64,000 nt of DNA from Actinospica robiniae DSM 44927 (GCF_000504285.1 NZ_KI632511.1:8228154-8292153); one strand, 5' to 3'; counted from the stretch's first letter, positions 1 to 64,000 are shown. Notes: generated by a model from the letters alone, not told the origin. A program made the numbers and translations.

Positions 1-668
1 CGATCGCCGAACTCGGGGGCGCCTTGGCGCTGGCGGCCGGAGCGCTCGGGAAGTTCGCGGCGGATGTCCTCGTGCTGAGCCGGACCGAAATCGCCGAGGT
101 GCGCCAGACGGACGGCGCGGGCGGCTCTTCGGCCATGCCGCACAAGGCGAATCCGGTCGATGCTGCCTTGATCGCGGCCGTGGCGCGGCAGGTGCCCGCG
201 CTCGCCGGCGTGTTGTACGGCTCGATGGTCGCCGAAGACGAACGCCCGGCCGGCGCGTGGCACGCGGAATGGCTGCCGTTGCGCGAGGCGTTGCGGCTCG
301 TCGGCACTGCGGCCTCGCTGGCCGCCCACCTGGCTGAGACGCTCGAACCCAGGCCGGAGCGCATGGCGGAGAACCTGGAGGCGACCCGGGGCCTGATCGT
401 CTCGGAACGGCTGGTCGGCGTGTTCGACCGGGCCACGCTCACCGAGGCCGCGCGAGCCGCCGGCGAACGGGAGATCCCGCTCGCCCAGGCGCTCGGCGAG
501 CGCCCGGAGATCAGGAGCCTGATCGAGGCGGGCTCGCTCTCCGCCGAGCGGCTCGACGAACTGACCGACCCGGCCGGGTATCGCGGCGTGGCCGCCGAGC
601 TCACCGATCGCGCCCTGGCCCGTACCCCGGTCCGACCGGTTGTGAGGAGAGGCGAAAACGATGTCTGA
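1..668 (+). CDS. pcaB: 3-carboxy-cis,cis-muconate cycloisomerase, C-terminal part (5' end outside window)
   Basis: The reading frame is open from base 3 and encodes about 221 residues, the C-terminal half of a fumarase/aspartase-superfamily lyase whose usual length is about 450. The superfamily signature GSSAMPHKANPV lies near bases 124-160. PcaB cyclises 3-carboxy-cis,cis-muconate to 4-carboxymuconolactone in the protocatechuate branch of the beta-ketoadipate pathway. The call rests on this signature plus the next gene, a PcaL fusion that takes the product. The stop overlaps the pcaL start by 8 bases, so the two are translationally coupled. A TTG at base 24 is open in frame but lies inside the conserved fold and is not the real start. 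Confidence 0.88.
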   Translation, partial: IAELGGALALAAGALGKFAADVLVLSRTEIAEVRQTDGAGGSSAMPHKANPVDAALIAAVARQVPALAGVLYGSMVAEDERPAGAWHAEWLPLREALRLVGTAASLAAHLAETLEPRPERMAENLEATRGLIVSERLVGVFDRATLTEAARAAGEREIPLAQALGERPEIRSLIEAGSLSAERLDELTDPAGYRGVAAELTDRALARTPVRPVVRRGENDV

Positions 669-1863
669 TTCGCTCACCGGAGCCCGCGTCCTGCACCACG
701 TGCTCGACGGTCCGGCCGTCCCGGCCTCGGCCGGTGCCGACGCACCGGTTCCGCTGCTGCTCGGCCCTTCGATCGGCACCACCACCGCGCTCTGGGCCCA
801 GGTCGTGCCCGCGCTCGCCCGCGACCGGCGCGTCGTGCGCTGGGATCTGCCCGGACACGGCCGCAGCAGCAGGGATCTGATCCCGGCGAGCATCGCGGAC
901 CTCGGCCAGTTGGTCGTCGAGCTCGCCGACAGTCTCGGCATCGAGCGGTTCGACTACGCCGGGGACTCGCTCGGCGGCGCCGTCGGCACCTGGCTTGCCG
1001 CGCACCACCCCGACCGCGTGCACGCACTCGCCGTGCTGTGCTCCTCCGCGCACTTCGGAGACCCGGCCAACTGGCGCGCGCGGGCTGAGAGGGTGCGCGC
1101 CGGCCGCCGCGACGCGATGGCCGAACTCGCCGACAGTGCCCGGGATCGCTGGTTCCCGGCCGACGCCCCGATCCGCGGCTCTGAGATCGCCCGCGACCTC
1201 ATCGCCGCGCACGCCGAGGTCGATCCGCTCGCTTACGCAGGCTGCTGCGACGTCATCGCAGGGCTCGATCTGACCGGCGAGCTGTCCCGGATCGCCGCAC
1301 CGACGCTCGTGATCGGGGGCAGGCTCGACCCGGCCACGCCGCCCGCGCACGCCCGGGAACTGGCCGACGGCATCAAGAACAGCACCCTGCTAGAACTCGC
1401 CGGCGTCGGCCACCTCGCCCCGGTCGAAGCGCCCGAGCGAGTAGCCGCCGCGCTGGCCGAGCACGTCACCGCGACCACGTCTGACGACGCCCGCCGCCAC
1501 GCGGCCGGCATGAAGGTGCGCCGAGCCGTCCTGGGCGACGCGCACGTGGACCGGGCCGTCGCGAACACCACCGCGTTCACCGCGCCGTTCCAGGACCTGA
1601 TCACTCGCTACGCCTGGGGCGAGATCTGGACCCGGCCCGGCCTCGATCGGCGCACTCGCAGCTGCATCACGCTGACCGCGCTCGTCGCGCACGGCCACCT
1701 GGACGAGCTCGCGATGCACGTACGTGCCGCGCGTAACAATGGCCTGACGCCCGATGAGATCGGCGAAGTCCTGTTGCAGAGCGCCGTCTACTGCGGCGTG
1801 CCCGCCGCGAACTCCGCCTTCGCCGTCGCGCGGCGAGTGCTTGAAGCCCAAGACGAACAGTGA
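661..1863 (+). CDS. pcaL: 3-oxoadipate enol-lactonase / 4-carboxymuconolactone decarboxylase fusion
   Basis: The 400-residue protein has two parts. Residues 1-270 are an alpha/beta-hydrolase with nucleophile Ser103 in GDSLGG, Asp223 in GGRLDP and His251 in GVGHLAP, i.e. the PcaD enol-lactonase triad. Residues about 275-400 are a carboxymuconolactone decarboxylase domain (PcaC). The fused PcaL arrangement is typical of actinobacteria and performs two successive steps of protocatechuate catabolism, yielding 3-oxoadipate in the cytoplasm. It overlaps pcaB by 8 bases and pobA by 4 bases, so all three genes form one coupled operon. The family assignment is firm; activity is inferred from intact residues. 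Confidence 0.93.
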   Translation: MSDSLTGARVLHHVLDGPAVPASAGADAPVPLLLGPSIGTTTALWAQVVPALARDRRVVRWDLPGHGRSSRDLIPASIADLGQLVVELADSLGIERFDYAGDSLGGAVGTWLAAHHPDRVHALAVLCSSAHFGDPANWRARAERVRAGRRDAMAELADSARDRWFPADAPIRGSEIARDLIAAHAEVDPLAYAGCCDVIAGLDLTGELSRIAAPTLVIGGRLDPATPPAHARELADGIKNSTLLELAGVGHLAPVEAPERVAAALAEHVTATTSDDARRHAAGMKVRRAVLGDAHVDRAVANTTAFTAPFQDLITRYAWGEIWTRPGLDRRTRSCITLTALVAHGHLDELAMHVRAARNNGLTPDEIGEVLLQSAVYCGVPAANSAFAVARRVLEAQDEQ

Positions 1864-3071
1864 GCAGTGCCCCGATGAGTGAGACCACGAACATACCCGC
1901 GACGACGACCGTCGGGATCGTCGGCGCCGGACCGGCCGGCCTGCTGCTGGCCCGACTGCTGCACCAGGCCGGAGTGGACTGCGTCGTGCTGGAAGCGCGC
2001 GACCGCGCCTACGTGGAACAGCGCCAGCGCGCCGGAGTGCTCGAACAGTCCACCGTGGACGTGTTGCGGGCCACCGGCGCGGCGGCCCGGCTTGAGCGCG
2101 AGAGCATCGTGCACGACGGCATCGAGCTCAGCTGGAACCGGCGCCGCCACCGCATCGACTTCCCGGAGCTCACCGGCGGCAGCCGGGTGTGGGTCTACGC
2201 GCAGACCGAGGTCGTCAAGGATCTGATAGCCCTGCAGCTCGTCGACGGCGCGCCGCTGCTGTTCGAGGCCCAAGCCACCGCCGTCACCGGCGCGGACACC
2301 GACCGGCCGGTCATCCACTACACCCACGAGGGCGTCGCGCGGACGCTGTCCTGCGACTACGTGGTCGGCTGCGACGGCTACCACGGCGTGACCCGCAACG
2401 CGATACCCGCGGACGAGCTCACCACGTATGAGCGCGTATATCCGTACTCGTGGTTCGGCATCCTCGCCGATGTCGCTCCGTCCAACGACGAACTCGTCTA
2501 TGCCCACTCGCCGCGCGGTTTCGCCTTGCTGAGTATGCGTTCGCACACCGTCAGCCGGCTCTATCTGCAGGTGCCCAACGGCACCGACCCGCACGTCTGG
2601 AGCGACGAGCGGATCTGGGACGAGCTCGACGCGCGCTTCGCGGTCGACGGCGACTGGAAGCTCGCGCGCGGCCCGATCACGCAGCGCGCCGTGCTGCCGC
2701 TGCGCAGCAGCGTCACCGAGCCGATGCGCTGGGGACGGATCTTCCTCGCCGGCGACGCCGCCCACATCGTCCCGCCCACCGGCGCCAAGGGGCTCAACCT
2801 CGCGGCCGCGGACGTCACCGTCCTGGCACGGGCCTTCGAGCAGTGGCAGCGCACCGGCGCGAGCGCCGGCCTGGATGACTACTCCCGGCACTGCCTGGAG
2901 CGGGTGTGGCGAGCAGAGCAGTTCTCTTACTTCATGACCACCACGCTGCACACCGCGCCCGAGCAGAATCCCTTCGACACGCGCCTGCAGATCTCACAGC
3001 TCGACCGGATCTCAGCCTCCCCATACGCCGCCGCCGAACTCGCGTTGAACTACGTGGGAACAGCGCTCTAG
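1860..3071 (+). CDS. pobA: 4-hydroxybenzoate 3-monooxygenase
   Basis: This flavoprotein of 403 residues hydroxylates 4-hydroxybenzoate to protocatechuate using NAD(P)H and O2, feeding the pca genes just upstream. The N-terminal dinucleotide site is GIVGAGPAGL, followed by the PobA-like stretch around QRQRAGVLEQ. The DG motif (VVGCDGYHG, near residue 170) and the GD motif (FLAGDAAHIVPPTGAKG, near residue 298) are intact, and length matches the family. GTG 1860 overlaps the pcaL stop (GTGA); ATG 1875 is an alternative that shortens the protein by five residues. Confidence 0.93.
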   Translation: MSSAPMSETTNIPATTTVGIVGAGPAGLLLARLLHQAGVDCVVLEARDRAYVEQRQRAGVLEQSTVDVLRATGAAARLERESIVHDGIELSWNRRRHRIDFPELTGGSRVWVYAQTEVVKDLIALQLVDGAPLLFEAQATAVTGADTDRPVIHYTHEGVARTLSCDYVVGCDGYHGVTRNAIPADELTTYERVYPYSWFGILADVAPSNDELVYAHSPRGFALLSMRSHTVSRLYLQVPNGTDPHVWSDERIWDELDARFAVDGDWKLARGPITQRAVLPLRSSVTEPMRWGRIFLAGDAAHIVPPTGAKGLNLAAADVTVLARAFEQWQRTGASAGLDDYSRHCLERVWRAEQFSYFMTTTLHTAPEQNPFDTRLQISQLDRISASPYAAAELALNYVGTAL

Positions 3072-3113
3072 CACCACTGCGCACGAGCGCGCGAGGCCCT
3101 ATCGTGAGGGGGC

Positions 3114-4274
3114 ATGGCGGGTCCGCAGGACATGCCCGGAGCGGACGGCCTTCCGCCCGGGCTGGCGGTATACATGTCAGGCCACTTCGATCGAGGGCGA
3201 CTGGCTTTCCAGCGCACCCTCGCCTCCCTGGCCGAGCGCGGCTGGCTGGAGATCACCCCTGGTGACGCGGCCACTTCCACCGCCCGGCTGCTGCCGGCGC
3301 CGGGGGCGCAGGCGCTGCCGCGTTCGGAGGCGCTGGTGCTCGAACGGGTGCGCGCGTGCAGCCGGGCGATGCCGACGGTGCCGCTCTCGGTCATCACCGA
3401 CTTCGAGGCCGAAGACCGGCAGAAGTGGATGCGCCGGTTCACCGACGCGCTCGCCGCCGAGGCGGTGGCCGCCGGGCTCACGCATCGCCGGGTTCATCGG
3501 GCCCTGCGATACCCGCTGACCCTGCTCGCCACGGCCGTCGGCGCCGGACTCGGCGCGCTGGCGGACGGCCGCAGCCGAGCGGGCGGGGCGGAGGGCACGG
3601 CGGTCCTCGCCTTCGCCTTCGGGCTCGTCGTGGCCTCGATCCTGACCTCTGCGCGCCCGACCGATTACGGCAAGCGGATCGCGAGCTGGGCCCGTACGCA
3701 GGAGAGGTCGCAGCCTTCGAGCATCGCTCCGCGCCCGGCCGCCTCGCCGGCCGTCCTGGTGGAGAAGGACGGCCGGCCGCTGCCGGCGAACCGGGCCTGG
3801 TCCTCGTTCACCGGGACCTGGCGGGTGGTCTGGATCGGGCCGCTCACCCGGCCCGCGCGCGGCCGGCCGGCGAAACTGGCCGTGTCGTTCTTCGGGACCG
3901 CGATGATCTCGGTCCCGATCGCACTGGTGGGAACGGCCAAGTACGACGACGCGCGCGGCACCGCCATCGCCGTCGCACCGGCGGCGCTGTTCGTGTTGTC
4001 CACCGCGCTGTTCTGGCTGCCCGCCTATGTCAAGCGTCTGCCACACCCGCGCCGGGTCGTCTACCGCGGCCAGGTCGTCAAGAAGTGGACGCAGAGCGAC
4101 GACCTCGACGACGACGCGACGCTCTACTGCTGCAGCGTGGACGGCGGCGGCGAGGAGGCGGCCACCTATACGGTCAAGCGCGACGCCTACAAGGCGCTCG
4201 GCGTCGGCGACGTCGTCGAGGTCAGATACAGTCCGCGGTGGCAGATCCTGCGCCGGATCAGGCGGGTTGCTTGA
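3114..4274 (+). CDS. Hypothetical four-helix membrane protein
   Basis: The 386-residue product is not a family I can name with confidence. An N-terminal soluble part of about 135 residues contains an alternating RGWLEI/RLLP segment like small winged folds. Two hydrophobic pairs follow, at roughly residues 138-190 (LLATAVGAGLGALA; LAFAFGLVVASIL) and 258-310 (AVSFFGTAMISVPIALVG; ALFVLSTALFWLPAYV). A soluble C-terminal domain resembles a small beta-barrel (VVYRGQVVKKW ... VVEVRYSPRW). GAGGGGG lies five to six bases before ATG 3114. The 3' end overlaps the convergent GNAT gene by 17 bases. A DUF2207-like architecture is possible but unproven. Confidence 0.7.
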   Translation: MAGPQDMPGADGLPPGLAVYMSGHFDRGRLAFQRTLASLAERGWLEITPGDAATSTARLLPAPGAQALPRSEALVLERVRACSRAMPTVPLSVITDFEAEDRQKWMRRFTDALAAEAVAAGLTHRRVHRALRYPLTLLATAVGAGLGALADGRSRAGGAEGTAVLAFAFGLVVASILTSARPTDYGKRIASWARTQERSQPSSIAPRPAASPAVLVEKDGRPLPANRAWSSFTGTWRVVWIGPLTRPARGRPAKLAVSFFGTAMISVPIALVGTAKYDDARGTAIAVAPAALFVLSTALFWLPAYVKRLPHPRRVVYRGQVVKKWTQSDDLDDDATLYCCSVDGGGEEAATYTVKRDAYKALGVGDVVEVRYSPRWQILRRIRRVA

Positions 4275-4719
4275 CGGACCCGGACTTGAGGAACAGCAGA
4301 CCCGCGTCGGTGGCGGTGAACCCGCAGCCGTCCAGGTAGAACTCGCGCAGGTGCGGCTCGAAGTCGACGTGCAGCCACTCGCACTTGGCATCCCGGGCGT
4401 GCTGGGCCGCGAGCGCCACCAGCCGGGCGCCCACGCCGCGGCGCTGCTCCGACTCGGCGACCACGGTGTCGAGGATGAACGCGTGTCCGGCCCCGTCCCA
4501 GGCGACGTTGACGAAGCCGACCAGCTGAGCCTCCCGGTACGCGCAGACCCAGCCGAGGCTGTGCCGGCTCACCTGGCCGAACCAGTCGTAGTCCACCGGA
4601 TCGTGGCCGAAGCCCTCGCCGTGCAGGGCTTCCACATCGGCGCTCTCGAACTCGCCGCGCCAGGCGTAGGTGATCGTCGTCGTCGCTTCGGTGCCGTCAT
4701 TCGTAGCCATCTCGCTCAT
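4258..4719 (-). CDS. GNAT-family N-acetyltransferase
   Basis: The 153-residue protein is a single GNAT domain. Beta-4 (HAFILDTVVAE) is followed by the acetyl-CoA loop QRRGVGARLV, then a C-terminal segment with FYLDGCGF, the usual GNAT end pattern. The substrate is unknown. The gene lies 21 bases downstream of the SDR gene on the same strand and may be co-transcribed with it. Start ATG 4719 lacks an obvious ribosome site; ATG 4710, three codons later, is an alternative. Confidence 0.82.
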   Translation of the reverse strand: MSEMATNDGTEATTTITYAWRGEFESADVEALHGEGFGHDPVDYDWFGQVSRHSLGWVCAYREAQLVGFVNVAWDGAGHAFILDTVVAESEQRRGVGARLVALAAQHARDAKCEWLHVDFEPHLREFYLDGCGFTATDAGLLFLKSGSVKQPA

Positions 4720-4740
4720 GGAAACCAGATGGTAGCGAGA

Positions 4741-5502
4741 TCAGTCCAGCATCTGCTGCGCTTTGCGCATTCCGGCGAGCCAGCGGTCGGTGTCGGCGGC
4801 CCGACCGGAGTAGTACCGGGCCACCTCGGGATGCGGCAGGATCAGGAAAGATCCATCCTCGAGCCCTGCCATCACCGCGTCGGCCACCTCGTCCGCGCCG
4901 ATCGCCGTGGCGCTCAGCAGCAGCTCGCCGGCCTTGCCCGAGGCGTCGAGCATCGCCGTGCGCACGCCCTGCGGGCACAGCGCCTGCACGGTGATCCCGC
5001 GGTCGCCGTAGGTCGCGGAGAGCCATTCGGCGAAGGCGAGCGCACCGTGTTTGGTCACGGAGTACGCGGGGGCGCCGAGCATGGTCAGCAGCCCGGCGGC
5101 CGAGACGGTCGCCAGGAAGTGGCCGCGGCCGCGGGCGAGCCAGTCCGGCAGCAGCTCCCGGGCCGCGCGCACGTGGGCGAGCACGTTCACCTGCCAGGAC
5201 AAATCCCAGCCGGCCTCGTCGGCCAGGTCGGACGCGCCGCCGACGCCCGCGTTCGCGCAGTACAGGTCGATCTCGCCGAGGTGGGCGCGGGCGGCGGCGA
5301 TCAGGCGCGCGACGCCGTCGGGCGAGGCGGCGTCGCCGGGCACCGCGAGGCCGCCGACGGACTCGGCCACCCGCATCACGCCGGGGCCGTCGAGGTCCGC
5401 GAGCACCACCCGCGCCCCGGCGGCCGCGAACCGCCGCGCCAGCGCCTCGCCGATGCCGGCCGCCGCTCCGGTGACCACGACTCCCGCGCCGTCCAGCTCC
5501 AT
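4741..5502 (-). CDS. SDR-family oxidoreductase (leftward)
   Basis: This classical short-chain dehydrogenase/reductase of 253 residues has cofactor motif TGAAAGIG (residues ~11-18), NAG motif CANAGVGG, catalytic Ser in ATVSAAG and YxxxK as YSVTK. The open frame extends upstream to 5958, but ATG 5502 is preceded by GGGAGGAAC and begins right at the Rossmann fold, so the extension is rejected. The gene diverges from the rightward SDR, and the shared 166-base gap holds two copies of the CTAAGCAAACGCTTAG-type palindrome. Substrate unknown; the acyl-CoA neighbourhood suggests lipid or ketone metabolism. Confidence 0.85.
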   Translation of the reverse strand: MELDGAGVVVTGAAAGIGEALARRFAAAGARVVLADLDGPGVMRVAESVGGLAVPGDAASPDGVARLIAAARAHLGEIDLYCANAGVGGASDLADEAGWDLSWQVNVLAHVRAARELLPDWLARGRGHFLATVSAAGLLTMLGAPAYSVTKHGALAFAEWLSATYGDRGITVQALCPQGVRTAMLDASGKAGELLLSATAIGADEVADAVMAGLEDGSFLILPHPEVARYYSGRAADTDRWLAGMRKAQQMLD

Positions 5503-5534
5503 CGGTGTTCCTCCCGCGTCTCGGCCGGCTGAGG

Positions 5535-5548
5535 TAAGCGTTCGCTCA
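5535..5548. promoter_or_regulatory. TetR-type operator candidate, copy 1
   Basis: TAAGCGTTCGCTCA is a near-perfect palindrome lying 33 bases upstream of the leftward SDR start. On the reverse strand with one flanking base each side it reads CTGAGCGAACGCTTAC, matching copies at 5618-5633 and 7181-7196. It is probably bound by the TetR-family regulator encoded at 6454-7128. Confidence 0.6.
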
Positions 5549-5590
5549 GCATCGCCAGGCCGCGAGCGCCTTGTCAAGCCCGCCCGGTCG

Positions 5591-5633
5591 TTGACAGGCC
5601 TGGTCGGGCGAGGCATCCTAAGCAAACGCTTAG
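5591..5633 (+). promoter_or_regulatory. Promoter with overlapping TetR-type operator, copy 2
   Basis: A perfect -35 (TTGACA, 5591-5596) is followed, at 17-19 bases spacing, by a weak -10 around 5615-5621 (ATCCTAA). The perfect inverted repeat CTAAGC-AAAC-GCTTAG (5618-5633) covers the -10/start region, the usual geometry for TetR repression. It drives the rightward SDR. Confidence 0.65.
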
Positions 5634-5668
5634 TGCGTCCGCGGCCACGAGGCGTCTGTTCGCGAAGG

Positions 5669-6433
5669 ATGGGAGCAAGGGTGCGCGACCTGCAGGGAAA
5701 GACGGCGTTGATCACCGGGGCGAGCCGCGGCATCGGCCTCGGCATAGCCCGTCGGCTGGTAGCAGAGGGTACGCGGGTGTGCCTGACCGCGCGCAAGCCC
5801 GAGCCGCTCGAGGCCGCCGTGGCCGAGCTCGGCGGGCCCGAACACGCGATCGGCGTACCCGGCAAGGCGGACGATCCGGCGCACCAGGAGGAGGCCGTAG
5901 CGCGCACGCTCGAGGCCTTCGGCTCGCTGGACGTCCTGGTCAACAACGCCGGCATCAACCCGGCCTACGGGCCCATGCTCGGACTCGACCCGGCCGTGCT
6001 GCGCAAGGTCTTCGACGTCAACGTGATCGGCACCCTCGGCTGGGTGCGCGCGGCGCACCGCGCTTACCTCGGCGAGCACGGCGGCGCCGTGGTCAACGTC
6101 GCCTCGGTGGCCGGGCTCGGGCCGGCCGCCAACATCGGCGCCTACGCCGCCAGCAAGGCCGCGCTGATCCAGCTCACCGCGCAGCTCGCGGACGAGCTCA
6201 GCCCGCTGATCCGCGTGAACGCGGTGGCCCCGGCCGTGGTCAAGACCTCCTTCGCCGCCGCGCTCTACGAGGGCCGGGAGGAGAAGGTGGCGGCCGGCTA
6301 CGCGCTCGGCCGGCTCGGCGTGCCCGAGGACGTCGCCGGCGCGGTCGCCTTCCTGGCCTCCGCGGACGCGGGCTGGATCACCGGACAGACCCTGGTGCTC
6401 GACGGCGGCCTGCTACTCAAGTCAGGGGTCTGA
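5669..6433 (+). CDS. SDR-family oxidoreductase (FabG-like, rightward)
   Basis: This classical SDR of about 254 residues is closest in pattern to FabG-type 3-oxoacyl reductases. It has TGASRGIG, VNNAGINP, catalytic Ser in VNVASVAG, YAASK, and the C-terminal ITGQTLVLDGG typical of FabG relatives. The open frame begins far upstream (5051), but that part is antisense to the other SDR and follows the promoter/operator, so the start is ATG 5669 or, better spaced behind GGGAGCAAGG, GTG 5681. The TetR-type operator upstream places it in the same regulon as the leftward SDR and the acyl-CoA operon. Confidence 0.86.
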   Translation: MGARVRDLQGKTALITGASRGIGLGIARRLVAEGTRVCLTARKPEPLEAAVAELGGPEHAIGVPGKADDPAHQEEAVARTLEAFGSLDVLVNNAGINPAYGPMLGLDPAVLRKVFDVNVIGTLGWVRAAHRAYLGEHGGAVVNVASVAGLGPAANIGAYAASKAALIQLTAQLADELSPLIRVNAVAPAVVKTSFAAALYEGREEKVAAGYALGRLGVPEDVAGAVAFLASADAGWITGQTLVLDGGLLLKSGV

Positions 6434-6453
6434 GGTTGCCGGCGGCCGGCCGC

Positions 6454-7128
6454 TCAGCGCGCCGCCGCGCCCGGTCCGGCGCCGTGCGGCGCCGCCATCC
6501 GCAGCGCCAGATCGGCGTAGAGCAGGCCGAGCTGCTCCGGGGCCTGCCGGCTGTTGGCCGGGTACCAGCGGGCCACATCCGTGATCATGGACAGCAGCGC
6601 CAGCGCGGTCCCGTCCACGTCCGGCACGTCGAAGCAGCCGGCCCGCACCCCGTCGGCCAGGATCCCGCGCACCACCGCGGTGATCTGCCGTCGCAGGGCA
6701 TTGACCTCGACGAAGTGTTCCGGGGACAGGCAGGGCAGGTCGTACTCGATCACCCGCGCGGTGGTGTGGTGGCGCGCCTCGAAGGCGGTCTGCGCCGCGA
6801 CCACCGAGCGCAGCCGCTCGGCCGGGTGTGCGTCCGGGCCGGGCGCGGCGTCGGCGTCCAGGGCGCTGCGCAGGGTCTGCTGGTGGCCGAGCAGGGTGAT
6901 CCGGTAGAAGAGCTCTTCCTTGGACGCGAAGTGCACGTACACGCCCGCGGGGCTCAGCCCGGCCCGGTCCGCGATGTCGCGGGTCGAGGTGCCGTGGTAG
7001 CCGCGCGCGGCGAACGCGTCCACGGCCGCTATCAGCAGCCGCCGGGCCGCGGGCGGGCCGGCCTGCTCCCAGGCCTGCACCAGGCCGCGCTGCTGCGCCT
7101 CGTCGAGTCCCGCGTCGGGCTGGGGCAT
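6454..7128 (-). CDS. TetR-family transcriptional regulator of the acyl-CoA/SDR cluster
   Basis: The product is 224 residues. The N-terminal helix-turn-helix is [29 protein letters not shown], a standard TetR recognition helix; the ligand domain lacks assignable motifs. The frame runs to 7188, but ATG 7128 has AGGAGGAAC eight to nine bases upstream and avoids the operator at 7181-7196. Since that operator matches the two in front of the SDR genes, this protein probably represses itself, both SDRs and the rightward kinase/dehydrogenase/ligase operon, with an acyl-CoA or related metabolite as likely inducer (inference from neighbours). Confidence 0.87.
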
Positions 7129-7180
7129 CGCGTTCCTCCTGCGTCGCTCGGCGGCCGCGGCGCGGCCGAGGGGAACCAGT

Positions 7181-7196
7181 GTAAGCAATCGCTTAG
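7181..7196. promoter_or_regulatory. TetR-type operator candidate, copy 3
   Basis: GTAAGCAATCGCTTAG lies between the divergent tetR gene and the rightward acyl-CoA operon. It is the third copy of the palindrome seen at 5535-5548 and 5618-5633, with the same 5-6 base arms and 4-base centre. Confidence 0.6.
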
Positions 7197-7235
7197 TCCG
7201 CCCGCGGCAGACGGTACCGTACGGAAGGACGCGCC

Positions 7236-8249
7236 ATGACGGGCTCCGAGCCCACCTCCCCGCCCGGCCTCGACCTGGAGGCGCTGGCGGCGTTCCTCGG
7301 CGACGGGCCGCTGTCCGCCGAGCTCATCGCCGGCGGCCGGTCCAACCTGACCTACCTGGTGTGCGACGAGCGCCGCTCCTGGATCGTGCGCCGCCCGCCG
7401 CTCGGCCACGTCCTGGCCACGGCCCACGACATGGCCCGAGAGTACCGCGTGCTGAACGCGCTGGCGGACACGCCGGTGCCGGTGCCGCGCCCGCACCTGC
7501 TGTGCGAGGACCCGGCCGTGCTCGGCGCGCCGTTCTACGTGATGCAGAACGTCGTGGGCGAGGTCTACCGCTCCGCCGCCTCCGCCGCCGCGCTCGGCTT
7601 GGACCGGCTGACCACGCTGGCCGGGGAGCTCGGCCGGGTGCTGGCGCGGCTGCACACCACCGACCCGGCCGCGGTGGGCCTGGCCGACTTCGGCCGGCCG
7701 GACGGCTACCTGGAGCGGCAGCTGCGCCGGTGGAGCAAGCAGCTCGACGCCTCGCGCAGTCGCGAACTCCCGGGCATCGACGAGCTGCGCGACCGGCTCG
7801 CCGCCTCGCTCCCGCCCAGCCCGCGCGCCGCGATCGTGCACGGGGACTACCGGCTGGACAATGTGATCTTCGGTCAGAACGACCGGATCGCCGCCGTGGT
7901 GGACTGGGAGATGGCCACCCTCGGCGACCCGCTCACCGACATCGGCGCGCTGCTGCTGTACTGGGAGCTGCTGGTCACCGGGCAGGGCCTGTTCGGCAAG
8001 GTGCCGCCGGGCGCCGAGTTCCCGGACGTCTCCGCGCTGCTCGAGCCGTACCTGGCCGAAGGCGGCGTCGGGCTCGACCACCTGCCCTGGTACCTGGCCT
8101 TTTCCACCTTCAAGCTCGCGGTGATCTCCGAGGGCATCCACTTCCGCTTCCAGGCCGGCCAGACCGTCGGCGCCGGCTTCGAACGGCTCGGTGCCGCGGT
8201 CCCGGTGCTGGTCGAGCGCGGGCACGCGATCCTCACGGAAGGACACTGA
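7236..8249 (+). CDS. Phosphotransferase-family (APH/ACAD10-like) protein
   Basis: The 337-residue product has an aminoglycoside phosphotransferase/choline kinase fold. The nucleotide loop region is [10 protein letters not shown] near residue 32, the catalytic Brenner motif is [12 protein letters not shown] (near 206-217) and the metal-binding motif is [12 protein letters not shown]. In many actinobacteria this family sits next to acyl-CoA dehydrogenases, and human ACAD10/11 are fusions of the two, where the kinase acts on 4-hydroxy acids. Here the dehydrogenase starts 5 bases after the stop, so a role in hydroxy-acyl breakdown is more likely than antibiotic resistance. Confidence 0.85.
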
Positions 8250-8254
8250 CACCG

Positions 8255-9466
8255 ATGGACTTCGCCTTCGACGCCCGCACCGAGCAGCTGCGCGGCGAGC
8301 TGCTTGCCTTCATGGACACGCACGTCTACCCGGCCGAGCAGCGTGTGGCCGCGGCCGAGGCGCCCGGCTCGGGCGGTGCCGACGACTTCGCCACCCCGGC
8401 GCTGATGCAGGAGCTCAAGGCCGCCGCTCGGGAGCGCGGGCTGTGGAACTTCTTCTGCGAGCTGCCGAATCTCGGCTACGCCCCGCTCGCCGAGATCACC
8501 GGCTGGAGCCCGCGACTCGCCCCGGAAGCGGTCAACTGCTCCGCCCCCGACACCGGCAACATGGAGGTGCTCGCCCAGTTCGGCACCGAGGAGCAGAAGG
8601 AGCGCTGGCTGCGCCCGCTGCTCGACGGCGAGATCCGCAGCGCCTTCTGCATGACAGAGCCCGAAGTCGCCTCCTCCGACGCGACGAACATCGAGACCCG
8701 GATCCGCCGCGAGGGCGACGAGTACGTCGTCGACGGCCGCAAGTGGTACGCGTCGGGCGCGATGAACCCGAATGCCAGGATTCTGATCGTGATGGGCAAG
8801 ACCGATCCGGACGCGCCCCGCCACCGTCAGCAGTCGATGATCCTGGTGCCGCGGGACACGCCCGGGGTCGAGATCGTGCGGCCCATGCACGTCTTCGGCT
8901 ACCGGGACGAGTGGCACGGCGACCACGCCGAGGTCCTCTTCCACGGCGCGCGGGTGCCGGCGGCGAACCTGATCGCGGGGGAGGGCGAGGGCTTCGCCAT
9001 CTCCCAGGCCCGGCTCGGACCGGGCCGGATCCACCACTGCATGCGGCTGATCGGCATGGCCGAACGCGGTCTCGCGCTGATGTGCGACCGCGTCCAGGAC
9101 CGGGTCGCGTTCGGACGCCCGCTGGCCGAGCAGGGCGTGGTGCGCGAGTGGATCGCCGAGTCCCGGGTGCGGATCGAGCAGGCCAGGCTGCTCGTGCTCA
9201 AGACCGCCTGGCTGATGGACACCGTGGGCAACAAGGGCGCCCACACCGAGATCCAGGCCATCAAGATCGCGGTGCCGTCGATGGCGCAATGGGTGCTGGA
9301 CAAGGCGATCCAGGCGCACGGCGGCGGCGGGGTGAGCCAGGACTTCCCGCTGGCCGAGCTGTGGACCGCCGCGCGCACGCTGCGGCTGGCCGACGGCCCG
9401 GACGAGGTGCACCGCCGTTCCCTGGCCAAGGCCGAGCTGCGCCGGCGGGCCGCCGCTTCGCAGTGA
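8255..9466 (+). CDS. Acyl-CoA dehydrogenase
   Basis: This FAD enzyme of 403 residues oxidises acyl-CoA to enoyl-CoA. It shows the family motif [12 protein letters not shown] and a C-terminal FAD-binding segment with [15 protein letters not shown]. It is close to the ACAD10/11-type and long-chain groups that begin MDFAFDART. Start ATG 8255 has GGAAGGA upstream and follows the kinase gene by 5 bases. With the kinase and ligase it would form an activation-oxidation path for an unusual fatty acid (inference). Confidence 0.92.
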
Positions 9467-9524
9467 TCCGAACCCCACGGCCGCTTCATCCAGGGCTTGA
9501 GACCGAGACAAAGGAGTCTTCGCC

Positions 9525-10928
9525 ATGGTCTTCAACCTCGCCACCACGCTGACCGAATCCGCCGAGCAGTCGCCGGAGAAATTCGTCTGCCGCACGGCGA
9601 CCCGGGACGTCAGCTATGCCGAGCTCGACCGGGACAGCGGCCGCTTCGCCTCGGCGCTGCTGTCCGCCGGCCTGAAGCCGGGCGAGCGGGTCGCGGTGCA
9701 GCTGCCGAACGTACCGGAGTTCCTGACGGCCTACTACGGGATCCTCAAGGCGGGTCTGGTCATGGTCCCGATGAACCCGATGCTCACCGCGTCCGAGAGC
9801 GACTACCTGCTCGCGCATTCCGGCGCCCGCAGCCGGTTCGCCGACCCGGCCGAGGTGACGGCCCTGTGCGACGCGGCCGACGGCATGGCCGACGTGGCGG
9901 CGACCGAGCCGCAGGACACGGCCGTGATCATCTACACCAGCGGCACCACCGGCAAGCCGAAGGGCGCCGAGCTGAGCCACTTCCAGCTCTACATGAGCTG
10001 CACGGTGGCGCCGGAGACCTTCGGCGCGGTGCCCGAGGACGTCACGCTGGCCGTGCTGCCGCTGTTCCACATATACGGGCTCTCCTGCGCGGTGAACAGC
10101 GCCGTGCGCTACGGCTCGACCATCAGCCTGGTGCCCAGGTTCGAGGTCGAGGCCGTACTCGACGCGATGGAAGCACACGACGTCACCATCAGCCTGGGCG
10201 TGCCGACGATGTACCACGCCCTGCTCAACGCCGATCTCGGTGACCGGAGGCTGGAGCGCTACCGCGTCGCCTCCTGCGGCGGCGCGCCCATGCCCAGAGC
10301 CCTGATCGAGGGCTTCGAGCAGCGCTTCGGCGTGAACGTGCTCGAGGGCTTCGGCATGTCCGAGACCGGCGCGGCCGGCTTCCTGAACCGGCCGGGCGAA
10401 CGCCGCGTCGGCTCGATCGGCAAGCCGCTGTGGGGCGTGCGGGCCCGAATAGACGGCGCGGCCGGGGCCGGCCCGGAGCACGTCGGCGAGCTGCTGGTCA
10501 AGGGCCACGTCGTGATGAGCGGTTACCACGAGGACCCGGCCGCCACCGCCGAGACGCTGGTCGACGGCTGGCTGCACACCGGTGACCTCGCCTACGTGGA
10601 CGAGGACGGCTACTACTTCATCGTCGACCGGATCAAGGACATGGTGATCCGCGGCGGCTTCAACGTCTATCCGCGCGAGGTGGAAGAGGTCCTGTTCCGC
10701 CACCCCGGCATCCTCGAGGCGGCGGTGATCGGCCGCCCGGACGAACGGCTCGGCGAGGAGATCGTCGCCGTCGTGGTGCCGCGGCCCGGCACGGCTCTGG
10801 ACGAGCAGGAGATCTTCGCGTTCTGCCGTGCCTCGCTGGCCGGCTACAAGTGCCCGCGCGAGGTCCGCTTCGTCGACCGCCTGCCGCGCAACGCCTCCGG
10901 CAAGGTGCTCAAGCGCGACCTGCGCTGA
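9525..10928 (+). CDS. Acyl-CoA synthetase (AMP-forming fatty-acid--CoA ligase)
   Basis: The 467-residue ANL-superfamily enzyme has the AMP signature IIYTSGTTGKPKGAEL, FGMSETGAAG (A5), WLHTGDLAYVDEDGYY, the hinge DRIKDMVIRGGFNVYP and the catalytic Lys in NASGKVLKRDLR at the end. It makes acyl-CoA from a free acid, ATP and CoA. At 467 residues it is slightly shorter than the usual 500-540, but no core motif is missing. AAAGGAG precedes the ATG. It is the last gene of the operon that begins at 7236. Confidence 0.9.
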   Translation: MVFNLATTLTESAEQSPEKFVCRTATRDVSYAELDRDSGRFASALLSAGLKPGERVAVQLPNVPEFLTAYYGILKAGLVMVPMNPMLTASESDYLLAHSGARSRFADPAEVTALCDAADGMADVAATEPQDTAVIIYTSGTTGKPKGAELSHFQLYMSCTVAPETFGAVPEDVTLAVLPLFHIYGLSCAVNSAVRYGSTISLVPRFEVEAVLDAMEAHDVTISLGVPTMYHALLNADLGDRRLERYRVASCGGAPMPRALIEGFEQRFGVNVLEGFGMSETGAAGFLNRPGERRVGSIGKPLWGVRARIDGAAGAGPEHVGELLVKGHVVMSGYHEDPAATAETLVDGWLHTGDLAYVDEDGYYFIVDRIKDMVIRGGFNVYPREVEEVLFRHPGILEAAVIGRPDERLGEEIVAVVVPRPGTALDEQEIFAFCRASLAGYKCPREVRFVDRLPRNASGKVLKRDLR

Positions 10929-10961
10929 TCCGCGACACGCCGCCGTTCGGCGGCTTGCCGC

Positions 10962-10995
10962 TTGACGTATGCCTATATGGGCATACGATGGAGCC
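10962..10995 (+). promoter_or_regulatory. arsR-type promoter/operator, apparently leaderless
   Basis: -35 TTGACG (10962-10967) and -10 TACGAT (10984-10989) are 16 bases apart. A 22-base palindrome at 10966-10987 (arms CGTATGCC / GGCATACG around a TATATG-like centre, one mismatched pair) spans them. The -10 ends six bases before ATG 10996, so the transcript would begin at the start codon. The ArsR protein encoded downstream is the obvious binder. Confidence 0.65.
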
Positions 10996-11358
10996 ATGGC
11001 CAGAGCGGCGACCACCACGGACGCGTTCAACGCCGTCGCCGAACCCCGGCGGCGGGAGATCCTCGACGCCCTCGCGGGCGCCGAGCTCAGTGTGAACGAC
11101 CTGGTGGAGAGGCTCGGCGTGGCCCAGCCCGTGGTCTCCAAGCACCTGCGGGTGCTCCGCGAGGTCGGGCTGGTCCGGGTCCGCGAGGACGGGAGGCAGC
11201 GGATATACGCGCTCGAACCCGGCCCGTTGCGGGCCGTCTACGACTGGGTCAGGGGCTACGAGCGGCTGTGGACCGAACGCTTCGAGCTCCTCGACACGGT
11301 GCTCGAGCAGTTGCAGGCAGATACGGGGGATGACGAGAACGAGGGAGAAGCACCATGA
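10996..11358 (+). CDS. ArsR-family transcriptional regulator
   Basis: This 120-residue winged-helix repressor has the motif FNAVAEPRRREILDAL at the N-terminus and recognition helix region GVAQPVVSKHLRVL. It carries no metal-binding cysteines, so it belongs to the non-metal SmtB/ArsR group usually paired with SRPBCC proteins. An in-frame ATG at 10969 lies inside the operator; ATG 10996, just after the -10, is preferred. The stop overlaps the next start (ATGA). Confidence 0.88.
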   Translation: MARAATTTDAFNAVAEPRRREILDALAGAELSVNDLVERLGVAQPVVSKHLRVLREVGLVRVREDGRQRIYALEPGPLRAVYDWVRGYERLWTERFELLDTVLEQLQADTGDDENEGEAP

Positions 11359-11852
11359 ACACGCAGCACACTGATCAGTCCGGCGCCCGGCGCGCCACCG
11401 TGACCACCCCGGCTGACAACCAGATCCTGATCACCCGCGAGTTCGCCGCGCCCCGGCACCTGGTCTACCGGGCGTCCACCGAGCCCGCGCTGATCCGCCG
11501 CTGGTACCACGCCAACCGGGCCGAGTTCCGATCCATCGAGGTCGACCTGCGCGTCGGCGGCGCCTGGCGGTACGAGATGACCGCGCACAACGGGTTCGAG
11601 TTCTCCTTCCACGGCGAGTACCGGGAGATCGTGCCGGACGAACACGTGGTCTCGACCGAGATCTACTCCGGCGTGCCCGACGCCGAAGCGATCAATTCCC
11701 TGACGCTCACCGAGAAGGACGGGCGCACCTTCATGGAGATCCTGGTCACGCACCAGAGCAAGGAATACCGCGACGCGCATCTGGCCTCCGGCATGGAAGA
11801 CGGCATGCAGGACGCGCTGGACCTGCTCGAGAGCCTGGCGCGCTCGCTCTAG
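11355..11852 (+). CDS. SRPBCC-domain (AHSA1-like) protein
   Basis: The 165-residue product is a START/AHSA1-type fold. It begins LITREFAAPRHLVYRASTEP, continues with LIRRWYHANR and the curved-sheet segment VGGAWRYEMTAHNG, and ends with the helix GMQDALDLLESLAR. Such proteins bind hydrophobic ligands and are commonly encoded with an ArsR repressor, as here with a four-base overlap. Ligand unknown. Confidence 0.87.
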   Translation: MNTQHTDQSGARRATVTTPADNQILITREFAAPRHLVYRASTEPALIRRWYHANRAEFRSIEVDLRVGGAWRYEMTAHNGFEFSFHGEYREIVPDEHVVSTEIYSGVPDAEAINSLTLTEKDGRTFMEILVTHQSKEYRDAHLASGMEDGMQDALDLLESLARSL

Positions 11853-11869
11853 ACCGTCTAGCGGTGGCT

Positions 11870-12313
11870 CTAGGCGCTGATCGGGTCGAGGACGAGGATC
11901 GGGATGTGGCGCGCGGTGCGGCTTTCGAAGCCCTCGAACAGCTGCGACTCCTGCCGGGCGCGCTCGGAGAGACGCTCCCACTCCTCGCCCTCGGCCTCGC
12001 GCGCGGTCACCGCGATGGTGCGGTCGTTTATCTCGATCGCGGCCAGCGGGCGCGCCACCAGGTTGTGGTACCAGCCCGGATGCCGGTCGCGGCCGCCGTT
12101 CGCGGCCATCAGCACGAAGGCGTCGCCCGCTTCCAGGTAGGCCAACGGGGTGACGTACGGCGCGCCGGACTTGGCGCCGACGTGGTGCAGCAGGAGCAAC
12201 GGGATCTGCGCGTGGAAGCCCCCGACGACGCCCGCGTTGCCGCGGAACTCGTCGATGACCGCCTGGTTCATCGCCTGCCGCCGGGCCGACTCCTCGGCCG
12301 CCTGCTCGCTCAT
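11870..12313 (-). CDS. Deazaflavin (F420)-dependent nitroreductase-family protein
   Basis: The 147-residue protein has the Ddn-family pattern: LLLHHVGAKSGAPYVTPLAY, then GDAFVLMAANGGRDRHPGWYHNLVARP and a C-terminal RHIPILVLDPI. Relatives reduce quinones or nitroaromatics using F420H2. Start ATG 12313 is preceded by a purine-rich GAAGGAGG. It stands alone, convergent with the SRPBCC gene. Confidence 0.85.
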   Translation of the reverse strand: MSEQAAEESARRQAMNQAVIDEFRGNAGVVGGFHAQIPLLLLHHVGAKSGAPYVTPLAYLEAGDAFVLMAANGGRDRHPGWYHNLVARPLAAIEINDRTIAVTAREAEGEEWERLSERARQESQLFEGFESRTARHIPILVLDPISA

Positions 12314-12417
12314 CTCGTGCCTCCTTCAGCGCGGGACCGCGGATCCGCGGATCCCAGACGAGATCATAGAAGAGTTCGGCGACACCGCCGGGCTCCGCCG
12401 GACCGTCCGCATCTTCC

Positions 12418-12453
12418 TGGACATCTATACCGTCCAGCCGGTACAGTAGAAGC
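12418..12453 (+). promoter_or_regulatory. tetR promoter with overlapping palindrome, apparently leaderless
   Basis: -35 TGGACA (12418-12423), an 18-base spacer and -10 TACAGT (12442-12447) end six bases before ATG 12454. The inverted repeat TACCG-TCCAGC-CGGTA (12428-12443) lies between the boxes and would allow autorepression by the TetR product. Confidence 0.55.
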
Positions 12454-12978
12454 ATGGTCCGCGACCGCCTGCTCGACTCCGCCGAGACCGTGCTCGGCGA
12501 GCACGGCACCCAGGGGTTGACGCTGGCCGCGGTCGCCGAGCACGCCGGCGTGAGCAAAGGCGGCCTGCTCTACCACTACGCCAGCAAGGACGCCCTGATC
12601 ACGGCCATGATCGAACGCCTGATCGCGGGCTTCGACGAGCTGATCGCCGGCTACCGGCAGGAGCGCCCCGGGTGGTACACCCGGGCGTACATCGAGGCCA
12701 CCTTCAGCGTGCTGGCCGGCGAGGACCCGGATCTGGCCCGACGCCGCTGGGCCGCGCTCTCGGCGGCATCCACCGACCCGGCGCTGCGCGAACCGCTCGC
12801 GGCGGCGCAGCGGCGGTGGATGACCGAAGGGCTCGACGAGGAGCCCGATCCCGATCTCGCGCAGCTCGCCCGGCTGGCCGCGGACGGCGTCTGGGAGGCA
12901 GCGGAGCTCGACGAGACGCTGCTCGGCCCCGAACGCCTCTCCGCTCTGCGCCAGCGGCTTCTCGCGCTCGTCTCCTAG
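12454..12978 (+). CDS. TetR-family transcriptional regulator
   Basis: The 174-residue regulator has helix-turn-helix LTLAAVAEHAGVSKGGLLYHYASKDALI at residues ~23-50. The ligand domain with the pattern ARRRWAALSAASTDP is of the TetR_C_37-like type found beside drug exporters. The next gene, 96 bases on, is an MFS transporter and the likely target. It appears leaderless. Confidence 0.86.
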   Translation: MVRDRLLDSAETVLGEHGTQGLTLAAVAEHAGVSKGGLLYHYASKDALITAMIERLIAGFDELIAGYRQERPGWYTRAYIEATFSVLAGEDPDLARRRWAALSAASTDPALREPLAAAQRRWMTEGLDEEPDPDLAQLARLAADGVWEAAELDETLLGPERLSALRQRLLALVS

Positions 12979-13074
12979 TCGCGGCGCTCCGGCGTTTCGA
13001 CTGCCACCTTCTTTTCTCAAAGTCTTCACATTCTCCAGCGGCGTGCGACGCCGCCCCTGAGGAGCTTGGTACCC

Positions 13075-14385
13075 ATGTCTCCCGAACGCCGACTCTCCCG
13101 AGCCAGTTTGGGCACCCGTGCGACGTTCGCCCTGGCCGGCGCGCTCTGCGCGGTCTGGACCGTGCGCATGCCCGCGCTGCAACAGAAGCTAAGCCTGAGT
13201 GACGCCCAGCTCGGGCTCGAAGTGCTGGGCTGGGGCCTCGGCGCGCTGATCACCATGACCATGGCGGGCCGGGTGATCGGGCGCCTCGGCAGCCGCCGTG
13301 TGCTGCGCGCCGCGCTGCCCGGCACCGCCGTGTGCCTCGCGCTGGTCGGGCTGGCGCCGAACTACCCGCTGCTGATCGCCGCCGGGCTCGTCTTCGGGCT
13401 CTGCTTCGGCCTGGTGGACGTCGCGATGAACACCCAGGCGTCCACCGTCGAGCGGCGTTATGGACGTCCGCTGATGGGTCGCATGCACGCCGGCTGGTCG
13501 CTCGGCGCGGTGTCCGGCGGTGTGCTCGGCGCGATCACGGCCTGGGTCGGCCTGGGCTTCACCGGCGCGCTGTGCGCCGTCGCCGTGCTGCTGATCCCGG
13601 CGGTCCTGGCCGTCGGACCGACGTATCTGCCCGCGGCCCCTGCTGACGAGGGCGCCGGGCAGGTCGAGGCGCCCAAGCGGAAGCTGCCCGGCCTCGTCTA
13701 TCTTTTCGGCGCGCTCGTCTTCTGCAGCTACCTGGCCGAGGGCGCGGTGGCCGACTGGAGCGGCGTCTACCTGCACGACACGCTCGGCTCGGCTGAGGTC
13801 GTGGCAGCGCTCGGATACCCGATCTTCGAGGCCTGTATGTTCATCGGACGGATGCGGGCGGACCGGCTCACCGTGCGCTTCGGCGCCCGCCGACTGATCA
13901 TCTCGGCCGGTCTGGCCGCCGCGGCCGCGTTCGCCGTGGTCTCGGCCGCGCCGGTGCCGCTGGTCGCGTTGCTCGGTTTCGCGGCCGTGGGCCTCGCGAT
14001 CTGCGCCGTCACACCGCTGCTCTTCTCGCTCGCGGGCGTCGCCGGGGGAGCGCAGACCGAACGCGCCATCGCCGCGGCGAGCACCATGGGCTACAGCGGC
14101 CTGCTGCTCGGACCAGTGGTGATCGGGTTCATCAGCAGTGCGGCGTCCATGCACCTGGGCTACGCGGTGACGGCCGGGGTGGTGTGTCTGGCCATCGCGC
14201 TCGGCGGCCGCTTCGTCCCGCGCGGGCAGCACATCGGACAGCGCGTCGGGTCCGAGGAAAGCCGGCCTGTCTCCGTCGGCGTCGCGGCGTCCGTCCAGGC
14301 GTCCCTCCCGGTGCCGGACGCCGCCGGATCGGCGCAGGCAGACCTCTTGCGCCAGCCCGCTATCATCGTTCGTACTCGCGGGTGA
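13075..14385 (+). CDS. MFS transporter
   Basis: The 436-residue integral membrane protein has about 12 hydrophobic segments. The motif-A-like loop AGRVIGRLGSRRVLRAAL lies between helices 2 and 3, and GLCFGLVDVAMNTQAS follows; the latter pattern is shared with the YbjJ-like/fucose-permease group. ATG 13075 has GAGGAG ten bases upstream; the TTG at 13066 is too close to it. Followed 15 bases later by a FAD monooxygenase, so export and oxidation of the same toxic aromatic compound is possible. Confidence 0.88.
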   Translation: MSPERRLSRASLGTRATFALAGALCAVWTVRMPALQQKLSLSDAQLGLEVLGWGLGALITMTMAGRVIGRLGSRRVLRAALPGTAVCLALVGLAPNYPLLIAAGLVFGLCFGLVDVAMNTQASTVERRYGRPLMGRMHAGWSLGAVSGGVLGAITAWVGLGFTGALCAVAVLLIPAVLAVGPTYLPAAPADEGAGQVEAPKRKLPGLVYLFGALVFCSYLAEGAVADWSGVYLHDTLGSAEVVAALGYPIFEACMFIGRMRADRLTVRFGARRLIISAGLAAAAAFAVVSAAPVPLVALLGFAAVGLAICAVTPLLFSLAGVAGGAQTERAIAAASTMGYSGLLLGPVVIGFISSAASMHLGYAVTAGVVCLAIALGGRFVPRGQHIGQRVGSEESRPVSVGVAASVQASLPVPDAAGSAQADLLRQPAIIVRTRG

Positions 14386-14400
14386 CGAGCGAAGGAGCGA

Positions 14401-15990
14401 ATGGCTTTGCCGCCTCAACAGAGTTCGTCGGCCGCGTCGGGACACGCCGAACCGGAACTCGACGCCGAGGTGCTGGTGGTCGGCGCCGGCCCGGTCGGGC
14501 TGTGGCTTGCCGCCGAGCTGTGCGCGGCCGGGGTGCGGGTGCTGGTCATCGAGGCGCGCGAGGAGCGCGTCTCGTGGTCCCGCGGCTTCGTGGTGCACCC
14601 GCGGACCCTGGAGATCCTCGACTCGCGCGGCGCCGTGGCGCCGCTGCTCGCCTCCGGTAAGCGGCTGCCCAGCTGGCACTACGCCATGGGCACCCGGCGG
14701 CTGGACTTCACCCAGCTGTCCTCGGCCTTCCCCTACATCGTCATCCAGCCCCAGGCGCTCACCGAGGAACTGCTCGAGGCGCACCTCGCCCGCTGCGGCG
14801 GCGAGGTGCTGCGCGGGCGGCGCGCGATCGGGCTGAAGCAGGGCCCTGACCACGCCGCAGTGAGCGTCCGGCTGGACGACGGCACCGAGACCGAGCTGAC
14901 CGCCCGATTCGTGGTGGGCTGCGACGGCGCGCGCAGCTCGGTGCGCCAGGCCGCCGGCATCGGCTTCCACGGCAACCCGGACACCATGCTCAGCCCGTCC
15001 GCGCTGGTCGAGCTGGCCGACCCGCCGCCGCTGGACCAGCTGATCCAGACGCACGAGCAGGGCGTGTTCTTCGCCATAGCGCTGCCCGACGGCCGCTTCG
15101 TCGTCTCCACCATCGACCACGCCGAGATGGGCGACATCGAGCGGCAGTGGACCGGCGAGATGGTGCGCGACTCGCTGCGGCGCATCACCGGCACCGACTT
15201 CGGCATGAAGAACGCGGAGCGGGTGGCCACCCTGGGCAACTCGGCCAAGCAGGCCGAGCGCTACCGGGACGGCCGGGTGCTGCTGGCCGGCGACGCCGCG
15301 CACGTGCATTTTCCGATGGGCGGCCAGGGCATGAACCTGGGCATCCAAGACGCGCACAACCTCGCCTGGCGGCTCACCGCTGTGACCCGCGCCCGGCGCG
15401 CAGACCCGGCGGCCTCGGACGCGCTGCTTGACGGCTACGAGGCGGAGCGCCGCCCGGCCGGCGAGCGCGTGCTCGAGGACGTGCGGGCGCAGATGGCCCT
15501 GGTCGCGGCGGGCGGAGCCGACGGCGCCGCGCTGCGGGGCCGGTTCGAGGCGCTGCTCGGCGAGCATTCCGAGGTCAACCTGCAGTACGCCCGGCGGCTG
15601 GCCGGCCTGGAGGTGCGCTACCCGGTGGCCGACGGGGACGACCCGCGGCTCGGCGCGCGCGTCCCCGACCTGCACCTCGACCTGCCCGAGGCGGACGGCG
15701 GCCCGCAGCAGCTCTACCGGCTGCTCTCCGCGATCGGACCCGGACGCGCGGTCCGGCTCGTGCTCGGCACGCCCGACGCCGCCGCGCCGCCGGCCTCCAC
15801 CGTGCCCGAAACCCCGGACCAGCCCGCGACGATCACCGCAAGCGGGGTACTAGACCCCCCTTGGGCGGCGCGGGACGGCTGGGGGCAGGCCGCCGAGACG
15901 GTTCTGGTCCGCCCGGACGGCCACGTCGCCTGGATCGGACCGATCGGGGCGGGTTCGGGAATCGAGAGCCCGCAGATCACGCTCGGATAA
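14401..15990 (+). CDS. FAD-dependent aromatic monooxygenase (PheA/TfdB type)
   Basis: The 529-residue group A flavoprotein hydroxylase has dinucleotide motif VVGAGPVGLWLA, DG motif VVGCDGARSSVRQ, GD motif VLLAGDAAHVHFPMGGQGMN, and a C-terminal thioredoxin-like dimerisation segment ending HVAWIGPIG. The family includes phenol hydroxylases, polyketide hydroxylases and rifampicin monooxygenases; sequence alone does not separate these. GAAGGAG sits just upstream of the ATG. Likely co-transcribed with the MFS gene. Confidence 0.88.
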   Translation: MALPPQQSSSAASGHAEPELDAEVLVVGAGPVGLWLAAELCAAGVRVLVIEAREERVSWSRGFVVHPRTLEILDSRGAVAPLLASGKRLPSWHYAMGTRRLDFTQLSSAFPYIVIQPQALTEELLEAHLARCGGEVLRGRRAIGLKQGPDHAAVSVRLDDGTETELTARFVVGCDGARSSVRQAAGIGFHGNPDTMLSPSALVELADPPPLDQLIQTHEQGVFFAIALPDGRFVVSTIDHAEMGDIERQWTGEMVRDSLRRITGTDFGMKNAERVATLGNSAKQAERYRDGRVLLAGDAAHVHFPMGGQGMNLGIQDAHNLAWRLTAVTRARRADPAASDALLDGYEAERRPAGERVLEDVRAQMALVAAGGADGAALRGRFEALLGEHSEVNLQYARRLAGLEVRYPVADGDDPRLGARVPDLHLDLPEADGGPQQLYRLLSAIGPGRAVRLVLGTPDAAAPPASTVPETPDQPATITASGVLDPPWAARDGWGQAAETVLVRPDGHVAWIGPIGAGSGIESPQITLG

Positions 15991-16077
15991 GATGGAGATC
16001 GCATTCCGGAGCCGCCGGACGGGCCCGCAAAGCCTCCCGGCCGAGCGCCAACCGGACGCAAGGGAGCAGGCACGTCG

Positions 16078-18312
16078 ATGACGAGCACGTCAGAGCACGG
16101 GGCGAAGTCGGGCTCCGACGCGGTCCCGGCCGCGCCGGACGAGGAGCGTGACCGGCCGCTGACCGAGGCCGAACTGGACCGCATCTGCCTGCACAACCTC
16201 CTGTCCGCCTGCGCGGACATGATCTACTTCAAGGACCGCGACTCCCGCTTCATCCGGGCCAGCCGCAGCGCCGCCGCGTTCACCGGCGCCACCTCGCCCG
16301 AGGACATGCTGGGCAAGTCGGTGCGCGACTACTTCACCCCCGAGCACGTCGCCGCCGCCTTCGCCACCGAGCAGGAGATCATGCGCAGCGGCGAGGCGGT
16401 CAACGACATCGAGGAGCCGCACCTGCGGGCGCACACCTCGGAGGAGGAGACGCTCAGCGCCAGCAAGCAGCCGCTGCGCGACTTCGACGGCCGGATCATC
16501 GGCACCTTCGGGATCAGCCGCGACATCACCGCCCGGAAGATCGCCGAGCGGGAGCTGCGGGCCCGCACCGCCGAGCTGGACCGGGTCGGCAAGGAACTCA
16601 AGACCCTGATAGATACGAGCCCGGACCCGATGACCCGGTTCGACCGGAACCTGCGCTGCACCTACGCCAACCCGGCCACCGAGGCGATCACCGGCACCCC
16701 GCAGCGGGAGCTGCTCGGCCACACCATGATCGAGCTCGGCCGCGAGCCGGAGGAGTTCGTGCGCTCCTTCGACGAGGCGCTGTGCCACGTGCTGGCCACC
16801 GGCCAGGGGACCGAGCGGGAGTTCAGCGTCGTGCTCGCCGGCGTCTACCGCTACCTGCACACCCGGTTCGTGCCGGAGGTGGACCAGAGCGGCGAGGTGC
16901 GCAGCGTGCTCGCGGTCAGCCGGGACCTGACCGAGCGGCGCCGGATCGAGGAGGCGCTGGCCGAGCAGGCGGTGCGCGACCCGCTCACCGGCCTGGCCAA
17001 CCGGACCCTGCTGGTCAGCCGGATCCGGCAGGCGATCGAGCTCGGCGCGGCCGGCCGCGGCGGGCTGGCCGTGCTGTTCCTGGACCTGGACCGGTTCAAG
17101 CTGATCAACGACAGCCTCGGACACGCCGCGGGCGACGAGCTGCTGGCCGCGGTGGCCGACCGGCTGCGCGAGGCGGTGCGCCGGGGCGACCTGGTGGCGC
17201 GGTTCGGCGGGGACGAGTTCGTCGTCCTGTGCGAGGACGTGGAGCGCGGTGAGGCGGCCGAGATCGCCGAGCGGATCAACCGCTGCCTGGTGCGCCCGTT
17301 CAGCTGCGCCGGCAAGGCGATCCACGTGCGCTCGAGCATCGGCATCGCGATGGCCGAGGGCGCGGCGGCCGACGTGGACGCGCTGCTGCGCGACGCCGAC
17401 GCGGCGATGTACCAGGTGAAGGCGGCCGGCGGGGTGACCGGCGGCTACCGGTTCTTCGAGCCTGCCGCGCACGAGCAGGCGGTGCAGCGCATCGACCTCG
17501 AGCACGACCTGCGCCTGGCCCTGGAGCGCGAGGAGTTCCGGCTGGCCTACCAGCCGGTGCTCGACCTGGTGGACGGCCGGATCATCGGCGCGGAGGCGCT
17601 GATCCGCTGGCAGCACCCGCAGCGCGGCCTGCTGCCGCCGGCCGAGTTCATCGGCGTGGCCGAGGAGAACCATCTGATCATCCCGATCGGGCGCTGGGTG
17701 GTGGACGAGGCCTGCCGGCAGCTGGCCGTGTGGAATGCCGAGTTGCCGGTCGGCGCCGAGCCGCTGACCCTGGCGGTCAACCTGTCCAACCGTCAGCTCT
17801 CGCACGATCCGGCGCTGGTGGCGGAGATCACCAAGGCGATCTCGCAGCACGGCGTCTCGCCGGAGCAGATCTGCCTGGAGGTCACCGAGACCGCCGTGCA
17901 CGAGGCGTCGGGCACGGCCCGTTCCGCCCTGGCCGACCTGTCCCAGGCCGGGATCCAGATCGCGCTGGACGACTACGGCACCGGATACTCCTCGCTCGGC
18001 CACCTGCGCGACATCCCGGTCAATGCGCTGAAGATCGACCGGGTCTTCATCGAGGGCCTGACGAGGCAGCGCGGCGACGACGCGATCGTGGTCGCAGTAA
18101 TCACGCTGGCGCACGCGCTGGGGATGCACGTCATCGCCGAGGGCGTCGAGTCCTGGCAGCAGCACGACCGGCTGCGCGAGCTCGGCTGCGACTTCGTGCA
18201 GGGCCACCTGTTCGCCCAGCCGGTGAGCGTCGCGCAGTTCGAGTCCCTGGTCCGCGGCGGCGGCCGCGCCGCAGCGCCGGACGCGCGTCAGGGCTCTGAG
18301 TCGGGCCGGTGA
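16078..18312 (+). CDS. PAS-PAS-GGDEF-EAL cyclic-di-GMP protein
   Basis: The 744-residue protein has two PAS domains (roughly residues 40-160 and 178-298), each followed by a PAC segment (ISRDITARK; VSRDLTERR). The GGDEF domain (~305-460) keeps FGGDEF and the product-inhibition motif RRGD five residues before it. The EAL domain (~480-735) keeps EALIRW, NLSNRQL, LEVTET, DDYGTGYSS and AEGVES. All catalytic residues for both synthesis and hydrolysis of c-di-GMP seem present, so either or both activities are possible. No membrane segment. AGGGAG precedes the ATG; the stop overlaps the Nudix start. Confidence 0.93.
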   Translation: MTSTSEHGAKSGSDAVPAAPDEERDRPLTEAELDRICLHNLLSACADMIYFKDRDSRFIRASRSAAAFTGATSPEDMLGKSVRDYFTPEHVAAAFATEQEIMRSGEAVNDIEEPHLRAHTSEEETLSASKQPLRDFDGRIIGTFGISRDITARKIAERELRARTAELDRVGKELKTLIDTSPDPMTRFDRNLRCTYANPATEAITGTPQRELLGHTMIELGREPEEFVRSFDEALCHVLATGQGTEREFSVVLAGVYRYLHTRFVPEVDQSGEVRSVLAVSRDLTERRRIEEALAEQAVRDPLTGLANRTLLVSRIRQAIELGAAGRGGLAVLFLDLDRFKLINDSLGHAAGDELLAAVADRLREAVRRGDLVARFGGDEFVVLCEDVERGEAAEIAERINRCLVRPFSCAGKAIHVRSSIGIAMAEGAAADVDALLRDADAAMYQVKAAGGVTGGYRFFEPAAHEQAVQRIDLEHDLRLALEREEFRLAYQPVLDLVDGRIIGAEALIRWQHPQRGLLPPAEFIGVAEENHLIIPIGRWVVDEACRQLAVWNAELPVGAEPLTLAVNLSNRQLSHDPALVAEITKAISQHGVSPEQICLEVTETAVHEASGTARSALADLSQAGIQIALDDYGTGYSSLGHLRDIPVNALKIDRVFIEGLTRQRGDDAIVVAVITLAHALGMHVIAEGVESWQQHDRLRELGCDFVQGHLFAQPVSVAQFESLVRGGGRAAAPDARQGSESGR

Positions 18313-18836
18313 GCAGCTTCCTCGATTCCCTTCCGGCCGTCTACGTCGGTGCCGGCGCGCTGATCACCGACGAGGACGGACGAGTGCTCCTGGTCAACCC
18401 CACCTACAAGCCAGGCTGGGAGATCCCCGGCGGTGCCATGGATCCGGACGAGTACCCGCGCGAGACGGTGCGTCGCGAACTCGCCGAGGAACTCGGTCTC
18501 GCGCTCGAACCGGGGCGAGTGCTCGTCATGGACTTCATCCTGGCCCGGCCGGAGCGCCCGCGGCCGGGGCTGATGTACGTCTTCGACGGCGGCCGCCTCA
18601 CCGCCGAACAGCGGGAGGCGATCGTGCTCCAGACGGAGGAACTCTCGGAGTTCCGTTACGTGGCCCCGGCGGAGCTCGACCGGCACATCGGCGGGCGCCT
18701 GCTGCGCCGGGTGCGCGCCGCGCTGGATCGCCTGACCTCGGGCGAAGAGCCGGCTGAGCTCGAGAACGGATATCCCGCCGGCAGCGGCCGCGCCGCGGTG
18801 TCGGACGGCTCCGACCAGCGTCACCCACTGGACTGA
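18309..18836 (+). CDS. Nudix hydrolase
   Basis: The 175-residue protein has a complete Nudix box: G-x5-E-x7-RELAEELGL within IPGGAMDPDEYPRETV and what follows, near residues 38-60. It hydrolyses a nucleoside diphosphate-linked compound; the substrate cannot be read. GTG 18309 overlaps the stop of the GGDEF-EAL gene (GTGA), so expression is coupled to it. Confidence 0.9.
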   Translation: MSSFLDSLPAVYVGAGALITDEDGRVLLVNPTYKPGWEIPGGAMDPDEYPRETVRRELAEELGLALEPGRVLVMDFILARPERPRPGLMYVFDGGRLTAEQREAIVLQTEELSEFRYVAPAELDRHIGGRLLRRVRAALDRLTSGEEPAELENGYPAGSGRAAVSDGSDQRHPLD

Positions 18837-18864
18837 GGCCCGGGGCGCCGGGCACACTGCCACC
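18829..18864 (+). promoter_or_regulatory. Candidate leaderless promoter of the phosphoribosyltransferase gene
   Basis: TGGACT (18829-18834), an 18-base spacer and CACACT (18853-18858) end six bases before ATG 18865, the same geometry as in front of the arsR, tetR, lacI and VOC genes. Confidence 0.35.
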
Positions 18865-19491
18865 ATGTCAGCGTCCTCAGCCTCGTACGCCGCGCAACAC
18901 ACCCTCAAGCACTTCCGCTGGGTCAACGGCCATGCCGACGTATGGGCCGTGTTCCGGGACGCCGAGGCGCTGCGCGCGCTCGTGATCGGGCTGGCCGAGC
19001 CGGTCCGCGCGGACGGGGTGACGGCGGTGTGCGGCATCGAGTCGCGCGGTTTCCTACTCGGCGCGGCCGTCGCGGTCGAACTCGGCGTCGGATTCGTGCC
19101 GGTGCGCAAAGGCATCGGCCTACTGCCCGGCGACAAGGCCTTCGGCCAGACCGCGCCGGACTACCGCGGCCTGCGCCACACGCTCCGGCTCCAGCGCGAG
19201 ATGCTCGGCGAGGGCGACCGGGTGCTGCTGGTCGACGACTGGATCGAAACCGGCGCCCAGGCAGCCACGGTCCGCGCCATCGTGGAGCAGTGCGGCGCGG
19301 CCTGGGCCGGGTGCAGTGTGCTGGTGGATCAGCTCTCGGACGACCGGCGCGCATGCATCGGTCCGGTCCGCTCGGTGCTGCGGGCCGCCGAACTGCCCGC
19401 AGACGCGCTCGCTTTGCCGGCGCCCGGCTCACCGAAGGAGCTGGAGACCGCAACTCAGGGCCCTCCGCCCGCTCGCGAGCTTGAGGCCTGA
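18865..19491 (+). CDS. Phosphoribosyltransferase-family protein
   Basis: The 208-residue protein is a type I PRTase fold. The PRPP motif is VLLVDDWIETGAQ (residues ~119-131), and GIESRGFLLGAAVA and FVPVRKG are typical of adenine phosphoribosyltransferase. The middle of the PRPP motif (DDWIETG instead of DDLLATGGT) and the 37-residue N-terminal extension differ from true Apt, so this is probably an apt-like paralogue with another base or a regulatory role. Confidence 0.83.
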   Translation: MSASSASYAAQHTLKHFRWVNGHADVWAVFRDAEALRALVIGLAEPVRADGVTAVCGIESRGFLLGAAVAVELGVGFVPVRKGIGLLPGDKAFGQTAPDYRGLRHTLRLQREMLGEGDRVLLVDDWIETGAQAATVRAIVEQCGAAWAGCSVLVDQLSDDRRACIGPVRSVLRAAELPADALALPAPGSPKELETATQGPPPARELEA

Positions 19492-19961
19492 TTCCCCTTC
19501 AAAGCCGTTAACGCCGCGGATGACTGGTCCTAGTGCGAAGAGGCACACGCCGAGCTTGCGGAAGGCTTCGTCGTGGATGCCGGCGGGGCGTTCGTGGTGC
19601 ACCCGCGCCCGTCAAGCATGTCATGCAATTGGCGAGCGTGCACACGACGACGTAGCGAACCTTGCCCGGTCCCGAGCCGTGCGCCATGCCTCTGCTGGCG
19701 ATCTGCGGCCGGTTGTCGCGGCGCCACAGGCTTCGCTACTGGCTGGGCTCAGGCTGTTTCTGCCGGGCCGCGCTGAGCAGTGTGCTGTCGTGGCTCCTGT
19801 GTGGGTCGGATGCCTGTTGCCACTGTATCCCGTGCCTGGTTGCTGCGGTGTCCGGTGTCCGTGGGAGGGCCCGGGATTCGTTACCCGCCCACCCGCCCCT
19901 GCGCCTGACTCGCGATGTTCTGCGATGGCGTTCGCGGCTGCAGTCGGTGGCATCAATATTG
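19492..19961. other. Intergenic region without a credible gene
   Basis: About 470 bases between the phosphoribosyltransferase gene and the left inverted-repeat unit. Open frames occur on both strands but have no good start, RBS or recognisable domain. One leftward stretch near 19500-19600 reads like the end of a decayed protein (GIHDEAFRKLGV), but I cannot assign it. Confidence 0.5.
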
Positions 19962-20276
19962 AACATCAAGATCAAACGCGCCGCTGGCGGGCCCTTCCCT
20001 CGGAGAGAGATGCCGGGGTTTGTGGGGTGCTGGCGTGGTGGGGCGGGCTGGCGTTCGGGATGGTGGGGTTGCGGGGTGTGCTCTCTCCTCGGTCGGTCCC
20101 CGGAGGCAATCAGGAACCTGCCGGGAGGTCAAGCGGCGGTGGTTGTCGCTGTGCTGCTTTCGTCATCGCGCCGCTTGACCTCCCGGCAGAACCCTGATCG
20201 GGCTTCGCCTGCCCGACCGAGGAGAGAACCCACCCCCAGCCGACCGGTCTGAGCTGCGCTCGGGCCCGGACTCGCC
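19962..20276. repeat. Left copy of a ~310-bp palindromic unit flanking the HNH gene
   Basis: The outer half (19962-20140) matches the reverse complement of 23222-23405, sharing CCGCTGGCGGGCCC, TTCGGGATGGT, CGGAGGCAATCAGGAAC and GGGAGGTCAAGCGGCGG. The inner half (20166-20276) matches the reverse complement of 21856-21966, including about 60 identical bases and GAGCTGCGCTCGGGCCCGGA. The unit is also self-complementary: CTCTCCTCGGTCGG near 20091 pairs with CCGACCGAGGAGAG near 20213, and GAGGTCAAGCGGCG with CGCCGCTTGACCTC, around a ~25-base loop. It could form a long hairpin. Confidence 0.85.
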
Positions 20277-20489
20277 GGTCTGGTCGCCGTTCCCGCCGCT
20301 GCCGAATTCCACATCGACCTTCACCATTGGCCCTCTTAGCTAGTCAACGCCCGGTACCGGCACGAGGTTGCAGCGGATTCTCTTTGCCTTTAACGGGTTC
20401 GAATACACCAAAACGCACCTTTTGTCGGACCCCTCATCTAAACTGTAGGTACAGGACCGAACACGGTGGGAAATCATGGGGAGGGGCTC
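20277..20489. other. Region upstream of the HNH gene
   Basis: About 210 bases between the left repeat unit and the HNH start. It is less GC-rich than the surroundings around 20385-20460. TTGTCG near 20415 with TAAACT/TAGGTA near 20438-20450 is a possible promoter for the HNH gene. Confidence 0.35.
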
Positions 20490-21836
20490 ATGGAGAACGA
20501 GATCGGCAACGCCGTCGCCGAGATCGAGGCTGCGGCGGCGGGCTTGCGCAGGGCAGTGAATCAGGTGCTCGCCGCCACCGAGAACGCCTCGCCGAAGGAT
20601 CCCGAAGTCGCTGGCATGCTGCTGCAGGTGCTGCGCGCACTCGGGACCGCCGAACAGACCGCCCACGGGCTGATGCTCCAGACCACCGCACGCGCCGACC
20701 GGCTCAAGGCCGCACCCGGCGGCGTGGGGCCCTGGCTGGCCGCCAACCTCGACTTTTCCACCAGCCGGGCCAGACAGCTCGCCCTCGAAGCCCGCACCAT
20801 CGGCGCCCTTCCGCGGTTAACACACGACCTCTCCGCCGGTGCGTTCGGCCCGGACACCACTCGCGCCCTCACCCGCACCGTGCGAGCCGTCCAGCACACC
20901 ACGCTGGATCCGGGCGAGGCGCTCACGACGACCATCGCCATCGCCCGCGCCGAGGGGATCAGCGCGGCGAACCAGCACGTGCGGGTGCTCGAACACACCA
21001 TCGACCCCGAAGCCGCCCAGGAAAACGACTCCCAGCAGCGCGCCCGCAGCTTCCTGCGCTTCAGCGATGTCGGGGACGGATTCACCCGCATCGACGCCCT
21101 GCTCGACACGGTGCGCGCCACGATCCTGCGCTCCGCCATCGACCAACTCGTCGGGTACTGGCACCGCACCGCCCGTCTCGACAAGACCACGCTCGTACCC
21201 GACGACATCGCCCACACCGAGCAATACAACGCCCAAGCACTCACGCACCTGGCCGAAGTCTTCCTCGCGGCGCCGCCCGCCCAGCGGGAAGCCGCCTTCA
21301 GCGCACCCATCCTCTTCTACGCACCACTACCCGAGACACAGGCCACGCGGAAAACGGCAGGAGACACAACAGACACGACGATGACCCCCAGGCAGGAATC
21401 CGTGTTGAATCCGACATCAGGCAGGGTGGGAGGCGTCAGTCGGGGCCGAGGCCAGAACCAGAAACAGGGACGAGGCGTCGCGCCGGGGTATGCCGTCAGT
21501 GCCTACGGTGACCTCGTCGCTCTCTCCGCCCTCGGCCCCATGCCGAATCGCCCCGCACACCTGCTCCTCACCGACCTCCTCGGCCAGCCCGTCACCCTCG
21601 ACGGGAAGGCCATCGACACTGACCCACTCGCCCGCCTCGCTTCGCCCGCACAGCGCATGGCCCTGGGCTTCCGCGACCGCCACTGCACCCACCCCGGCTG
21701 CGACCGCCCGGCCCTCTGGCCACTCGAAGCACACCACGTCATCGCCTACTCGAAAGGAGGCCCGACAACGCTCGCGAACCTCACACTCGTCTGCGGCGAA
21801 CACCACGACGCCATCCACCACCCCCATGCACGCTAA
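20490..21836 (+). CDS. DUF222 / HNH endonuclease (13E12 repeat family)
   Basis: The 448-residue protein has an N-terminal DUF222 helical region (residues ~1-290), a variable linker and a C-terminal HNH nuclease motif: CTHPGCDRPALWPLEAHHVI, then LANLTLVCGEHHDAIHH. Both zinc-binding cysteines and the HH pair are present. Proteins of this group (REP13E12 in mycobacteria) are multicopy and often linked to mobile DNA. GGGGAGGGG lies just before ATG 20490; upstream in-frame GTG 20466 is not supported. The gene sits exactly between two inverted copies of a palindromic repeat unit, suggesting that gene and repeats form one element. Confidence 0.88.
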   Translation: MENEIGNAVAEIEAAAAGLRRAVNQVLAATENASPKDPEVAGMLLQVLRALGTAEQTAHGLMLQTTARADRLKAAPGGVGPWLAANLDFSTSRARQLALEARTIGALPRLTHDLSAGAFGPDTTRALTRTVRAVQHTTLDPGEALTTTIAIARAEGISAANQHVRVLEHTIDPEAAQENDSQQRARSFLRFSDVGDGFTRIDALLDTVRATILRSAIDQLVGYWHRTARLDKTTLVPDDIAHTEQYNAQALTHLAEVFLAAPPAQREAAFSAPILFYAPLPETQATRKTAGDTTDTTMTPRQESVLNPTSGRVGGVSRGRGQNQKQGRGVAPGYAVSAYGDLVALSALGPMPNRPAHLLLTDLLGQPVTLDGKAIDTDPLARLASPAQRMALGFRDRHCTHPGCDRPALWPLEAHHVIAYSKGGPTTLANLTLVCGEHHDAIHHPHAR

Positions 21837-21855
21837 CCGCGCGAGGCGAGCCCTG

Positions 21856-21966
21856 GTCCGGGCCCGAGCGCAGCTCGCACCGGACCTCAGGGGGTGGGCT
21901 CTCTCCTCGGTCGGGCAGGCGAAGCCCGATCAGGGTTCTGCCGGGAGGTCAAGCGGCGCGACGCAA
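21856..21966. repeat. Right palindromic unit, inner half (separated by IS30)
   Basis: This is the reverse complement of 20166-20276. It starts 20 bases after the HNH stop with GTCCGGGCCCGAGCGCAGCT and ends GGGAGGTCAAGCGGCGCGACG, where similarity to the loop of the left copy breaks off at the IS30 insertion. Its other half is at 23222-23405. Confidence 0.85.
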
Positions 21967-21978
21967 AATCCACCACGC

Positions 21979-23210
21979 GGTGTCTGTCAGTGGTTGCGAA
22001 TCAAGGTGGTGTGTTGTCTGGGGATCCATTGTGCCATGCGTTCTTCCGGGGTAGCCCATTCGAGGACGCGGCGGGGGCGGGTGTTGAGGAGGTGTTCGAC
22101 GTGGCGGAGGTCTTCGAGGGTGTGGCGGGAGAGGTCGGTGCTCTTGGGGAAGTACTGGCGTAGGAGGCCGTTGGTGTTCTCGTTGGTCGGCCGCTGCCAG
22201 GGTGAGTGGGGGTCGCAGAAGAACACGGGCATGCCGGTCAGCTCGGTGGTCTCGCGGTGGCGGGCCATTTCGGAGCCCTGGTCCCAGGTGAGTGATTTGA
22301 GGATCTGGGCGGGCAGGTCGGCGAGTTGGGCGACGAGGGCGTCGCGCATCGTCTCGCCGGTGCGCCGGTGGGGCAGGTGGATGAGTTTGAGGTAGCGGGT
22401 GTGGCGGCATACGAGGGTGCCGATCTGGGAGCGCTGGTGTTTGCCGATGATCAGGTCGCCTTCCCAGTGGCCGGGTTCGGAGCGGTCGTCGGCGGCGGCG
22501 GGGCGCTGGCGTATCGAGGTCATGTGGGGTATCGGGCCGGCGTGGCCGGGTTTGGCGCGTGTGTGGGGTGTGCGCAGGCGGCGCCCGGTGCGTAGTTTCG
22601 CTTTCTTCTCGCCGACCAGGCCGGCGTAGTAGGCCTGGTAGATGCTCTCGGCGCAGGCGCGCTGGTGCCACTGGTCGGGGTGGGCGGCGGCGAGGTGTCC
22701 GGCGATCTGGCCGGGCGACCAGCCGGCCGCGAGGAGTGCGTGTACCTGTTCGCGCAGGGGCTCGTTCGCTTCGATCTTGGCCGGGCGGTCGCGGCGTCGG
22801 GCGAGGTAGGCCTGGTTGTGGGCGTAGTAGGGGTCATAGACCCCGTTGGGTCTGCTGTTGCGCTCGATCTCGCGGTAGACGGTCGCGACGCTCTTGCCGA
22901 TCGCCTCGGCGATCAGCGGTTTGGGGCGGCGTGCACGGGTGCCGTCGGCGATCACGATCCGGTCTTGGAGTGAGAGGAAACGGGCTGAGACCCGGGCTGG
23001 TTCATCGATGCTCACCCCACCAGCGTGCTGGAGCCAGCGGCAGCCGGCGCTTTCGGATACTCCGGCCGCCGCTGCCGCCTGCCTTTGGGTATAGCCCGAA
23101 TGGATGAGCTCGAAGAACCGGTACTTGACCTCGCGCGCAACGGGTATCCCAGTCGGATTGGGCACGTACGAAACCTCTCAACGAGAAGTTCGCAACCATC
23201 ACTGGAAACC
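21979..23210. mobile_element. IS30-family insertion sequence
   Basis: The element holds one transposase gene read leftward. Its ends carry an imperfect inverted repeat of about 22 bases with core TGGTTGCGAA at 21991-22000 and its complement at 23189-23198; the outer parts share GGT and TC. The transposase stop lies inside the left repeat, usual for compact IS30 elements. The sequence CCACGCGG occurs at both edges (21973-21980, 23214-23221) and may be a target duplication, although 8 bases is longer than usual for this family. It sits in the loop of the right palindromic unit. Confidence 0.82.
21987..23165 (-). CDS. IS30-family transposase
   Basis: The intact 392-residue protein has two N-terminal helix-turn-helix segments (YTQRQAAAAAGVSESAGCRWL; PLIAEAIGKSVATVYREIERN) and a DDE catalytic core. 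Asp237 lies in GHWEGDLIIG, Asp295 in TWDQGSEMA and Glu329 in TNENTNGLLRQYFPK, the classic IS30 pattern, with a C-terminal LNTRPRRVLEWATPEE. No frameshift is visible, so the copy may be active. Confidence 0.95.
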   Translation of the reverse strand: MPNPTGIPVAREVKYRFFELIHSGYTQRQAAAAAGVSESAGCRWLQHAGGVSIDEPARVSARFLSLQDRIVIADGTRARRPKPLIAEAIGKSVATVYREIERNSRPNGVYDPYYAHNQAYLARRRDRPAKIEANEPLREQVHALLAAGWSPGQIAGHLAAAHPDQWHQRACAESIYQAYYAGLVGEKKAKLRTGRRLRTPHTRAKPGHAGPIPHMTSIRQRPAAADDRSEPGHWEGDLIIGKHQRSQIGTLVCRHTRYLKLIHLPHRRTGETMRDALVAQLADLPAQILKSLTWDQGSEMARHRETTELTGMPVFFCDPHSPWQRPTNENTNGLLRQYFPKSTDLSRHTLEDLRHVEHLLNTRPRRVLEWATPEERMAQWIPRQHTTLIRNH

Positions 23211-23221
23211 GCCCCACGCGG

Positions 23222-23405
23222 AAACCTCCGCCGCTTGACCTCCCGGCAGGTTCCTGATTGCCTCCGGGGACCGGCCGAGGAGAGAACCCACCCCCGCAAC
23301 CTCACCATCCCGAACCCCAGCCCGCCCTCCCAACGACAGCACCCACCCAAACCCGGCACTCTCTCCGAGGGAGGGCCCGCCAGCGGCGCCGTTGACCTTG
23401 ACCTT
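23222..23405. repeat. Right palindromic unit, outer half
   Basis: This is the reverse complement of 19962-20140 at roughly 85-90 percent identity by eye, reading from CCGCCGCTTGACCTCCC inward to GGGCCCGCCAGCGGCG outward. With 21856-21966 it rebuilds the same unit as the left copy once the IS30 is removed. Confidence 0.85.
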
Positions 23406-23439
23406 GACGTTGACGTTGACGTTGACGTTGACGTTGACG
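23392..23439. repeat. Hexanucleotide tandem repeat (TTGACC/TTGACG) x 8
   Basis: Two TTGACC and six TTGACG units run head to tail, followed by a decayed TTGAACG. The corresponding edge of the left copy (19962-19976, reverse complement) has only about two related units (TTGATCTTGATG), so the array seems to have expanded at the right edge of the element. The gap from 23440 to 23637 shows no gene. Confidence 0.8.
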
Positions 23440-23637
23440 TTGAACGCAGGCGCTGACGCTAACGATCGCTGTTGATGTTGACAGTCGACCCATTCACGGG
23501 GCCTGGAACGTCAAGCGGATCACCAGCATCGGTGACGATCCAAGGCCGGACATGGCGGCATGCCCACGCCACGGCAGATGTGGCACCTGCCGCCAGGTGA
23601 GTCACGGACCAGCTCAGACTGTATGCGTGAGCGGTTC

Positions 23638-24483
23638 CTATTCGGCGATGCCGCGAGTGAGCAGCACCAAGGTGATGAACGTGCGGTAGAGCCTTATCGG
23701 GTCGGTGTCGCGCAGGTGCACCACGGTCGCGTCGTCGTGGTCCGGCTCGACGCGCTCGAGCCAGCAGGCCATCTCGGCGAGGTCCGGATTGCGCATCCGC
23801 ACGCTCAGCGTGGCCGGCAACGCGATCCGGGGCAGCCCGATCTCGCCCGCGGCCGCCGCGTCGACCGCCTCGTGCGCGGTGCGCTCGATCAGTGCGCAGG
23901 CACGGCGCGGATGCAGGCTCTCCGCGGCGAAGCGGCTGACCGACTTCTTGACCACGGCCGCGCGCGCGTCCGGGCAGAACGGGCGCAACTCCTCGGCCGT
24001 CGTCTGGTCGCCGGTGATCAGCAGCACCGGGACGCCGTAACCCAGCGCCACCAGGGCATTGATGCCGCTCTCGCCCGTCACGGTTTCGTTGAGCCGAACT
24101 TCCGCGATGGCCAACGGATTGTAGGTGTGCGAGAGCGTCGCCGGCGTGCCCGACATTGAGCCGTGGTACGAGACGAAGAAGACTCCATCGAAGGTGTCGT
24201 CGAGCCCTTGCATCATGTAAAAAGGCTTATGGCGGCCGGACAGATACGATGCGTCGCCGTGTAGCCGGTCCGGCTTGAGGTTCGCCATCCGCCCGTGTGA
24301 GTCGTTGACCAGGATCTCGTGCTCTCCGCCCCCGCCCGCGCCCAGGGCGCCGTCGATGGCCGCGTTCACCTCGTTCTGCAGCAGCTCGCGGTAGAGCTCG
24401 TAATCGTTCTGGCCCGGGCGGCATTGCTCCCAGTCCACCACTCCGGCGGTGCCCTCCATGTCGGAGGAGAGGAAGATCTTCAT
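23638..24483 (-). CDS. M55-family D-aminopeptidase (DppA-like)
   Basis: The 281-residue metallopeptidase starts MKIFLSSDMEG, giving zinc ligands Asp8 and Glu10 as in Bacillus DppA; further ligands are His63 (NDSHG) and His107 (SYHGSM). Length matches DppA. Relatives form decamers that release N-terminal D-residues or degrade cell-wall peptides. A much longer upstream frame exists, but it is antisense to the GNAT gene and the DppA start is clear. No dipeptide transporter is nearby. Transcribed divergently from the GNAT gene. Confidence 0.88.
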   Translation of the reverse strand: MKIFLSSDMEGTAGVVDWEQCRPGQNDYELYRELLQNEVNAAIDGALGAGGGGEHEILVNDSHGRMANLKPDRLHGDASYLSGRHKPFYMMQGLDDTFDGVFFVSYHGSMSGTPATLSHTYNPLAIAEVRLNETVTGESGINALVALGYGVPVLLITGDQTTAEELRPFCPDARAAVVKKSVSRFAAESLHPRRACALIERTAHEAVDAAAAGEIGLPRIALPATLSVRMRNPDLAEMACWLERVEPDHDDATVVHLRDTDPIRLYRTFITLVLLTRGIAE

Positions 24484-24516
24484 GCGGGCGCCTCCACACG
24501 ATGACTGACCTGTGCT

Positions 24517-24549
24517 CGGATCGACCCGTGTCCGGATTGACCCCGTGTC
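24517..24549. repeat. Adjacent 16/17-bp direct repeats between divergent genes
   Basis: CGGATCGACCCGTGTC (24517-24532) is followed at once by CGGATTGACCCCGTGTC (24533-24549) in the 81-base gap between the M55 and GNAT genes. They could be tandem regulator half-sites or a small duplication. Confidence 0.5.
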
Positions 24550-24564
24550 TGCGGGACGGGAAGG

Positions 24565-25437
24565 ATGGCCCGCGTGACCGATCATGGCTGGACGTTGACG
24601 GGGGACGCAAGCGCCTTCGCGGACGCGTCGCTGGAGTTCCTGAGCCTCGACCCCGTCGGTAACACGATCATCCTCGGCATCGCCGCCGGGCTGCGCACGA
24701 GTCCGCGGCAGCCGAGGGAGCAGGACTGCTACGGCTGGTGGGTCGACGAAGAGGGCCGGCTCGGCGCGGCGTTCGCGGCGCAGTACCCGTACCCGGTCAC
24801 GCTCGGTGCCCAGGTATCCGAGCGAGCCGCCGCCGAGCTCCCCGCGGTCTGGCAGGCCTCCGGGCGCGACCGGCCCATCGGGGTTGCCGGCGGCGTGCGG
24901 GTCGCCGAGGACATCGCGGCGCGCTGGGCGAGGCTGCTCGGCCTCAGCTACCGGGCTAAGGCGAACCACGAGATGCGGCTGTTCTCCTTCGCCGAGCCCA
25001 CTCCGCCCGACACCGCACCGGCCGGCCACGGCCGCCTGGCCGGCCCGGCGGACGTGGCAATGCTGTGTGAATGGGATCTGGCCTTCTTCCGCGACTGCGG
25101 CCTCACGGTCCCGCACGATCCGGAGCCCTTCGTCCGGGCTCGCGTCCTCGATCGCAGGCAGCTGCTGTGGACCCGCGGCGGCGAGCCGGTGGCCTGCGCC
25201 AACTTCACCGGCGTCGCCGCTGGAGGCTCGCGCATCACCGGTGTCTACACCCCGCCCGAGCACCGGCGCCACGGCTACGCGGCCGGAGTGACCTGGGCCG
25301 CCGCGCACGAGGCGCTGGCCCGCGGCGCCGAACACGTCATGCTCCACACCGACCTGGCCAACCCGACCAGCAACGCGATCTACCAGCGCATCGGCTTCCG
25401 CCCGGTGCGCGACGTGACCGAGTTCGAGTTCGTTTGA
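24565..25437 (+). CDS. GNAT-family N-acetyltransferase (two-lobed)
   Basis: The 290-residue protein has a complete C-terminal GNAT domain (residues ~155-290): ITGVYTPPEHRRHGYAAGVT carries the acetyl-CoA loop and LANPTSNAIYQRIGFRPV is the typical end. The N-terminal half is a degenerate GNAT lobe, as in other double-domain members. ATG 24565 sits directly behind GGGAAGG; GTG 24574 would have better spacing and is an alternative. Substrate unknown. Confidence 0.82.
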   Translation: MARVTDHGWTLTGDASAFADASLEFLSLDPVGNTIILGIAAGLRTSPRQPREQDCYGWWVDEEGRLGAAFAAQYPYPVTLGAQVSERAAAELPAVWQASGRDRPIGVAGGVRVAEDIAARWARLLGLSYRAKANHEMRLFSFAEPTPPDTAPAGHGRLAGPADVAMLCEWDLAFFRDCGLTVPHDPEPFVRARVLDRRQLLWTRGGEPVACANFTGVAAGGSRITGVYTPPEHRRHGYAAGVTWAAAHEALARGAEHVMLHTDLANPTSNAIYQRIGFRPVRDVTEFEFV

Positions 25438-25468
25438 CGATCCGAGCGCTGGGGCCGTCACCGCCGGG

Positions 25469-26446
25469 TCAGCGCGCGACGAGCCCGGAGCCGCCCGAGC
25501 CGGCCATCCGCGGCGGCCCGACGATCAGCGGATCCGGCACGCCGACCAGTTCGCTGTTCTTCCCGCTGTACTCGACCTGGGAGAGCACGAAGCGGATGGC
25601 CTCGAGCCGGGCCAGGCGCTTGCCGTTGCCGTTCACCACCGTCCACGGCGCCAGATCGGTGTGGGTGGCGGTGAACATCGCCTCCTTGGCCCGGGTGTAG
25701 GCGTCCCAACGGTCGAGCGAGGCCAGGTCGTTCGGGCTGAGCTTCCACCGGCGCACCGGGTCCACGTCGCGGATGACGAAGCGGGTCAACTGCTCCGCGC
25801 GGGAGACCGAGAACCAGAACTTGACCAGGATGATCCCGTCCTCCACCAGCATCCGCTCGAACAGAGGCGTCTGACGCAGGAACAGCCGGTACTCCTCCTC
25901 GGTGCAGTAGCCCATCACCGGCTCCACCGTGGCGCGGTTGTACCAGGAGCGGTCGAAGAGCACGAACTCGCCGGCCGAGGGCAGGTTCGCCACGTACCGC
26001 TGGAAGTACCAGCTGGTGCGCTCCTGCTTGTTCGGCTTGTTCAGCGCCACCACCCGCACCCCGCGCGGGTTCAGGTGCTGGATGAACCGCTTGATGGTGC
26101 TGCCCTTGCCGGCCGCGTCCCGGCCCTCGAACACGATCACCAGCCGCGCTCCGGTCTCCTTCGCCCAGGTCTGCAGCTTGAGCAGCTCGATCTGCAGGGC
26201 GCGCTTGGCCGGGTCGTACTCGGCCCGCTTCATCAGGCTCTCGTACGGGTAGCCCTGCCGCCAGGTGTCCACCTCGCGCCCGTCCGGGCGGATCAGGATC
26301 GGGTCATAGCCGTCCGGGTACTCCACCCGCAGGTCGGCGTGGGTGCGGTACTCGCGCACCCAGTCGCTCAGCTGCCCGCTGATCGTGTCCAGGTCGACCA
26401 GCGGGTAGAGCGACTTCTTCAGGTCGATCGGATGCTCGGCCTCCAT
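25469..26446 (-). CDS. ppk2: Polyphosphate kinase 2
   Basis: The 325-residue protein is a PPK2-family kinase that moves phosphate between polyphosphate and nucleotides. The Walker A motif is FEGRDAAGKGSTIKRF, the lid-proximal motif DRSWYNRATVEPVMGY and the Walker-B-like segment LVKFWFSVSRAEQ. The upstream frame extends to 26506, but ATG 26446 has GGAGGACGGAGG in front and begins at the conserved N-terminus. It is divergent from the Pls-type synthetase, with 174 bases between starts; polyphosphate-driven ATP regeneration for that synthetase is an attractive but unproven link. Confidence 0.92.
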   Translation of the reverse strand: MEAEHPIDLKKSLYPLVDLDTISGQLSDWVREYRTHADLRVEYPDGYDPILIRPDGREVDTWRQGYPYESLMKRAEYDPAKRALQIELLKLQTWAKETGARLVIVFEGRDAAGKGSTIKRFIQHLNPRGVRVVALNKPNKQERTSWYFQRYVANLPSAGEFVLFDRSWYNRATVEPVMGYCTEEEYRLFLRQTPLFERMLVEDGIILVKFWFSVSRAEQLTRFVIRDVDPVRRWKLSPNDLASLDRWDAYTRAKEAMFTATHTDLAPWTVVNGNGKRLARLEAIRFVLSQVEYSGKNSELVGVPDPLIVGPPRMAGSGGSGLVAR

Positions 26447-26620
26447 CGCGCCTCCGTCCTCCGCCCTCCGCCTCGCCGGACCGTCGCCGGGTCCGTCTGC
26501 TGCCACGCGCCGGCGGATCCGCCGCGCCCTGCTCGTTTATGGTGACAAATCAGCTGATATGCCGCACCTCTGTTAGGCTGACTGGAGTCCGCTGTCTCCT
26601 CGAGGAAGCAGGCGCTCACG
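26447..26620. promoter_or_regulatory. Divergent ppk2 / Pls-type synthetase control region
   Basis: The 174-base gap contains the perfect palindrome ATCAGCTGAT (26549-26558) in a locally AT-richer stretch, a possible operator shared by both directions. No strong -35/-10 pair is obvious. Confidence 0.4.
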
Positions 26621-29600
26621 TTGCCGCCCCACCGCCTGCTGGCCGACACCGCCCGATACGGGTCCGTGGCCGCTGCGCCGACGCCGCGCACACTGATCGA
26701 CGTGCTCGAGGACACCGCGGCCCGGCATCCGCTGGCTCCCGCGCTCGACGACGGCGCCAGCCGACTCGACTACGCCACCCTGCTCGCCGACGTCTCCGAA
26801 CTCGCCGAGCGCTTCGGTGAGGCGGGCGTGGGCCGGGGCGACCGCGTCGGCATCCACATACCCTCAGGTACGGCCCAGCTCTACCTCGCCGTCCTGGGCG
26901 TGCTCGCGGCCGGCGCCTCCTATGTGCCGGTGGACGTGGACGATCCGCCGGAGCGGGCCGCACTGGTGTTCGGCGAGGCGAGTGTGCGCGCGGTGATCCG
27001 CGAGGGCCTGCGCATCGAGGTGACCGGCAGCGCGTCGCCACACCCTGCGACGGCCGCCGCCACGAGCGCCGCCACCGTGCCCTCGGCACGCCCCAGCGTC
27101 GAGGACGACGCCTGGATCATCTTCACCTCCGGCTCCACCGGCACCCCCAAGGGCGTCGCGGTGACCCACCGCGCCGCGGCCGCGTTCGTCGACGCCGAGG
27201 CCCGGCTGTTCCTGCGTCAGGCGCCGCTGGGCCCGGGGGACCGGGTGCTGGCCGGGCTGTCCGTGGCCTTCGACGCCTCCTGCGAGGAGATGTGGCTGGC
27301 CTGGCGGCACGGCGCCTGCCTGGTGCCCGCGCCGCGGTCGCTCGTGCGCAGCGGCGTGGACCTCGGGCCGTGGCTGCTCGAACGCGGCGTCACCGCCGTC
27401 TCCACCGTGCCCACCCTGGCCGCGCTCTGGCCGGCCGAGGCACTCGAGCAGGTCAGGCTGCTGATATTCGGCGGCGAGGCCTGCCCGCCCGAGCTGGCCG
27501 AGCGCCTGGCTGTGGACGGGCGCGAGGTGTGGAACACCTACGGCCCCACCGAGGCGACGGTCGTGGCCACCGCCGCCCTGCTCACCGGCGAGGGCCCGGT
27601 CCGGATCGGACTGCCGCTCGACGGCTGGGAGCTCGCCGTCATCGATGCCGCGGGAGTACCGGTCGCGCCCGGTGAATCCGGGGAGCTGGTCATAGCCGGC
27701 GTCGGCCTCGCCCGCTACCTCGACGCGGAGAAGGACGCCGCCAAGTACGCGCCGCTGCCCGCAGCCGGCTGGGATCGGGCCTACCGCAGCGGCGACCTCG
27801 TCCGCGCGGACCCCGAGGGCCTGGTCTTCCTCGGCCGTGCGGACGAGCAGGTCAAGCTCGGCGGCCGGCGAATCGAACTCGGCGAGATCGACGCCGCGTT
27901 GCAGGCGTTGCCGGGCGTGACGGCGGCGGCCGCGGCGGTCAAGGGCCCGACGGGTGGTCAGGTCCTCGTCGGCTACGTCGTCGTGCGCGAGGACGAAACC
28001 GCCGAGCCCTTCGATCCGGCTTCCGCGCGCGCACTGCTGGCCACGCGCCTGCCCGCCGCCCTCGTGCCGCGCATCGCCGTCGTCGAGCAGTTGCCGACGC
28101 GCACGTCGGGCAAGGTGGATCGCAATGCCCTGCCGTGGCCGCTGCCCGAGCCCGCGGCGTCGCCGACCGCCGCGGAGGACGAAGGCCCAGTTGAGCTGAC
28201 GCCGGCCCAGGAGGAGCTCGCCGAGCATTGGACGAGCGTGCTCGGCGACCGCCCGCTCGGTCTCGGCGCGGACTTCTTCGACGCCGGCGGCGGCAGTCTG
28301 GCCGCGGCGCGCCTTGTCTCCGTGCTTCGGACCGCCCACCCGACCGTCACTGTGCGCGACGTCTACGACAACCCGGTCTTCGCCGATCTGGCCGACCGCC
28401 TCGCCGAACTGGCGCCCGCGTCCGGTGCGCCGGACGGTCTCGTCGGCGCCCACGGCGAGTCGGCCCTGCCGCGCCCAGTCCGCCCTGTGTTCCAGTGGGC
28501 CCAGGCCGTGGCGATGGTGCCTGTCTCGATCCTCGGCGCGGTGCGCTGGCTCACCGTCCTCGCCGCGGCCGGAAACGTCTTCAGCCCGCCGTGGGCGCCG
28601 CATGTGTCCTGGTGGGCCGTGCTCGTCGGGTTCCTGCTCTTCGTCACCCCGCCCGGCCGGCTGCTGCTCTCCGCACTCGGGGCCCGCCTGCTGCTGCGCG
28701 ACCTGCTCCCGGGCCGCTACCCGCGCGGCGGCCGCGCGCACCTGCGGCTGTGGGCGGCCCAGGTCCTGGCCGAACGGCTCGGTGTCTTCAGCATCTCCAG
28801 CGGCCCCTGGCTCGTGCTCTACGCCCGTGCGCTCGGCGCCCGGATCGGCCGCGACGCCATCCTGCACTCGCCGCCGCCGATCACCGGGCACCTGAGGCTC
28901 GGCGAAGGCGCGGCGATCGAGCCCGAAGTCGACCTGACAGGCCATTGGGTGGACGGCGACGTGGTGCACGTCGGCGAGATCCGAGTCGGCGACGGCGCCT
29001 CGGCCGGCACCCGTTCCACTCTGCTGCCCGGCGCCCGCGTCGGCGCCCACGCCCGGATCGAGCCGGGATCCGCGGTCGACGGCGAGGTGCCCGCGGGCGA
29101 GCGGTGGGCCGGATCCCCGGCCGAGCCGGTCCGGCCCGGCAAGGGCGGCGGAAAGAACGCCGCGAAGCCGCAGGGTCCGCCGACCGCGCACGCCGCGTTC
29201 ACCAGGCGATGGAACGCCGGTTACGGCGTCACCGCGGTATTGCTCGGACTGCTGCCGCTGGCCGCCGCCGTCCCGGCCCTGACCGTGCTGGCCGCGTTCC
29301 TCGGCGGCTCCAGCACGCTGTGGCAGGCCTTCGCTCAAGGCCTCGCCGGGCTCGCGCCGACCGTGATCGTCTTCTTCCTCACCTTCGCCCTGCTCGTGTT
29401 CGCCGGAGTACGGGCCCTGAGCGTCGGCATGCGGCCCGGCGACTTCCCACTGCACAGCCTCCCCGCTTGGCGCGTGTGGACGACGACGCAGCTCATGGCG
29501 ATGTCGCGGATCTGGCTCTACCCGCTCTACGCCAGCATCGCCACACCGGTCTGGCTGCGGCTGCTCGGGATGAAGGTCGGGCGCGACGTGGAGGCCTCCA

Positions 29601-30598
29601 CCGTGCTCGCCGTGCCCGCGATGACGAGCGTCGACCACGGCGCCTTCCTCGCCGACGACACCATGATCGCGCCCTACGAGCTGTCCGAGGGCATGCTCAG
29701 CGTCGGCGCGGTGCGGATCGGCAAGCGCGTCTTCGTCGGCAACTCCGGCATGGTGGGTCTCGGCCGCAAGCTGCCCAAGGGCAGCCTCGTCGGCGTGCTC
29801 TCGGCCGCGCCGACCAAGGCCAAGCGGGGCAAGTCCTACCTCGGCATGCCGCCGGAGCGGCTCCGCCGGGCGAGCCAGGACACGGACAGCTCGCTCACCT
29901 ACAACCCGCCCGCGCGGCTCAAGGCGGCGCGCGCCGCGGTGGAGATCTGCCGTATCGTGCCCGCGATGATCTCGGCCGGCCTCGTCCTGTTCGCCGCGGC
30001 GCTCGTGGCGCAGACCGCCCGCAGCCTCGGCACCCCCGCAGCCGTGCTGCTGGCCGGTCCGATCGTGCTCGCCGCGGGCGCCCTCGGAGCCGCGCTCGCG
30101 GTAGCCGCCAAATGGGCGATCGTCGGACGGATCGCGGCCGAGGACAAGCCGCTGTGGAGTTCCTTCGTCTGGCGCAACGAGCTCGCCGACAACTTCATCG
30201 AGCTCATCGGCGCCCCCTGGTTCGCCGAAACCTGGCTTGGCACCGGAGTGCTCAACCTCTGGCTGCGCGCGCTCGGATCCCGGATCGGCCGCGGCGTCTG
30301 GTGCGAGACGTACTGGCTGCCCGAGGCCGACCTGATCGTGCTGGCCGACGGCGCGACGGTGAACCGCGGCTGCGTGGTCCAGACCCACCTGTTCCACGAC
30401 CGCGTCATGAGCATGGACCTCGTCACCCTGCATGAAGGCGCCACCCTCGGCCCGCAGTGCGTGATCCTGCCGGCCGCTGCCATCGGCACCGGCGCAACCG
30501 TCGGCCCCGCTTCCCTCGTCATGCGCGGCGAGGCGGTGCCGCCCCGCACCCGCTGGACCGGCAACCCGATCGCCCCCTGGCACGAAAAGCCCGAGTGA
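26621..30598 (+). CDS. Pls/PosA-type membrane peptide synthetase (A-T-6TM-three tandem domains), predicted lysine-activating
   Basis: The 1325-residue protein has an adenylation domain (~30-500) with FTSGSTGTPKGVAVTH, NTYGPTEAT, YRSGDLV, GRADEQVKLGGRRIELGEID and Lys498 in TSGKVDR. A carrier domain follows with DFFDAGGGSLAA (Ser ~558). Then come six hydrophobic segments in three pairs (~627-690, ~872-930, ~1112-1170), each followed by a hexapeptide/acyltransferase-like domain (VGRDVEASTVL; IGRGVWCETYWLPEADL). This matches the 1319-residue epsilon-poly-lysine synthetase Pls. Aligned by eye to GrsA, the pocket residues are D218 A219 E222 S261 I282 G284 T306 V314 V315 K498, almost the known lysine code. 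TTG 26621 follows GAGGAAGCAGG. Product chemistry is inferred. Confidence 0.88.
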   Translation: MPPHRLLADTARYGSVAAAPTPRTLIDVLEDTAARHPLAPALDDGASRLDYATLLADVSELAERFGEAGVGRGDRVGIHIPSGTAQLYLAVLGVLAAGASYVPVDVDDPPERAALVFGEASVRAVIREGLRIEVTGSASPHPATAAATSAATVPSARPSVEDDAWIIFTSGSTGTPKGVAVTHRAAAAFVDAEARLFLRQAPLGPGDRVLAGLSVAFDASCEEMWLAWRHGACLVPAPRSLVRSGVDLGPWLLERGVTAVSTVPTLAALWPAEALEQVRLLIFGGEACPPELAERLAVDGREVWNTYGPTEATVVATAALLTGEGPVRIGLPLDGWELAVIDAAGVPVAPGESGELVIAGVGLARYLDAEKDAAKYAPLPAAGWDRAYRSGDLVRADPEGLVFLGRADEQVKLGGRRIELGEIDAALQALPGVTAAAAAVKGPTGGQVLVGYVVVREDETAEPFDPASARALLATRLPAALVPRIAVVEQLPTRTSGKVDRNALPWPLPEPAASPTAAEDEGPVELTPAQEELAEHWTSVLGDRPLGLGADFFDAGGGSLAAARLVSVLRTAHPTVTVRDVYDNPVFADLADRLAELAPASGAPDGLVGAHGESALPRPVRPVFQWAQAVAMVPVSILGAVRWLTVLAAAGNVFSPPWAPHVSWWAVLVGFLLFVTPPGRLLLSALGARLLLRDLLPGRYPRGGRAHLRLWAAQVLAERLGVFSISSGPWLVLYARALGARIGRDAILHSPPPITGHLRLGEGAAIEPEVDLTGHWVDGDVVHVGEIRVGDGASAGTRSTLLPGARVGAHARIEPGSAVDGEVPAGERWAGSPAEPVRPGKGGGKNAAKPQGPPTAHAAFTRRWNAGYGVTAVLLGLLPLAAAVPALTVLAAFLGGSSTLWQAFAQGLAGLAPTVIVFFLTFALLVFAGVRALSVGMRPGDFPLHSLPAWRVWTTTQLMAMSRIWLYPLYASIATPVWLRLLGMKVGRDVEASTVLAVPAMTSVDHGAFLADDTMIAPYELSEGMLSVGAVRIGKRVFVGNSGMVGLGRKLPKGSLVGVLSAAPTKAKRGKSYLGMPPERLRRASQDTDSSLTYNPPARLKAARAAVEICRIVPAMISAGLVLFAAALVAQTARSLGTPAAVLLAGPIVLAAGALGAALAVAAKWAIVGRIAAEDKPLWSSFVWRNELADNFIELIGAPWFAETWLGTGVLNLWLRALGSRIGRGVWCETYWLPEADLIVLADGATVNRGCVVQTHLFHDRVMSMDLVTLHEGATLGPQCVILPAAAIGTGATVGPASLVMRGEAVPPRTRWTGNPIAPWHEKPE

Positions 30599-31938
30599 CC
30601 CGCACGATGCCCGAGCACGAACCGTACTTCCCCCGGCACGGCAACGACGGATACCGCGTCGGCCACTACGACCTGACGCTCGCCTACCGCGTCGGCACGA
30701 ACCGGCTCGAGGCGACCGCCGTGCTGACCGCCACGGCCGAGGAGGGCGACGCCCTCGGCGCGTTCGAACTCGACTTCTCGAACGGGCTGCGCCCCGACCG
30801 GGTCAGCGTGGACGGCATGCGCGTGCGCCACACCCACCGCACGGGCAAGCTCCGCGTCACCCTGCCTGGCGACCGGCCGATCGCCGCCGGCGCCACCTTC
30901 CAGGTCGAGGTGCGCTACGCGGGGACGCCGCGGCTTGTCTCGAGCCCGTACGGCGGCCTCGGCTGGGAGCAGTTGACCGACGGCGTGCTCGTCGCGAGTC
31001 AGCCCGTCGGCGCCCCGTCCTGGTTCCCGTGCGACGACCGGCCCGACCGCAAGGCGACCTACCGCATCGCGGTCACAACGGCTTCGGCGTACCACGTCGT
31101 GGCCAACGGCATGCTCGAGGAGCGGATGCCGGGCGGATCGACCACGACCTGGGTCTACCGGCAGGAAGCGCCGATGTCGACGTACCTGGCCACTGTGCAG
31201 ATCGGCCGGTACCGGGAGATCGAGCTGCCCGGAAGCGTCCCGCAGCAGCTGATCGCCCCGCCCCGGCTGGCTGCCCGGGCCGGCGCCGCGTTCGCCCGGC
31301 AGGCCCGGATGATCGACGTCTTCCAGCAGCGCTTCGGTCCCTACCCCTTCGCCGGGTACACCGCGCTCATCGCGGACGACGAACTCGAGATCCCGATCGA
31401 GGCGCAGGGCCTGTCCATCTTCGGCACGAATCACCTCGCTGAGGGCTGGGACAACGAACGGCTGGTCGCGCACGAACTGGCCCACCAGTGGTTCGGCAAC
31501 AGCCTGACGGTCGTGGACTGGCGCGACATCTGGCTGCACGAGGGCTTCGCCGCGTACGCCGAGTGGATCTGGTCGGAGGCCAGCGGCCAGCGCACCGCCG
31601 ACGAACACGCCCGCCGCTGGCACCGCCGCCTCGACCGCCTCCCGCAAGACCTCGTGCTCGTCGAACCCGGCGTCGGGCAGCTGTTCGACGACCGGGTCTA
31701 CAAGCGCGGCGCCCTGACCTTGCACGCGCTGCGCCTGACCGTGGGCGACGAGGCGTTCTTCCGGATACTGCGAGAGTGGACCACCACGTACCGGCACGCC
31801 GGGGTGCGCACGAGCGACTTCGTGGGCTTGTTCGCCGGCCACTACTCCGGACTGACGACGCCGATCCTGAACCAGGGCTCTTTCTTCGAACGCTGGCTGG
31901 AGTGGCCGAGGCTGCCGCAGCTGCCGGTCGTGATCTGA
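30595..31938 (+). CDS. M1-family zinc aminopeptidase, coupled to the Pls-type gene (Pld-like)
   Basis: The 447-residue M1 metallopeptidase has HELAHQWFG and the downstream Glu ligand in DIWLHEGFAAYAEW; the exopeptidase loop is unusual (EIPIEAQGLSIFG in place of the common GAMEN). At about 450 residues it is the short form lacking the C-terminal helical domain of PepN. GTG 30595 overlaps the stop of the synthetase gene (GTGA); ATG 30607 is an alternative. Known epsilon-poly-lysine-degrading enzymes (Pld) are zinc aminopeptidases of this class, so a self-protection or chain-trimming role is likely. No signal peptide is seen. Confidence 0.88.
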   Translation: MTRTMPEHEPYFPRHGNDGYRVGHYDLTLAYRVGTNRLEATAVLTATAEEGDALGAFELDFSNGLRPDRVSVDGMRVRHTHRTGKLRVTLPGDRPIAAGATFQVEVRYAGTPRLVSSPYGGLGWEQLTDGVLVASQPVGAPSWFPCDDRPDRKATYRIAVTTASAYHVVANGMLEERMPGGSTTTWVYRQEAPMSTYLATVQIGRYREIELPGSVPQQLIAPPRLAARAGAAFARQARMIDVFQQRFGPYPFAGYTALIADDELEIPIEAQGLSIFGTNHLAEGWDNERLVAHELAHQWFGNSLTVVDWRDIWLHEGFAAYAEWIWSEASGQRTADEHARRWHRRLDRLPQDLVLVEPGVGQLFDDRVYKRGALTLHALRLTVGDEAFFRILREWTTTYRHAGVRTSDFVGLFAGHYSGLTTPILNQGSFFERWLEWPRLPQLPVVI

Positions 31939-31972
31939 GCCTTCGCGGGCTCTGCCGATCCGGGTGGGCGGC

Positions 31973-33181
31973 TCAGGCCGCGCGGGCGAAATCGGCGAGC
32001 ATCCGGCGCCCGCGCAGCGCCACCTCGATTTCGAACCTCGACTCAGGGTTCGCCAACGCCGCACCCAGCAGCTCCTGCATCCGGTGCAGGCGGCTGCGCG
32101 CCGTCTGCGGATGGATCCCGAGCCGCGCGGCCACCTCCGGGGCGGTGCCGCGACTGGTGTCCAGCCAGGCGAGCAGTGTCGCCTCGAGCCGATCCCGCTG
32201 CTTCACGGTGAGCCCGCCCAGCGGGGCCAGCCGCCGCTCTCCGATCAGCCGCACCAGCGCCTCGTCGGTGAGCAGCAGCAGCGCCGGCAGGTGGGCGTCG
32301 CAGCGGATCGGTGCGTGCTCGAGGGCTGATTCAGGCAGCCGTTCCCGGGCCAGCCGGGCCCAGCGCAGCGAATCCCCGGCAGCCCGCAGCGGCACCGTCG
32401 GCCCGACCACCGCCCGCCGTTCCCGGAGGAACTGCGCGATCTCCGGCTTGCCGAGCCAGGCGTCCGGCTCCGGCAGCAGCAGGCAGGGGTTCGCCGACGT
32501 CAGATCCGCCAGCACCTCCTCCGGCAGACGCGCGAAGCCCGCCGCGTGCGGCCGCGGGTCCACCGCCTCGCGCCAGTCGGAACCCGGCCCGAGAGCCACG
32601 CCGGCGACCACTTCCGGCAGGGCCCAGTCCGCCTCCTCGGCCGCCGCCTCGAGCTGGTCCGGCGCCGCGCCGTCGAAAACGGCCGCCAGCAGCCGCCGTC
32701 GGCGTTGGTGGGCCTCGCCGATGTCGGCCTTCGCCTGCGCATAACCGAGCACCGACGCGGTGGCGATCTGGTCGACGTGGGTGAACACGGCCTCGGCGAG
32801 ATCAACCATCTGATCCGGGCGCATCCCGACCCGCCGGGCCACCCGCGCGTACCGGCGCCAGGCCAGCCGTCCGCCGAGTCGGCAGGCCGACTGCAGCGCG
32901 TCCATGCTGCGCCCCTCGGCCAGCTCCGAACGGCCCAGCCGACGGTAGACCCAGGCCCGCTGGCTGGCCGGCGCCGCCTGCCCCTCCACCACGTCGGCGA
33001 ACTCGGCCAGCGCCGTCTGCACCCCGAGCATCAGGCCACTGACGAAGAGCGAGTCCATCGGCCGGTCGTACTCCGGGATCAGGTTCCTGATCTCCCGGAC
33101 GATCTCCAGGACCAGGCTCGGGTTCTCCCGGCGCAGGTCCCCGGCGAAGCCCCGGGGCCAGCCGATCCGCTGTGCGAACAC
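31973..33181 (-). CDS. PucR-family transcriptional regulator
   Basis: The 402-residue protein has a C-terminal PucR helix-turn-helix (TAPEVAARLGIHPQTARSRLHRMQELLG, ~residues 345-375). The N-terminal region is a helical sensor without recognised catalytic motifs and with a GGDEF-like-fold middle, as in CdaR/PucR proteins. GTG 33181 is preceded by GGGAGGAGCCG. It is divergent from a secreted lipase gene, which may be its target. Confidence 0.85.
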   Translation of the reverse strand: MFAQRIGWPRGFAGDLRRENPSLVLEIVREIRNLIPEYDRPMDSLFVSGLMLGVQTALAEFADVVEGQAAPASQRAWVYRRLGRSELAEGRSMDALQSACRLGGRLAWRRYARVARRVGMRPDQMVDLAEAVFTHVDQIATASVLGYAQAKADIGEAHQRRRRLLAAVFDGAAPDQLEAAAEEADWALPEVVAGVALGPGSDWREAVDPRPHAAGFARLPEEVLADLTSANPCLLLPEPDAWLGKPEIAQFLRERRAVVGPTVPLRAAGDSLRWARLARERLPESALEHAPIRCDAHLPALLLLTDEALVRLIGERRLAPLGGLTVKQRDRLEATLLAWLDTSRGTAPEVAARLGIHPQTARSRLHRMQELLGAALANPESRFEIEVALRGRRMLADFARAA

Positions 33182-33489
33182 CGGCTCCTCCCGGTCCGAC
33201 CACGTTGTTACCGGTGAGTATCCGTCGATGTTACCGGCCGGTCAATACCGTGGGGTACACCCGGGCCCGGCGCGTGCTCCGCGCCCCGGACGTACGGCCG
33301 CGAAAGCGCTCAGCCTCATGACAGAGCTGTGACCGGCCCCGCCGCGATTCCTATCAACCGGCCGAAGTCTTCCGCCCCGGCCTGCGCGGATGCGTTGACG
33401 CTCGCGCCGCCGCGCTCCTACCGTCACGCCCCGAACGCGGCGTCGTGGTCCCGGGCGCCGCCGCGGACCCACGACTCAAGGGAGAGTCC
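33182..33489. promoter_or_regulatory. Divergent pucR / lipase control region with palindrome
   Basis: TTACCGGCCGGTCAA (33231-33245) is a near-perfect inverted repeat; its left half TTACCGGT recurs at 33208-33215, 23 bases away. Both lie within 70 bases of the pucR start. The rest of the 308-base gap holds no gene. Confidence 0.5.
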
Positions 33490-34449
33490 ATGCGGATCCA
33501 CCTGACGACCTTCAAGCGTCGCGGCCTGGTGCTCGCCACCGCGCTCCTCGGCGCACTCGGCCTCGCCGCCATCGGCGCCGCCCCCGCGTCGGCCGCGAGC
33601 TACCCGGTGAACTACAGCTTCGCCACCGGCTTCGTGGCCGGTTTCCTGTTCCCGAACGACGCGCCGGCCGGCGCGAACAACTGGAGCTGCAAGCCCAGCA
33701 GCGCCCATCCGTACCCGGTAGTCCTGGTCCACGGCACGGTCGAGAACATGAACGACAACTGGGGCGGCGCCTCGCCCCTGTTGGCCGACAACGGATACTG
33801 CGTCTTCGCCTTCAACTACGGCGGCTCGTCCGCGAACGCCGACCTGCAGGGCACCGGCGACATCGCGGCGAGCGCCGGCCAGCTCGCCACCTTCGTCAGC
33901 AAGGTGCTCGCCGCTACCGGCGCGGCCAAGGTGGACATAGTCGGCCACTCGCAGGGCGGCATGATGCCCCGGTACTACATCAAGTTCCTCGGTGGCGCGG
34001 GCACCGTCGACAAGCTGGTCGCCCTCGCCCCGAGCAACAACGGCACGACGCTCGACGGCCTGACCCAGCTCGGCACACAACTGCAGATTCTCGAGCCCAC
34101 CAACCAGTTCCTGACCACCGTGTGTACCTCATGCGTGGAGCAGGAAGTCGGTTCGTCCTTCCTGACGAACCTCAATGCCGGAGGCGAGACCGTCTCGTCG
34201 GTGACGTACACCGTGATCGAGAGCAGCGCCGACGAGGTGGTCACCCCGTACACCAACGCTTTCCTGCCCGCGGCTTCCAACGTCACGAACATCCTCGTGC
34301 AGAACCAGTGCATCCTCGACGGCAGCGACCACCTCGAGATCGCCTACGACCCGATCGCGCTGACCGACATGCTCAACGCGCTGGATCCGGCGCACAAGCG
34401 CTCCATCCCGTGCCAGATCGTGCTCCCGGTCACCGGCCCGGTGCTCTGA
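33490..34449 (+). CDS. Secreted alpha/beta-hydrolase lipase
   Basis: The 319-residue protein has a signal peptide (KRRGLVLATALLGALGLAAI, cleavage near APASA-AS, residue ~36). The alpha/beta-hydrolase domain has oxyanion segment VVLVHGT, nucleophile Ser154 in GHSQGG, an Asp region SSADEVVTPY and His in DGSDHLEIAYD. The cysteines suggest disulfides. This is the pattern of actinobacterial class I.7-type triacylglycerol lipases. AAGGGAGAG precedes ATG 33490. The gene ends before a strong hairpin terminator. Confidence 0.9.
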   Translation: MRIHLTTFKRRGLVLATALLGALGLAAIGAAPASAASYPVNYSFATGFVAGFLFPNDAPAGANNWSCKPSSAHPYPVVLVHGTVENMNDNWGGASPLLADNGYCVFAFNYGGSSANADLQGTGDIAASAGQLATFVSKVLAATGAAKVDIVGHSQGGMMPRYYIKFLGGAGTVDKLVALAPSNNGTTLDGLTQLGTQLQILEPTNQFLTTVCTSCVEQEVGSSFLTNLNAGGETVSSVTYTVIESSADEVVTPYTNAFLPAASNVTNILVQNQCILDGSDHLEIAYDPIALTDMLNALDPAHKRSIPCQIVLPVTGPVL

Positions 34450-34485
34450 CTGGAAGCTGATCAGGGTTCGTGGGGGACCCGCCCG

Positions 34486-34519
34486 GTCGGCGGTTCGCTC
34501 GGGAGAGCGAACCGCCGAC
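34486..34519. terminator. Hairpin terminator after the lipase gene
   Basis: A perfect 15-bp stem, GTCGGCGGTTCGCTC pairing with GAGCGAACCGCCGAC around a GGGA tetraloop, lies 37 bases after the stop. No long T run follows, usual for high-GC actinobacteria. Confidence 0.85.
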
Positions 34520-34592
34520 GCTCGCCCGGACCGCTGTTTGAAGGCTCGATTATCCTCGAGTTCTTCTAGTGCGGCGAAATGCGGGAGGGCCG

Positions 34593-35523
34593 ATGGCGGA
34601 CGGGCGGATCGCGTGGGAAACGGCTCCCGAGTGCCTGCGGAACCGGATCGAGACGGTACTCGGAGGCGCGGTGACGCAGGGGTTTGACCCAGCCGGCGGC
34701 TCCTCGCCCGGGCTGGTCGCGCTGCTGCGCTCGGAGGCCGGCGCGGAGGTGTTCGTCAAGGCCGTCCCGGCGGATTGCGTCCCCGAAGCGTTCCTGCATC
34801 GGGACGAGGCCGTCGTCGCGGCGGCGCTTCCGCCCCGCGCCCCCGCGCCCCGGCTGCTCGGCGCGTTCGAGGACGAGGCCTGGGTCGGCCTGGTGTTCGA
34901 GGCCGTACGCGGTCGCCCACCGCAGCGGACATGGCCCGCGGCTGAGGTGGAGCGCATCCTAGGGCTGGTCGGCGAGCTCGCCGCGGCCGGAGCCCCGGCC
35001 CCCCGAACAGGTCCCGCCGCCCGAAACGCGCCGCCCGAGGCTCGGCGGCTGGGGCTGGTTCACCCAAGCCGAGGATCGTCCGCGCCGCCTCGCCGAGGTC
35101 TCGCCCTGGGCCGCGCGCAACCTCGAGGACCTGTGCGCCCTGGAACGGCACGGCCTACTCGCCGCCCAGGGCGAGAGCCTGGTCCATCACGATCTGCACA
35201 CGGGCAACATACTGGTCGGCGAGCAGCAGGTGTGGGCGGTCGACTGGGCCTTCGCCACTCGCGGCAATCCTCTGATCGACCTGGTGACGCTGCTGTCGTC
35301 GATGGCCGCCGAGGGCGTGGAGGCGCAGCCCTACGGCGCCACGCATCCCCTGGCCGCACGGGCCGATTCCGACGACATCGATGGCCTGATAGCGGCGCAC
35401 GCAGGGTTCTGTCTGGCGGCTTCGTTCCTCCCCTCCTCGCCCCGCCGTCAGCCGATCCTCGACCTCAAGCGCGAATTCGGCCTCGGCGCGCTGGGCTGGC
35501 TGGCCGCCCGCGTGGCGAGCTGA
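34593..35523 (+). pseudogene. Phosphotransferase (APH family) with a frameshift
   Basis: The 5' frame from ATG 34593 (GGGAGGG upstream) encodes WETAPECLRNRIETVLGG ... LLGAFEDEAWVGLVFEAVRG, and the 3' part in another frame encodes SLVHHDLHTGNILVGEQQ and VWAVDWAFATRGNPLIDL, together a typical aminoglycoside phosphotransferase-like kinase. The frame changes in a six-C run at 34999-35004; removing one C gives a continuous 309-residue protein with intact catalytic HHDLHTGN and WAVDW motifs. Either the gene is a recent pseudogene or the run is a sequencing or assembly error; slippage at C6 is a further possibility. Confidence 0.85.
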
Positions 35524-35635
35524 GGCCGAAGGCCGGTGCGGCGGGCGCAAATCGTGTTGACGCCGCCCTGTGCCCGATCTACGCTCTGCCCTCGTCCGTC
35601 CGATCATCACGACTCTCGACGAAAGGAGGCCCACG

Positions 35636-35734
35636 GTGTTCGCGTCACGTCCTGCCACGACCAAGATCGTGGAATCGCACCGCCTCGGAGGCATCCTTGA
35701 ACTCGTGGACCACCACGTCCCGTCCGCTCACTGA
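35636..35734 (+). CDS. Possible 32-residue leader peptide before the GNAT gene
   Basis: GTG 35636 has a near-ideal ribosome site (GAAAGGAGG, 35621-35629). The frame encodes FASRPATTKIVESHRLGGIL and ends at TGA 35732-35734, overlapping the first 38 bases of the next gene. The overlap suggests translational coupling. No homologue is recognised, and a chance frame in high-GC DNA remains possible. Confidence 0.4.
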   Translation: MFASRPATTKIVESHRLGGILELVDHHVPSAH

Positions 35735-36713
35735 CACCGATCTCGACCTCGACGCCGCGCTCTCACTCGTCCAGCGCGACGCCGCCTGCCCGCTGACCCC
35801 GGCCGGCTACCGCAAGAAGCTCGACGCGGGGGAGTACCGGCGCGAATGGACCTGGCTCGCCGTCGACGACACGTCCGGCGAAGCCCTCGCCGTCGCGGTC
35901 TGGTGGGGCAGCCCTGACGAAGCCGCGCCCGCCTCGCTCGACGCCTTCTTCGTGCACGGATCCATCGGCACCGGCGCGCGCCGCGTCGCCCTCGCCGGCG
36001 AGCTCATCCGGACCGCCCACCAGCACTACGTCGCAGAGTACGGGCTCAGCACGATACAGATCCCTGATTACCACGTCTTCGTCCCCGGCGACTGGCGGGA
36101 TCACCCCGACGTCGTCGAAGCGCTCGGCTGGCGCGTCGAAGCCGTGGCCCGGGCCGGACTGACCGACCTGCTCGAGCGGTTGCGCTACGAGTGGACCCCG
36201 GCCGACGGCCTGCCGCTCGACACCAGCCGGCTCACATTCCGGGCCGAGCCGGACGACGAGGTGTTCGTGGACTTGTTCGCGCGCGTGCTCGCCGGCTCGC
36301 TCGACACCACCTCGACCGCCGCAGCGGCCGTCGTGGGAGCGCAAGCACAAGCCCGCGAGGATGTCGTGGCGTGCCAGACGATGCTGGTCGGCGAACGCAC
36401 CTGGTGGCGAGTCGCGCAGGACGCCTCCGGGGACGTCGTCGGATTCGCCGTCCCCTCGCGCAATCTGGCCTTCCCGGTCGTAGGCTACCTCGGCGTCCTC
36501 CCCGAATACCGCGGCCACGGCTACGGCGACGATATCCTGCGCGCGATCACGCGCATCCTGGTCGACGAAGTCGACGCCCAGACCATCCGCGCCGACACCG
36601 ACCTGGTCAACCGCCCCATGGCCGCCGCGTTCGAGCGCGTCGGCTACCGCAACTTCGCCCGCAGGCTGGTCTACTCCGCGCCGAAGCGGGCCGAATCCGA
36701 CCCGGCACAGTGA
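35697..36713 (+). CDS. GNAT-family acetyltransferase (tandem domain)
   Basis: The roughly 338-residue protein has two GNAT lobes. The C-terminal one is complete, with FPVVGYLGVLPEYRGHGYGDDIL as acetyl-CoA loop and DLVNRPMAAAFERVGYRNFARR at the end. The frame is open much further upstream, but TTG 35697 has GGAGG five bases before it and begins just ahead of the conserved part, so I take that as the start. It ends 28 bases before the convergent panD. Confidence 0.8.
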   Translation: MNSWTTTSRPLTDTDLDLDAALSLVQRDAACPLTPAGYRKKLDAGEYRREWTWLAVDDTSGEALAVAVWWGSPDEAAPASLDAFFVHGSIGTGARRVALAGELIRTAHQHYVAEYGLSTIQIPDYHVFVPGDWRDHPDVVEALGWRVEAVARAGLTDLLERLRYEWTPADGLPLDTSRLTFRAEPDDEVFVDLFARVLAGSLDTTSTAAAAVVGAQAQAREDVVACQTMLVGERTWWRVAQDASGDVVGFAVPSRNLAFPVVGYLGVLPEYRGHGYGDDILRAITRILVDEVDAQTIRADTDLVNRPMAAAFERVGYRNFARRLVYSAPKRAESDPAQ

Positions 36714-36741
36714 CGATCGGGACGCCGGCCCAGCCCGTCAC

Positions 36742-37161
36742 TCAGGCCGTGACGGCATGCGGCGAGCGCTGCGCCGGCGTCCCCACGACCGGCGCGGACA
36801 GGTCGGCGTCGAGATCGACGATGCGGTTACCGGCGTCCACGTGCACCACGCGCGGGGCGTAGCCACCCTCCTCGCCGTACGCCACCTGCAGGTAGCTGAT
36901 CAATATCACCAGGTCACCGGGCTGCACCAGGTGCGCGGCGGCACCGTTGATCCCGATGACGCCGGACCCGCGCTCGCCCTCGATCACGTACGTCTCCAGG
37001 CGCGAGCCGTTCGTCACGTCCACGATCGCCACCAGCTCCCCGGGCAGCAGGTCCGCGGCGTCCATCAGGTCGCGATCGACCGTCACCGAGCCGACATAGT
37101 GCAGGTCGGCATGGGTGACGGTGGCACGGTGGATCTTGGACTTGAGCATCGTGCGGTACAC
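36742..37161 (-). CDS. panD: Aspartate 1-decarboxylase precursor
   Basis: The 139-residue pyruvoyl enzyme makes beta-alanine from aspartate for pantothenate and CoA. The self-cleavage site Gly24-Ser25 lies in [10 protein letters not shown], exactly the position in E. coli PanD when GTG 37161 (after GGAGG) is the start, which fixes it. Conserved [11 protein letters not shown] and the NGSRLETY segment are present. Length is slightly longer than the usual 126-130 because of the C-terminal tail. Confidence 0.95.
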
Positions 37162-37418
37162 GGAGCCTCCAGCTCTCGAATCCGGGTAGAGGGCACGCGA
37201 GCGCTCCCCTCTCGGTCCTTCCCACCCTAACGCACCCGCCGATTTCGTGATCGTGACGCCGAAAGCCCCGCAGCCTTGATCTGACCTCGTCTTTGCCTCG
37301 TCTTCGCCCCCTCCCGCCCGGCACCCGAAACAGTCTTCCGCCCCAGGATTACACTTTCTTTCCCCGCTTCCTTCACCTACCGCGTCACAGCCACCACCTG
37401 CGCGGCTACAATCCCTGC
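37162..37418. promoter_or_regulatory. panD / lacI divergent intergenic region
   Basis: The 257-base gap contains TACAAT (37407-37412) six bases before GTG 37419, a good -10 for a leaderless lacI transcript, with GTCACA (37384-37389) 17 bases upstream. Nothing coding is seen. Confidence 0.5.
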
Positions 37419-38474
37419 GTGGATGCCAAGCCGGTTCCGACCGCCTCGCCGACACTCGAACACGTCGCGCAAGTCGCCGGGGTGTCCCGAGCCACTGTCT
37501 CGCGGGTGATCAACAACGTACGCAACGTCGATCCGCAGCTGGCCGAGGCTGTGCGGGCGGCCGTCGAGCAGACCGGGTACGTGCCCAATCAGGCGGCGCG
37601 CTCGCTGGTCACCCGGCGGACGAACTCGGTCGCGCTGGTCGTCTCGGAGGGCGAGCACCGCAGCGTGCCGGTCTCCGACCCGTTCGTCGGCCGCATCTTC
37701 ACCGACCCGTTCTTCGGCCGGATCGTCTCCGGGCTGTTCTCGGTGCTGCGCCCACGCGCGGTCAACCTGGTGCTGATGTTCGTGGAGACCGACGAGATGC
37801 GCCGGCAGCTGCTCGGCTACCTGCGCCAGGGCCACGTCGACGGCGTGCTGCTGGTCTCCTCGCACGAGCAGGACCCGCTGCCGCGGATGCTGACCGAGTC
37901 CGGCCTGCCCGCCGTGCTGTCCGAGCGGCCCTCCGGCGAGCTGCGGATCAGCTACGTCGACTCGCCGCAGCGGGCCGGCGCCGCCCTCGCCGCCGAGCAC
38001 CTGGCCCGGCGCGGCTGCCGGCACGTCGCGACGATATCCGGCCCGCTGGACATGCCCGCCGGCCGAGACCGCCTCGACGGCTTCCGGGACGAGATGGCGA
38101 AGTACGGCTACGCCCACATCCCGGCGGTGGAGGGCTATTTCACGCAGGACAGCGGCAGCGCCGCGATGGCCCGGCTCCTGGACGAGTACCCGGAGATCGA
38201 CGGCGTCTTCGCGGCCAACGACCTGATGGCCCTCGGCGCCGTCACGGTGCTGCACGAGCGCGGCCGGCGCATCCCCGAGGACACGGCCGTAGTCGGCTTC
38301 GACGACAGCCACGCCGCGCTGCTCTGCCGTCCGCCGCTGACCACCGTGCACCAGCCGGTGGAGAAGATGGCGGCCGAGATGGCCCGCCTGCTGCTCGACC
38401 GCATCGACCGTCCTGACCTGCCCGTGGCCACCGCGATCTTCGACCCCACTTTGGTCGTGCGCGCCTCGGCGTGA
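37419..38474 (+). CDS. LacI-family transcriptional regulator
   Basis: The 351-residue regulator has an N-terminal LacI helix-turn-helix ([21 protein letters not shown], residues ~11-31) and hinge ([15 protein letters not shown]). The periplasmic-binding-like sensor domain contains the effector-side motif [20 protein letters not shown]. The inducer is probably a sugar. GTG 37419 is used because the HTH begins ten residues later and a -10 box lies six bases upstream; earlier frame extension would cross the promoter. Confidence 0.9.
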
Positions 38475-38576
38475 CCCGCAGCGGCTGCCCGTCACACTTC
38501 TCCGGCGGCATCCGTCATAACCAGTGAGGGCCCGGATGAGCGGCCCGAGCGTGACGGAGCGACCGAGGAGAAGAAG

Positions 38577-39029
38577 ATGCAGCCCCGAATGAAGAACCCC
38601 GCCATGATCCTGTCCGGCGCGATGCAGCCGATCCAGGAGGTCTTCAAGCAGACCAAGACCGCGGGCGTGCCCGAGGCCACGCTGGAACTGGTGCACTTGC
38701 GAGTGAGCCAGATCAACGGCTGCAGCGCGTGCGTCGACGCCGGTGTGAAGTCGGCCCGCAAAGCCGGCGAGACCGACGAACGGGTGGGCACTGTGGCCGC
38801 CTGGCGCGAGACTCCCTACTTCACCGACGCCGAGCGAGCCGCCCTCGCGCTCGCCGAGGCCGCTACCCGCCTCGCCGACCGCCCCGAGGCCGTCTCGGAC
38901 GAGATCTGGGACGCCGCCGCCGCGCACTACGACGAGCGGCAGTTGGCCGGCATCGTGCTGATGATCGGCGTGACGAACCTCTTCAACCGCCTCAACGCGA
39001 CCACCCGTCAGATCGCAGGCGCCTGGTAA
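38577..39029 (+). CDS. AhpD-like carboxymuconolactone-decarboxylase-family protein
   Basis: This 150-residue, all-helical CMD-fold protein carries Cys49 and Cys52 in NGCSACVDAGVK, the redox CxxC of AhpD-type alkylhydroperoxidases, with the downstream conserved histidine replaced by the HYDERQL segment. It likely has peroxidase or thiol redox function. GAGGAGAAG precedes ATG 38577. Confidence 0.88.
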   Translation: MQPRMKNPAMILSGAMQPIQEVFKQTKTAGVPEATLELVHLRVSQINGCSACVDAGVKSARKAGETDERVGTVAAWRETPYFTDAERAALALAEAATRLADRPEAVSDEIWDAAAAHYDERQLAGIVLMIGVTNLFNRLNATTRQIAGAW

Positions 39030-39048
39030 GCCTGCCCGCGTTCTCCCT

Positions 39049-39092
39049 CGGCCCTGATTCCGCGCTTCACGGCGGCGTCAGGGCCGATTTTT
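39049..39092. terminator. Rho-independent terminator after the AhpD-like gene
   Basis: CGGCCCTGA (39049-39057) pairs with TCAGGGCCG (39078-39086) around a 20-base loop and is followed by GATTTTT, a proper T tract. Confidence 0.85.
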
Positions 39093-39245
39093 GCGCACGA
39101 CAATCGTCTTATGATCTCATCACTACTCCATTCTCCTGAATCATGTCGAAAATCCGTAACAGATGCGGATCGGTCGTTAGGCTGGCATCAGATGGGGCTC
39201 GGGGATTCATCCGAAACTGATGGGCGGCGTGAACGGAGGGGGCAG

Positions 39246-39728
39246 GTGGCGCAACGGATTTTCGCGGAAGAGCAGTACAGTATGTACGACTCTCCGCCTC
39301 TCGACCAGGAACTGATCCGTCGGGCGGAGAAGGCACTCGAGGTACGGCTGCCGCGCGCATATCTGAATGCACTCGGCGAGCGCAACGGCGGGATCCTTGC
39401 GCGGCAGAACTACCGGGCCGCGGTCGCAGTTGACGGTCGCGGGCTTCCTGCTGAGGACCAGTCTGGGCGCTTGATCGCCATCCTGGCACTGCTCGGCATC
39501 GGCGGGCGGTGGGGCGTCGACGTGATGTCGAGGTTCCTGGTCGAGGAGTGGGAATATCCGCCGGGCATCGTCATCTGCATGCTTCCGTCCGGCGGCCGGG
39601 ACACGGTGATGCTCGACTATGCGGAATGTGGTCCACAGGGCGAACCATCCGTCGTCTATATCGGCGACGACCGTATTCCTCGGCGCATCGCCCCAGACTT
39701 TCAGGGTTTTCTAGACGGGCTCGTATGA
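39246..39728 (+). CDS. SMI1/KNR4-family (SUKH) protein
   Basis: The 160-residue protein has the SUKH pattern: PPLDQELIRRAEKALEVRLP, AYLNALGERNGG, a middle GVDVMSRFLVEEWEYPPGIV and VMLDYAECGPQGEPSVVYI. Such proteins are often immunity factors to nuclease or deaminase toxins in contact-dependent systems, but no toxin gene lies next to this one. GTG 39246 follows GGAGGGGGCAG; the frame extends to 39111 without a better start. Confidence 0.83.
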   Translation: MAQRIFAEEQYSMYDSPPLDQELIRRAEKALEVRLPRAYLNALGERNGGILARQNYRAAVAVDGRGLPAEDQSGRLIAILALLGIGGRWGVDVMSRFLVEEWEYPPGIVICMLPSGGRDTVMLDYAECGPQGEPSVVYIGDDRIPRRIAPDFQGFLDGLV

Positions 39729-39806
39729 GCGAGCCCGCTTATTGCCTCAACCGGCCTCGCCCGGCATGCATTGCAAATCAGAGGGCCACCACATCAGAGG
39801 ACCACT

Positions 39807-40982
39807 ATGGCCAATCCCATCAACATCCGCACGCGGCTTGCCGCCGCCTATCACCATGCCGCAAAGGTCGTGGCGGCAGCGCTCGCACTGACCGCTCTGG
39901 CGGCGGTTCCGAGCACCGCGCACGCAGACGACGCGCGCATGACGATCGTGCCGGCGGCTCGCACTCCGCCGCTGGCCCTGCCCGGCTTCGGCGCGATCGT
40001 CGCCGATGACGCGACGCGCAGCGTCTTCGTCAGTTCCGGCGGGGGCGGCGACGGCGTCGAAGAGGTCGGATACGGCGGCACGGTGCTCGGCCAACTCGGT
40101 CACGAACCGGGCGCCGACGGTCTGGCGCTGAGTGCCGACGGCAGGACGCTCTACGTGGCGCTTTCCAGAGCCGACGCGGTAGCCGCCATCGACACCGGCA
40201 CGTTCACCGAGAAGGCACGCTTCCCGTTGCCGCCGCACAGGAGTTGCCCGACGAACCTCGCCCGCACCGGCCCGGACGTCTGGATCGGCTACGGCTGCGA
40301 TCACGGTGCAGGCACCCCCGACAGTGGCGGCGTGGCCGTCCTCGCGACGGACACCGCAGCGCCGAAGGTGGCCCTGCCCAGGGAGATCTCCGCCCAGCAG
40401 CGCTCGGCCGCGGAGACGCACTACGCGGCCGCACCGCTCGTCGCAGCCTCTGGCGAAGCGCCGGGCACGCTCGTGGTGAGCGAGCCCTACGTCAACCCGA
40501 CGACGGCCACCACGTACGCGACGTCGGCCGGCGCAGACCCGTCGCTCAATGTGGTGCGCACGACGAGTCTCGGCGGCAGCGAGCTGGCGGACCTCGCCGC
40601 GTCGCCGGACGGAGCAACCGCCTTCGCCGCGTTGGGATCGCAGACCACTGTCGACGCGCTCTCCACGGCCAGTCTCGCGGTCGCCGGTCAGTACGCCACG
40701 GGCCTCGGCCCCGACGCGGTCGCCGTGTCGCCCGACGGCACGGAGCTCGCCGCGACGGCGGCGATCCCCGGCTCGCACGTCTACGTCTGGCGGCTCGGCG
40801 ACCCGGCCGGCGCCGCGAGCGGCAGCGGCCCCGCAGGCGACTACGGCAGACCCGAGTCCGGAGCCCCCGCGCCGCGTGGGCTGGCGTTCTCGGGAGACGG
40901 CAGACTGCTGTTCTTCGTCACCGAGCCGCCGTCGGGCCAGGGCGGACCGACGCTCACCGTGCTGGAGGTGGATCAGGACTGA
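39807..40982 (+). CDS. Secreted beta-propeller (YVTN-type) protein
   Basis: The 391-residue protein has a signal peptide (AKVVAAALALTALAAVPSTAHA-DD, residues ~14-37). The mature part has repeated blades with patterns LALSADGRTLYVAL, LAASPDGATAFAAL, VAVSPDGTELAATA and LAFSGDGRLLFFVT, i.e. a seven-bladed lactonase/YVTN-like propeller. Function unknown; such proteins are extracellular binding or lactonase-like proteins. GAGGACC precedes ATG 39807. Confidence 0.85.
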   Translation: MANPINIRTRLAAAYHHAAKVVAAALALTALAAVPSTAHADDARMTIVPAARTPPLALPGFGAIVADDATRSVFVSSGGGGDGVEEVGYGGTVLGQLGHEPGADGLALSADGRTLYVALSRADAVAAIDTGTFTEKARFPLPPHRSCPTNLARTGPDVWIGYGCDHGAGTPDSGGVAVLATDTAAPKVALPREISAQQRSAAETHYAAAPLVAASGEAPGTLVVSEPYVNPTTATTYATSAGADPSLNVVRTTSLGGSELADLAASPDGATAFAALGSQTTVDALSTASLAVAGQYATGLGPDAVAVSPDGTELAATAAIPGSHVYVWRLGDPAGAASGSGPAGDYGRPESGAPAPRGLAFSGDGRLLFFVTEPPSGQGGPTLTVLEVDQD

Positions 40983-41075
40983 CACAAGGGAAGATCGAGT
41001 CTCGCCATGGTTCGGCCTGCCCGTCACTGGCGGACCCTTCCGGCGCGGGGAGCCGGTCCGTCCCTCCAGAGTCCG

Positions 41076-42668
41076 TCAGTGTGCCGGGCCGGTGCTCTCG
41101 CGGACGATCAGTTCCGTCGCCAGTTCGATGCTCAGCGCTTCGTGGGCGTGGCCCTCGAGCTGACGCATCAGCATCGTGACGGCGACGCGGCCCATCTCCT
41201 GCAGGGGCTGGCGCACCGTGGTCAGGCGCGGTGTCGTGGCGCGGCTGACGTCGATGTCGTCGAAGCCGGTGACGGACAGGTCGTCGGGCACGCGCAGGTT
41301 CCGGGCCGCGGCCGCTTCGAGGACGCCGACCGCGACCTTGTCGTTGAAGCAGACGATCGCGGTCGGTCTGGTCGGGGCGGGGAGGTCGAGCAGTTCGCCG
41401 CCGGCGGTGACGCCGGTGTGGGCGGCGGGCTCGCCGTGGCGCATCAGTGCCGGGTCGCCGAGGAGGCCCGCTTCCGACAGCGCGGCGAGGTGTCCGCCGA
41501 CGCGGTCGTCGCGGGCGCGCCAGTAGGGCGGACCGGAAATTACGCCGATGCGTCGGTGGCCTAGACCTATCAGGTGGCGGGTCACGGCGCGGGCGCCGGA
41601 GAAGTGGGCGGCCGAGATCGACACCGTCTTGCGCGGGACCGTGATCCGCGGGTCCACGATGACGAACGGGTAGCTGCGCGCGGCCAGCGCTTCAAGATCC
41701 GTGCGTGATTCGGGCGGCAGTATCAGGACCGCGCCATGCGCGTCTTTGCGCGTGGGCAGACCGCGTACCGCGGTGGATCTCAGGGTCGCGTCACCCACGT
41801 CCAGAATCATCTCCTGCCCGTGCAGCGCGAGAGTCTCAGCCACCGAAGTCACGATGTGGCCGAAATAGTCCGTGAGCAGGTACGGACAGCGAACGAAGAC
41901 CGGTGGGCGCGGGCCCTGGACGGGGGAGCGGCGGCGCGGTTCGGGGGCGCGGGCGCCGAGTCGCTCGACCACGTCCTGCACTTTGCGGCGGGTCGCCGCG
42001 GAGACGTTCTCGCGGTCGTTGAGCACGCGCGAGACGGTGGCCACCGACAGGCCCGCCGCGGCGGCCACGGCCCGTACCGTCACCCGGCCGTTGCCGGCGT
42101 CGGTATCGGCCCAGGTGCGGCCGTCCGCAACGTCGGAACCGGAAGTGTGGGGGCGGGTCCTGATGGGCTCGGAGACGACCCAGGTACCGCGGCCTCCGTC
42201 CGCGATATCTGTGTCAGGATCCTGACGACTCTTCCCGGCTTCGGCGTGAACGCGCTGGCGGCCGACCTCGACGCCAGGGTGCTGGCGGTCCTTCGCGATC
42301 TCGGGGTCAGGGCTCTGAAGATCCTTCGCAGCCTCGGGAACGGCCTGGTCGCGGCGGCCTGCAGCATCGGATTCAGGGTGAATCAAACTCCTGTCTCCGC
42401 TTTCGGCCCCCGCCCCGCCGCTGCCGTCGCCGCGCTCGCCGCCGTCCCCACCGCCCCCGATCGCGCCGGCGTCGCCCGCCCCGACGCCGCTCTCGATCAC
42501 GCTTCCCCTACCGCCGTCGATCACGCCGCCACTGCCGTTCTCGATCACGCTGTCGATCACGTCGCCGCTTCCGTCGCTGGTCCCTCTGCCGGCTTCAGCG
42601 CCGGCCCCGTTCTCGATCTCGCTATCCGTGGTTCCGGTACCAAAACCTGAAACAGCCGTCTGTTTCAT
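41076..42668 (-). CDS. LacI-family regulator with long low-complexity N-terminal extension
   Basis: The LacI helix-turn-helix (VTVRAVAAAAGLSVATVSRVL) begins only at residue 196, followed by a normal LacI sensor domain containing SVTGFDDIDVSRATTPRLTTV. The first ~195 residues are Gly/Asp/Ser-rich with repeated VIDS/VIES units, unusual for the family. ATG 42668 follows GGGGGAGAG (close spacing), which supports translation of the extension; otherwise an internal GTG near 42083 could start a standard-length protein. A perfect palindrome covers the first codons. It is divergent from the GH18 gene and probably represses it. Confidence 0.8.
   Translation of the reverse strand: MKQTAVSGFGTGTTDSEIENGAGAEAGRGTSDGSGDVIDSVIENGSGGVIDGGRGSVIESGVGAGDAGAIGGGGDGGERGDGSGGAGAESGDRSLIHPESDAAGRRDQAVPEAAKDLQSPDPEIAKDRQHPGVEVGRQRVHAEAGKSRQDPDTDIADGGRGTWVVSEPIRTRPHTSGSDVADGRTWADTDAGNGRVTVRAVAAAAGLSVATVSRVLNDRENVSAATRRKVQDVVERLGARAPEPRRRSPVQGPRPPVFVRCPYLLTDYFGHIVTSVAETLALHGQEMILDVGDATLRSTAVRGLPTRKDAHGAVLILPPESRTDLEALAARSYPFVIVDPRITVPRKTVSISAAHFSGARAVTRHLIGLGHRRIGVISGPPYWRARDDRVGGHLAALSEAGLLGDPALMRHGEPAAHTGVTAGGELLDLPAPTRPTAIVCFNDKVAVGVLEAAAARNLRVPDDLSVTGFDDIDVSRATTPRLTTVRQPLQEMGRVAVTMLMRQLEGHAHEALSIELATELIVRESTGPAH
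42648..42667. promoter_or_regulatory. Palindromic operator over the lacI start codon
   Basis: TGAAACAG-CCGT-CTGTTTCA has perfect 8-bp arms and spans codons 1-7 of the divergent LacI gene. A further half-site TGTTTCAG lies at 42773-42780, before the GH18 gene. Probably autoregulation plus control of the chitinase operon. Confidence 0.6.
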
Positions 42669-42858
42669 CTCTCCCCCATAACGATCTCAGGCGGTCAGAA
42701 CAGGTCTGGACCAGAGTGGTTGACTCCATTCGACGGCATTGCTGCAATCAACGGCGCCGGTCGTTTCCGTCTTGTTTCAGAAGCGACGCAAGCAGTTTCT
42801 CACCCCGAAGGCGGGATTCCCACCCCGCCGCCATCCGCTCGTGTCGAGAGGATCGCCG

Positions 42859-44238
42859 ATGCGCAGCAGCACCGCACCCACGCACAGAACCAGGGCGTTC
42901 GCCCTGGTCGCCGGAGCCGCCATGGTCTCCGGCGGACTCGGCCTGGCCACGGCCGGGACGGCGGACGCCGCGGCGTCCTTCCCGGCCCACTACGCCGCGC
43001 CCTACCTGCAGATCTCCACTTCGGACTCCGGTGACATGGCTTCGGACATGGCCGCCACGGGTCTGAAGTACTACACGCTCGCCTTTCTGATCCCGCAGTC
43101 CGGCTGCACGCCGGAATGGGAGGACGGCGGCTACGGCGTCGGACAGTTCAACTCGCAGATCAGTTCGCTGCAGGCGGCCGGCGGCAACGTCATCGTCTCG
43201 TTCGGCGGCGCGGACGGCGGTGAGTTGGCGCAGACCTGTACCAGCGTCTCGTCGCTTACGGCCGCGTATCTCAACGTGGTCAACACCACCGGCGCCACCC
43301 GGCTCGACTTCGACATCGAAGGCGGCGTGCTCTCCGACACCGCCTCGACGGCCCGTCGCGACCAGGCGCTGGCCGCGCTGCAGGCCGAGGACCCGGCGGT
43401 TCAGGTCGACTTCACCCTGGCGGTCGCGCCGAACGGGCTGCCGACCGGAACCGGCTCCGAGTACGCGCTGCTGCAGGACGCCAAGTCCAAGGGCGTGAAG
43501 GTCTCCGTCGTCAACCTCATGACGATGGACTTCGGCAACGGGCAGAACGCCCTGAACGACGCCGAGTCGGCGGCCACCGCGTCCGCGAGCCAGCTCGCGA
43601 GCCTCTACGGCATCTCCACCTCCGCCGCGTACAACATGATGGGGCTCACCCCGATCGCCGGTCAGAACGACGACAACGAGAACTTCACCACCGCGAACGC
43701 CTCCACGCTGGAGAGCTTCGCGGCGAACAACGGAGTCGGCGAGCTCTCCTTCTGGGAGGTCGACGGCTACGACAAGGGCACCGGGTACCAGTACTCGTCG
43801 ATCTTCAACAAGATCACCGGGGGCACGACCACCGGCGGCGGTGGCGGTGGCGGTACGACGACCACCGGGACCGTCACCGGATACCAGGGCCTGTGCTTGG
43901 ACGACCGGTCCGCGAGCACGGCGGATTACAACCCGATCCAGGTCTACACCTGTAACGGCACGACCGCGCAGCAGTGGACGGTCACCTCGAGCAACACGCT
44001 GCAGGTGCTGGGCAAGTGCCTGGACGTGGATGCGGCCGGCACGGCCAACGGGACGCTCGTCGACCTCTACGACTGCAACGGCACCGCGGCCCAGACCTGG
44101 GTGCACCAGTCGAACGGCGAGCTGCTGAACCCGAACTCGGGCAAGTGCCTCGACGACACCGGCTACGGCGGCTCGGGCACGCAGGTCCAGATCTGGGCCT
44201 GCGCCGACACCTCCAACCAGCAGTGGAACATCCCGTGA
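42859..44238 (+). CDS. Secreted GH18 chitinase-like protein with CBM13
   Basis: The 459-residue protein has a signal peptide (residues 1-38, FALVAGAAMVSGGLGLATAG ... ADAA). The GH18 barrel has catalytic DxDxE as Asp150-Phe-Asp152-Ile-Glu154 in RLDFDIEGG. A Gly/Thr linker (~328-338) leads to a C-terminal ricin-B (CBM13) module with three QxW-type repeats (AQQW, AQTW, QQW). Probable chitin or chitooligosaccharide hydrolase. ATG 42859 has AGAGGA upstream. Its stop overlaps or abuts the next gene, so the two are one operon. Confidence 0.9.
   Translation: MRSSTAPTHRTRAFALVAGAAMVSGGLGLATAGTADAAASFPAHYAAPYLQISTSDSGDMASDMAATGLKYYTLAFLIPQSGCTPEWEDGGYGVGQFNSQISSLQAAGGNVIVSFGGADGGELAQTCTSVSSLTAAYLNVVNTTGATRLDFDIEGGVLSDTASTARRDQALAALQAEDPAVQVDFTLAVAPNGLPTGTGSEYALLQDAKSKGVKVSVVNLMTMDFGNGQNALNDAESAATASASQLASLYGISTSAAYNMMGLTPIAGQNDDNENFTTANASTLESFAANNGVGELSFWEVDGYDKGTGYQYSSIFNKITGGTTTGGGGGGGTTTTGTVTGYQGLCLDDRSASTADYNPIQVYTCNGTTAQQWTVTSSNTLQVLGKCLDVDAAGTANGTLVDLYDCNGTAAQTWVHQSNGELLNPNSGKCLDDTGYGGSGTQVQIWACADTSNQQWNIP
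43870..44230. repeat. CBM13-encoding direct repeat, copy 1
   Basis: The segment recurs at a fixed offset of 491 bases (44361-44721) with only a handful of base differences, mostly silent. Long runs such as the part around GCGGATTACAACCCGATCC are identical, so the duplication or conversion is recent. Confidence 0.9.
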
Positions 44239-44240
44239 CG

Positions 44241-46427
44241 ATGACCTCGATCGGATTCAGGGGCCTGACGCGGCGTTCCACCGCGCTGCTGACCACGATC
44301 GGACTGGCCTTCGCACTCAGCGTGGCGGTCGCCCACCAGGCGCACGCCGCGGCGACCGGGACGATCACCGGCTATCAGGGTCTGTGCCTGGACGACCGGT
44401 CCGCGAGCACGGCGGATTACAACCCGATCCAGGTCTACACCTGTAACGGCACGACCGCGCAGCAGTGGACGGTCACCTCGAGCAACACGCTGCAGGTGCT
44501 GGGCAAGTGCCTGGACGTGGATGCGGCCGGCACGGCGAACGGGACGCTCGTCGACCTCTACGACTGCAACGGCACGGCCGCGCAGACGTGGGTGCCGCAG
44601 ACGAACGGCGAGCTGCTGAACCCGAACTCGGGCAAGTGCCTCGACGACACCGGCTACGGCGGCTCGGGCACGCAGGTCCAGATCTGGGCCTGCGGCGATA
44701 CCTCCAACCAGCAGTGGACGGTGCCGAGCGGCACCACCACCGGCGGCGGCGGCGGTACCGGCACCACGCCGGCCCTCGGGTCGAACGTGTACGTGTTCAC
44801 GCCTTCGATGTCCACCTCGACGATCCAGGCCGACATCAACGCCGTGTACTCCACGCAGCAGTCGAACCAGTTCGGCACCCAGCGCTACACGCTGGCGTTC
44901 GAGCCCGGCACCTACAACGTGACGGTGCCGGTCGGCTTCTACACCGAGGTCATCGGCCTCGGCCAGAACCCGAGCCAGACCGTGATCACCGGCGGGATCT
45001 ACGCCGACGCGGCCTGGTCCGGCGGGAACGCGACCACGAACTTCTGGCGCGACGTGGAGAACATCACCGACGACCCGTCCTCCGGCACGATGGAGTGGGC
45101 CGTCTCCCAGGCGGACCCGATGCGCCGGGTGCAGATCAACGGCAACTTGACGCTGGACGACTACACCTCGGGCAACAGCTCGAGCAACTGGTCCTCGGGC
45201 GGCTACATCAGCGACTCGGTGATCACCGGCAAGGTGACCTCCGGCACCCAGCAGCAGTTCCTGATGCGCAACGACAAGATGGGCAGCTGGACCGGGTCGA
45301 ACTGGAACATGGTGTTCGTCGGTGACACCGGCGCGCCGTCGCAGAGCTTCCCGAGTCCGCCGGACACGACGGTCGGCACGACGCCGACGGTCGACGAGAA
45401 GCCTTACCTCTACATCGACGGCTCGGGCAACTGGGACGTGTTCGTGCCCTCCAACCGCACGAACTCCCAGGGCGCCAGCTGGTCCGGCGGCAACACCGCG
45501 GGCACCTCGCTGCCGATCAGCGACTTCTACATCGCCACTCCGAGCAGCACGGTGAGCCAGATCAACGCGGCGCTCGCGGCGGGGCAGGACCTGCTGTTCA
45601 CCCCGGGCGTCTACCAGATCAACGGCACCATCAACGTGACGAACCCTGACACGGTGGTGCTCGGCCTGGGCATTGCGACGCTGGTGTCCAACGGCGGCAA
45701 CACGATCCTGTCCACCGCCGACGTCAACGGGATCCGGATCGCGGGTCTGCTCTTCGACGCCGGCACCACCAACAGCTCCACGCTGATCCAGATCGGCCCG
45801 AGCGGTTCGAGCGCGAGCCACGCGAGCGACCCGACCGTGCTCTCGGACGTCTTCGCCCGGATCGGCGGCGCGACCGTCGGCAAGGCCACGCAGACGCTGG
45901 TGGTCAACAGCGCGAACGTGGTGGGTGACGACCTGTGGCTGTGGCGGGCCGACCACGGCAACGGCGGCACGGTCGGCTGGAGCACGAACACCGCGGCCAA
46001 CGGCCTCGTCGTGAACGGCGCGAACGTGACCATGTACGGGCTCGCGGTCGAGCACTACCAGGCCGTGCAGGTCCAGTGGAACGGCAACGGCGGCTCTGAC
46101 TACTTCTTCCAGAGCGAGATGCCGTACGACCCGCCCAACCAGTCCTCCTGGATGGACGGTTCCTCGGACGGCTACCCGTCGATCAACGTGGCGAACTCGG
46201 TTACGTCGTTCAACGCGTACGGCTTGGGCAGCTATTGCTACTTCAGCACGAACTCGAGCGTGGTGAGCGCCAACGCCTTCACCTCGCCGACGAGCTCGGG
46301 CGTGCAGTGGCACGACATGGTCACCGTCTCCTTGGGCGGCACCGGCACCATCTCGCATATCGTCGACAACAACGGGTCGACGGTGAACTCGAGCAGCACT
46401 GTGGCGTACCTGACCTCGTACAACTAA
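44241..46427 (+). CDS. Secreted CBM13 plus right-handed beta-helix protein
   Basis: The 728-residue protein has a signal peptide (1-36, ending HQAHA), a CBM13 module (~42-160) nearly identical to that of the previous gene, a Gly/Thr linker and a C-terminal beta-helix (~175-728). The helix has repeats such as YTLAFEPGTYNVTVPVGFYT and NPDTVVLGLGIATLV. The C-terminal part matches a widespread actinobacterial family often mislabelled adenylyl cyclase; it resembles polysaccharide hydrolases or lyases, but no catalytic residues are assignable. ATG 44241 or GTG 44235 (overlapping the chitinase stop) is the start. Confidence 0.82.
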   Translation: MTSIGFRGLTRRSTALLTTIGLAFALSVAVAHQAHAAATGTITGYQGLCLDDRSASTADYNPIQVYTCNGTTAQQWTVTSSNTLQVLGKCLDVDAAGTANGTLVDLYDCNGTAAQTWVPQTNGELLNPNSGKCLDDTGYGGSGTQVQIWACGDTSNQQWTVPSGTTTGGGGGTGTTPALGSNVYVFTPSMSTSTIQADINAVYSTQQSNQFGTQRYTLAFEPGTYNVTVPVGFYTEVIGLGQNPSQTVITGGIYADAAWSGGNATTNFWRDVENITDDPSSGTMEWAVSQADPMRRVQINGNLTLDDYTSGNSSSNWSSGGYISDSVITGKVTSGTQQQFLMRNDKMGSWTGSNWNMVFVGDTGAPSQSFPSPPDTTVGTTPTVDEKPYLYIDGSGNWDVFVPSNRTNSQGASWSGGNTAGTSLPISDFYIATPSSTVSQINAALAAGQDLLFTPGVYQINGTINVTNPDTVVLGLGIATLVSNGGNTILSTADVNGIRIAGLLFDAGTTNSSTLIQIGPSGSSASHASDPTVLSDVFARIGGATVGKATQTLVVNSANVVGDDLWLWRADHGNGGTVGWSTNTAANGLVVNGANVTMYGLAVEHYQAVQVQWNGNGGSDYFFQSEMPYDPPNQSSWMDGSSDGYPSINVANSVTSFNAYGLGSYCYFSTNSSVVSANAFTSPTSSGVQWHDMVTVSLGGTGTISHIVDNNGSTVNSSSTVAYLTSYN
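44361..44721. repeat. CBM13-encoding direct repeat, copy 2
   Basis: This is the second copy of the 360-base CBM13 segment of 43870-44230. In the first gene the module is C-terminal; here it is N-terminal, so the recombining unit is the module, not a gene end. Confidence 0.9.
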
Positions 46428-46480
46428 AGATCAGGCGCACCGCGCCGCAAGAACAGCAAGAACAGCAGCAACTGCACCGG

Positions 46481-46519
46481 CCGGGCCGGGCGCGCCGCAC
46501 TCGGGCGCGCCCGGCCCGG
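46481..46519. terminator. Strong hairpin terminator
   Basis: A perfect 16-bp stem, CCGGGCCGGGCGCGCC with GGCGCGCCCGGCCCGG around a 7-base loop, is followed by GCCGTTTTA. It ends the chitinase/beta-helix operon. Confidence 0.85.
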
Positions 46520-46526
46520 GCCGTTT

Positions 46527-46538
46527 TACGATGGAACC
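46527..46538 (+). promoter_or_regulatory. -10 box of alkB, leaderless geometry
   Basis: TACGAT (46527-46532) ends six bases before GTG 46539. No -35 is visible because the terminator hairpin occupies that position. Confidence 0.35.
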
Positions 46539-47228
46539 GTGATCCCGTTCCCCGAGCTTCCGGACCGCGGCACGCGGGTGGAGATCGCTCCGGGTGCGGT
46601 GCATCTGCCGGGCTGGCTCACGCTCGAGCAGCAGCGGGAGCTGGTCGCGGCGGGTCGGGAGTGGGCACGCGGACCGGTGCCGATGCGGCACACGAAGCTG
46701 GCCACGGGCGGGGTGATGTCCGTGCAGACGGTGTGCCTCGGCTGGCACTGGCAGCCCTACCGCTATTCCCGTACCGCGGACGACGTCAACGGTGCGCGGG
46801 TGGCCGAGCTGCCGGGCTGGCTGGCCGACCTGGGGCGGCGTGCGGTCGCCGAGGCCTATGACGATCCGGCCGCGGCGGCGGCCTACGCGCCGGACACCAC
46901 ACTGATCAACTACTACGACCGGGACGCCAAGCTCGGGATGCACCAGGACCGGGAGGAGCGCTGCGCGGCGCCGGTCGTCTCGCTGAGCATCGGCGACCGC
47001 TGCGTCTTCCGCCTCGGCAACACGACCAGCCGCAACCGCCCTTGGCGGGACGTCGAGCTGGCCTCGGGAGACGCCTTCGTCTTCGGCGGGCCGTCCCGCT
47101 TCGCCTACCACGCGGTGCCCAGGCTCTACCCGGGAACCGGCGATCCGGCGACCGGTCTGGGCTCGGGCCGGCTGAACCTGACTTTGCGTCAGACCGGGCT
47201 CGAGTCCGACGAACCTGGTCCCGGCTGA
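46539..47228 (+). CDS. alkB: AlkB-family 2-oxoglutarate/Fe(II) dioxygenase
   Basis: The 229-residue protein repairs alkylated bases in DNA or RNA by oxidative demethylation. Iron ligands are His135 and Asp137 in MHQD and His191 in FAYHAV. The 2-oxoglutarate-binding arginines are in GRLNLTLR (211, 217), and the nucleotide-recognition segment is TLINYYD. GTG 46539 is the start; no ribosome site is visible, consistent with a leaderless message. Confidence 0.93.
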   Translation: MIPFPELPDRGTRVEIAPGAVHLPGWLTLEQQRELVAAGREWARGPVPMRHTKLATGGVMSVQTVCLGWHWQPYRYSRTADDVNGARVAELPGWLADLGRRAVAEAYDDPAAAAAYAPDTTLINYYDRDAKLGMHQDREERCAAPVVSLSIGDRCVFRLGNTTSRNRPWRDVELASGDAFVFGGPSRFAYHAVPRLYPGTGDPATGLGSGRLNLTLRQTGLESDEPGPG

Positions 47229-47252
47229 CCCGGACCGCATACGCTACCTCCC

Positions 47253-47888
47253 ATGACAGACGACAGGCTGCCCCAGCGGCCGGAGTTGAGGGTCTCGCAC
47301 GCGGATCGGGACCGGGTGGCCGAGCAGCTGCAGATCGCGGCGGGCGACGGCCGGCTGACCATGGACGAGCTCGACGAACGGCTGGAACGGGCGCTCAACG
47401 CGCGCACCGGCAGCGAGCTCGAGGTCCTGGTGCGGGACCTGCCGACGGCCCCGGGCGCGGTCGGATCGGCTCCGGCCGAGGTGAAGGATCTGGTGAGCAT
47501 CGACGTCACCAGCGGCAGCGCGCAGCGCCAGGGGCGCTGGGTGGTGCCTCGGGCGATGAACCTGAAGGCGCGCAGCGGCAACATCAAGATCGACCTGACC
47601 GAGGCGATCATCGCGCACCCCTTGCTCAAGATCCAGGCGGACGTGCGCAGCGGCAACATCACCATCGTGACCCGGCCGGGCATCGAAGTCCTGATGGACG
47701 AGGTGTCGGTGCGCAGCGGCAACACGAAGGTGCGGGTGCCGCGGAGCCCGACGCCGGCGGCGACGTATCTGCGGGTGGAAGTCTCCGGCTCGGTGGGCAG
47801 CGGGAACATCACCGCCCGTCCGCCGCTGCGCGGCTTCATGGACTGGCTGCGCAGGCGGCCGGTCCGGTACCCGGCGCTGCCGCGCTGA
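47253..47888 (+). CDS. DUF1707 (SHOCT-like) protein with beta-solenoid DUF4097-like domain
   Basis: The 211-residue product has an N-terminal DUF1707 motif (LRVSHADRDRVAEQLQIAAG, then RLTMDELDERLERAL, residues 9-50). It is followed by repeated short beta units (RSGNIKIDLTEA, RSGNITIVT, RSGNTKVRV, GSGNITARP), a right-handed solenoid like DUF4097 adhesin-type domains. Function unknown; often membrane-associated regulators. TACGCT lies seven bases before the ATG. Confidence 0.8.
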   Translation: MTDDRLPQRPELRVSHADRDRVAEQLQIAAGDGRLTMDELDERLERALNARTGSELEVLVRDLPTAPGAVGSAPAEVKDLVSIDVTSGSAQRQGRWVVPRAMNLKARSGNIKIDLTEAIIAHPLLKIQADVRSGNITIVTRPGIEVLMDEVSVRSGNTKVRVPRSPTPAATYLRVEVSGSVGSGNITARPPLRGFMDWLRRRPVRYPALPR

Positions 47889-48009
47889 CGTGTCGCCGCC
47901 GCGTGCGCCGCCTGGTGGGGCGGGCGCACCGGCGGCCCCGTCCCCGCCCGTGGGCCCCGGGCGGCGGACGCGTGCGCAACACAGGACACTGTGACGCTAG
48001 GGGTCTGCC

Positions 48010-50973
48010 ATGCCTGAGACAGTGGAGTATGGACTGCTGGGGCCGGTGATCGTCCGCTGCGACGGATCGCCGACGAACCTGTCGCCGCGGCAACGCGAGC
48101 TGTTGGCGGCACTGTTGCTCTCGGCCGGCCGGGTGGTGAGCGTGGAGCAGCTGCTGGTCACGCTCTGGGGCGCGACGCCGCCGCCGACCGCCCGGGCCAG
48201 CCTGCACAACCAGGTCAAGCGGCTGCGCACGGTGCTCGACGCCGGGCGCGCCCCGGCCGACCGGCGGCTGCTGACCGAGCCGGGCGGGTATCTGCTGCGG
48301 CTGGGGGCGGACGGGTTCGACGTGGCGCGGGCGGAGGCGCTGCTGGACGCCGCCCGCGTCGCCGCGCGCGCGGGAGACTGGTCGGAGACCGGCGAGCTGG
48401 CCGCGGACGCGCTCGAGCTGTGGCGCGGGGAGCCGCTGGCGGACCTCGGTTCGGACGCGCTGGCCCGGGAGGCGCCGCGGCTGTCCGAGCTGCGGCTGCA
48501 GGTGTGGGAGGTGCGGCTGGAGGCGCAGATGCAGCTGGGCCGCAACGCCGAGGTCATCAGTGAGCTGAGGCAGTTGGCGCAGGAGCACCCGATGCGCGAG
48601 CAGCTGCACGGCCTGCTGATGCTCGCGCTCTACCGCTGCGGCCGACGCGGCGAGGCGCTGGCGGTGTACCGGGAAGCGCGGCACGTGCTGGTCACCGAGC
48701 TCGGCAGCGAGCCGACCCCGGGACTGCGCCGACTGCACCGGCAGATCCTCTCCGACGAGGCCGCGGCGCCCGAGCCCGCGCCGTCGGCCGTGCCGCGGCA
48801 GCTGCCGCCACCGGTGGCCGGATTCGTCGGCCGGGACGGCGAACTGGCCCGGCTGACCGCGCATCTCGACCGCGCCGCGAACGACGCCGCCACCGTGCTG
48901 ATCTCGGCCATCGGCGGCACGGCCGGGGTGGGCAAGACCGCGTTGGCGATCCGCTGGGCGCACGCCGCGGCGCCGCGGTTCCCGGACGGCCAGCTGTATG
49001 TCAACCTTCGTGGATACGACCCGCAGGACCCGGTGCACGCGGACGACGCGTTGGCCGGATTCCTCGTCTCGCTCGGCGTTCCGGCGCCACGCATACCGGC
49101 CGGCAGCAACGAGCGGATAGCGGCGTATCGCAGCCTTCTGGCGGACCGCAGAGTACTGATCGTGCTGGACAACGCTCGGTGGCTGGAGCAGGTCAGGCCC
49201 CTGCTTCCCGGAGCGCCGGGTTGCGCGGTCGTGGTCACCAGCCGGGAAGCGCTCGGCGGCCTGGTCGCCCGCGACGGGGCCGTCCGCCTCGACCTGGACG
49301 TCCTGCCTCCGCACGAGGCGGTGGCGTTACTCAGGGAGCTGATCGGCGAGCGCGCGGTACGCGACGAGTCGGCCGCGCGGATGCTGGCCGAATTGTGCTG
49401 CGGACTGCCGCTGGCTCTGCGCATCGCGGCCGAGCTCGCCGCCCTCCGTCCGGGCGTCCCGCTGAACGAGATCGCCGCGGACCTGGCCGATTCCCGTGAC
49501 CGGCTCGATGCTTTCGACGCCGGCGGGGATGAGGCGAGCGCCATCCGGGCCGTGTTCTCCTGGTCCTATCGCACTCTCGAGCCCGAGGTCGCCCGCGCGT
49601 TCCGACTCAGTGCCCTGCATCCCGGCCCGGACTTCGACGCGTACGCGGTGGCCGCGCTTCTCGGCATCGACCTGGCCGCGGCTCGGCGGCTGCTCGACCG
49701 GCTCGCCCGGGCGTACCTGGTGCAGAGCGCCGGCGCCGGCCGCTACGCGATGCACGACCTGTTGCGCGCCTACGCACGGGAACTGGCCGTGGCCGGCGAA
49801 TCCGAGCCCGACCGGCACGCGGCCTTGACCGGTTTGTTCGACCTCTACCTGTATACGGCCGCGAAGGCGATCGACGCGCTGTTCCCGGCCGAGTCCTCGC
49901 GCCGTCCGGCCGTCGCCGCGCCGCCCGGACCGGCGCCACACGTCGAGGAACCGCTCGCGGCCCGGGCCTGGCTCGACGCGGAACGCGCCAATCTGGTCGC
50001 GATGGCCCTGCACACCGCGCATTCCGGGTGGCCGGCGTACACCACGCGCTTATCAGAGGTCATCTACCGCTATCTCGACAGCGAGGGCCACTTCCCCGAG
50101 GGCATGCTCGTACACACACAGGCCCGCCGTGCCGCCGTGCTCATCGCGGACGTCTCGGCGGAGGCGGCCGCGCTGCGCAACCTCGCCAGCGTCGACTTCC
50201 GCCAGGGCCGGTTCGCCTCGGCCGCGGACCTGCTGAACCTGGCCCTGTCGCTGTTCGCGGCGGCCGGCGACACCCGCGGCCAGACCCACGCCGTGCACAA
50301 TCTCGGCCTGGTCGAACGGCATCAGGGCCGGTTCGAGGAGGCGGTCGGGCACCTGCGGCAGGCGCTCGCGCTCAATCGCTCCCACGGCGACACGCTCGGG
50401 GTGGCCAGGACCCTGGTGAACCTGGCGGTGGCCGAGCGCAGCCTCGGCCACTTCGGCCCGGCGGCGGAGCACTTGACCGAAGCCCTCGGCCTGTACCGGG
50501 ATCTGCGCGAGCGGCTGGGCCCGGACGACCTGCTCTCCGTGGCCGGCGAGGCGGACGCGCTGACCAACCTGGGCGTTCTCGACCTGCGCCGCGGCCAGGC
50601 CGTGGCGGCGGCCGACCGGCACCGCCAGGCGATCGCGCTCTACCGCTCGGTGGGGGACCAGCGCGGACTGGTGGAGGCGATGGTCAACCTGGGCGCCGCC
50701 GAGCGGCATCAGGGTCTTTATGCAGCCGCGGAAAGGCAGCTGGAACAGGCAGTCGACCTGTGCCGGCGGCTCGGGGACCGCTACTGCGAGGCGGACGCCC
50801 ACGCCAACCTGGGCGTCGTCCACCTGCGCGACGGCCGGCATCCGCAGGCCGCCCGCGAACTGCAGCTCGCCCTCGCGTTGTACCGGGATCTCGGTGACCA
50901 AGCGGGCCTGGCCCAAGCGCTCGAAAGCCTGGGCCAAGCCCGGGCGGCCGTCCCCCACGGACGTTCCGGATGA
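48010..50973 (+). CDS. AfsR/SARP-type regulator: wHTH-BTAD-NB-ARC-TPR
   Basis: The 987-residue regulator starts with an OmpR-like winged helix (~10-90, LSPRQRELLAALLLSAGRVV) and a BTAD helical domain (~98-245). An NB-ARC ATPase follows (P-loop GGTAGVGKTAL near 302-312, Walker B RRVLIVLDNA, then GLPLALRIAAELA), and a C-terminal half is made of TPRs (~690-975; repeats such as ALRNLASVDFRQGRFASAAD). AfsR-like proteins activate secondary metabolism or differentiation genes. It is not next to a biosynthetic cluster. TAGGGG ends six bases before the ATG and could be a -10 or a ribosome site. Confidence 0.92.
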   Translation: MPETVEYGLLGPVIVRCDGSPTNLSPRQRELLAALLLSAGRVVSVEQLLVTLWGATPPPTARASLHNQVKRLRTVLDAGRAPADRRLLTEPGGYLLRLGADGFDVARAEALLDAARVAARAGDWSETGELAADALELWRGEPLADLGSDALAREAPRLSELRLQVWEVRLEAQMQLGRNAEVISELRQLAQEHPMREQLHGLLMLALYRCGRRGEALAVYREARHVLVTELGSEPTPGLRRLHRQILSDEAAAPEPAPSAVPRQLPPPVAGFVGRDGELARLTAHLDRAANDAATVLISAIGGTAGVGKTALAIRWAHAAAPRFPDGQLYVNLRGYDPQDPVHADDALAGFLVSLGVPAPRIPAGSNERIAAYRSLLADRRVLIVLDNARWLEQVRPLLPGAPGCAVVVTSREALGGLVARDGAVRLDLDVLPPHEAVALLRELIGERAVRDESAARMLAELCCGLPLALRIAAELAALRPGVPLNEIAADLADSRDRLDAFDAGGDEASAIRAVFSWSYRTLEPEVARAFRLSALHPGPDFDAYAVAALLGIDLAAARRLLDRLARAYLVQSAGAGRYAMHDLLRAYARELAVAGESEPDRHAALTGLFDLYLYTAAKAIDALFPAESSRRPAVAAPPGPAPHVEEPLAARAWLDAERANLVAMALHTAHSGWPAYTTRLSEVIYRYLDSEGHFPEGMLVHTQARRAAVLIADVSAEAAALRNLASVDFRQGRFASAADLLNLALSLFAAAGDTRGQTHAVHNLGLVERHQGRFEEAVGHLRQALALNRSHGDTLGVARTLVNLAVAERSLGHFGPAAEHLTEALGLYRDLRERLGPDDLLSVAGEADALTNLGVLDLRRGQAVAAADRHRQAIALYRSVGDQRGLVEAMVNLGAAERHQGLYAAAERQLEQAVDLCRRLGDRYCEADAHANLGVVHLRDGRHPQAARELQLALALYRDLGDQAGLAQALESLGQARAAVPHGRSG

Positions 50974-51423
50974 CCTGGCACCTTTCCCCGCCGCGGTGCG
51001 ACGGACCTATCCGGATGCCGCGGCCCGGTCCGGGGACGCGAAGGTCTCCGACGCCGGCGCGAATGCCGCGGCCACCGTGCCAGAAGTACGAGCATTGTTC
51101 TGCCGTGTACCTGCGGGCGCGGTTCTCATAGTTAAGCTCGCATACCGTGCTAACGACCGGCTAACGGCCCACGCACCCCGGTAGACCCGCGCCCAACTGG
51201 CAGTCCATCCACCCCCGCCGGCTACGGCCGCCGATTCCTCCCGACCTCCCACCCGACTTACGCGCGGGGTCCGGGGTGTCCCCGGCGTGGGGGTTCGGGG
51301 GCCGTGCCCCCGAATAGCACAGGGAACCGTGCGCTCGTATGTAGGCCCCGGCGAACATAGCGAAGCGGAGGAGCCGGGGCCGAGGTACCAGCGCGTCCAG
51401 GTTCCGGAACCGTCGCTCGCCCC
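50974..51423. other. Intergenic region with two hairpins
   Basis: No gene is credible in this stretch. TTCGGGGGC/GCCCCCGAA (51294-51314, 3-base loop) is a likely terminator. GGCCCCGGC/GCCGGGGCC (51344-51381, 20-base loop) is a further stem of unknown role and could belong to a small RNA. Confidence 0.55.
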
Positions 51424-51479
51424 TTGACATCCCGGTAACCGCGCCGTAAACAATTCCCTGATTGGAGAGCGCTCTCCCA
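51424..51479 (+). promoter_or_regulatory. GH16 promoter with CebR-like LacI operator
   Basis: -35 TTGACA (51424-51429), 17-base spacer, -10 TAAACA (51447-51452). Eleven bases later comes the perfect palindrome GGAGAGCGCTCTCC (51464-51477), close to the CebR consensus TGGGAGCGCTCCCA. It covers the predicted start of transcription, 60-75 bases before the ATG, so glucan-dependent repression by a LacI-family protein is likely. Confidence 0.75.
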
Positions 51480-51537
51480 CTCGCGCCGCTGATCCATCCG
51501 CGCCCGCGCGCGCACCGCGCCGAAGGGAAACACGCAC

Positions 51538-53946
51538 ATGCCTGAGCACAGCAGCCCACCACCGCGCCGACGCTCCCTCCTGGCCACCGCGGCCCTGATC
51601 GCGAGCAGTCTGACCGGCTCGTTCGCCGTCGCCGTGGCCGCCGCACCGGCCGCCCACGCCGCCACCGTCCCGCCCGCCCCGTCGGGCTGGAACACCGTCT
51701 TCTCCGACAACTTCGCCGGCTCCGCGGGCACCGCGCCGTCGGCCGGCAACTGGTTCTACGACATCGGTACCGGCTACGGCACCGGTGAGCACGAGCAGAC
51801 CACGAACTCGACCAACAACGTCTACGTGGACGGCAACGGCCACCTCGTGCTCAAGGCCACCGAGAGCGGCACCGCCTGGACCTCCGCCCGGATCGAGAGC
51901 ACCCGGGACGACTTCCAGGCCCCGGCCGGCGGCCAGCTCGAGATGACCGCGTCGATCGAGCAGCCCAACCCGGCCAACGGCCTCGGCTACTGGCCCGCGT
52001 TCTGGGCCCTGGGCTCGCCGATGCGCACCGGCGGCGGCTGGCCGCAGTCCGGCGAGATCGACATGATGGAGGACGTCAACGGGCTGAACGAGGCGTCGCA
52101 GACCCTGCACGACTCGGCCAACAGCCCCGGCCACGCCCTGATGGCCTGCCCGGACACCTCCTCGAGCTGCCAGACCGGCTACCACACCTACTCGGTCATC
52201 ATCAACCGGGTGAACACCAGTGCCGAATACCTCGAGTTCCTGATGGACGGCAACGTCGAGTCCACCATCACCGAGGCCTCGGTCGGCACCGCGGCCTGGC
52301 AGGCGGCCATCGACCACGGCTTCTTCATCATCTTCGACCTGGCCATGGGCGGGAACTACCCGGACGGGATCTACGGCTCGGCCACCCCGACCACGGCCAC
52401 CAGCTCCGGCGCGTCCATGAGCGTCGGCTACGTCGCGGTGTACGAGCAGGGCGGCAACTCCACGCCGTCCGGCACGGCCACCGCCACCGGCCAGCTCACC
52501 GGCAACGGCGGACTGTGCGCCACCAACCAGAACTCGCTCAACACCGAGGGCAACCCGCTGTACCTGAGCGCGTGCAACGGCAGCGCCGGGCAGCAGTGGT
52601 CGCCTTACTCCGACGGCACCGTGCGGGTCCAGGGCGGCTGCCTCGACGTGGTCAGTGCCGGCACGACCAGCGGCACGAACGTGGACTGGTATCCATGTAA
52701 CGGCTCCAATGCCCAGAACTGGACGCACCAGGCCAACGGCGAGGTGACCAACCCGAACTCAGGGCTCTGCCTGACCGAGCCCGGGGGCAACAGCGGCACC
52801 CGGCTCGACATCGAGACCTGCACCGGCGCGGCCACGCAGATATGGAACTTCCCGACCGGCGGGTCCCAGGGCGGCAACACCGTCACGGTGGCCAACCCGG
52901 GCAATCAGACCTCGACGGTGGGCACCGCGGCCAGCGCGCAGGTGAGCGCCTCTGACTCGGGCTCCGGGCAGACGCTGACCTACACGGCCTCCGGCCTGCC
53001 GGCCGGCCTGTCGATCAACGCCTCGACCGGCCTGATCTCGGGCACCCCGACCGCGGCGGGCACCTCGAACGTGACGGTCACCGCGAAGGACGGCACCGGA
53101 GCCACCGGCACGACCTCCTTCACCTGGACGGTCAACGCGGCCGGCGGCGGGACCTGCGGCACCACCAACGTCGCGCTCGGCAAGACCGCCACCGCCTCCT
53201 CGCTGGAGAACGCCGGGGATCCGGCCTCGGCCGCGGTCGACGGCAACACCGGCACCCGCTGGTCCAGCGCGTTCAGCGACCCGCAGTGGCTGGAAGTGGA
53301 CCTCGGCCAGACCACGTCGATCTGCCAGGTGGTGCTGAACTGGGAGACGGCCTACGCGACCGCGTTCCAGATCCAGACCTCCAACGACGGCTCGACCTGG
53401 ACCACGATCTACTCCACCACCACCGGCACCGGTGGCACGCAGACGCTGAACATCTCCGGCTCCGGACGCTACATCCGGATGTACGGCACGGCGCGGGCCA
53501 CCCAGTACGGCTACTCGCTGTGGGAGTTCCAGCTCTTCTCGAGCGGCAGCGGCACCAGCAGCTCGCTGCTCTCCCAGGGCAAGACGACCACCGCCTCGTC
53601 GTTGGAGAACGCGTCCTTCACCGCCGCGGCCGCCACCGACGGGAACACCGGCACCCGCTGGTCCAGCGCGTTCAGCGACCCGCAGTGGCTGGAAGTGGAC
53701 CTCGGCGCCACGCACACCGTCAACCAGGTCGCGCTCGACTGGGAGGCGGCCTACGCGACCGCGTTCCAGATCCAGACCTCCAACGACGGCTCGACCTGGA
53801 CCACGATCTACTCCACCACCACCGGCACCGGCGGAAACCAGACGCTGAGCGTCTCGGGCAGCGGCCGGTACGTCCGGATGTACGGCACGGCGCGGGCCAC
53901 CCAGTACGGCTACTCGCTGTGGGAGTTCCAGGCCTACGGAAGCTGA
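51538..53946 (+). CDS. Secreted GH16 beta-glucanase with CBM13, Ig-like and two F5/8C modules
   Basis: The 802-residue protein has a signal peptide (1-41, ending AAHA-AT). The GH16 domain (~45-305) has catalytic motif Glu173-Ile-Asp175-Met-Met-Glu178 in GEIDMMED. A ricin-B/CBM13 domain (~315-440), a putative-Ig He_PIG domain (~448-535, GLPAGLSINASTGLISGTPT) and two F5/8C discoidin/CBM32 domains (~543-670, ~678-802) follow. The six-residue active-site form (ExDxxE) fits laminarinase-like beta-1,3-glucanases. AAGGGAAA lies upstream. The two F5/8C units are nearly identical in DNA. Confidence 0.92.
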   Translation: MPEHSSPPPRRRSLLATAALIASSLTGSFAVAVAAAPAAHAATVPPAPSGWNTVFSDNFAGSAGTAPSAGNWFYDIGTGYGTGEHEQTTNSTNNVYVDGNGHLVLKATESGTAWTSARIESTRDDFQAPAGGQLEMTASIEQPNPANGLGYWPAFWALGSPMRTGGGWPQSGEIDMMEDVNGLNEASQTLHDSANSPGHALMACPDTSSSCQTGYHTYSVIINRVNTSAEYLEFLMDGNVESTITEASVGTAAWQAAIDHGFFIIFDLAMGGNYPDGIYGSATPTTATSSGASMSVGYVAVYEQGGNSTPSGTATATGQLTGNGGLCATNQNSLNTEGNPLYLSACNGSAGQQWSPYSDGTVRVQGGCLDVVSAGTTSGTNVDWYPCNGSNAQNWTHQANGEVTNPNSGLCLTEPGGNSGTRLDIETCTGAATQIWNFPTGGSQGGNTVTVANPGNQTSTVGTAASAQVSASDSGSGQTLTYTASGLPAGLSINASTGLISGTPTAAGTSNVTVTAKDGTGATGTTSFTWTVNAAGGGTCGTTNVALGKTATASSLENAGDPASAAVDGNTGTRWSSAFSDPQWLEVDLGQTTSICQVVLNWETAYATAFQIQTSNDGSTWTTIYSTTTGTGGTQTLNISGSGRYIRMYGTARATQYGYSLWEFQLFSSGSGTSSSLLSQGKTTTASSLENASFTAAAATDGNTGTRWSSAFSDPQWLEVDLGATHTVNQVALDWEAAYATAFQIQTSNDGSTWTTIYSTTTGTGGNQTLSVSGSGRYVRMYGTARATQYGYSLWEFQAYGS
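53200..53940. repeat. Tandem F5/8C-domain DNA duplication
   Basis: The halves 53200-53530 and 53612-53939 share long identical runs, e.g. around GGCACCCGCTGGTCCAGCGC (53250 and 53650) and from GCGACCGCGTTCCAGATCCA to the CACCACCGGCACCGG tract, plus the same end ACTCGCTGTGGGAGTTCCAG. The offset is about 411 bases. It indicates recent duplication or ongoing conversion. Confidence 0.88.
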
Positions 53947-53955
53947 TATGAACAG

Positions 53956-53983
53956 GCGGTGCCGGACGTCACTCCGGCACCGC
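53956..53983. terminator. Hairpin terminator after GH16 gene
   Basis: GCGGTGCCGGA pairs perfectly with TCCGGCACCGC around CGTCAC, ten bases after the stop codon. Confidence 0.8.
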
Positions 53984-54162
53984 TGAACAGCTCCCGTACC
54001 AGCGGAGACAACGAAATCTTCGATTCTCATCAGACGCGGCCGGGCCCTGCCCGGCCGCGTCCCTTACGCTCTTGCCTCGGAGCGTGACCGCGTGATACCA
54101 AGACACAACCGTCGTCGTGCCTTGATCCACTCCGAGCGCGGCGCGCGAGGAGAGGGGGGAGC

Positions 54163-55164
54163 TTGCCGCCGCCGTTCGGGCTGGGACGCAAGGAGCGCCA
54201 TCCGGCTTCACTGCACGCCTGGCTCGTGCGGGCCGTCGCCGACGAGCCGGCGCTCGGGGACGAGCCGTTGCGCCGGGCCGCGCGGCACGCGGCCATGGGC
54301 AGCTGGGAGCACGCCCGCGACCTGCTCGCGGTCAGCGGCAAGGACTGGCCGCTGCGCGGGCACCGCATCAGCGTCCTGGCACGTGGCGCGCTCGGGCTGC
54401 AGTGGCCCACCGCCTGGCTGCTGGCCGAGCCGGAGAGCCTGGACGCGCGGGTGCTGGGCGCGCACGTGGACGTCCTCGAACTCAGGGCCCTGATCCTTCG
54501 GCGCGATCCGTCCGCCACCGACGAATCGGCCCGGGCCGTGGTCGGAGGGCTGGAGGAGCTCGCCGAGCTGGCCCCGGGCGATCCGGGCCCGTGGATCAGC
54601 CTGCTGGCACTCGCCCCGGTGCTGGGGGAGGGCCGGGCGGAGCGGATGCAGTGGGGGGAGGCCTCGTTCGAGAGCGGGGAGCAGAGCTTCGAGTGGTTCC
54701 GCGCGGCCCTCGAGCGCGACCCGGAGAACTGGCTGGCCCACCAGTACATGCTCCGAGCCCAGATCGCCCGGGTGCGGATGGGCCCGCCACGCGAGAGCAT
54801 CGCATTGCTCGACTACGCCGCGGCTGTCGCCGCGTCTGCGGCCCCTGATTCGCCGCTCGTGGTCATGGGCGTGCACGCGGCCGCCGCACTGGATCGGGCG
54901 GCGATCACCCCGCGTTTGCGACCGGCCGAGCTGAGCTGGTTCAACGAACGGCTCGCCCACGACCTGGACACCGCCTTCGACGGCTGGTTCCGCGGCGCCG
55001 AACTGCGCCGCCACCCGCAGGCCGGCCACGACCTCGTCGCGCTGGCCGACGCGTTACTGCAGGCCCGTCGACCCGCCGAGGCCCGGCTGGTCGCCGCCGA
55101 GCTGGCCGCGATCACCGGCATCGAACTCCCGCCGGATGCCGCCGTCGCGGACCCGGCGTCTTGA
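54163..55164 (+). CDS. Hypothetical helical-repeat (TPR-like) protein
   Basis: The 333-residue, alanine- and leucine-rich helical protein contains TPR-like spacing (AARHAAMGSWEHARDLLAV, FRAALERDPENWLAHQYM, ADALLQARRPAEARLVAAEL). No enzymatic motif is seen. TTG 54163 is supported by GAGAGGGGGGAGC directly upstream and by the absence of other starts. Probably monocistronic; the permease follows 43 bases later and could be co-transcribed. Confidence 0.75.
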   Translation: MPPPFGLGRKERHPASLHAWLVRAVADEPALGDEPLRRAARHAAMGSWEHARDLLAVSGKDWPLRGHRISVLARGALGLQWPTAWLLAEPESLDARVLGAHVDVLELRALILRRDPSATDESARAVVGGLEELAELAPGDPGPWISLLALAPVLGEGRAERMQWGEASFESGEQSFEWFRAALERDPENWLAHQYMLRAQIARVRMGPPRESIALLDYAAAVAASAAPDSPLVVMGVHAAAALDRAAITPRLRPAELSWFNERLAHDLDTAFDGWFRGAELRRHPQAGHDLVALADALLQARRPAEARLVAAELAAITGIELPPDAAVADPAS

Positions 55165-55207
55165 GCACCGCCGTGTTCCGAGCCCCTCTCCCCGTTCTGG
55201 AGTCCAC

Positions 55208-56830
55208 GTGCGCAACTCTCCGATCCGCATCGACACCGGCAAGGCTTCGGCCCTCGTCGCAGCGGAGGAAGCGGAGGCCGCGGACGCCGAGCAGCTGCGC
55301 AACCTCGGCTATCCTCAGCTGCTTCGCCGCGGTCTGAGCGGATTCCGCAACGCCGGCGTCGCCTACTCGATCATCTGCGTCACCGGCGGCATGTCTTTGA
55401 CCTACGGCCTGATCGGCATGGTCTACGGCGGACCGGCCGTGGTGTTCTGGGGCTGGCTCGGCGTCGGCCTGCTCGTGCTCGCGCTCGGCGCGGCGATGGG
55501 CGAGCTGACCTCGGCCTATCCCACCTCCGGCGGCCTGTATTACTGGTCCGCCCGGCTCGCCCGGCACCACAGCGCGGCCTGGGCCTGGTTCACCGGCTGG
55601 TTCAACGTGGTCGGCCTGGTCGCGGGTGTGGCCGCGTCCTCGTACGGGTTCACCTTCTTCGCCTGCGCGTTCGGCGACATGCAGTGGGGCTGGAACGTCA
55701 CGCCGACGCTGGAGGGCATCGTCTACGTCGCGGTGCTGCTCGTGATGGCGGTGCTCGGCTCCTTCGGCGGGAAGATCATCGGCTTTTTCGGCGCGCTGAG
55801 CATCTGGTGGAACACGGTACTGAGCCTGGTGATCATCATCGCGTTGCTAGCCGTGCCCGAGCACCACCAGAGCGCCGGCTTCGTCCTGACCACCTTCGTC
55901 AACCGTTCCACCCTTCACTGGAACTGGTACGTCTCGATCCTCGGCCTGCTGGTCGGCGCCGAGACCTTCGTGGGCTACGACGCGTGCGCGCACCTGTCCG
56001 AGGAGACCAAGCAGCCGGGTGTGGCCGCCGCCCGCGGCATGGTCCGGGCCATCCTGGCCGCGACCGTGCTCGGCGCCATCGTCATCTACGCGCTGTCCTC
56101 GGCGATTCAGGACTATGCGAGCGAGGCGGCGGGCACCCGCACGCACAGCCCGGTCGGCGACATCTTCGTGGACGCGCTCGGGTTCACCTTCGGCAAGCTG
56201 CTCGTCCTCGGCCTGGCCGTGGCCCTCTTCGTGTGCGTCAACGGATGTCTGGCCTCGAATTCGCGCATGGTCTACGCGTTCTCCCGCGACTTCGCCCGCA
56301 CCGACGACGGCCGCAACCACCGGCTCTCGAAGCTGATGAGCAGCGTCGACCTGGAGAGCCGCACGCCGCGCGTGGCCGTCTGGTTCTCCTGCCTCGGCGC
56401 GCTGCTGATCGGCGCCCTGCAGCTGTGGAGCACCGTCGCCTTCGCCACCGCGGTGACCGTCAACGTGATCGGCCTCTACACCGCGTATGCGATCCCTGTC
56501 TTTCTCCGGCTGCGGCTGGGTGACGACTTCGAGCGCGGCGCCTGGCACCTGGGCCGTTGGTCGAAGACGGTCGGCTGGATCGCAGTGGGCTGGGTCGCGC
56601 TCGCGGACGTGCTCTTCTGCCTGCCCGTGGTGCAGCCCGTCTTCACCTGGGGCGATTTCCCCTACACCCTGCCCGCCTTCCTGCTGGTGATCGGCGGCGC
56701 GGCGCTGTGGTGGGGACTGTCGGCGCGCAAGTGGTTCATCGGCCCGCGCTCCATGGGCACCCCGGAGCAGCTGGCCGCGCTGGAAGGTGAGCTGGTCGGC
56801 GCGCAGCGCTCTTCACCGACCGGGGTCTAG
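55208..56830 (+). CDS. APC-superfamily amino acid permease
   Basis: The 540-residue transporter has about 12 membrane segments. The APC motif occurs in the first segments (NAGVAYSIICVTGGMSLTYG; MGELTSAYPTSGGLYYWSARLA), followed by the substrate-site helix VGYDACAHLSEETKQPGVAAARGM, resembling the GABA/choline-type (GabP/Hnm1) subgroup. Substrate unresolved. GTG 55208 follows GGAG at six bases. The 3' end overlaps the convergent GNAT gene by 18 bases. Confidence 0.88.
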   Translation: MRNSPIRIDTGKASALVAAEEAEAADAEQLRNLGYPQLLRRGLSGFRNAGVAYSIICVTGGMSLTYGLIGMVYGGPAVVFWGWLGVGLLVLALGAAMGELTSAYPTSGGLYYWSARLARHHSAAWAWFTGWFNVVGLVAGVAASSYGFTFFACAFGDMQWGWNVTPTLEGIVYVAVLLVMAVLGSFGGKIIGFFGALSIWWNTVLSLVIIIALLAVPEHHQSAGFVLTTFVNRSTLHWNWYVSILGLLVGAETFVGYDACAHLSEETKQPGVAAARGMVRAILAATVLGAIVIYALSSAIQDYASEAAGTRTHSPVGDIFVDALGFTFGKLLVLGLAVALFVCVNGCLASNSRMVYAFSRDFARTDDGRNHRLSKLMSSVDLESRTPRVAVWFSCLGALLIGALQLWSTVAFATAVTVNVIGLYTAYAIPVFLRLRLGDDFERGAWHLGRWSKTVGWIAVGWVALADVLFCLPVVQPVFTWGDFPYTLPAFLLVIGGAALWWGLSARKWFIGPRSMGTPEQLAALEGELVGAQRSSPTGV

Positions 56831-57454
56831 ACCCACCCCAGGTCTGCCCGGACGCCACATCTTGGTGATCGGCGGCGCCGCTTCGGGCATGGCGAGCACA
56901 CCGGTCACCTCGAAGCCGAAGTGCTCGTAGAGCGGCACGTTCGAGAGCTTGCTCGACTCCAGATACGCCGGCAGGCCCTCGCGATCGCAGCGCTCTAGCC
57001 GGGAGCGCAGCAGCGCGGCCCCGACGCCCTTGCCCTGCCAGGCGGGATCGGTGCCGATCACGTGCAGATACCAGTGATCGTCCCGGGGATGCTCCTTGAA
57101 CATGACCGACTCGGTGTGCAGGGCGCGCAGCGAACGGGCCCGGAAACAGGTGATGTAGCCCGGCAGCGCGGCGATCTGCACCGTGGCGGAGGGCTGCCAG
57201 GCGCCCGGCGGCTTCCAGATCGTCGCGCCCACGATCCGGTCTTCGATGAGGGCCAGCTCCGTCGCCTCGAGCGGCAGCGCCTCGCGGCGAAGCAGTGTTC
57301 TGAAATAGCGCTGCAGCCGCCGCTCCCGGGAGGGCTGGTGCGGCAGCTGGTAGGTGAACGCCGGATCGTCGAGGAAGGCCCGGGCCAGCATCCGCGCGGC
57401 CTCCGGCACGTCGGCGCGCCCGGCCGGACGGATCGCGATGTCGAGCTTCTCCAT
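56813..57454 (-). CDS. GNAT-family N-acetyltransferase
   Basis: The 213-residue protein has beta-4 HWYLHVIGTDPAWQGKGVGAALL carrying the acetyl-CoA loop and C-terminal LESSKLSNVPLYEHFGFEVTG, a pattern shared with actinobacterial RimI-like or puromycin-acetyltransferase-type relatives. ATG 57454 starts at the conserved N-terminus; ten upstream codons are open but unneeded. Confidence 0.87.
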   Translation of the reverse strand: MEKLDIAIRPAGRADVPEAARMLARAFLDDPAFTYQLPHQPSRERRLQRYFRTLLRREALPLEATELALIEDRIVGATIWKPPGAWQPSATVQIAALPGYITCFRARSLRALHTESVMFKEHPRDDHWYLHVIGTDPAWQGKGVGAALLRSRLERCDREGLPAYLESSKLSNVPLYEHFGFEVTGVLAMPEAAPPITKMWRPGRPGVGLDPGR

Positions 57455-57537
57455 GGCGACAAGAGTGTACGGGTTCGGACTCACTTCGAGAACAAAAGTT
57501 TGATGAAAAGAGGTCTCGGCTGCGTTAGGGTCGCGGT

Positions 57538-58296
57538 ATGGCTGCTGCGCGTGTGTCCGACGTCCGCTGGGTGTGGGCCTTCATCGATCGGCCGCTGGAC
57601 GCCTTCGCCGAGGCGGCCCGGTTCTGGACGCGCGTGTCCGGCACGACGCTCTCGCCGAGGCGGGGCGGGCACGAGCAGTTCGCGACCCTCCTGCCGCCGC
57701 GCGGCGACGCCTACCTCAAACTCCAGGGCGTGTTCGAGGGCGGCGGCGCGCACCTGGACTTCGAGGTCGCGCACCTGGCCGAGACGACGGACCGGGCGGT
57801 CGCCCTCGGCGCCACGCGCGTGCTCGCCGAGGAGGGCCTGTCGGTGCTGCGCTCTCCGGCCGGCCAGCCGTTCTGCCTGACCGACTGGGACGGTCAGTCC
57901 CAGTGGCCCCCGGCCGTCACCACCCCGTCCGGCGCGCTCACCCGGGTGGACCAGATCTGTCTCGACCTCGCGCCGGAGGTGTTCGACGGGGAATCAGACT
58001 TCTGGTCCGAGCTCACCGGTTGGGACGCCGGGCCGGTCGGGGATCCCGAGTTCGGCCGGCTGCGCACTCCCGCTCACTTCCCGGTCAGGGTTCTTATTCA
58101 GCGCTGCGACGACCCCGGACCGGCCTGCGCGCACATCGACGTCGCCTGCTCGGACATCGCGGCGGTCCGGGCATGGCATGAGGAATTGGGCGCGCGGTTC
58201 GTGTGCGAGGGCCGGTATTGGACCGTGATGCGCGATCCCGCGGGCGGCATCTACTGCCTCACGCCGCGTTCTCCCGAAACCGGCCTGGCGCCGTAG
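57538..58296 (+). CDS. VOC-family protein with two glyoxalase-fold domains
   Basis: The 252-residue product contains two vicinal-oxygen-chelate modules: residues ~7-115 (WVWAFIDRPLDAFAEAARFW ... LLPPRGDAYLKLQGV) and ~130-250 (VDQICLDLAPEVFDGESDFW ... VMRDPAGGIYCLT). This is the DUF-type glyoxalase-like arrangement common in actinobacteria. No full metal triad is certain, so catalysis is uncertain. TAGGGT (57526-57531) ends six bases before the ATG, suggesting a leaderless transcript. Confidence 0.84.
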   Translation: MAAARVSDVRWVWAFIDRPLDAFAEAARFWTRVSGTTLSPRRGGHEQFATLLPPRGDAYLKLQGVFEGGGAHLDFEVAHLAETTDRAVALGATRVLAEEGLSVLRSPAGQPFCLTDWDGQSQWPPAVTTPSGALTRVDQICLDLAPEVFDGESDFWSELTGWDAGPVGDPEFGRLRTPAHFPVRVLIQRCDDPGPACAHIDVACSDIAAVRAWHEELGARFVCEGRYWTVMRDPAGGIYCLTPRSPETGLAP

Positions 58297-58338
58297 CCGA
58301 GCTCAGGGCCTGGTTCCGGAACCGGATCCGCGCCGCGG

Positions 58339-58833
58339 CTAGTCGGCGAACTTCCACGTCACCGGGATCGTCGTGTCGTGCTGATCCATGCTGATCAGCC
58401 GGGCGAAAAGGGCCGGGCTCAGGGCCAGGTCGCCGCCGGAGCACGAGCCGCAGGAGCCGACGATCGTGGCGCTCACGGTCCGACCTGCGGTGTTGGTGAT
58501 GGCGATGTGCTTGCCGCATTCGACGTTCCCGCCCAGCAGCGGCGTCGGGACCTCGACCAGGTACGCGGTGAAGGAGGCGAACATGCCGACCGGGTCGCGG
58601 CCGGAGCAGATGCCGAGGTGCACGTGATCGCCGAGCGCGTCGAAGACCACGCCCGCCTCGAGCGTCGCCGTCGCGCTGAAGACCATCGGGCCGCCGTCCG
58701 GGGCGGGATTCTCCACAGCGCCGGTCGAGGCCGCGGCGGGCCGGGCGACGGTGCAGCCCGCCAGCGTGACCAGCGCGAACAGCGCCGCGCGGAGGCCGCG
58801 GCCGGCCGGGCCGGAGCGCCGGAGCGCTCTCAT
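58339..58833 (-). CDS. Expansin-/RlpA-like secreted lipoprotein
   Basis: The 164-residue protein has a lipobox LAGC at residues ~24-27 after a charged N-terminus (MRALRRSGPAGRGLR). The mature part is a double-psi beta-barrel with conserved pattern CGKHIAITN, TVSATIVGSCGSCSGGDLALSPALFARL, close to expansin-like and Streptomyces papain-inhibitor proteins, with four cysteines that can pair. It probably binds or loosens a polysaccharide or inhibits proteases. AAGGGAG precedes ATG 58833; the frame extension to 58953 is unneeded. Confidence 0.83.
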   Translation of the reverse strand: MRALRRSGPAGRGLRAALFALVTLAGCTVARPAAASTGAVENPAPDGGPMVFSATATLEAGVVFDALGDHVHLGICSGRDPVGMFASFTAYLVEVPTPLLGGNVECGKHIAITNTAGRTVSATIVGSCGSCSGGDLALSPALFARLISMDQHDTTIPVTWKFAD

Positions 58834-59176
58834 GGTCACTCCCTTCCTCGACTTCCCTCCCATCCAAGCCCGCGCCGCGCGCCCCGCGCGCGGGTACGGG
58901 ACCGTCCGGGTGAGTGGTCCCGGGCCGACCGGTTTTGGATGTTGGTCCAACAATCACTTGCGCCACGTGCGCTGATCTACGAAGGGATTCGCTCATAATC
59001 CCCACCCGGAAGGCCTAGCGAAGGCCTTCGTTGTCTGTTACGTTACGCACCGCTCACCAATTTTGTTCGGTCGCACAACCAACCAGGCGGCCGTCGACGC
59101 GGGACTCCCACCCAGCCCGCGCGCGACGGGGTTGACGCGACCCGTCGGTCCCTCTTCGTTCGAAGGAGAACGCACG
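58834..59176. promoter_or_regulatory. Divergent expansin-like / GH15 control region
   Basis: The 343-base gap contains the palindrome TGTTGGTCCAACA (58940-58952) and an inverted repeat around GAAGGCC/GGCCTTC (59009-59029, 7-base loop). A -10-like CATAAT lies near 58994. These may be operators and a promoter for the GH15 gene. No gene is seen. Confidence 0.45.
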
Positions 59177-62100
59177 ATGGCCTCGGCACCCCGCAGGCAC
59201 CGCCGAACCAGATCCCTGACATCCGTATCCTGCGTCCTGGCGCTCACCGCCGGACTGCTCACCGCCGTCACCGCCACCGCCCTCGCGGCCAGCGCGTCCG
59301 GCGGCCCCGGATCCACCCCGTACTGGAACGAGAGCGGCGGGGTCCAGGGCTTCGCCGACTCCACCAGCTCCGCGTCGAAGGTGTCTTACACCATCGGCAA
59401 CGGCGAACTCGAGAACGCCTTCTACCCCGAAGACGACGAGCCCGACACCTACGGGCTGCAGTACTACGTCAGCAACGGCTCGAGCTTCACCGACTCAGAG
59501 GTCTCCAACACCACCCACGCCGTCACGCTGGCCGACGCCACCTCGCTGACGTGGCAGCAGACGAACACCGCGACCAACGGCGCCTTCACCATCACCAAGA
59601 CCTACATCGCGGACCCGAACGCGAGCGTCATCCTGATCCAGACGACGTTCACCAACAACACCTCAAGCCCGCTCTACCTCTACGCCGACTACCAGCCCTA
59701 CCTGGACGACCAGGGCGACGGCAACACCGGCGGCACCGACACCGCCAGCGGCGACCTCGAAGCCGTCAACGGCCCCGTGGCCAGCGCCCTCGCCGCCAGC
59801 TCCGGCTTCTCGACCTCCAGCACCGGGTACGTCGGCACCAGCAGCTCGGGCGTCAGTGAACTGACGTCAGGGTACGGGATCGCCACCACCTATTCCGGTG
59901 TCTCCAGCAGCGGCCACCTCGACCAGACCGCGCAGATCCCGGTCGGCTCCACCGGCTCGACCACCTTCACCCTCGCGCTGGCCTTCGACACCAGCGAGTC
60001 CGCCGCGATCAGCGACGCCTCCACCGCGCTCGGCAGCGGCTTCAGCTCGCTGGAGAGCAGCTTCGAGTCGGGCTGGCACAGCTGGCTGGCCGGTCTCAAC
60101 GCGCCGCCCGCCTCGGTCGAGCCGGCCTCTTCCGGCGGCACCGGCAGCGCCGCCCTGCTCAACCAGTACTACGTCTCGCTGATGGAGCTGAAGGCGGACG
60201 AGGACAAGACGTACGTCGGCGGCTTCGTCGCCTCGCCCACCGACCCGTGGGGCGCCTCGACCAGCGCCGCGGGGGCCGGAAACCACGGCTACCACCTGGT
60301 CTGGACCCGGGACGAGTACGAGATGGCCACCGCGCTGCTGGCGGCCGGCGACTCCACCGACGCCCAGGCCGCGCTCTCCTACATCCTCAAGTACGAGATC
60401 GAATCCAGCGGCGAAGCCAAGCAGAACACCTGGCTCAACGGCAACCAGGAGTGGGGCGGCCAGCAGATGGACGAGTCGGCCGACCCGATCATCCTCGCCT
60501 ACCAGCTCGGCGACACCAGCTCCACCGACTGGGCCACGCTCAAGACCGAGGCCAACTACATCGTCGCCAACGGCCCGTACACCGGCCAGGAGCGGTGGGA
60601 GGAGAACGGCGGATATTCGCCCTCGACGGTAGCCGCCGAGATCGCCGGCCTGGTGTGCGCCTACTCCCTGGCCACCAGCCAAGGTGACAGCACGGATGCC
60701 GCGACATATCTGAGCACTGCGAAGACCTGGGCGTCGAACGTGGACGGCTGGACCTACACCACCAGCGGATCGCTCGGCAGCGGCTCGTACTTCATCCGCA
60801 TCGCCCCCAACGGCACACCGAACGACTCCAACACGATCAGCATCTCCAACGGCGGCGGCAGCTACGACCAGCGCGCGGTCGTCGACGCCGGATTCCTCGA
60901 GCTGGTGCGCCTGGGCATCAAGTCCGCCTCGGCCACCGACATCACCAACTCCCTGTCCGTGGTCGACTCCACCATCGGCGTCACGACTCCGCAGGGCGTG
61001 ATGTACCACCGCTACAACCACGACGGCTACGGTGAGACCTCCACCGGAGCCGACTACACCGGCGCCGGCGTGGGCAACCTGTGGCCCGTCTTCAACGGCG
61101 AGCGCGGCGAGTACGACGTCACCGACGGCAGCGTCTCCGCCGCCGAGACCCAGCTGGGCATCATGCAGGCCTCCGCGGAGGCCGACGGCCAGATCCCCGA
61201 GCAGGTCTGGGGCGGCTCCACCGCGGCCACCGCCTCCGGCACCGGCTGGACCCTCGGCCAGCCGGACAACTCGGCCGATCCGCTGATGTGGTCGATGGCC
61301 CAGTACGTGCGCCTCGCCGACGACATCTCGCACGGCAGCGACATCGACACCCCGGCCATCGTCTGCCAGACGTTCAGCACCTGCCCGGTCTCCGTCCCCG
61401 CGGCGCCGACCGGCCTGGCCGTCACCGCCAAGAGTTCGAGCACTGTCTCGCTGTCCTGGACCGCCTCGAGCGGCGCGACCGGCTACAAGGTGCTGCGCAA
61501 CGGCACCCAGGTCGGCACGACGACCTCGACCTCTTACACCGACACCGGCCTGACCGCCGCGACTTCGTACACGTACACGGTCGAGGCGTACAACTCCGCC
61601 GGGACCTCCGCGGCGAGCTCGTCGGTCAGCGCCACCACGAACGCGGCCGGAGTAGCGCCCAACGCGCCGACCGGCCTGACCGTCGGCACCGTCACCACTA
61701 CTACCGTCCCGCTGACCTGGGCTGCGGCGACCACCAGCGGCAGCTACGCCGTCGCGGGTTACTACGTGCTGCGCAACGGAACGCAGGTCGGCACGACGAC
61801 TTCGACCTCATATACAGACACCGGCCTCAGCCCGGCAACCACGTACACGTACACGGTCAAGGCTTATGACACCGATGGCGACGTCTCGGCTGCGTCCTCG
61901 AGCGTGTCCGCCAAGACCTCGGTCGGCTACACCGAGACGTTCAATGTCACCGTCCCGGTGAACACGGCCGCATCCGGCGACACCGTCTACCTGGACGGCG
62001 ACTTCTCCGTCCTCGGCCAGGGCGGGACCGACTGGGCCGCGACCGGCGTGGCCATGACAAAGATCGACGACACTCACTACACCGCCACCGTTACCGCGAG

Positions 62101-62611
62101 CGGCGCGGCGAGCCTGCAGTACAAGTACGACCTCGGCGGCGACTGGAACAACGTCGAGGAAACGGCCACCTGCGGCTACGTCGCCAACCGGTCCGTGACC
62201 GTGAGCGGCACCGAGAACGACACGGTACTCAACTGGGCTGGCCCGAGTACCTGCGGCAACGCCCAGGCCGTCATCGACGTCACCGTCCCCTCCACCACCC
62301 CGTCCGGCGACGAGGTGTACATCTCCGGCAACTTCTCCGCACTCGGCATCGGCATGTCCTCGGCGAACGACTGGTCCGCCGGGCTGTACCCGATGACGAA
62401 GATCGGCACGAACCAGTGGCAGATCATCGTCCCCGCCGTGTCCGGCAGCACGTTGCAGTACAAGTTCGACCTCAACGGAACCTGGACGAACGTGGAGGAA
62501 GGCAGCTCCTGCAGCTACGTCAACAACCGCTCCTTCACGTTCAACGGCGCCAACAGCTCGTACACGGCCAACGTCTCGGTCGTTGCCTGGGCTGGACTGA
62601 ACGGCTGCTGA
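59177..62611 (+). CDS. Secreted GH15 glucoamylase/glucodextranase-like enzyme with FN3 and CBM20-like domains
   Basis: The 1144-residue protein has a signal peptide (1-37, LALTAGLLTAVTATALAASA). A beta-sandwich N-domain (~45-290) and an (alpha/alpha)6 barrel (~290-735) have HLVWTRDEYEMATALLAAGD, EWGGQQMDESADPIILAYQ and IPEQVWGGSTAATASGTGWT, the GH15 architecture of bacterial glucoamylases/glucodextranases. Two FN3 domains (~741-822, ~827-912) and two starch-binding modules (~917-1025, ~1029-1144; WNNVEETATC, WTNVEEGSSC) follow. It acts outside the cell on starch or dextran-type glucans. GAAGGAGAACG precedes ATG 59177. Confidence 0.92.
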   Translation: MASAPRRHRRTRSLTSVSCVLALTAGLLTAVTATALAASASGGPGSTPYWNESGGVQGFADSTSSASKVSYTIGNGELENAFYPEDDEPDTYGLQYYVSNGSSFTDSEVSNTTHAVTLADATSLTWQQTNTATNGAFTITKTYIADPNASVILIQTTFTNNTSSPLYLYADYQPYLDDQGDGNTGGTDTASGDLEAVNGPVASALAASSGFSTSSTGYVGTSSSGVSELTSGYGIATTYSGVSSSGHLDQTAQIPVGSTGSTTFTLALAFDTSESAAISDASTALGSGFSSLESSFESGWHSWLAGLNAPPASVEPASSGGTGSAALLNQYYVSLMELKADEDKTYVGGFVASPTDPWGASTSAAGAGNHGYHLVWTRDEYEMATALLAAGDSTDAQAALSYILKYEIESSGEAKQNTWLNGNQEWGGQQMDESADPIILAYQLGDTSSTDWATLKTEANYIVANGPYTGQERWEENGGYSPSTVAAEIAGLVCAYSLATSQGDSTDAATYLSTAKTWASNVDGWTYTTSGSLGSGSYFIRIAPNGTPNDSNTISISNGGGSYDQRAVVDAGFLELVRLGIKSASATDITNSLSVVDSTIGVTTPQGVMYHRYNHDGYGETSTGADYTGAGVGNLWPVFNGERGEYDVTDGSVSAAETQLGIMQASAEADGQIPEQVWGGSTAATASGTGWTLGQPDNSADPLMWSMAQYVRLADDISHGSDIDTPAIVCQTFSTCPVSVPAAPTGLAVTAKSSSTVSLSWTASSGATGYKVLRNGTQVGTTTSTSYTDTGLTAATSYTYTVEAYNSAGTSAASSSVSATTNAAGVAPNAPTGLTVGTVTTTTVPLTWAAATTSGSYAVAGYYVLRNGTQVGTTTSTSYTDTGLSPATTYTYTVKAYDTDGDVSAASSSVSAKTSVGYTETFNVTVPVNTAASGDTVYLDGDFSVLGQGGTDWAATGVAMTKIDDTHYTATVTASGAASLQYKYDLGGDWNNVEETATCGYVANRSVTVSGTENDTVLNWAGPSTCGNAQAVIDVTVPSTTPSGDEVYISGNFSALGIGMSSANDWSAGLYPMTKIGTNQWQIIVPAVSGSTLQYKFDLNGTWTNVEEGSSCSYVNNRSFTFNGANSSYTANVSVVAWAGLNGC

Positions 62612-62630
62612 CCGCGGCCTGGCAACGAAG

Positions 62631-62667
62631 GATTCAGCCCCGTCGGCGTGCCCGGCGGGGCTGAATC
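62631..62667. terminator. Hairpin terminator after GH15 gene
   Basis: GATTCAGCCCCG pairs with CGGGGCTGAATC (12 bp, 13-base loop), 19 bases after the stop. Confidence 0.85.
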
Positions 62668-62717
62668 GTCGTATGCGGGTTGACCCTCACGTGACGTGAT
62701 GCCGGATAGTCGGGAGC

Positions 62718-63833
62718 GTGGAAGAGCACCTGACCGTGGGACGGGTCGCCGAACTGGCCGACGTGACCGTTCGAACCTTGCATCACTACGACGAGATCGG
62801 CCTCGTCCAACCGTCCGCGCGGACCGCGGGCGGCTACCGGGCCTACTCGGCGGAGGATGTGGAGCGGCTTCGGGAGGTGCTGGCATTTCGGCGACTGGGC
62901 TTCGGATTGCGCGAGATCGCAGACCTCGTGGACGACCCGGCCGCCGACGCGGTCGCGCGCCTGCGCCGGCTGCGCGGCCTGCTGCTGGAACAGCGCGACC
63001 GCGCCGCCGCCATGGTGACGGCCATAGACCGAGAACTGGAGGCACGGGCAATGGGGATCAAGACGACGCCGGAGGAGCAGCTGAAGCCGTTCGGCGCGCA
63101 GCTGTACGAGACCATCGGATCCGCCTATCCGGCGACGCGGCGCACCGAACCGCGGATCGCGGCAAAGGTCTGGGACGCGCTCGGAGACGCGCGCACGGTG
63201 CTGAACATCGGCGCCGGCACTGGTTCCTACGAGCCGGTCGGCCGCGACGTCACGGCGGTCGAGCCGTCCGCGGTCATGCGAGCACAGCGTCCGGCGGGCG
63301 CGGCGCTGTGCGTGGCCGCGGCGGCGGAGCGGCTCCCGTTCGAGGATCAGTCCTTCGACGCGGCGATGGCCTTCAGCACCGTCCACCACTGGCAGGACCC
63401 GATCGCCGGACTGCGCGAGATGCGGCGGGTGGCGCGGCGCGTGGTGGTGTTCACCCACGACGGCAGCGACACCGCATGGCGGCATCGCTTCTGGTTGAGC
63501 CGCGACTACCTGCCCGAGGTCTCGGAGCTGGTCGAAGGGCGGCCCTCGGTCGAGGAACTGGCCGGGTCGATCGGTGCGCGGATCGAGCCGGTGCTGATCC
63601 CGTGGGACTGCGCCGACGGGTTCTTCGAGGCCTACTGGCGCCGGCCCGAGGCATACCTGGAAGAACACGTACGCCGCGCGATGTCGGTGTGGACCCGGGT
63701 CGGGCCGCTGGCCGAACGGAGAGCGGTAGAAGGCCTGCGCGACGACCTCGCCACCGGCCGGTGGTCCGAGCGCAACCGCGAGCTCCTCGCCCTCGACGCA
63801 GCCGAGCTCGGCCTGCGGTTGCTCGTCGCCTGA
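62718..63833 (+). CDS. MerR-family regulator fused to a SAM-dependent methyltransferase
   Basis: The 371-residue protein has a MerR winged helix (HLTVGRVAELADVTVRTLHHYDEIGLV, residues 4-30; GGYRAYSAEDVERL) and dimerisation helix to ~110. From residue ~125 a class I methyltransferase follows with SAM motif I VLNIGAGTGSYEP (161-173), acidic VEPS and FDAAMAFSTVHHWQDP. An internal ATG 63051 (Met112) lies eight bases behind GGAGG, so the methyltransferase might also be made alone, as TipAS is from tipA. GTG 62718 follows GTCGGGAGC. It is not a frameshift join: the frame is continuous. Confidence 0.87.
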   Translation: MEEHLTVGRVAELADVTVRTLHHYDEIGLVQPSARTAGGYRAYSAEDVERLREVLAFRRLGFGLREIADLVDDPAADAVARLRRLRGLLLEQRDRAAAMVTAIDRELEARAMGIKTTPEEQLKPFGAQLYETIGSAYPATRRTEPRIAAKVWDALGDARTVLNIGAGTGSYEPVGRDVTAVEPSAVMRAQRPAGAALCVAAAAERLPFEDQSFDAAMAFSTVHHWQDPIAGLREMRRVARRVVVFTHDGSDTAWRHRFWLSRDYLPEVSELVEGRPSVEELAGSIGARIEPVLIPWDCADGFFEAYWRRPEAYLEEHVRRAMSVWTRVGPLAERRAVEGLRDDLATGRWSERNRELLALDAAELGLRLLVA

Positions 63834-63909
63834 CCATCTCCATCCTCGCCCCGAGTGGGTGGGCGTGCGCCGGGCACCCGCCGCCGGACAGCCTCTAGAG
63901 TCAGGCGGT

Positions 63910-64000
63910 ATGTCCGAAGTCTTCCTCGGGGCCTGGCACACCGTCGTCCCGGAACGCGGCGAGCGGCACGGCCCGCTCGCTCCGCTGCTGCTCCTGCTCA
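63910..64000 (+). CDS. Start of an unidentified gene (3' end outside window)
   Basis: ATG 63910 opens a frame that runs off the window edge, encoding about 30 residues starting MSEVFLGAWHTVVPERGERH. TAGAGT (63896-63901) is eight bases upstream; no clear ribosome site. Too short to identify. Confidence 0.5.
   Translation, partial: MSEVFLGAWHTVVPERGERHGPLAPLLLLL

Follow-up and report, generated by a model that had tools for sequence, protein, structure and literature searches.

The DUF222/HNH nuclease gene found in the 64,000-nucleotide stretch of DNA analyzed here (the window), from the soil actinomycete Actinospica, together with the two palindromes that flank it, represents a full-length copy belonging to a transposon-like family of roughly 125 elements, of which ~110 lack the HNH gene, both genome-wide totals being extrapolated from pattern counts with only some of the pairs read. 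The complete element measures ~2.5 kb and consists of two long inverted ends with nested palindromes around a single DUF222/HNH gene. We consider it somewhat probable that the element is autonomous, its HNH protein acting on the palindromic ends, inserting the element at YTAR with duplication of TA and mobilizing mini-derivatives in trans. The evidence for mobility comes from relatives of the window copy, the window copy itself being without standard outer ends.

The product of the window gene belongs to the 13E12 (DUF222-HNH) protein family, both of its domains scoring above the curated Pfam cut-offs (DUF222, 39.0 bits versus 24.4; HNH, 27.8 bits versus 21.4). As the original prediction had it, the gene is enclosed by inverted units of ~310 bp (Table 1), whose arms align most extensively at 20151-20271 with 21856-21976 (121 nt, 88%) and at 20073-20149 with 23218-23294 (77 nt, 92%), with further inverted arm pairs at 20036-20076/23292-23332 and 19966-19998/23369-23401. 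Each unit is itself a long palindrome, also as predicted, with inner and outer stems; the 30-bp inner stem of the left unit is 90% paired, and the DNA fold of this unit has a z of -3.5, with none of 100 shuffles reaching this stability. An IS interrupts the right unit; its transposase scores 270.6 bits in the IS30 family (NCBIfam cut-off 80), and its refined boundaries (Table 1) are flanked by direct repeats of 5 bp, CCACG, at 21973-21977 and 23214-23218; removal of the IS leaves a right unit of 309 bp. The predicted unit length holds in the window, but intact copies in the alignment of fetched sequences measure ~440-500 bp and reach ~65-100 bp further out. In the window copy the standard outer ends are not recognizable and a clear target duplication is absent. 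The window HNH protein shares only ~41% identity with the main HNH lineage, as against ~90% for its units and those of that lineage, so units and gene can be decoupled; the mismatch between the window copy and the L057 lineage suggests either gene conversion among units or an exchange of genes between elements. At its right end the window element adjoins an array of TTGACG/TTGACC hexamers (23390-23443).

Table 1. Features of the nuclease gene and its two palindromic units (positions counted from the first letter of the window).
Feature	Position	Strand	Remarks
Left palindromic unit	19962-20276	+	homology to other copies, 19966-20268
Outer stem, 5' arm, left unit	20073-20096	+	partner 20213-20236
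Inner 30-bp stem, 5' arm, left unit, ATCAGGAACCTGCCGGGAGGTCAAGCGGCG	20109-20138	+	partner 20169-20198; compensatory changes across lineages
Hairpin loop, left unit	20139-20168	.	equivalent spot in other units receives IS30
DUF222/HNH gene	20490-21836	+	448 aa from ATG at 20490; GTG at 20466 a possible start
HNH nuclease domain	21696-21818	+	residues 403-443; intact Cys/His pattern CTHPGC...EAHH...N...CGEHH...H
Right unit, first part (inverted)	21856-21977	-	ends in IS30 target repeat CCACG
IS30-family IS in loop of right unit	21978-23213	-	transposase 21987-23165 (-)
Right unit, second part	23214-23405	-	starts with second CCACG repeat, 23214-23218

A genome search for the unit, as originally proposed, revealed it to be abundant. 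In the 9.92-Mb single-contig Actinospica genome, of which the window covers 8228154-8292153, a 17-bp unit-specific pattern with up to three mismatches occurs, far more often than chance would allow, at 133 forward and 132 reverse places (reversed control, 7 and 7), corresponding to ~125 units per strand genome-wide, and the window unit retrieves many genomic copies at 87-92% identity. Among the 100 places listed, 43 of the 44 neighboring pairs less than 6 kb apart are convergent (plus, then minus), and 26 of these 43 are spaced 739-1031 bp. Each convergent pair is one element, the basic object being a unit, a middle and an inverted unit spanning 1.3-1.7 kb. All 13 DUF222/HNH loci of the window genome carry units, and 11 of them sit between two convergent units homologous to those of the window; at L094 and L095 the homology is confined to the core (~80%). 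The L097 gene is bracketed by two units ~68% alike to those of the window, whose arms are 96-99% complementary and whose stems are nested in the same way, and at L096 a unit of L097-type architecture, split by an IS3, lies downstream of the gene. The arrangement recurs in Actinospica acidithermotolerans MGRD01-02 (G002), where a DUF222/HNH gene again lies between palindromic units, 77% identical to those of the window genome, and a second copy of the gene has a unit directly downstream. The convergent pairs, the units at all 13 loci and the filled and empty site described below bear out the earlier proposal that gene and inverted units form a discrete mobile element.

The ~110 extrapolated HNH-less pairs are mini-elements that carry both ends together with the promoter and start codon of the HNH gene. 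In the mini-element middle, ~180 bp can be aligned at ~70-75% with the promoter and start of the HNH gene, GTGGACGGGGTGG at the start codon included, and further segments align with the 3' end of the gene. Judged from these alignments, the mini-elements are internal-deletion derivatives of HNH elements, as MITEs are of their parents. It had been anticipated that wide occurrence without an HNH gene would reduce the unit to a generic repeat; most pairs do lack the gene, yet because they contain its promoter, start and 3' parts they are descended from HNH elements, rather than HNH elements from them. The loss of the gene from most copies suggests that an uncharacterized but common nuclease family moves them.

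The elements end in (Y)TA-nn-GCGAnTTGATGATCGGCTGaGTG. Eighty-seven outer-end matches, a few of which are chance matches, align as (C/T)TA-nn-GCGAnTTGATGATCGGCTG(a/g)GTG, reading inward from both sides, and the end motif occurs 64 times on the plus and 74 times on the minus strand of the genome, compared with 0 and 0 in the control. The L094/L095 lineage has separate ends of its own, and these too are preceded by YTA. TA is present on both sides in 18 of 32 two-ended elements, and in all 18 the rejoined site reads YTAR, mostly CTAG; insertion at YTAR is apparently accompanied by duplication of TA. Two variable base pairs separate TA from GCGA, and the cut position is uncertain by a base or two. 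Because the flanking purine agrees between the two sides in only 11 of 16 cases, TA is kept as the minimum duplication, and a longer one was rejected. Insertions occupy dozens of unrelated intergenic sites, many just past the stop codons of adjoining genes, rather than the one conserved homologous site of an HNH homing endonuclease; since these loci have only YTAR in common, the homing variant of the original prediction is not supported. Filled and empty sites were sought, and one was found at L101, where the joined flanks of the element present in the window genome form a single continuous match of 466 columns (79%) in the Actinospica genome G001, with the flanking genes meeting without the element, and where 146 bp lie between the matching pieces of G002, again with the element absent. 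This polymorphism is direct evidence of insertion in the lineage of the window, or of clean loss in two others. Outside the L105 element, an intergenic sequence of ~85 bp in the right flank (query 1144-1229) has dozens of copies in the window genome (G000), G001 and G002 and constitutes an unrelated repeat family.

Alignment of 15 unit cores from four sequence groups revealed changes on both sides of the inner stem in 11 of its 30 pairs. The paired share of cells is 91.3%, as against 83.0% for shuffled and 31-42% for slid-register controls, and compensated cells number 38, compared with 13.8 in shuffles, relatedness being corrected by the slid-register controls and not by the shuffles. Unit sequences differ between lineages, with the 30-bp stem kept by compensatory changes. 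Since pairing persists while the sequence changes, dyad symmetry itself is maintained, which is what one would expect of a hairpin or of a symmetric protein-binding site.

No gene other than DUF222/HNH was found inside complete elements, and the nuclease is the sole candidate mover that they encode. The gene is under purifying selection, with dN/dS values of 0.15-0.28 in all 15 comparisons among six intact paralogues, and thus does something that matters for the surviving copies. In the mechanism that we propose, the HNH protein would act as a recombinase that recognizes the palindromes in DNA, DUF222 being the presumed DNA-binding part, and that cuts or nicks at the element ends and at the YTAR (mainly CTAG) target. 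A TA-staggered cut would leave a TA duplication upon insertion, usually just outside the ends of neighboring genes, and copies in which almost the whole HNH reading frame is gone but the ends, promoter and start codon are kept would be moved in trans. A bolder reading, which we advance tentatively and hold to be possible rather than probable, is that DUF222/HNH proteins represent a new class of transposase, in which the HNH nuclease recognizes long nested palindromes, inserts at CTAG with TA duplication and mobilizes more than 100 derivatives in trans, with palindromes and nuclease diversifying between lineages. No HNH protein is known to transpose DNA, which counts against HNH as the mover; its transposition chemistry, if the proposal is true, would belong to none of the DDE, HUH, serine and tyrosine classes. 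Also weighing against an HNH-driven element are the IS630-like TA/CTAG signature, the missing outer ends of the window copy, the decoupling of units and gene, and the lack of brackets at all 40 DUF222/HNH loci sampled elsewhere.

The main rival to the HNH protein as mover, which we judge unlikely, though to be taken seriously, is that an IS630/Tc1-mariner-type DDE transposase, resident or lost, moves the elements, the HNH gene having been fixed in full-length elements as cargo or as a helper. Duplicating TA at CTAG is the hallmark of DDE transposases of the IS630/Tc1-mariner type, and two intact IS630 copies reside in the genome, also at CTAG. The YTAR/CTAG target and apparent TA duplication of the Actinospica elements are as in IS630-family elements, for which TA target duplication and a preference for CTAG have been described (PMC2170065). 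The resident IS630 was rejected as the mover, however, for although its target fits, its ends do not: GTGCCGTATCAGGCTAC is unlike the element ends GCGAnTTGATGATCGGCTG, and GTGCCGTATCAGGC likewise fails to match GCGAnTTGATGATCGG. Complete elements, moreover, encode DUF222/HNH only and no DDE transposase, and the HNH gene, which is under purifying selection, recurs across several element lineages and two species.

Two further explanations were considered. It is very improbable that the family consists of old extragenic repeats of REP/BIME type, serving the host at gene ends (bidirectional termination or nucleoid organization), into pairs of which HNH genes merely inserted or homed; palindromes at the 3' ends of genes bring REP elements to mind, most unit pairs lack an HNH gene, and HNH nucleases are classical homing enzymes, but the HNH promoter, start and 3' parts inside HNH-less pairs point to derivation from HNH elements, the TA-type target and the species-specific empty site show that the whole unit pair was inserted, and the pairs are convergent with fixed spacing. 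We regard as very improbable a reading of the window copy as a degenerate chimera, itself immobile, in which a divergent DUF222/HNH gene was captured between common mini-element units by recombination. Such a capture would be in keeping with the discrepancy between protein and unit identities, the missing outer ends and the disruption of one unit by IS30; against it, the reading frame and HNH motif of the window gene are intact, and the core-only units of L097, with their highly complementary arms, suggest that short-ended forms are real.

DUF222/HNH (13E12) genes are common in the phylum and repeated in Mycobacterium tuberculosis. The 13E12 repeats have been said to 'lack defined biological function' (PMC13061034), and a screen for mobile elements marked REP13E12 as one of the repetitive elements (PMC10589994). 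The REP13E12/13E12 family of M. tuberculosis has the same DUF222 + HNH architecture and is likewise multicopy in an actinobacterial genome, but the Actinospica gene is part of a defined element that has ends, a target rule and more than 100 deletion derivatives. Here a single DUF222/HNH lineage is the sole gene content of a mobile element that is defined, polymorphic and high in copy number, and whose mini-derivatives, target rule and candidate substrate make the family's function a testable question. Bracketing as a general rule for DUF222/HNH genes was rejected: of 296 genomes sampled across the phylum, 109 gave matches to such genes, and at 40 loci in 40 genomes no inverted palindromic brackets were found, the best scores for long inverted repeats lying within the control range. 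The sister-genus genomes G003 and G005-G013 each have one DUF222/HNH-like gene that matches mainly in the HNH part, and at the one locus checked (L137, in G010) no inverted repeats flank the gene.

Other known systems resemble the Actinospica elements in part. MITEs are likewise numerous non-coding, inverted-end copies that arise from a longer coding element by internal deletion, at AT-containing targets, and their short target duplications have an apparent counterpart in the TA of the Actinospica elements, but the Actinospica ends are far longer (~440-500 bp with nested palindromes) and the parent encodes an HNH protein and no DDE transposase. REP/BIME palindromes associated with RAYT (IS200/IS605-like) also occur in inverted pairs, with the enzyme gene bracketed by the same palindromes, but the Actinospica units are about ten times longer and the apparent TA duplication is of duplex type; no HUH (Y1) transposase domain was found in the element protein. 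With the HNH proteins of IscB/IS605 the element protein shares the HNH domain, in a weak match of 48 aa (21.5 bits versus a cut-off of 175) that covers HNH only, and no RuvC-like domain was detected in it. A scan of genome contigs gave matches at the A. acidithermotolerans loci only, plasmids gave weak HNH-domain matches only, and no relatives were found in phages and IMG/VR. The PDB sequence search matched only the HNH tail (E > 0.1), and PADLOC matched nothing apart from the 34-residue HNH tail of L094. Three sub-threshold microRNA matches in Rfam are chance matches to the long hairpin, and the AlphaFold model of the HNH protein (mean pLDDT 48) is too poor for use. An earlier description of such an element was not found in the literature searched, which is weak evidence of absence.

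The four genomic copies of the window IS30 (window, L061, L071 and L251) all lie in the hairpin loop of a unit, extending to every copy what had been predicted for the one in the window, and their 5-bp direct repeats, where both sides were read, are CCACG or TGGCG; an IS256-type element interrupts the L061 copy. ISs of other families (IS4, IS110, IS3 and IS701-like) have split further units, and the units behave as IS magnets. REP palindromes have been described as IS targets as well (PMC1525189). A hidden element transposase in long pairs was rejected, the genes there being those of IS4, IS110, IS256, IS701-like, IS3 and IS30 elements. An intact IS630 (L275, G000:C1:8181825-8182736), present in two identical copies with the ends GTGCCGTATCAGGC, lies at CTAG within the middle of an apparent mini-element. 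In units L055, L060, L068, L073, L079-L083, L086, L088, L090 and L096, the ISs occupy a few recurrent positions of the palindrome.
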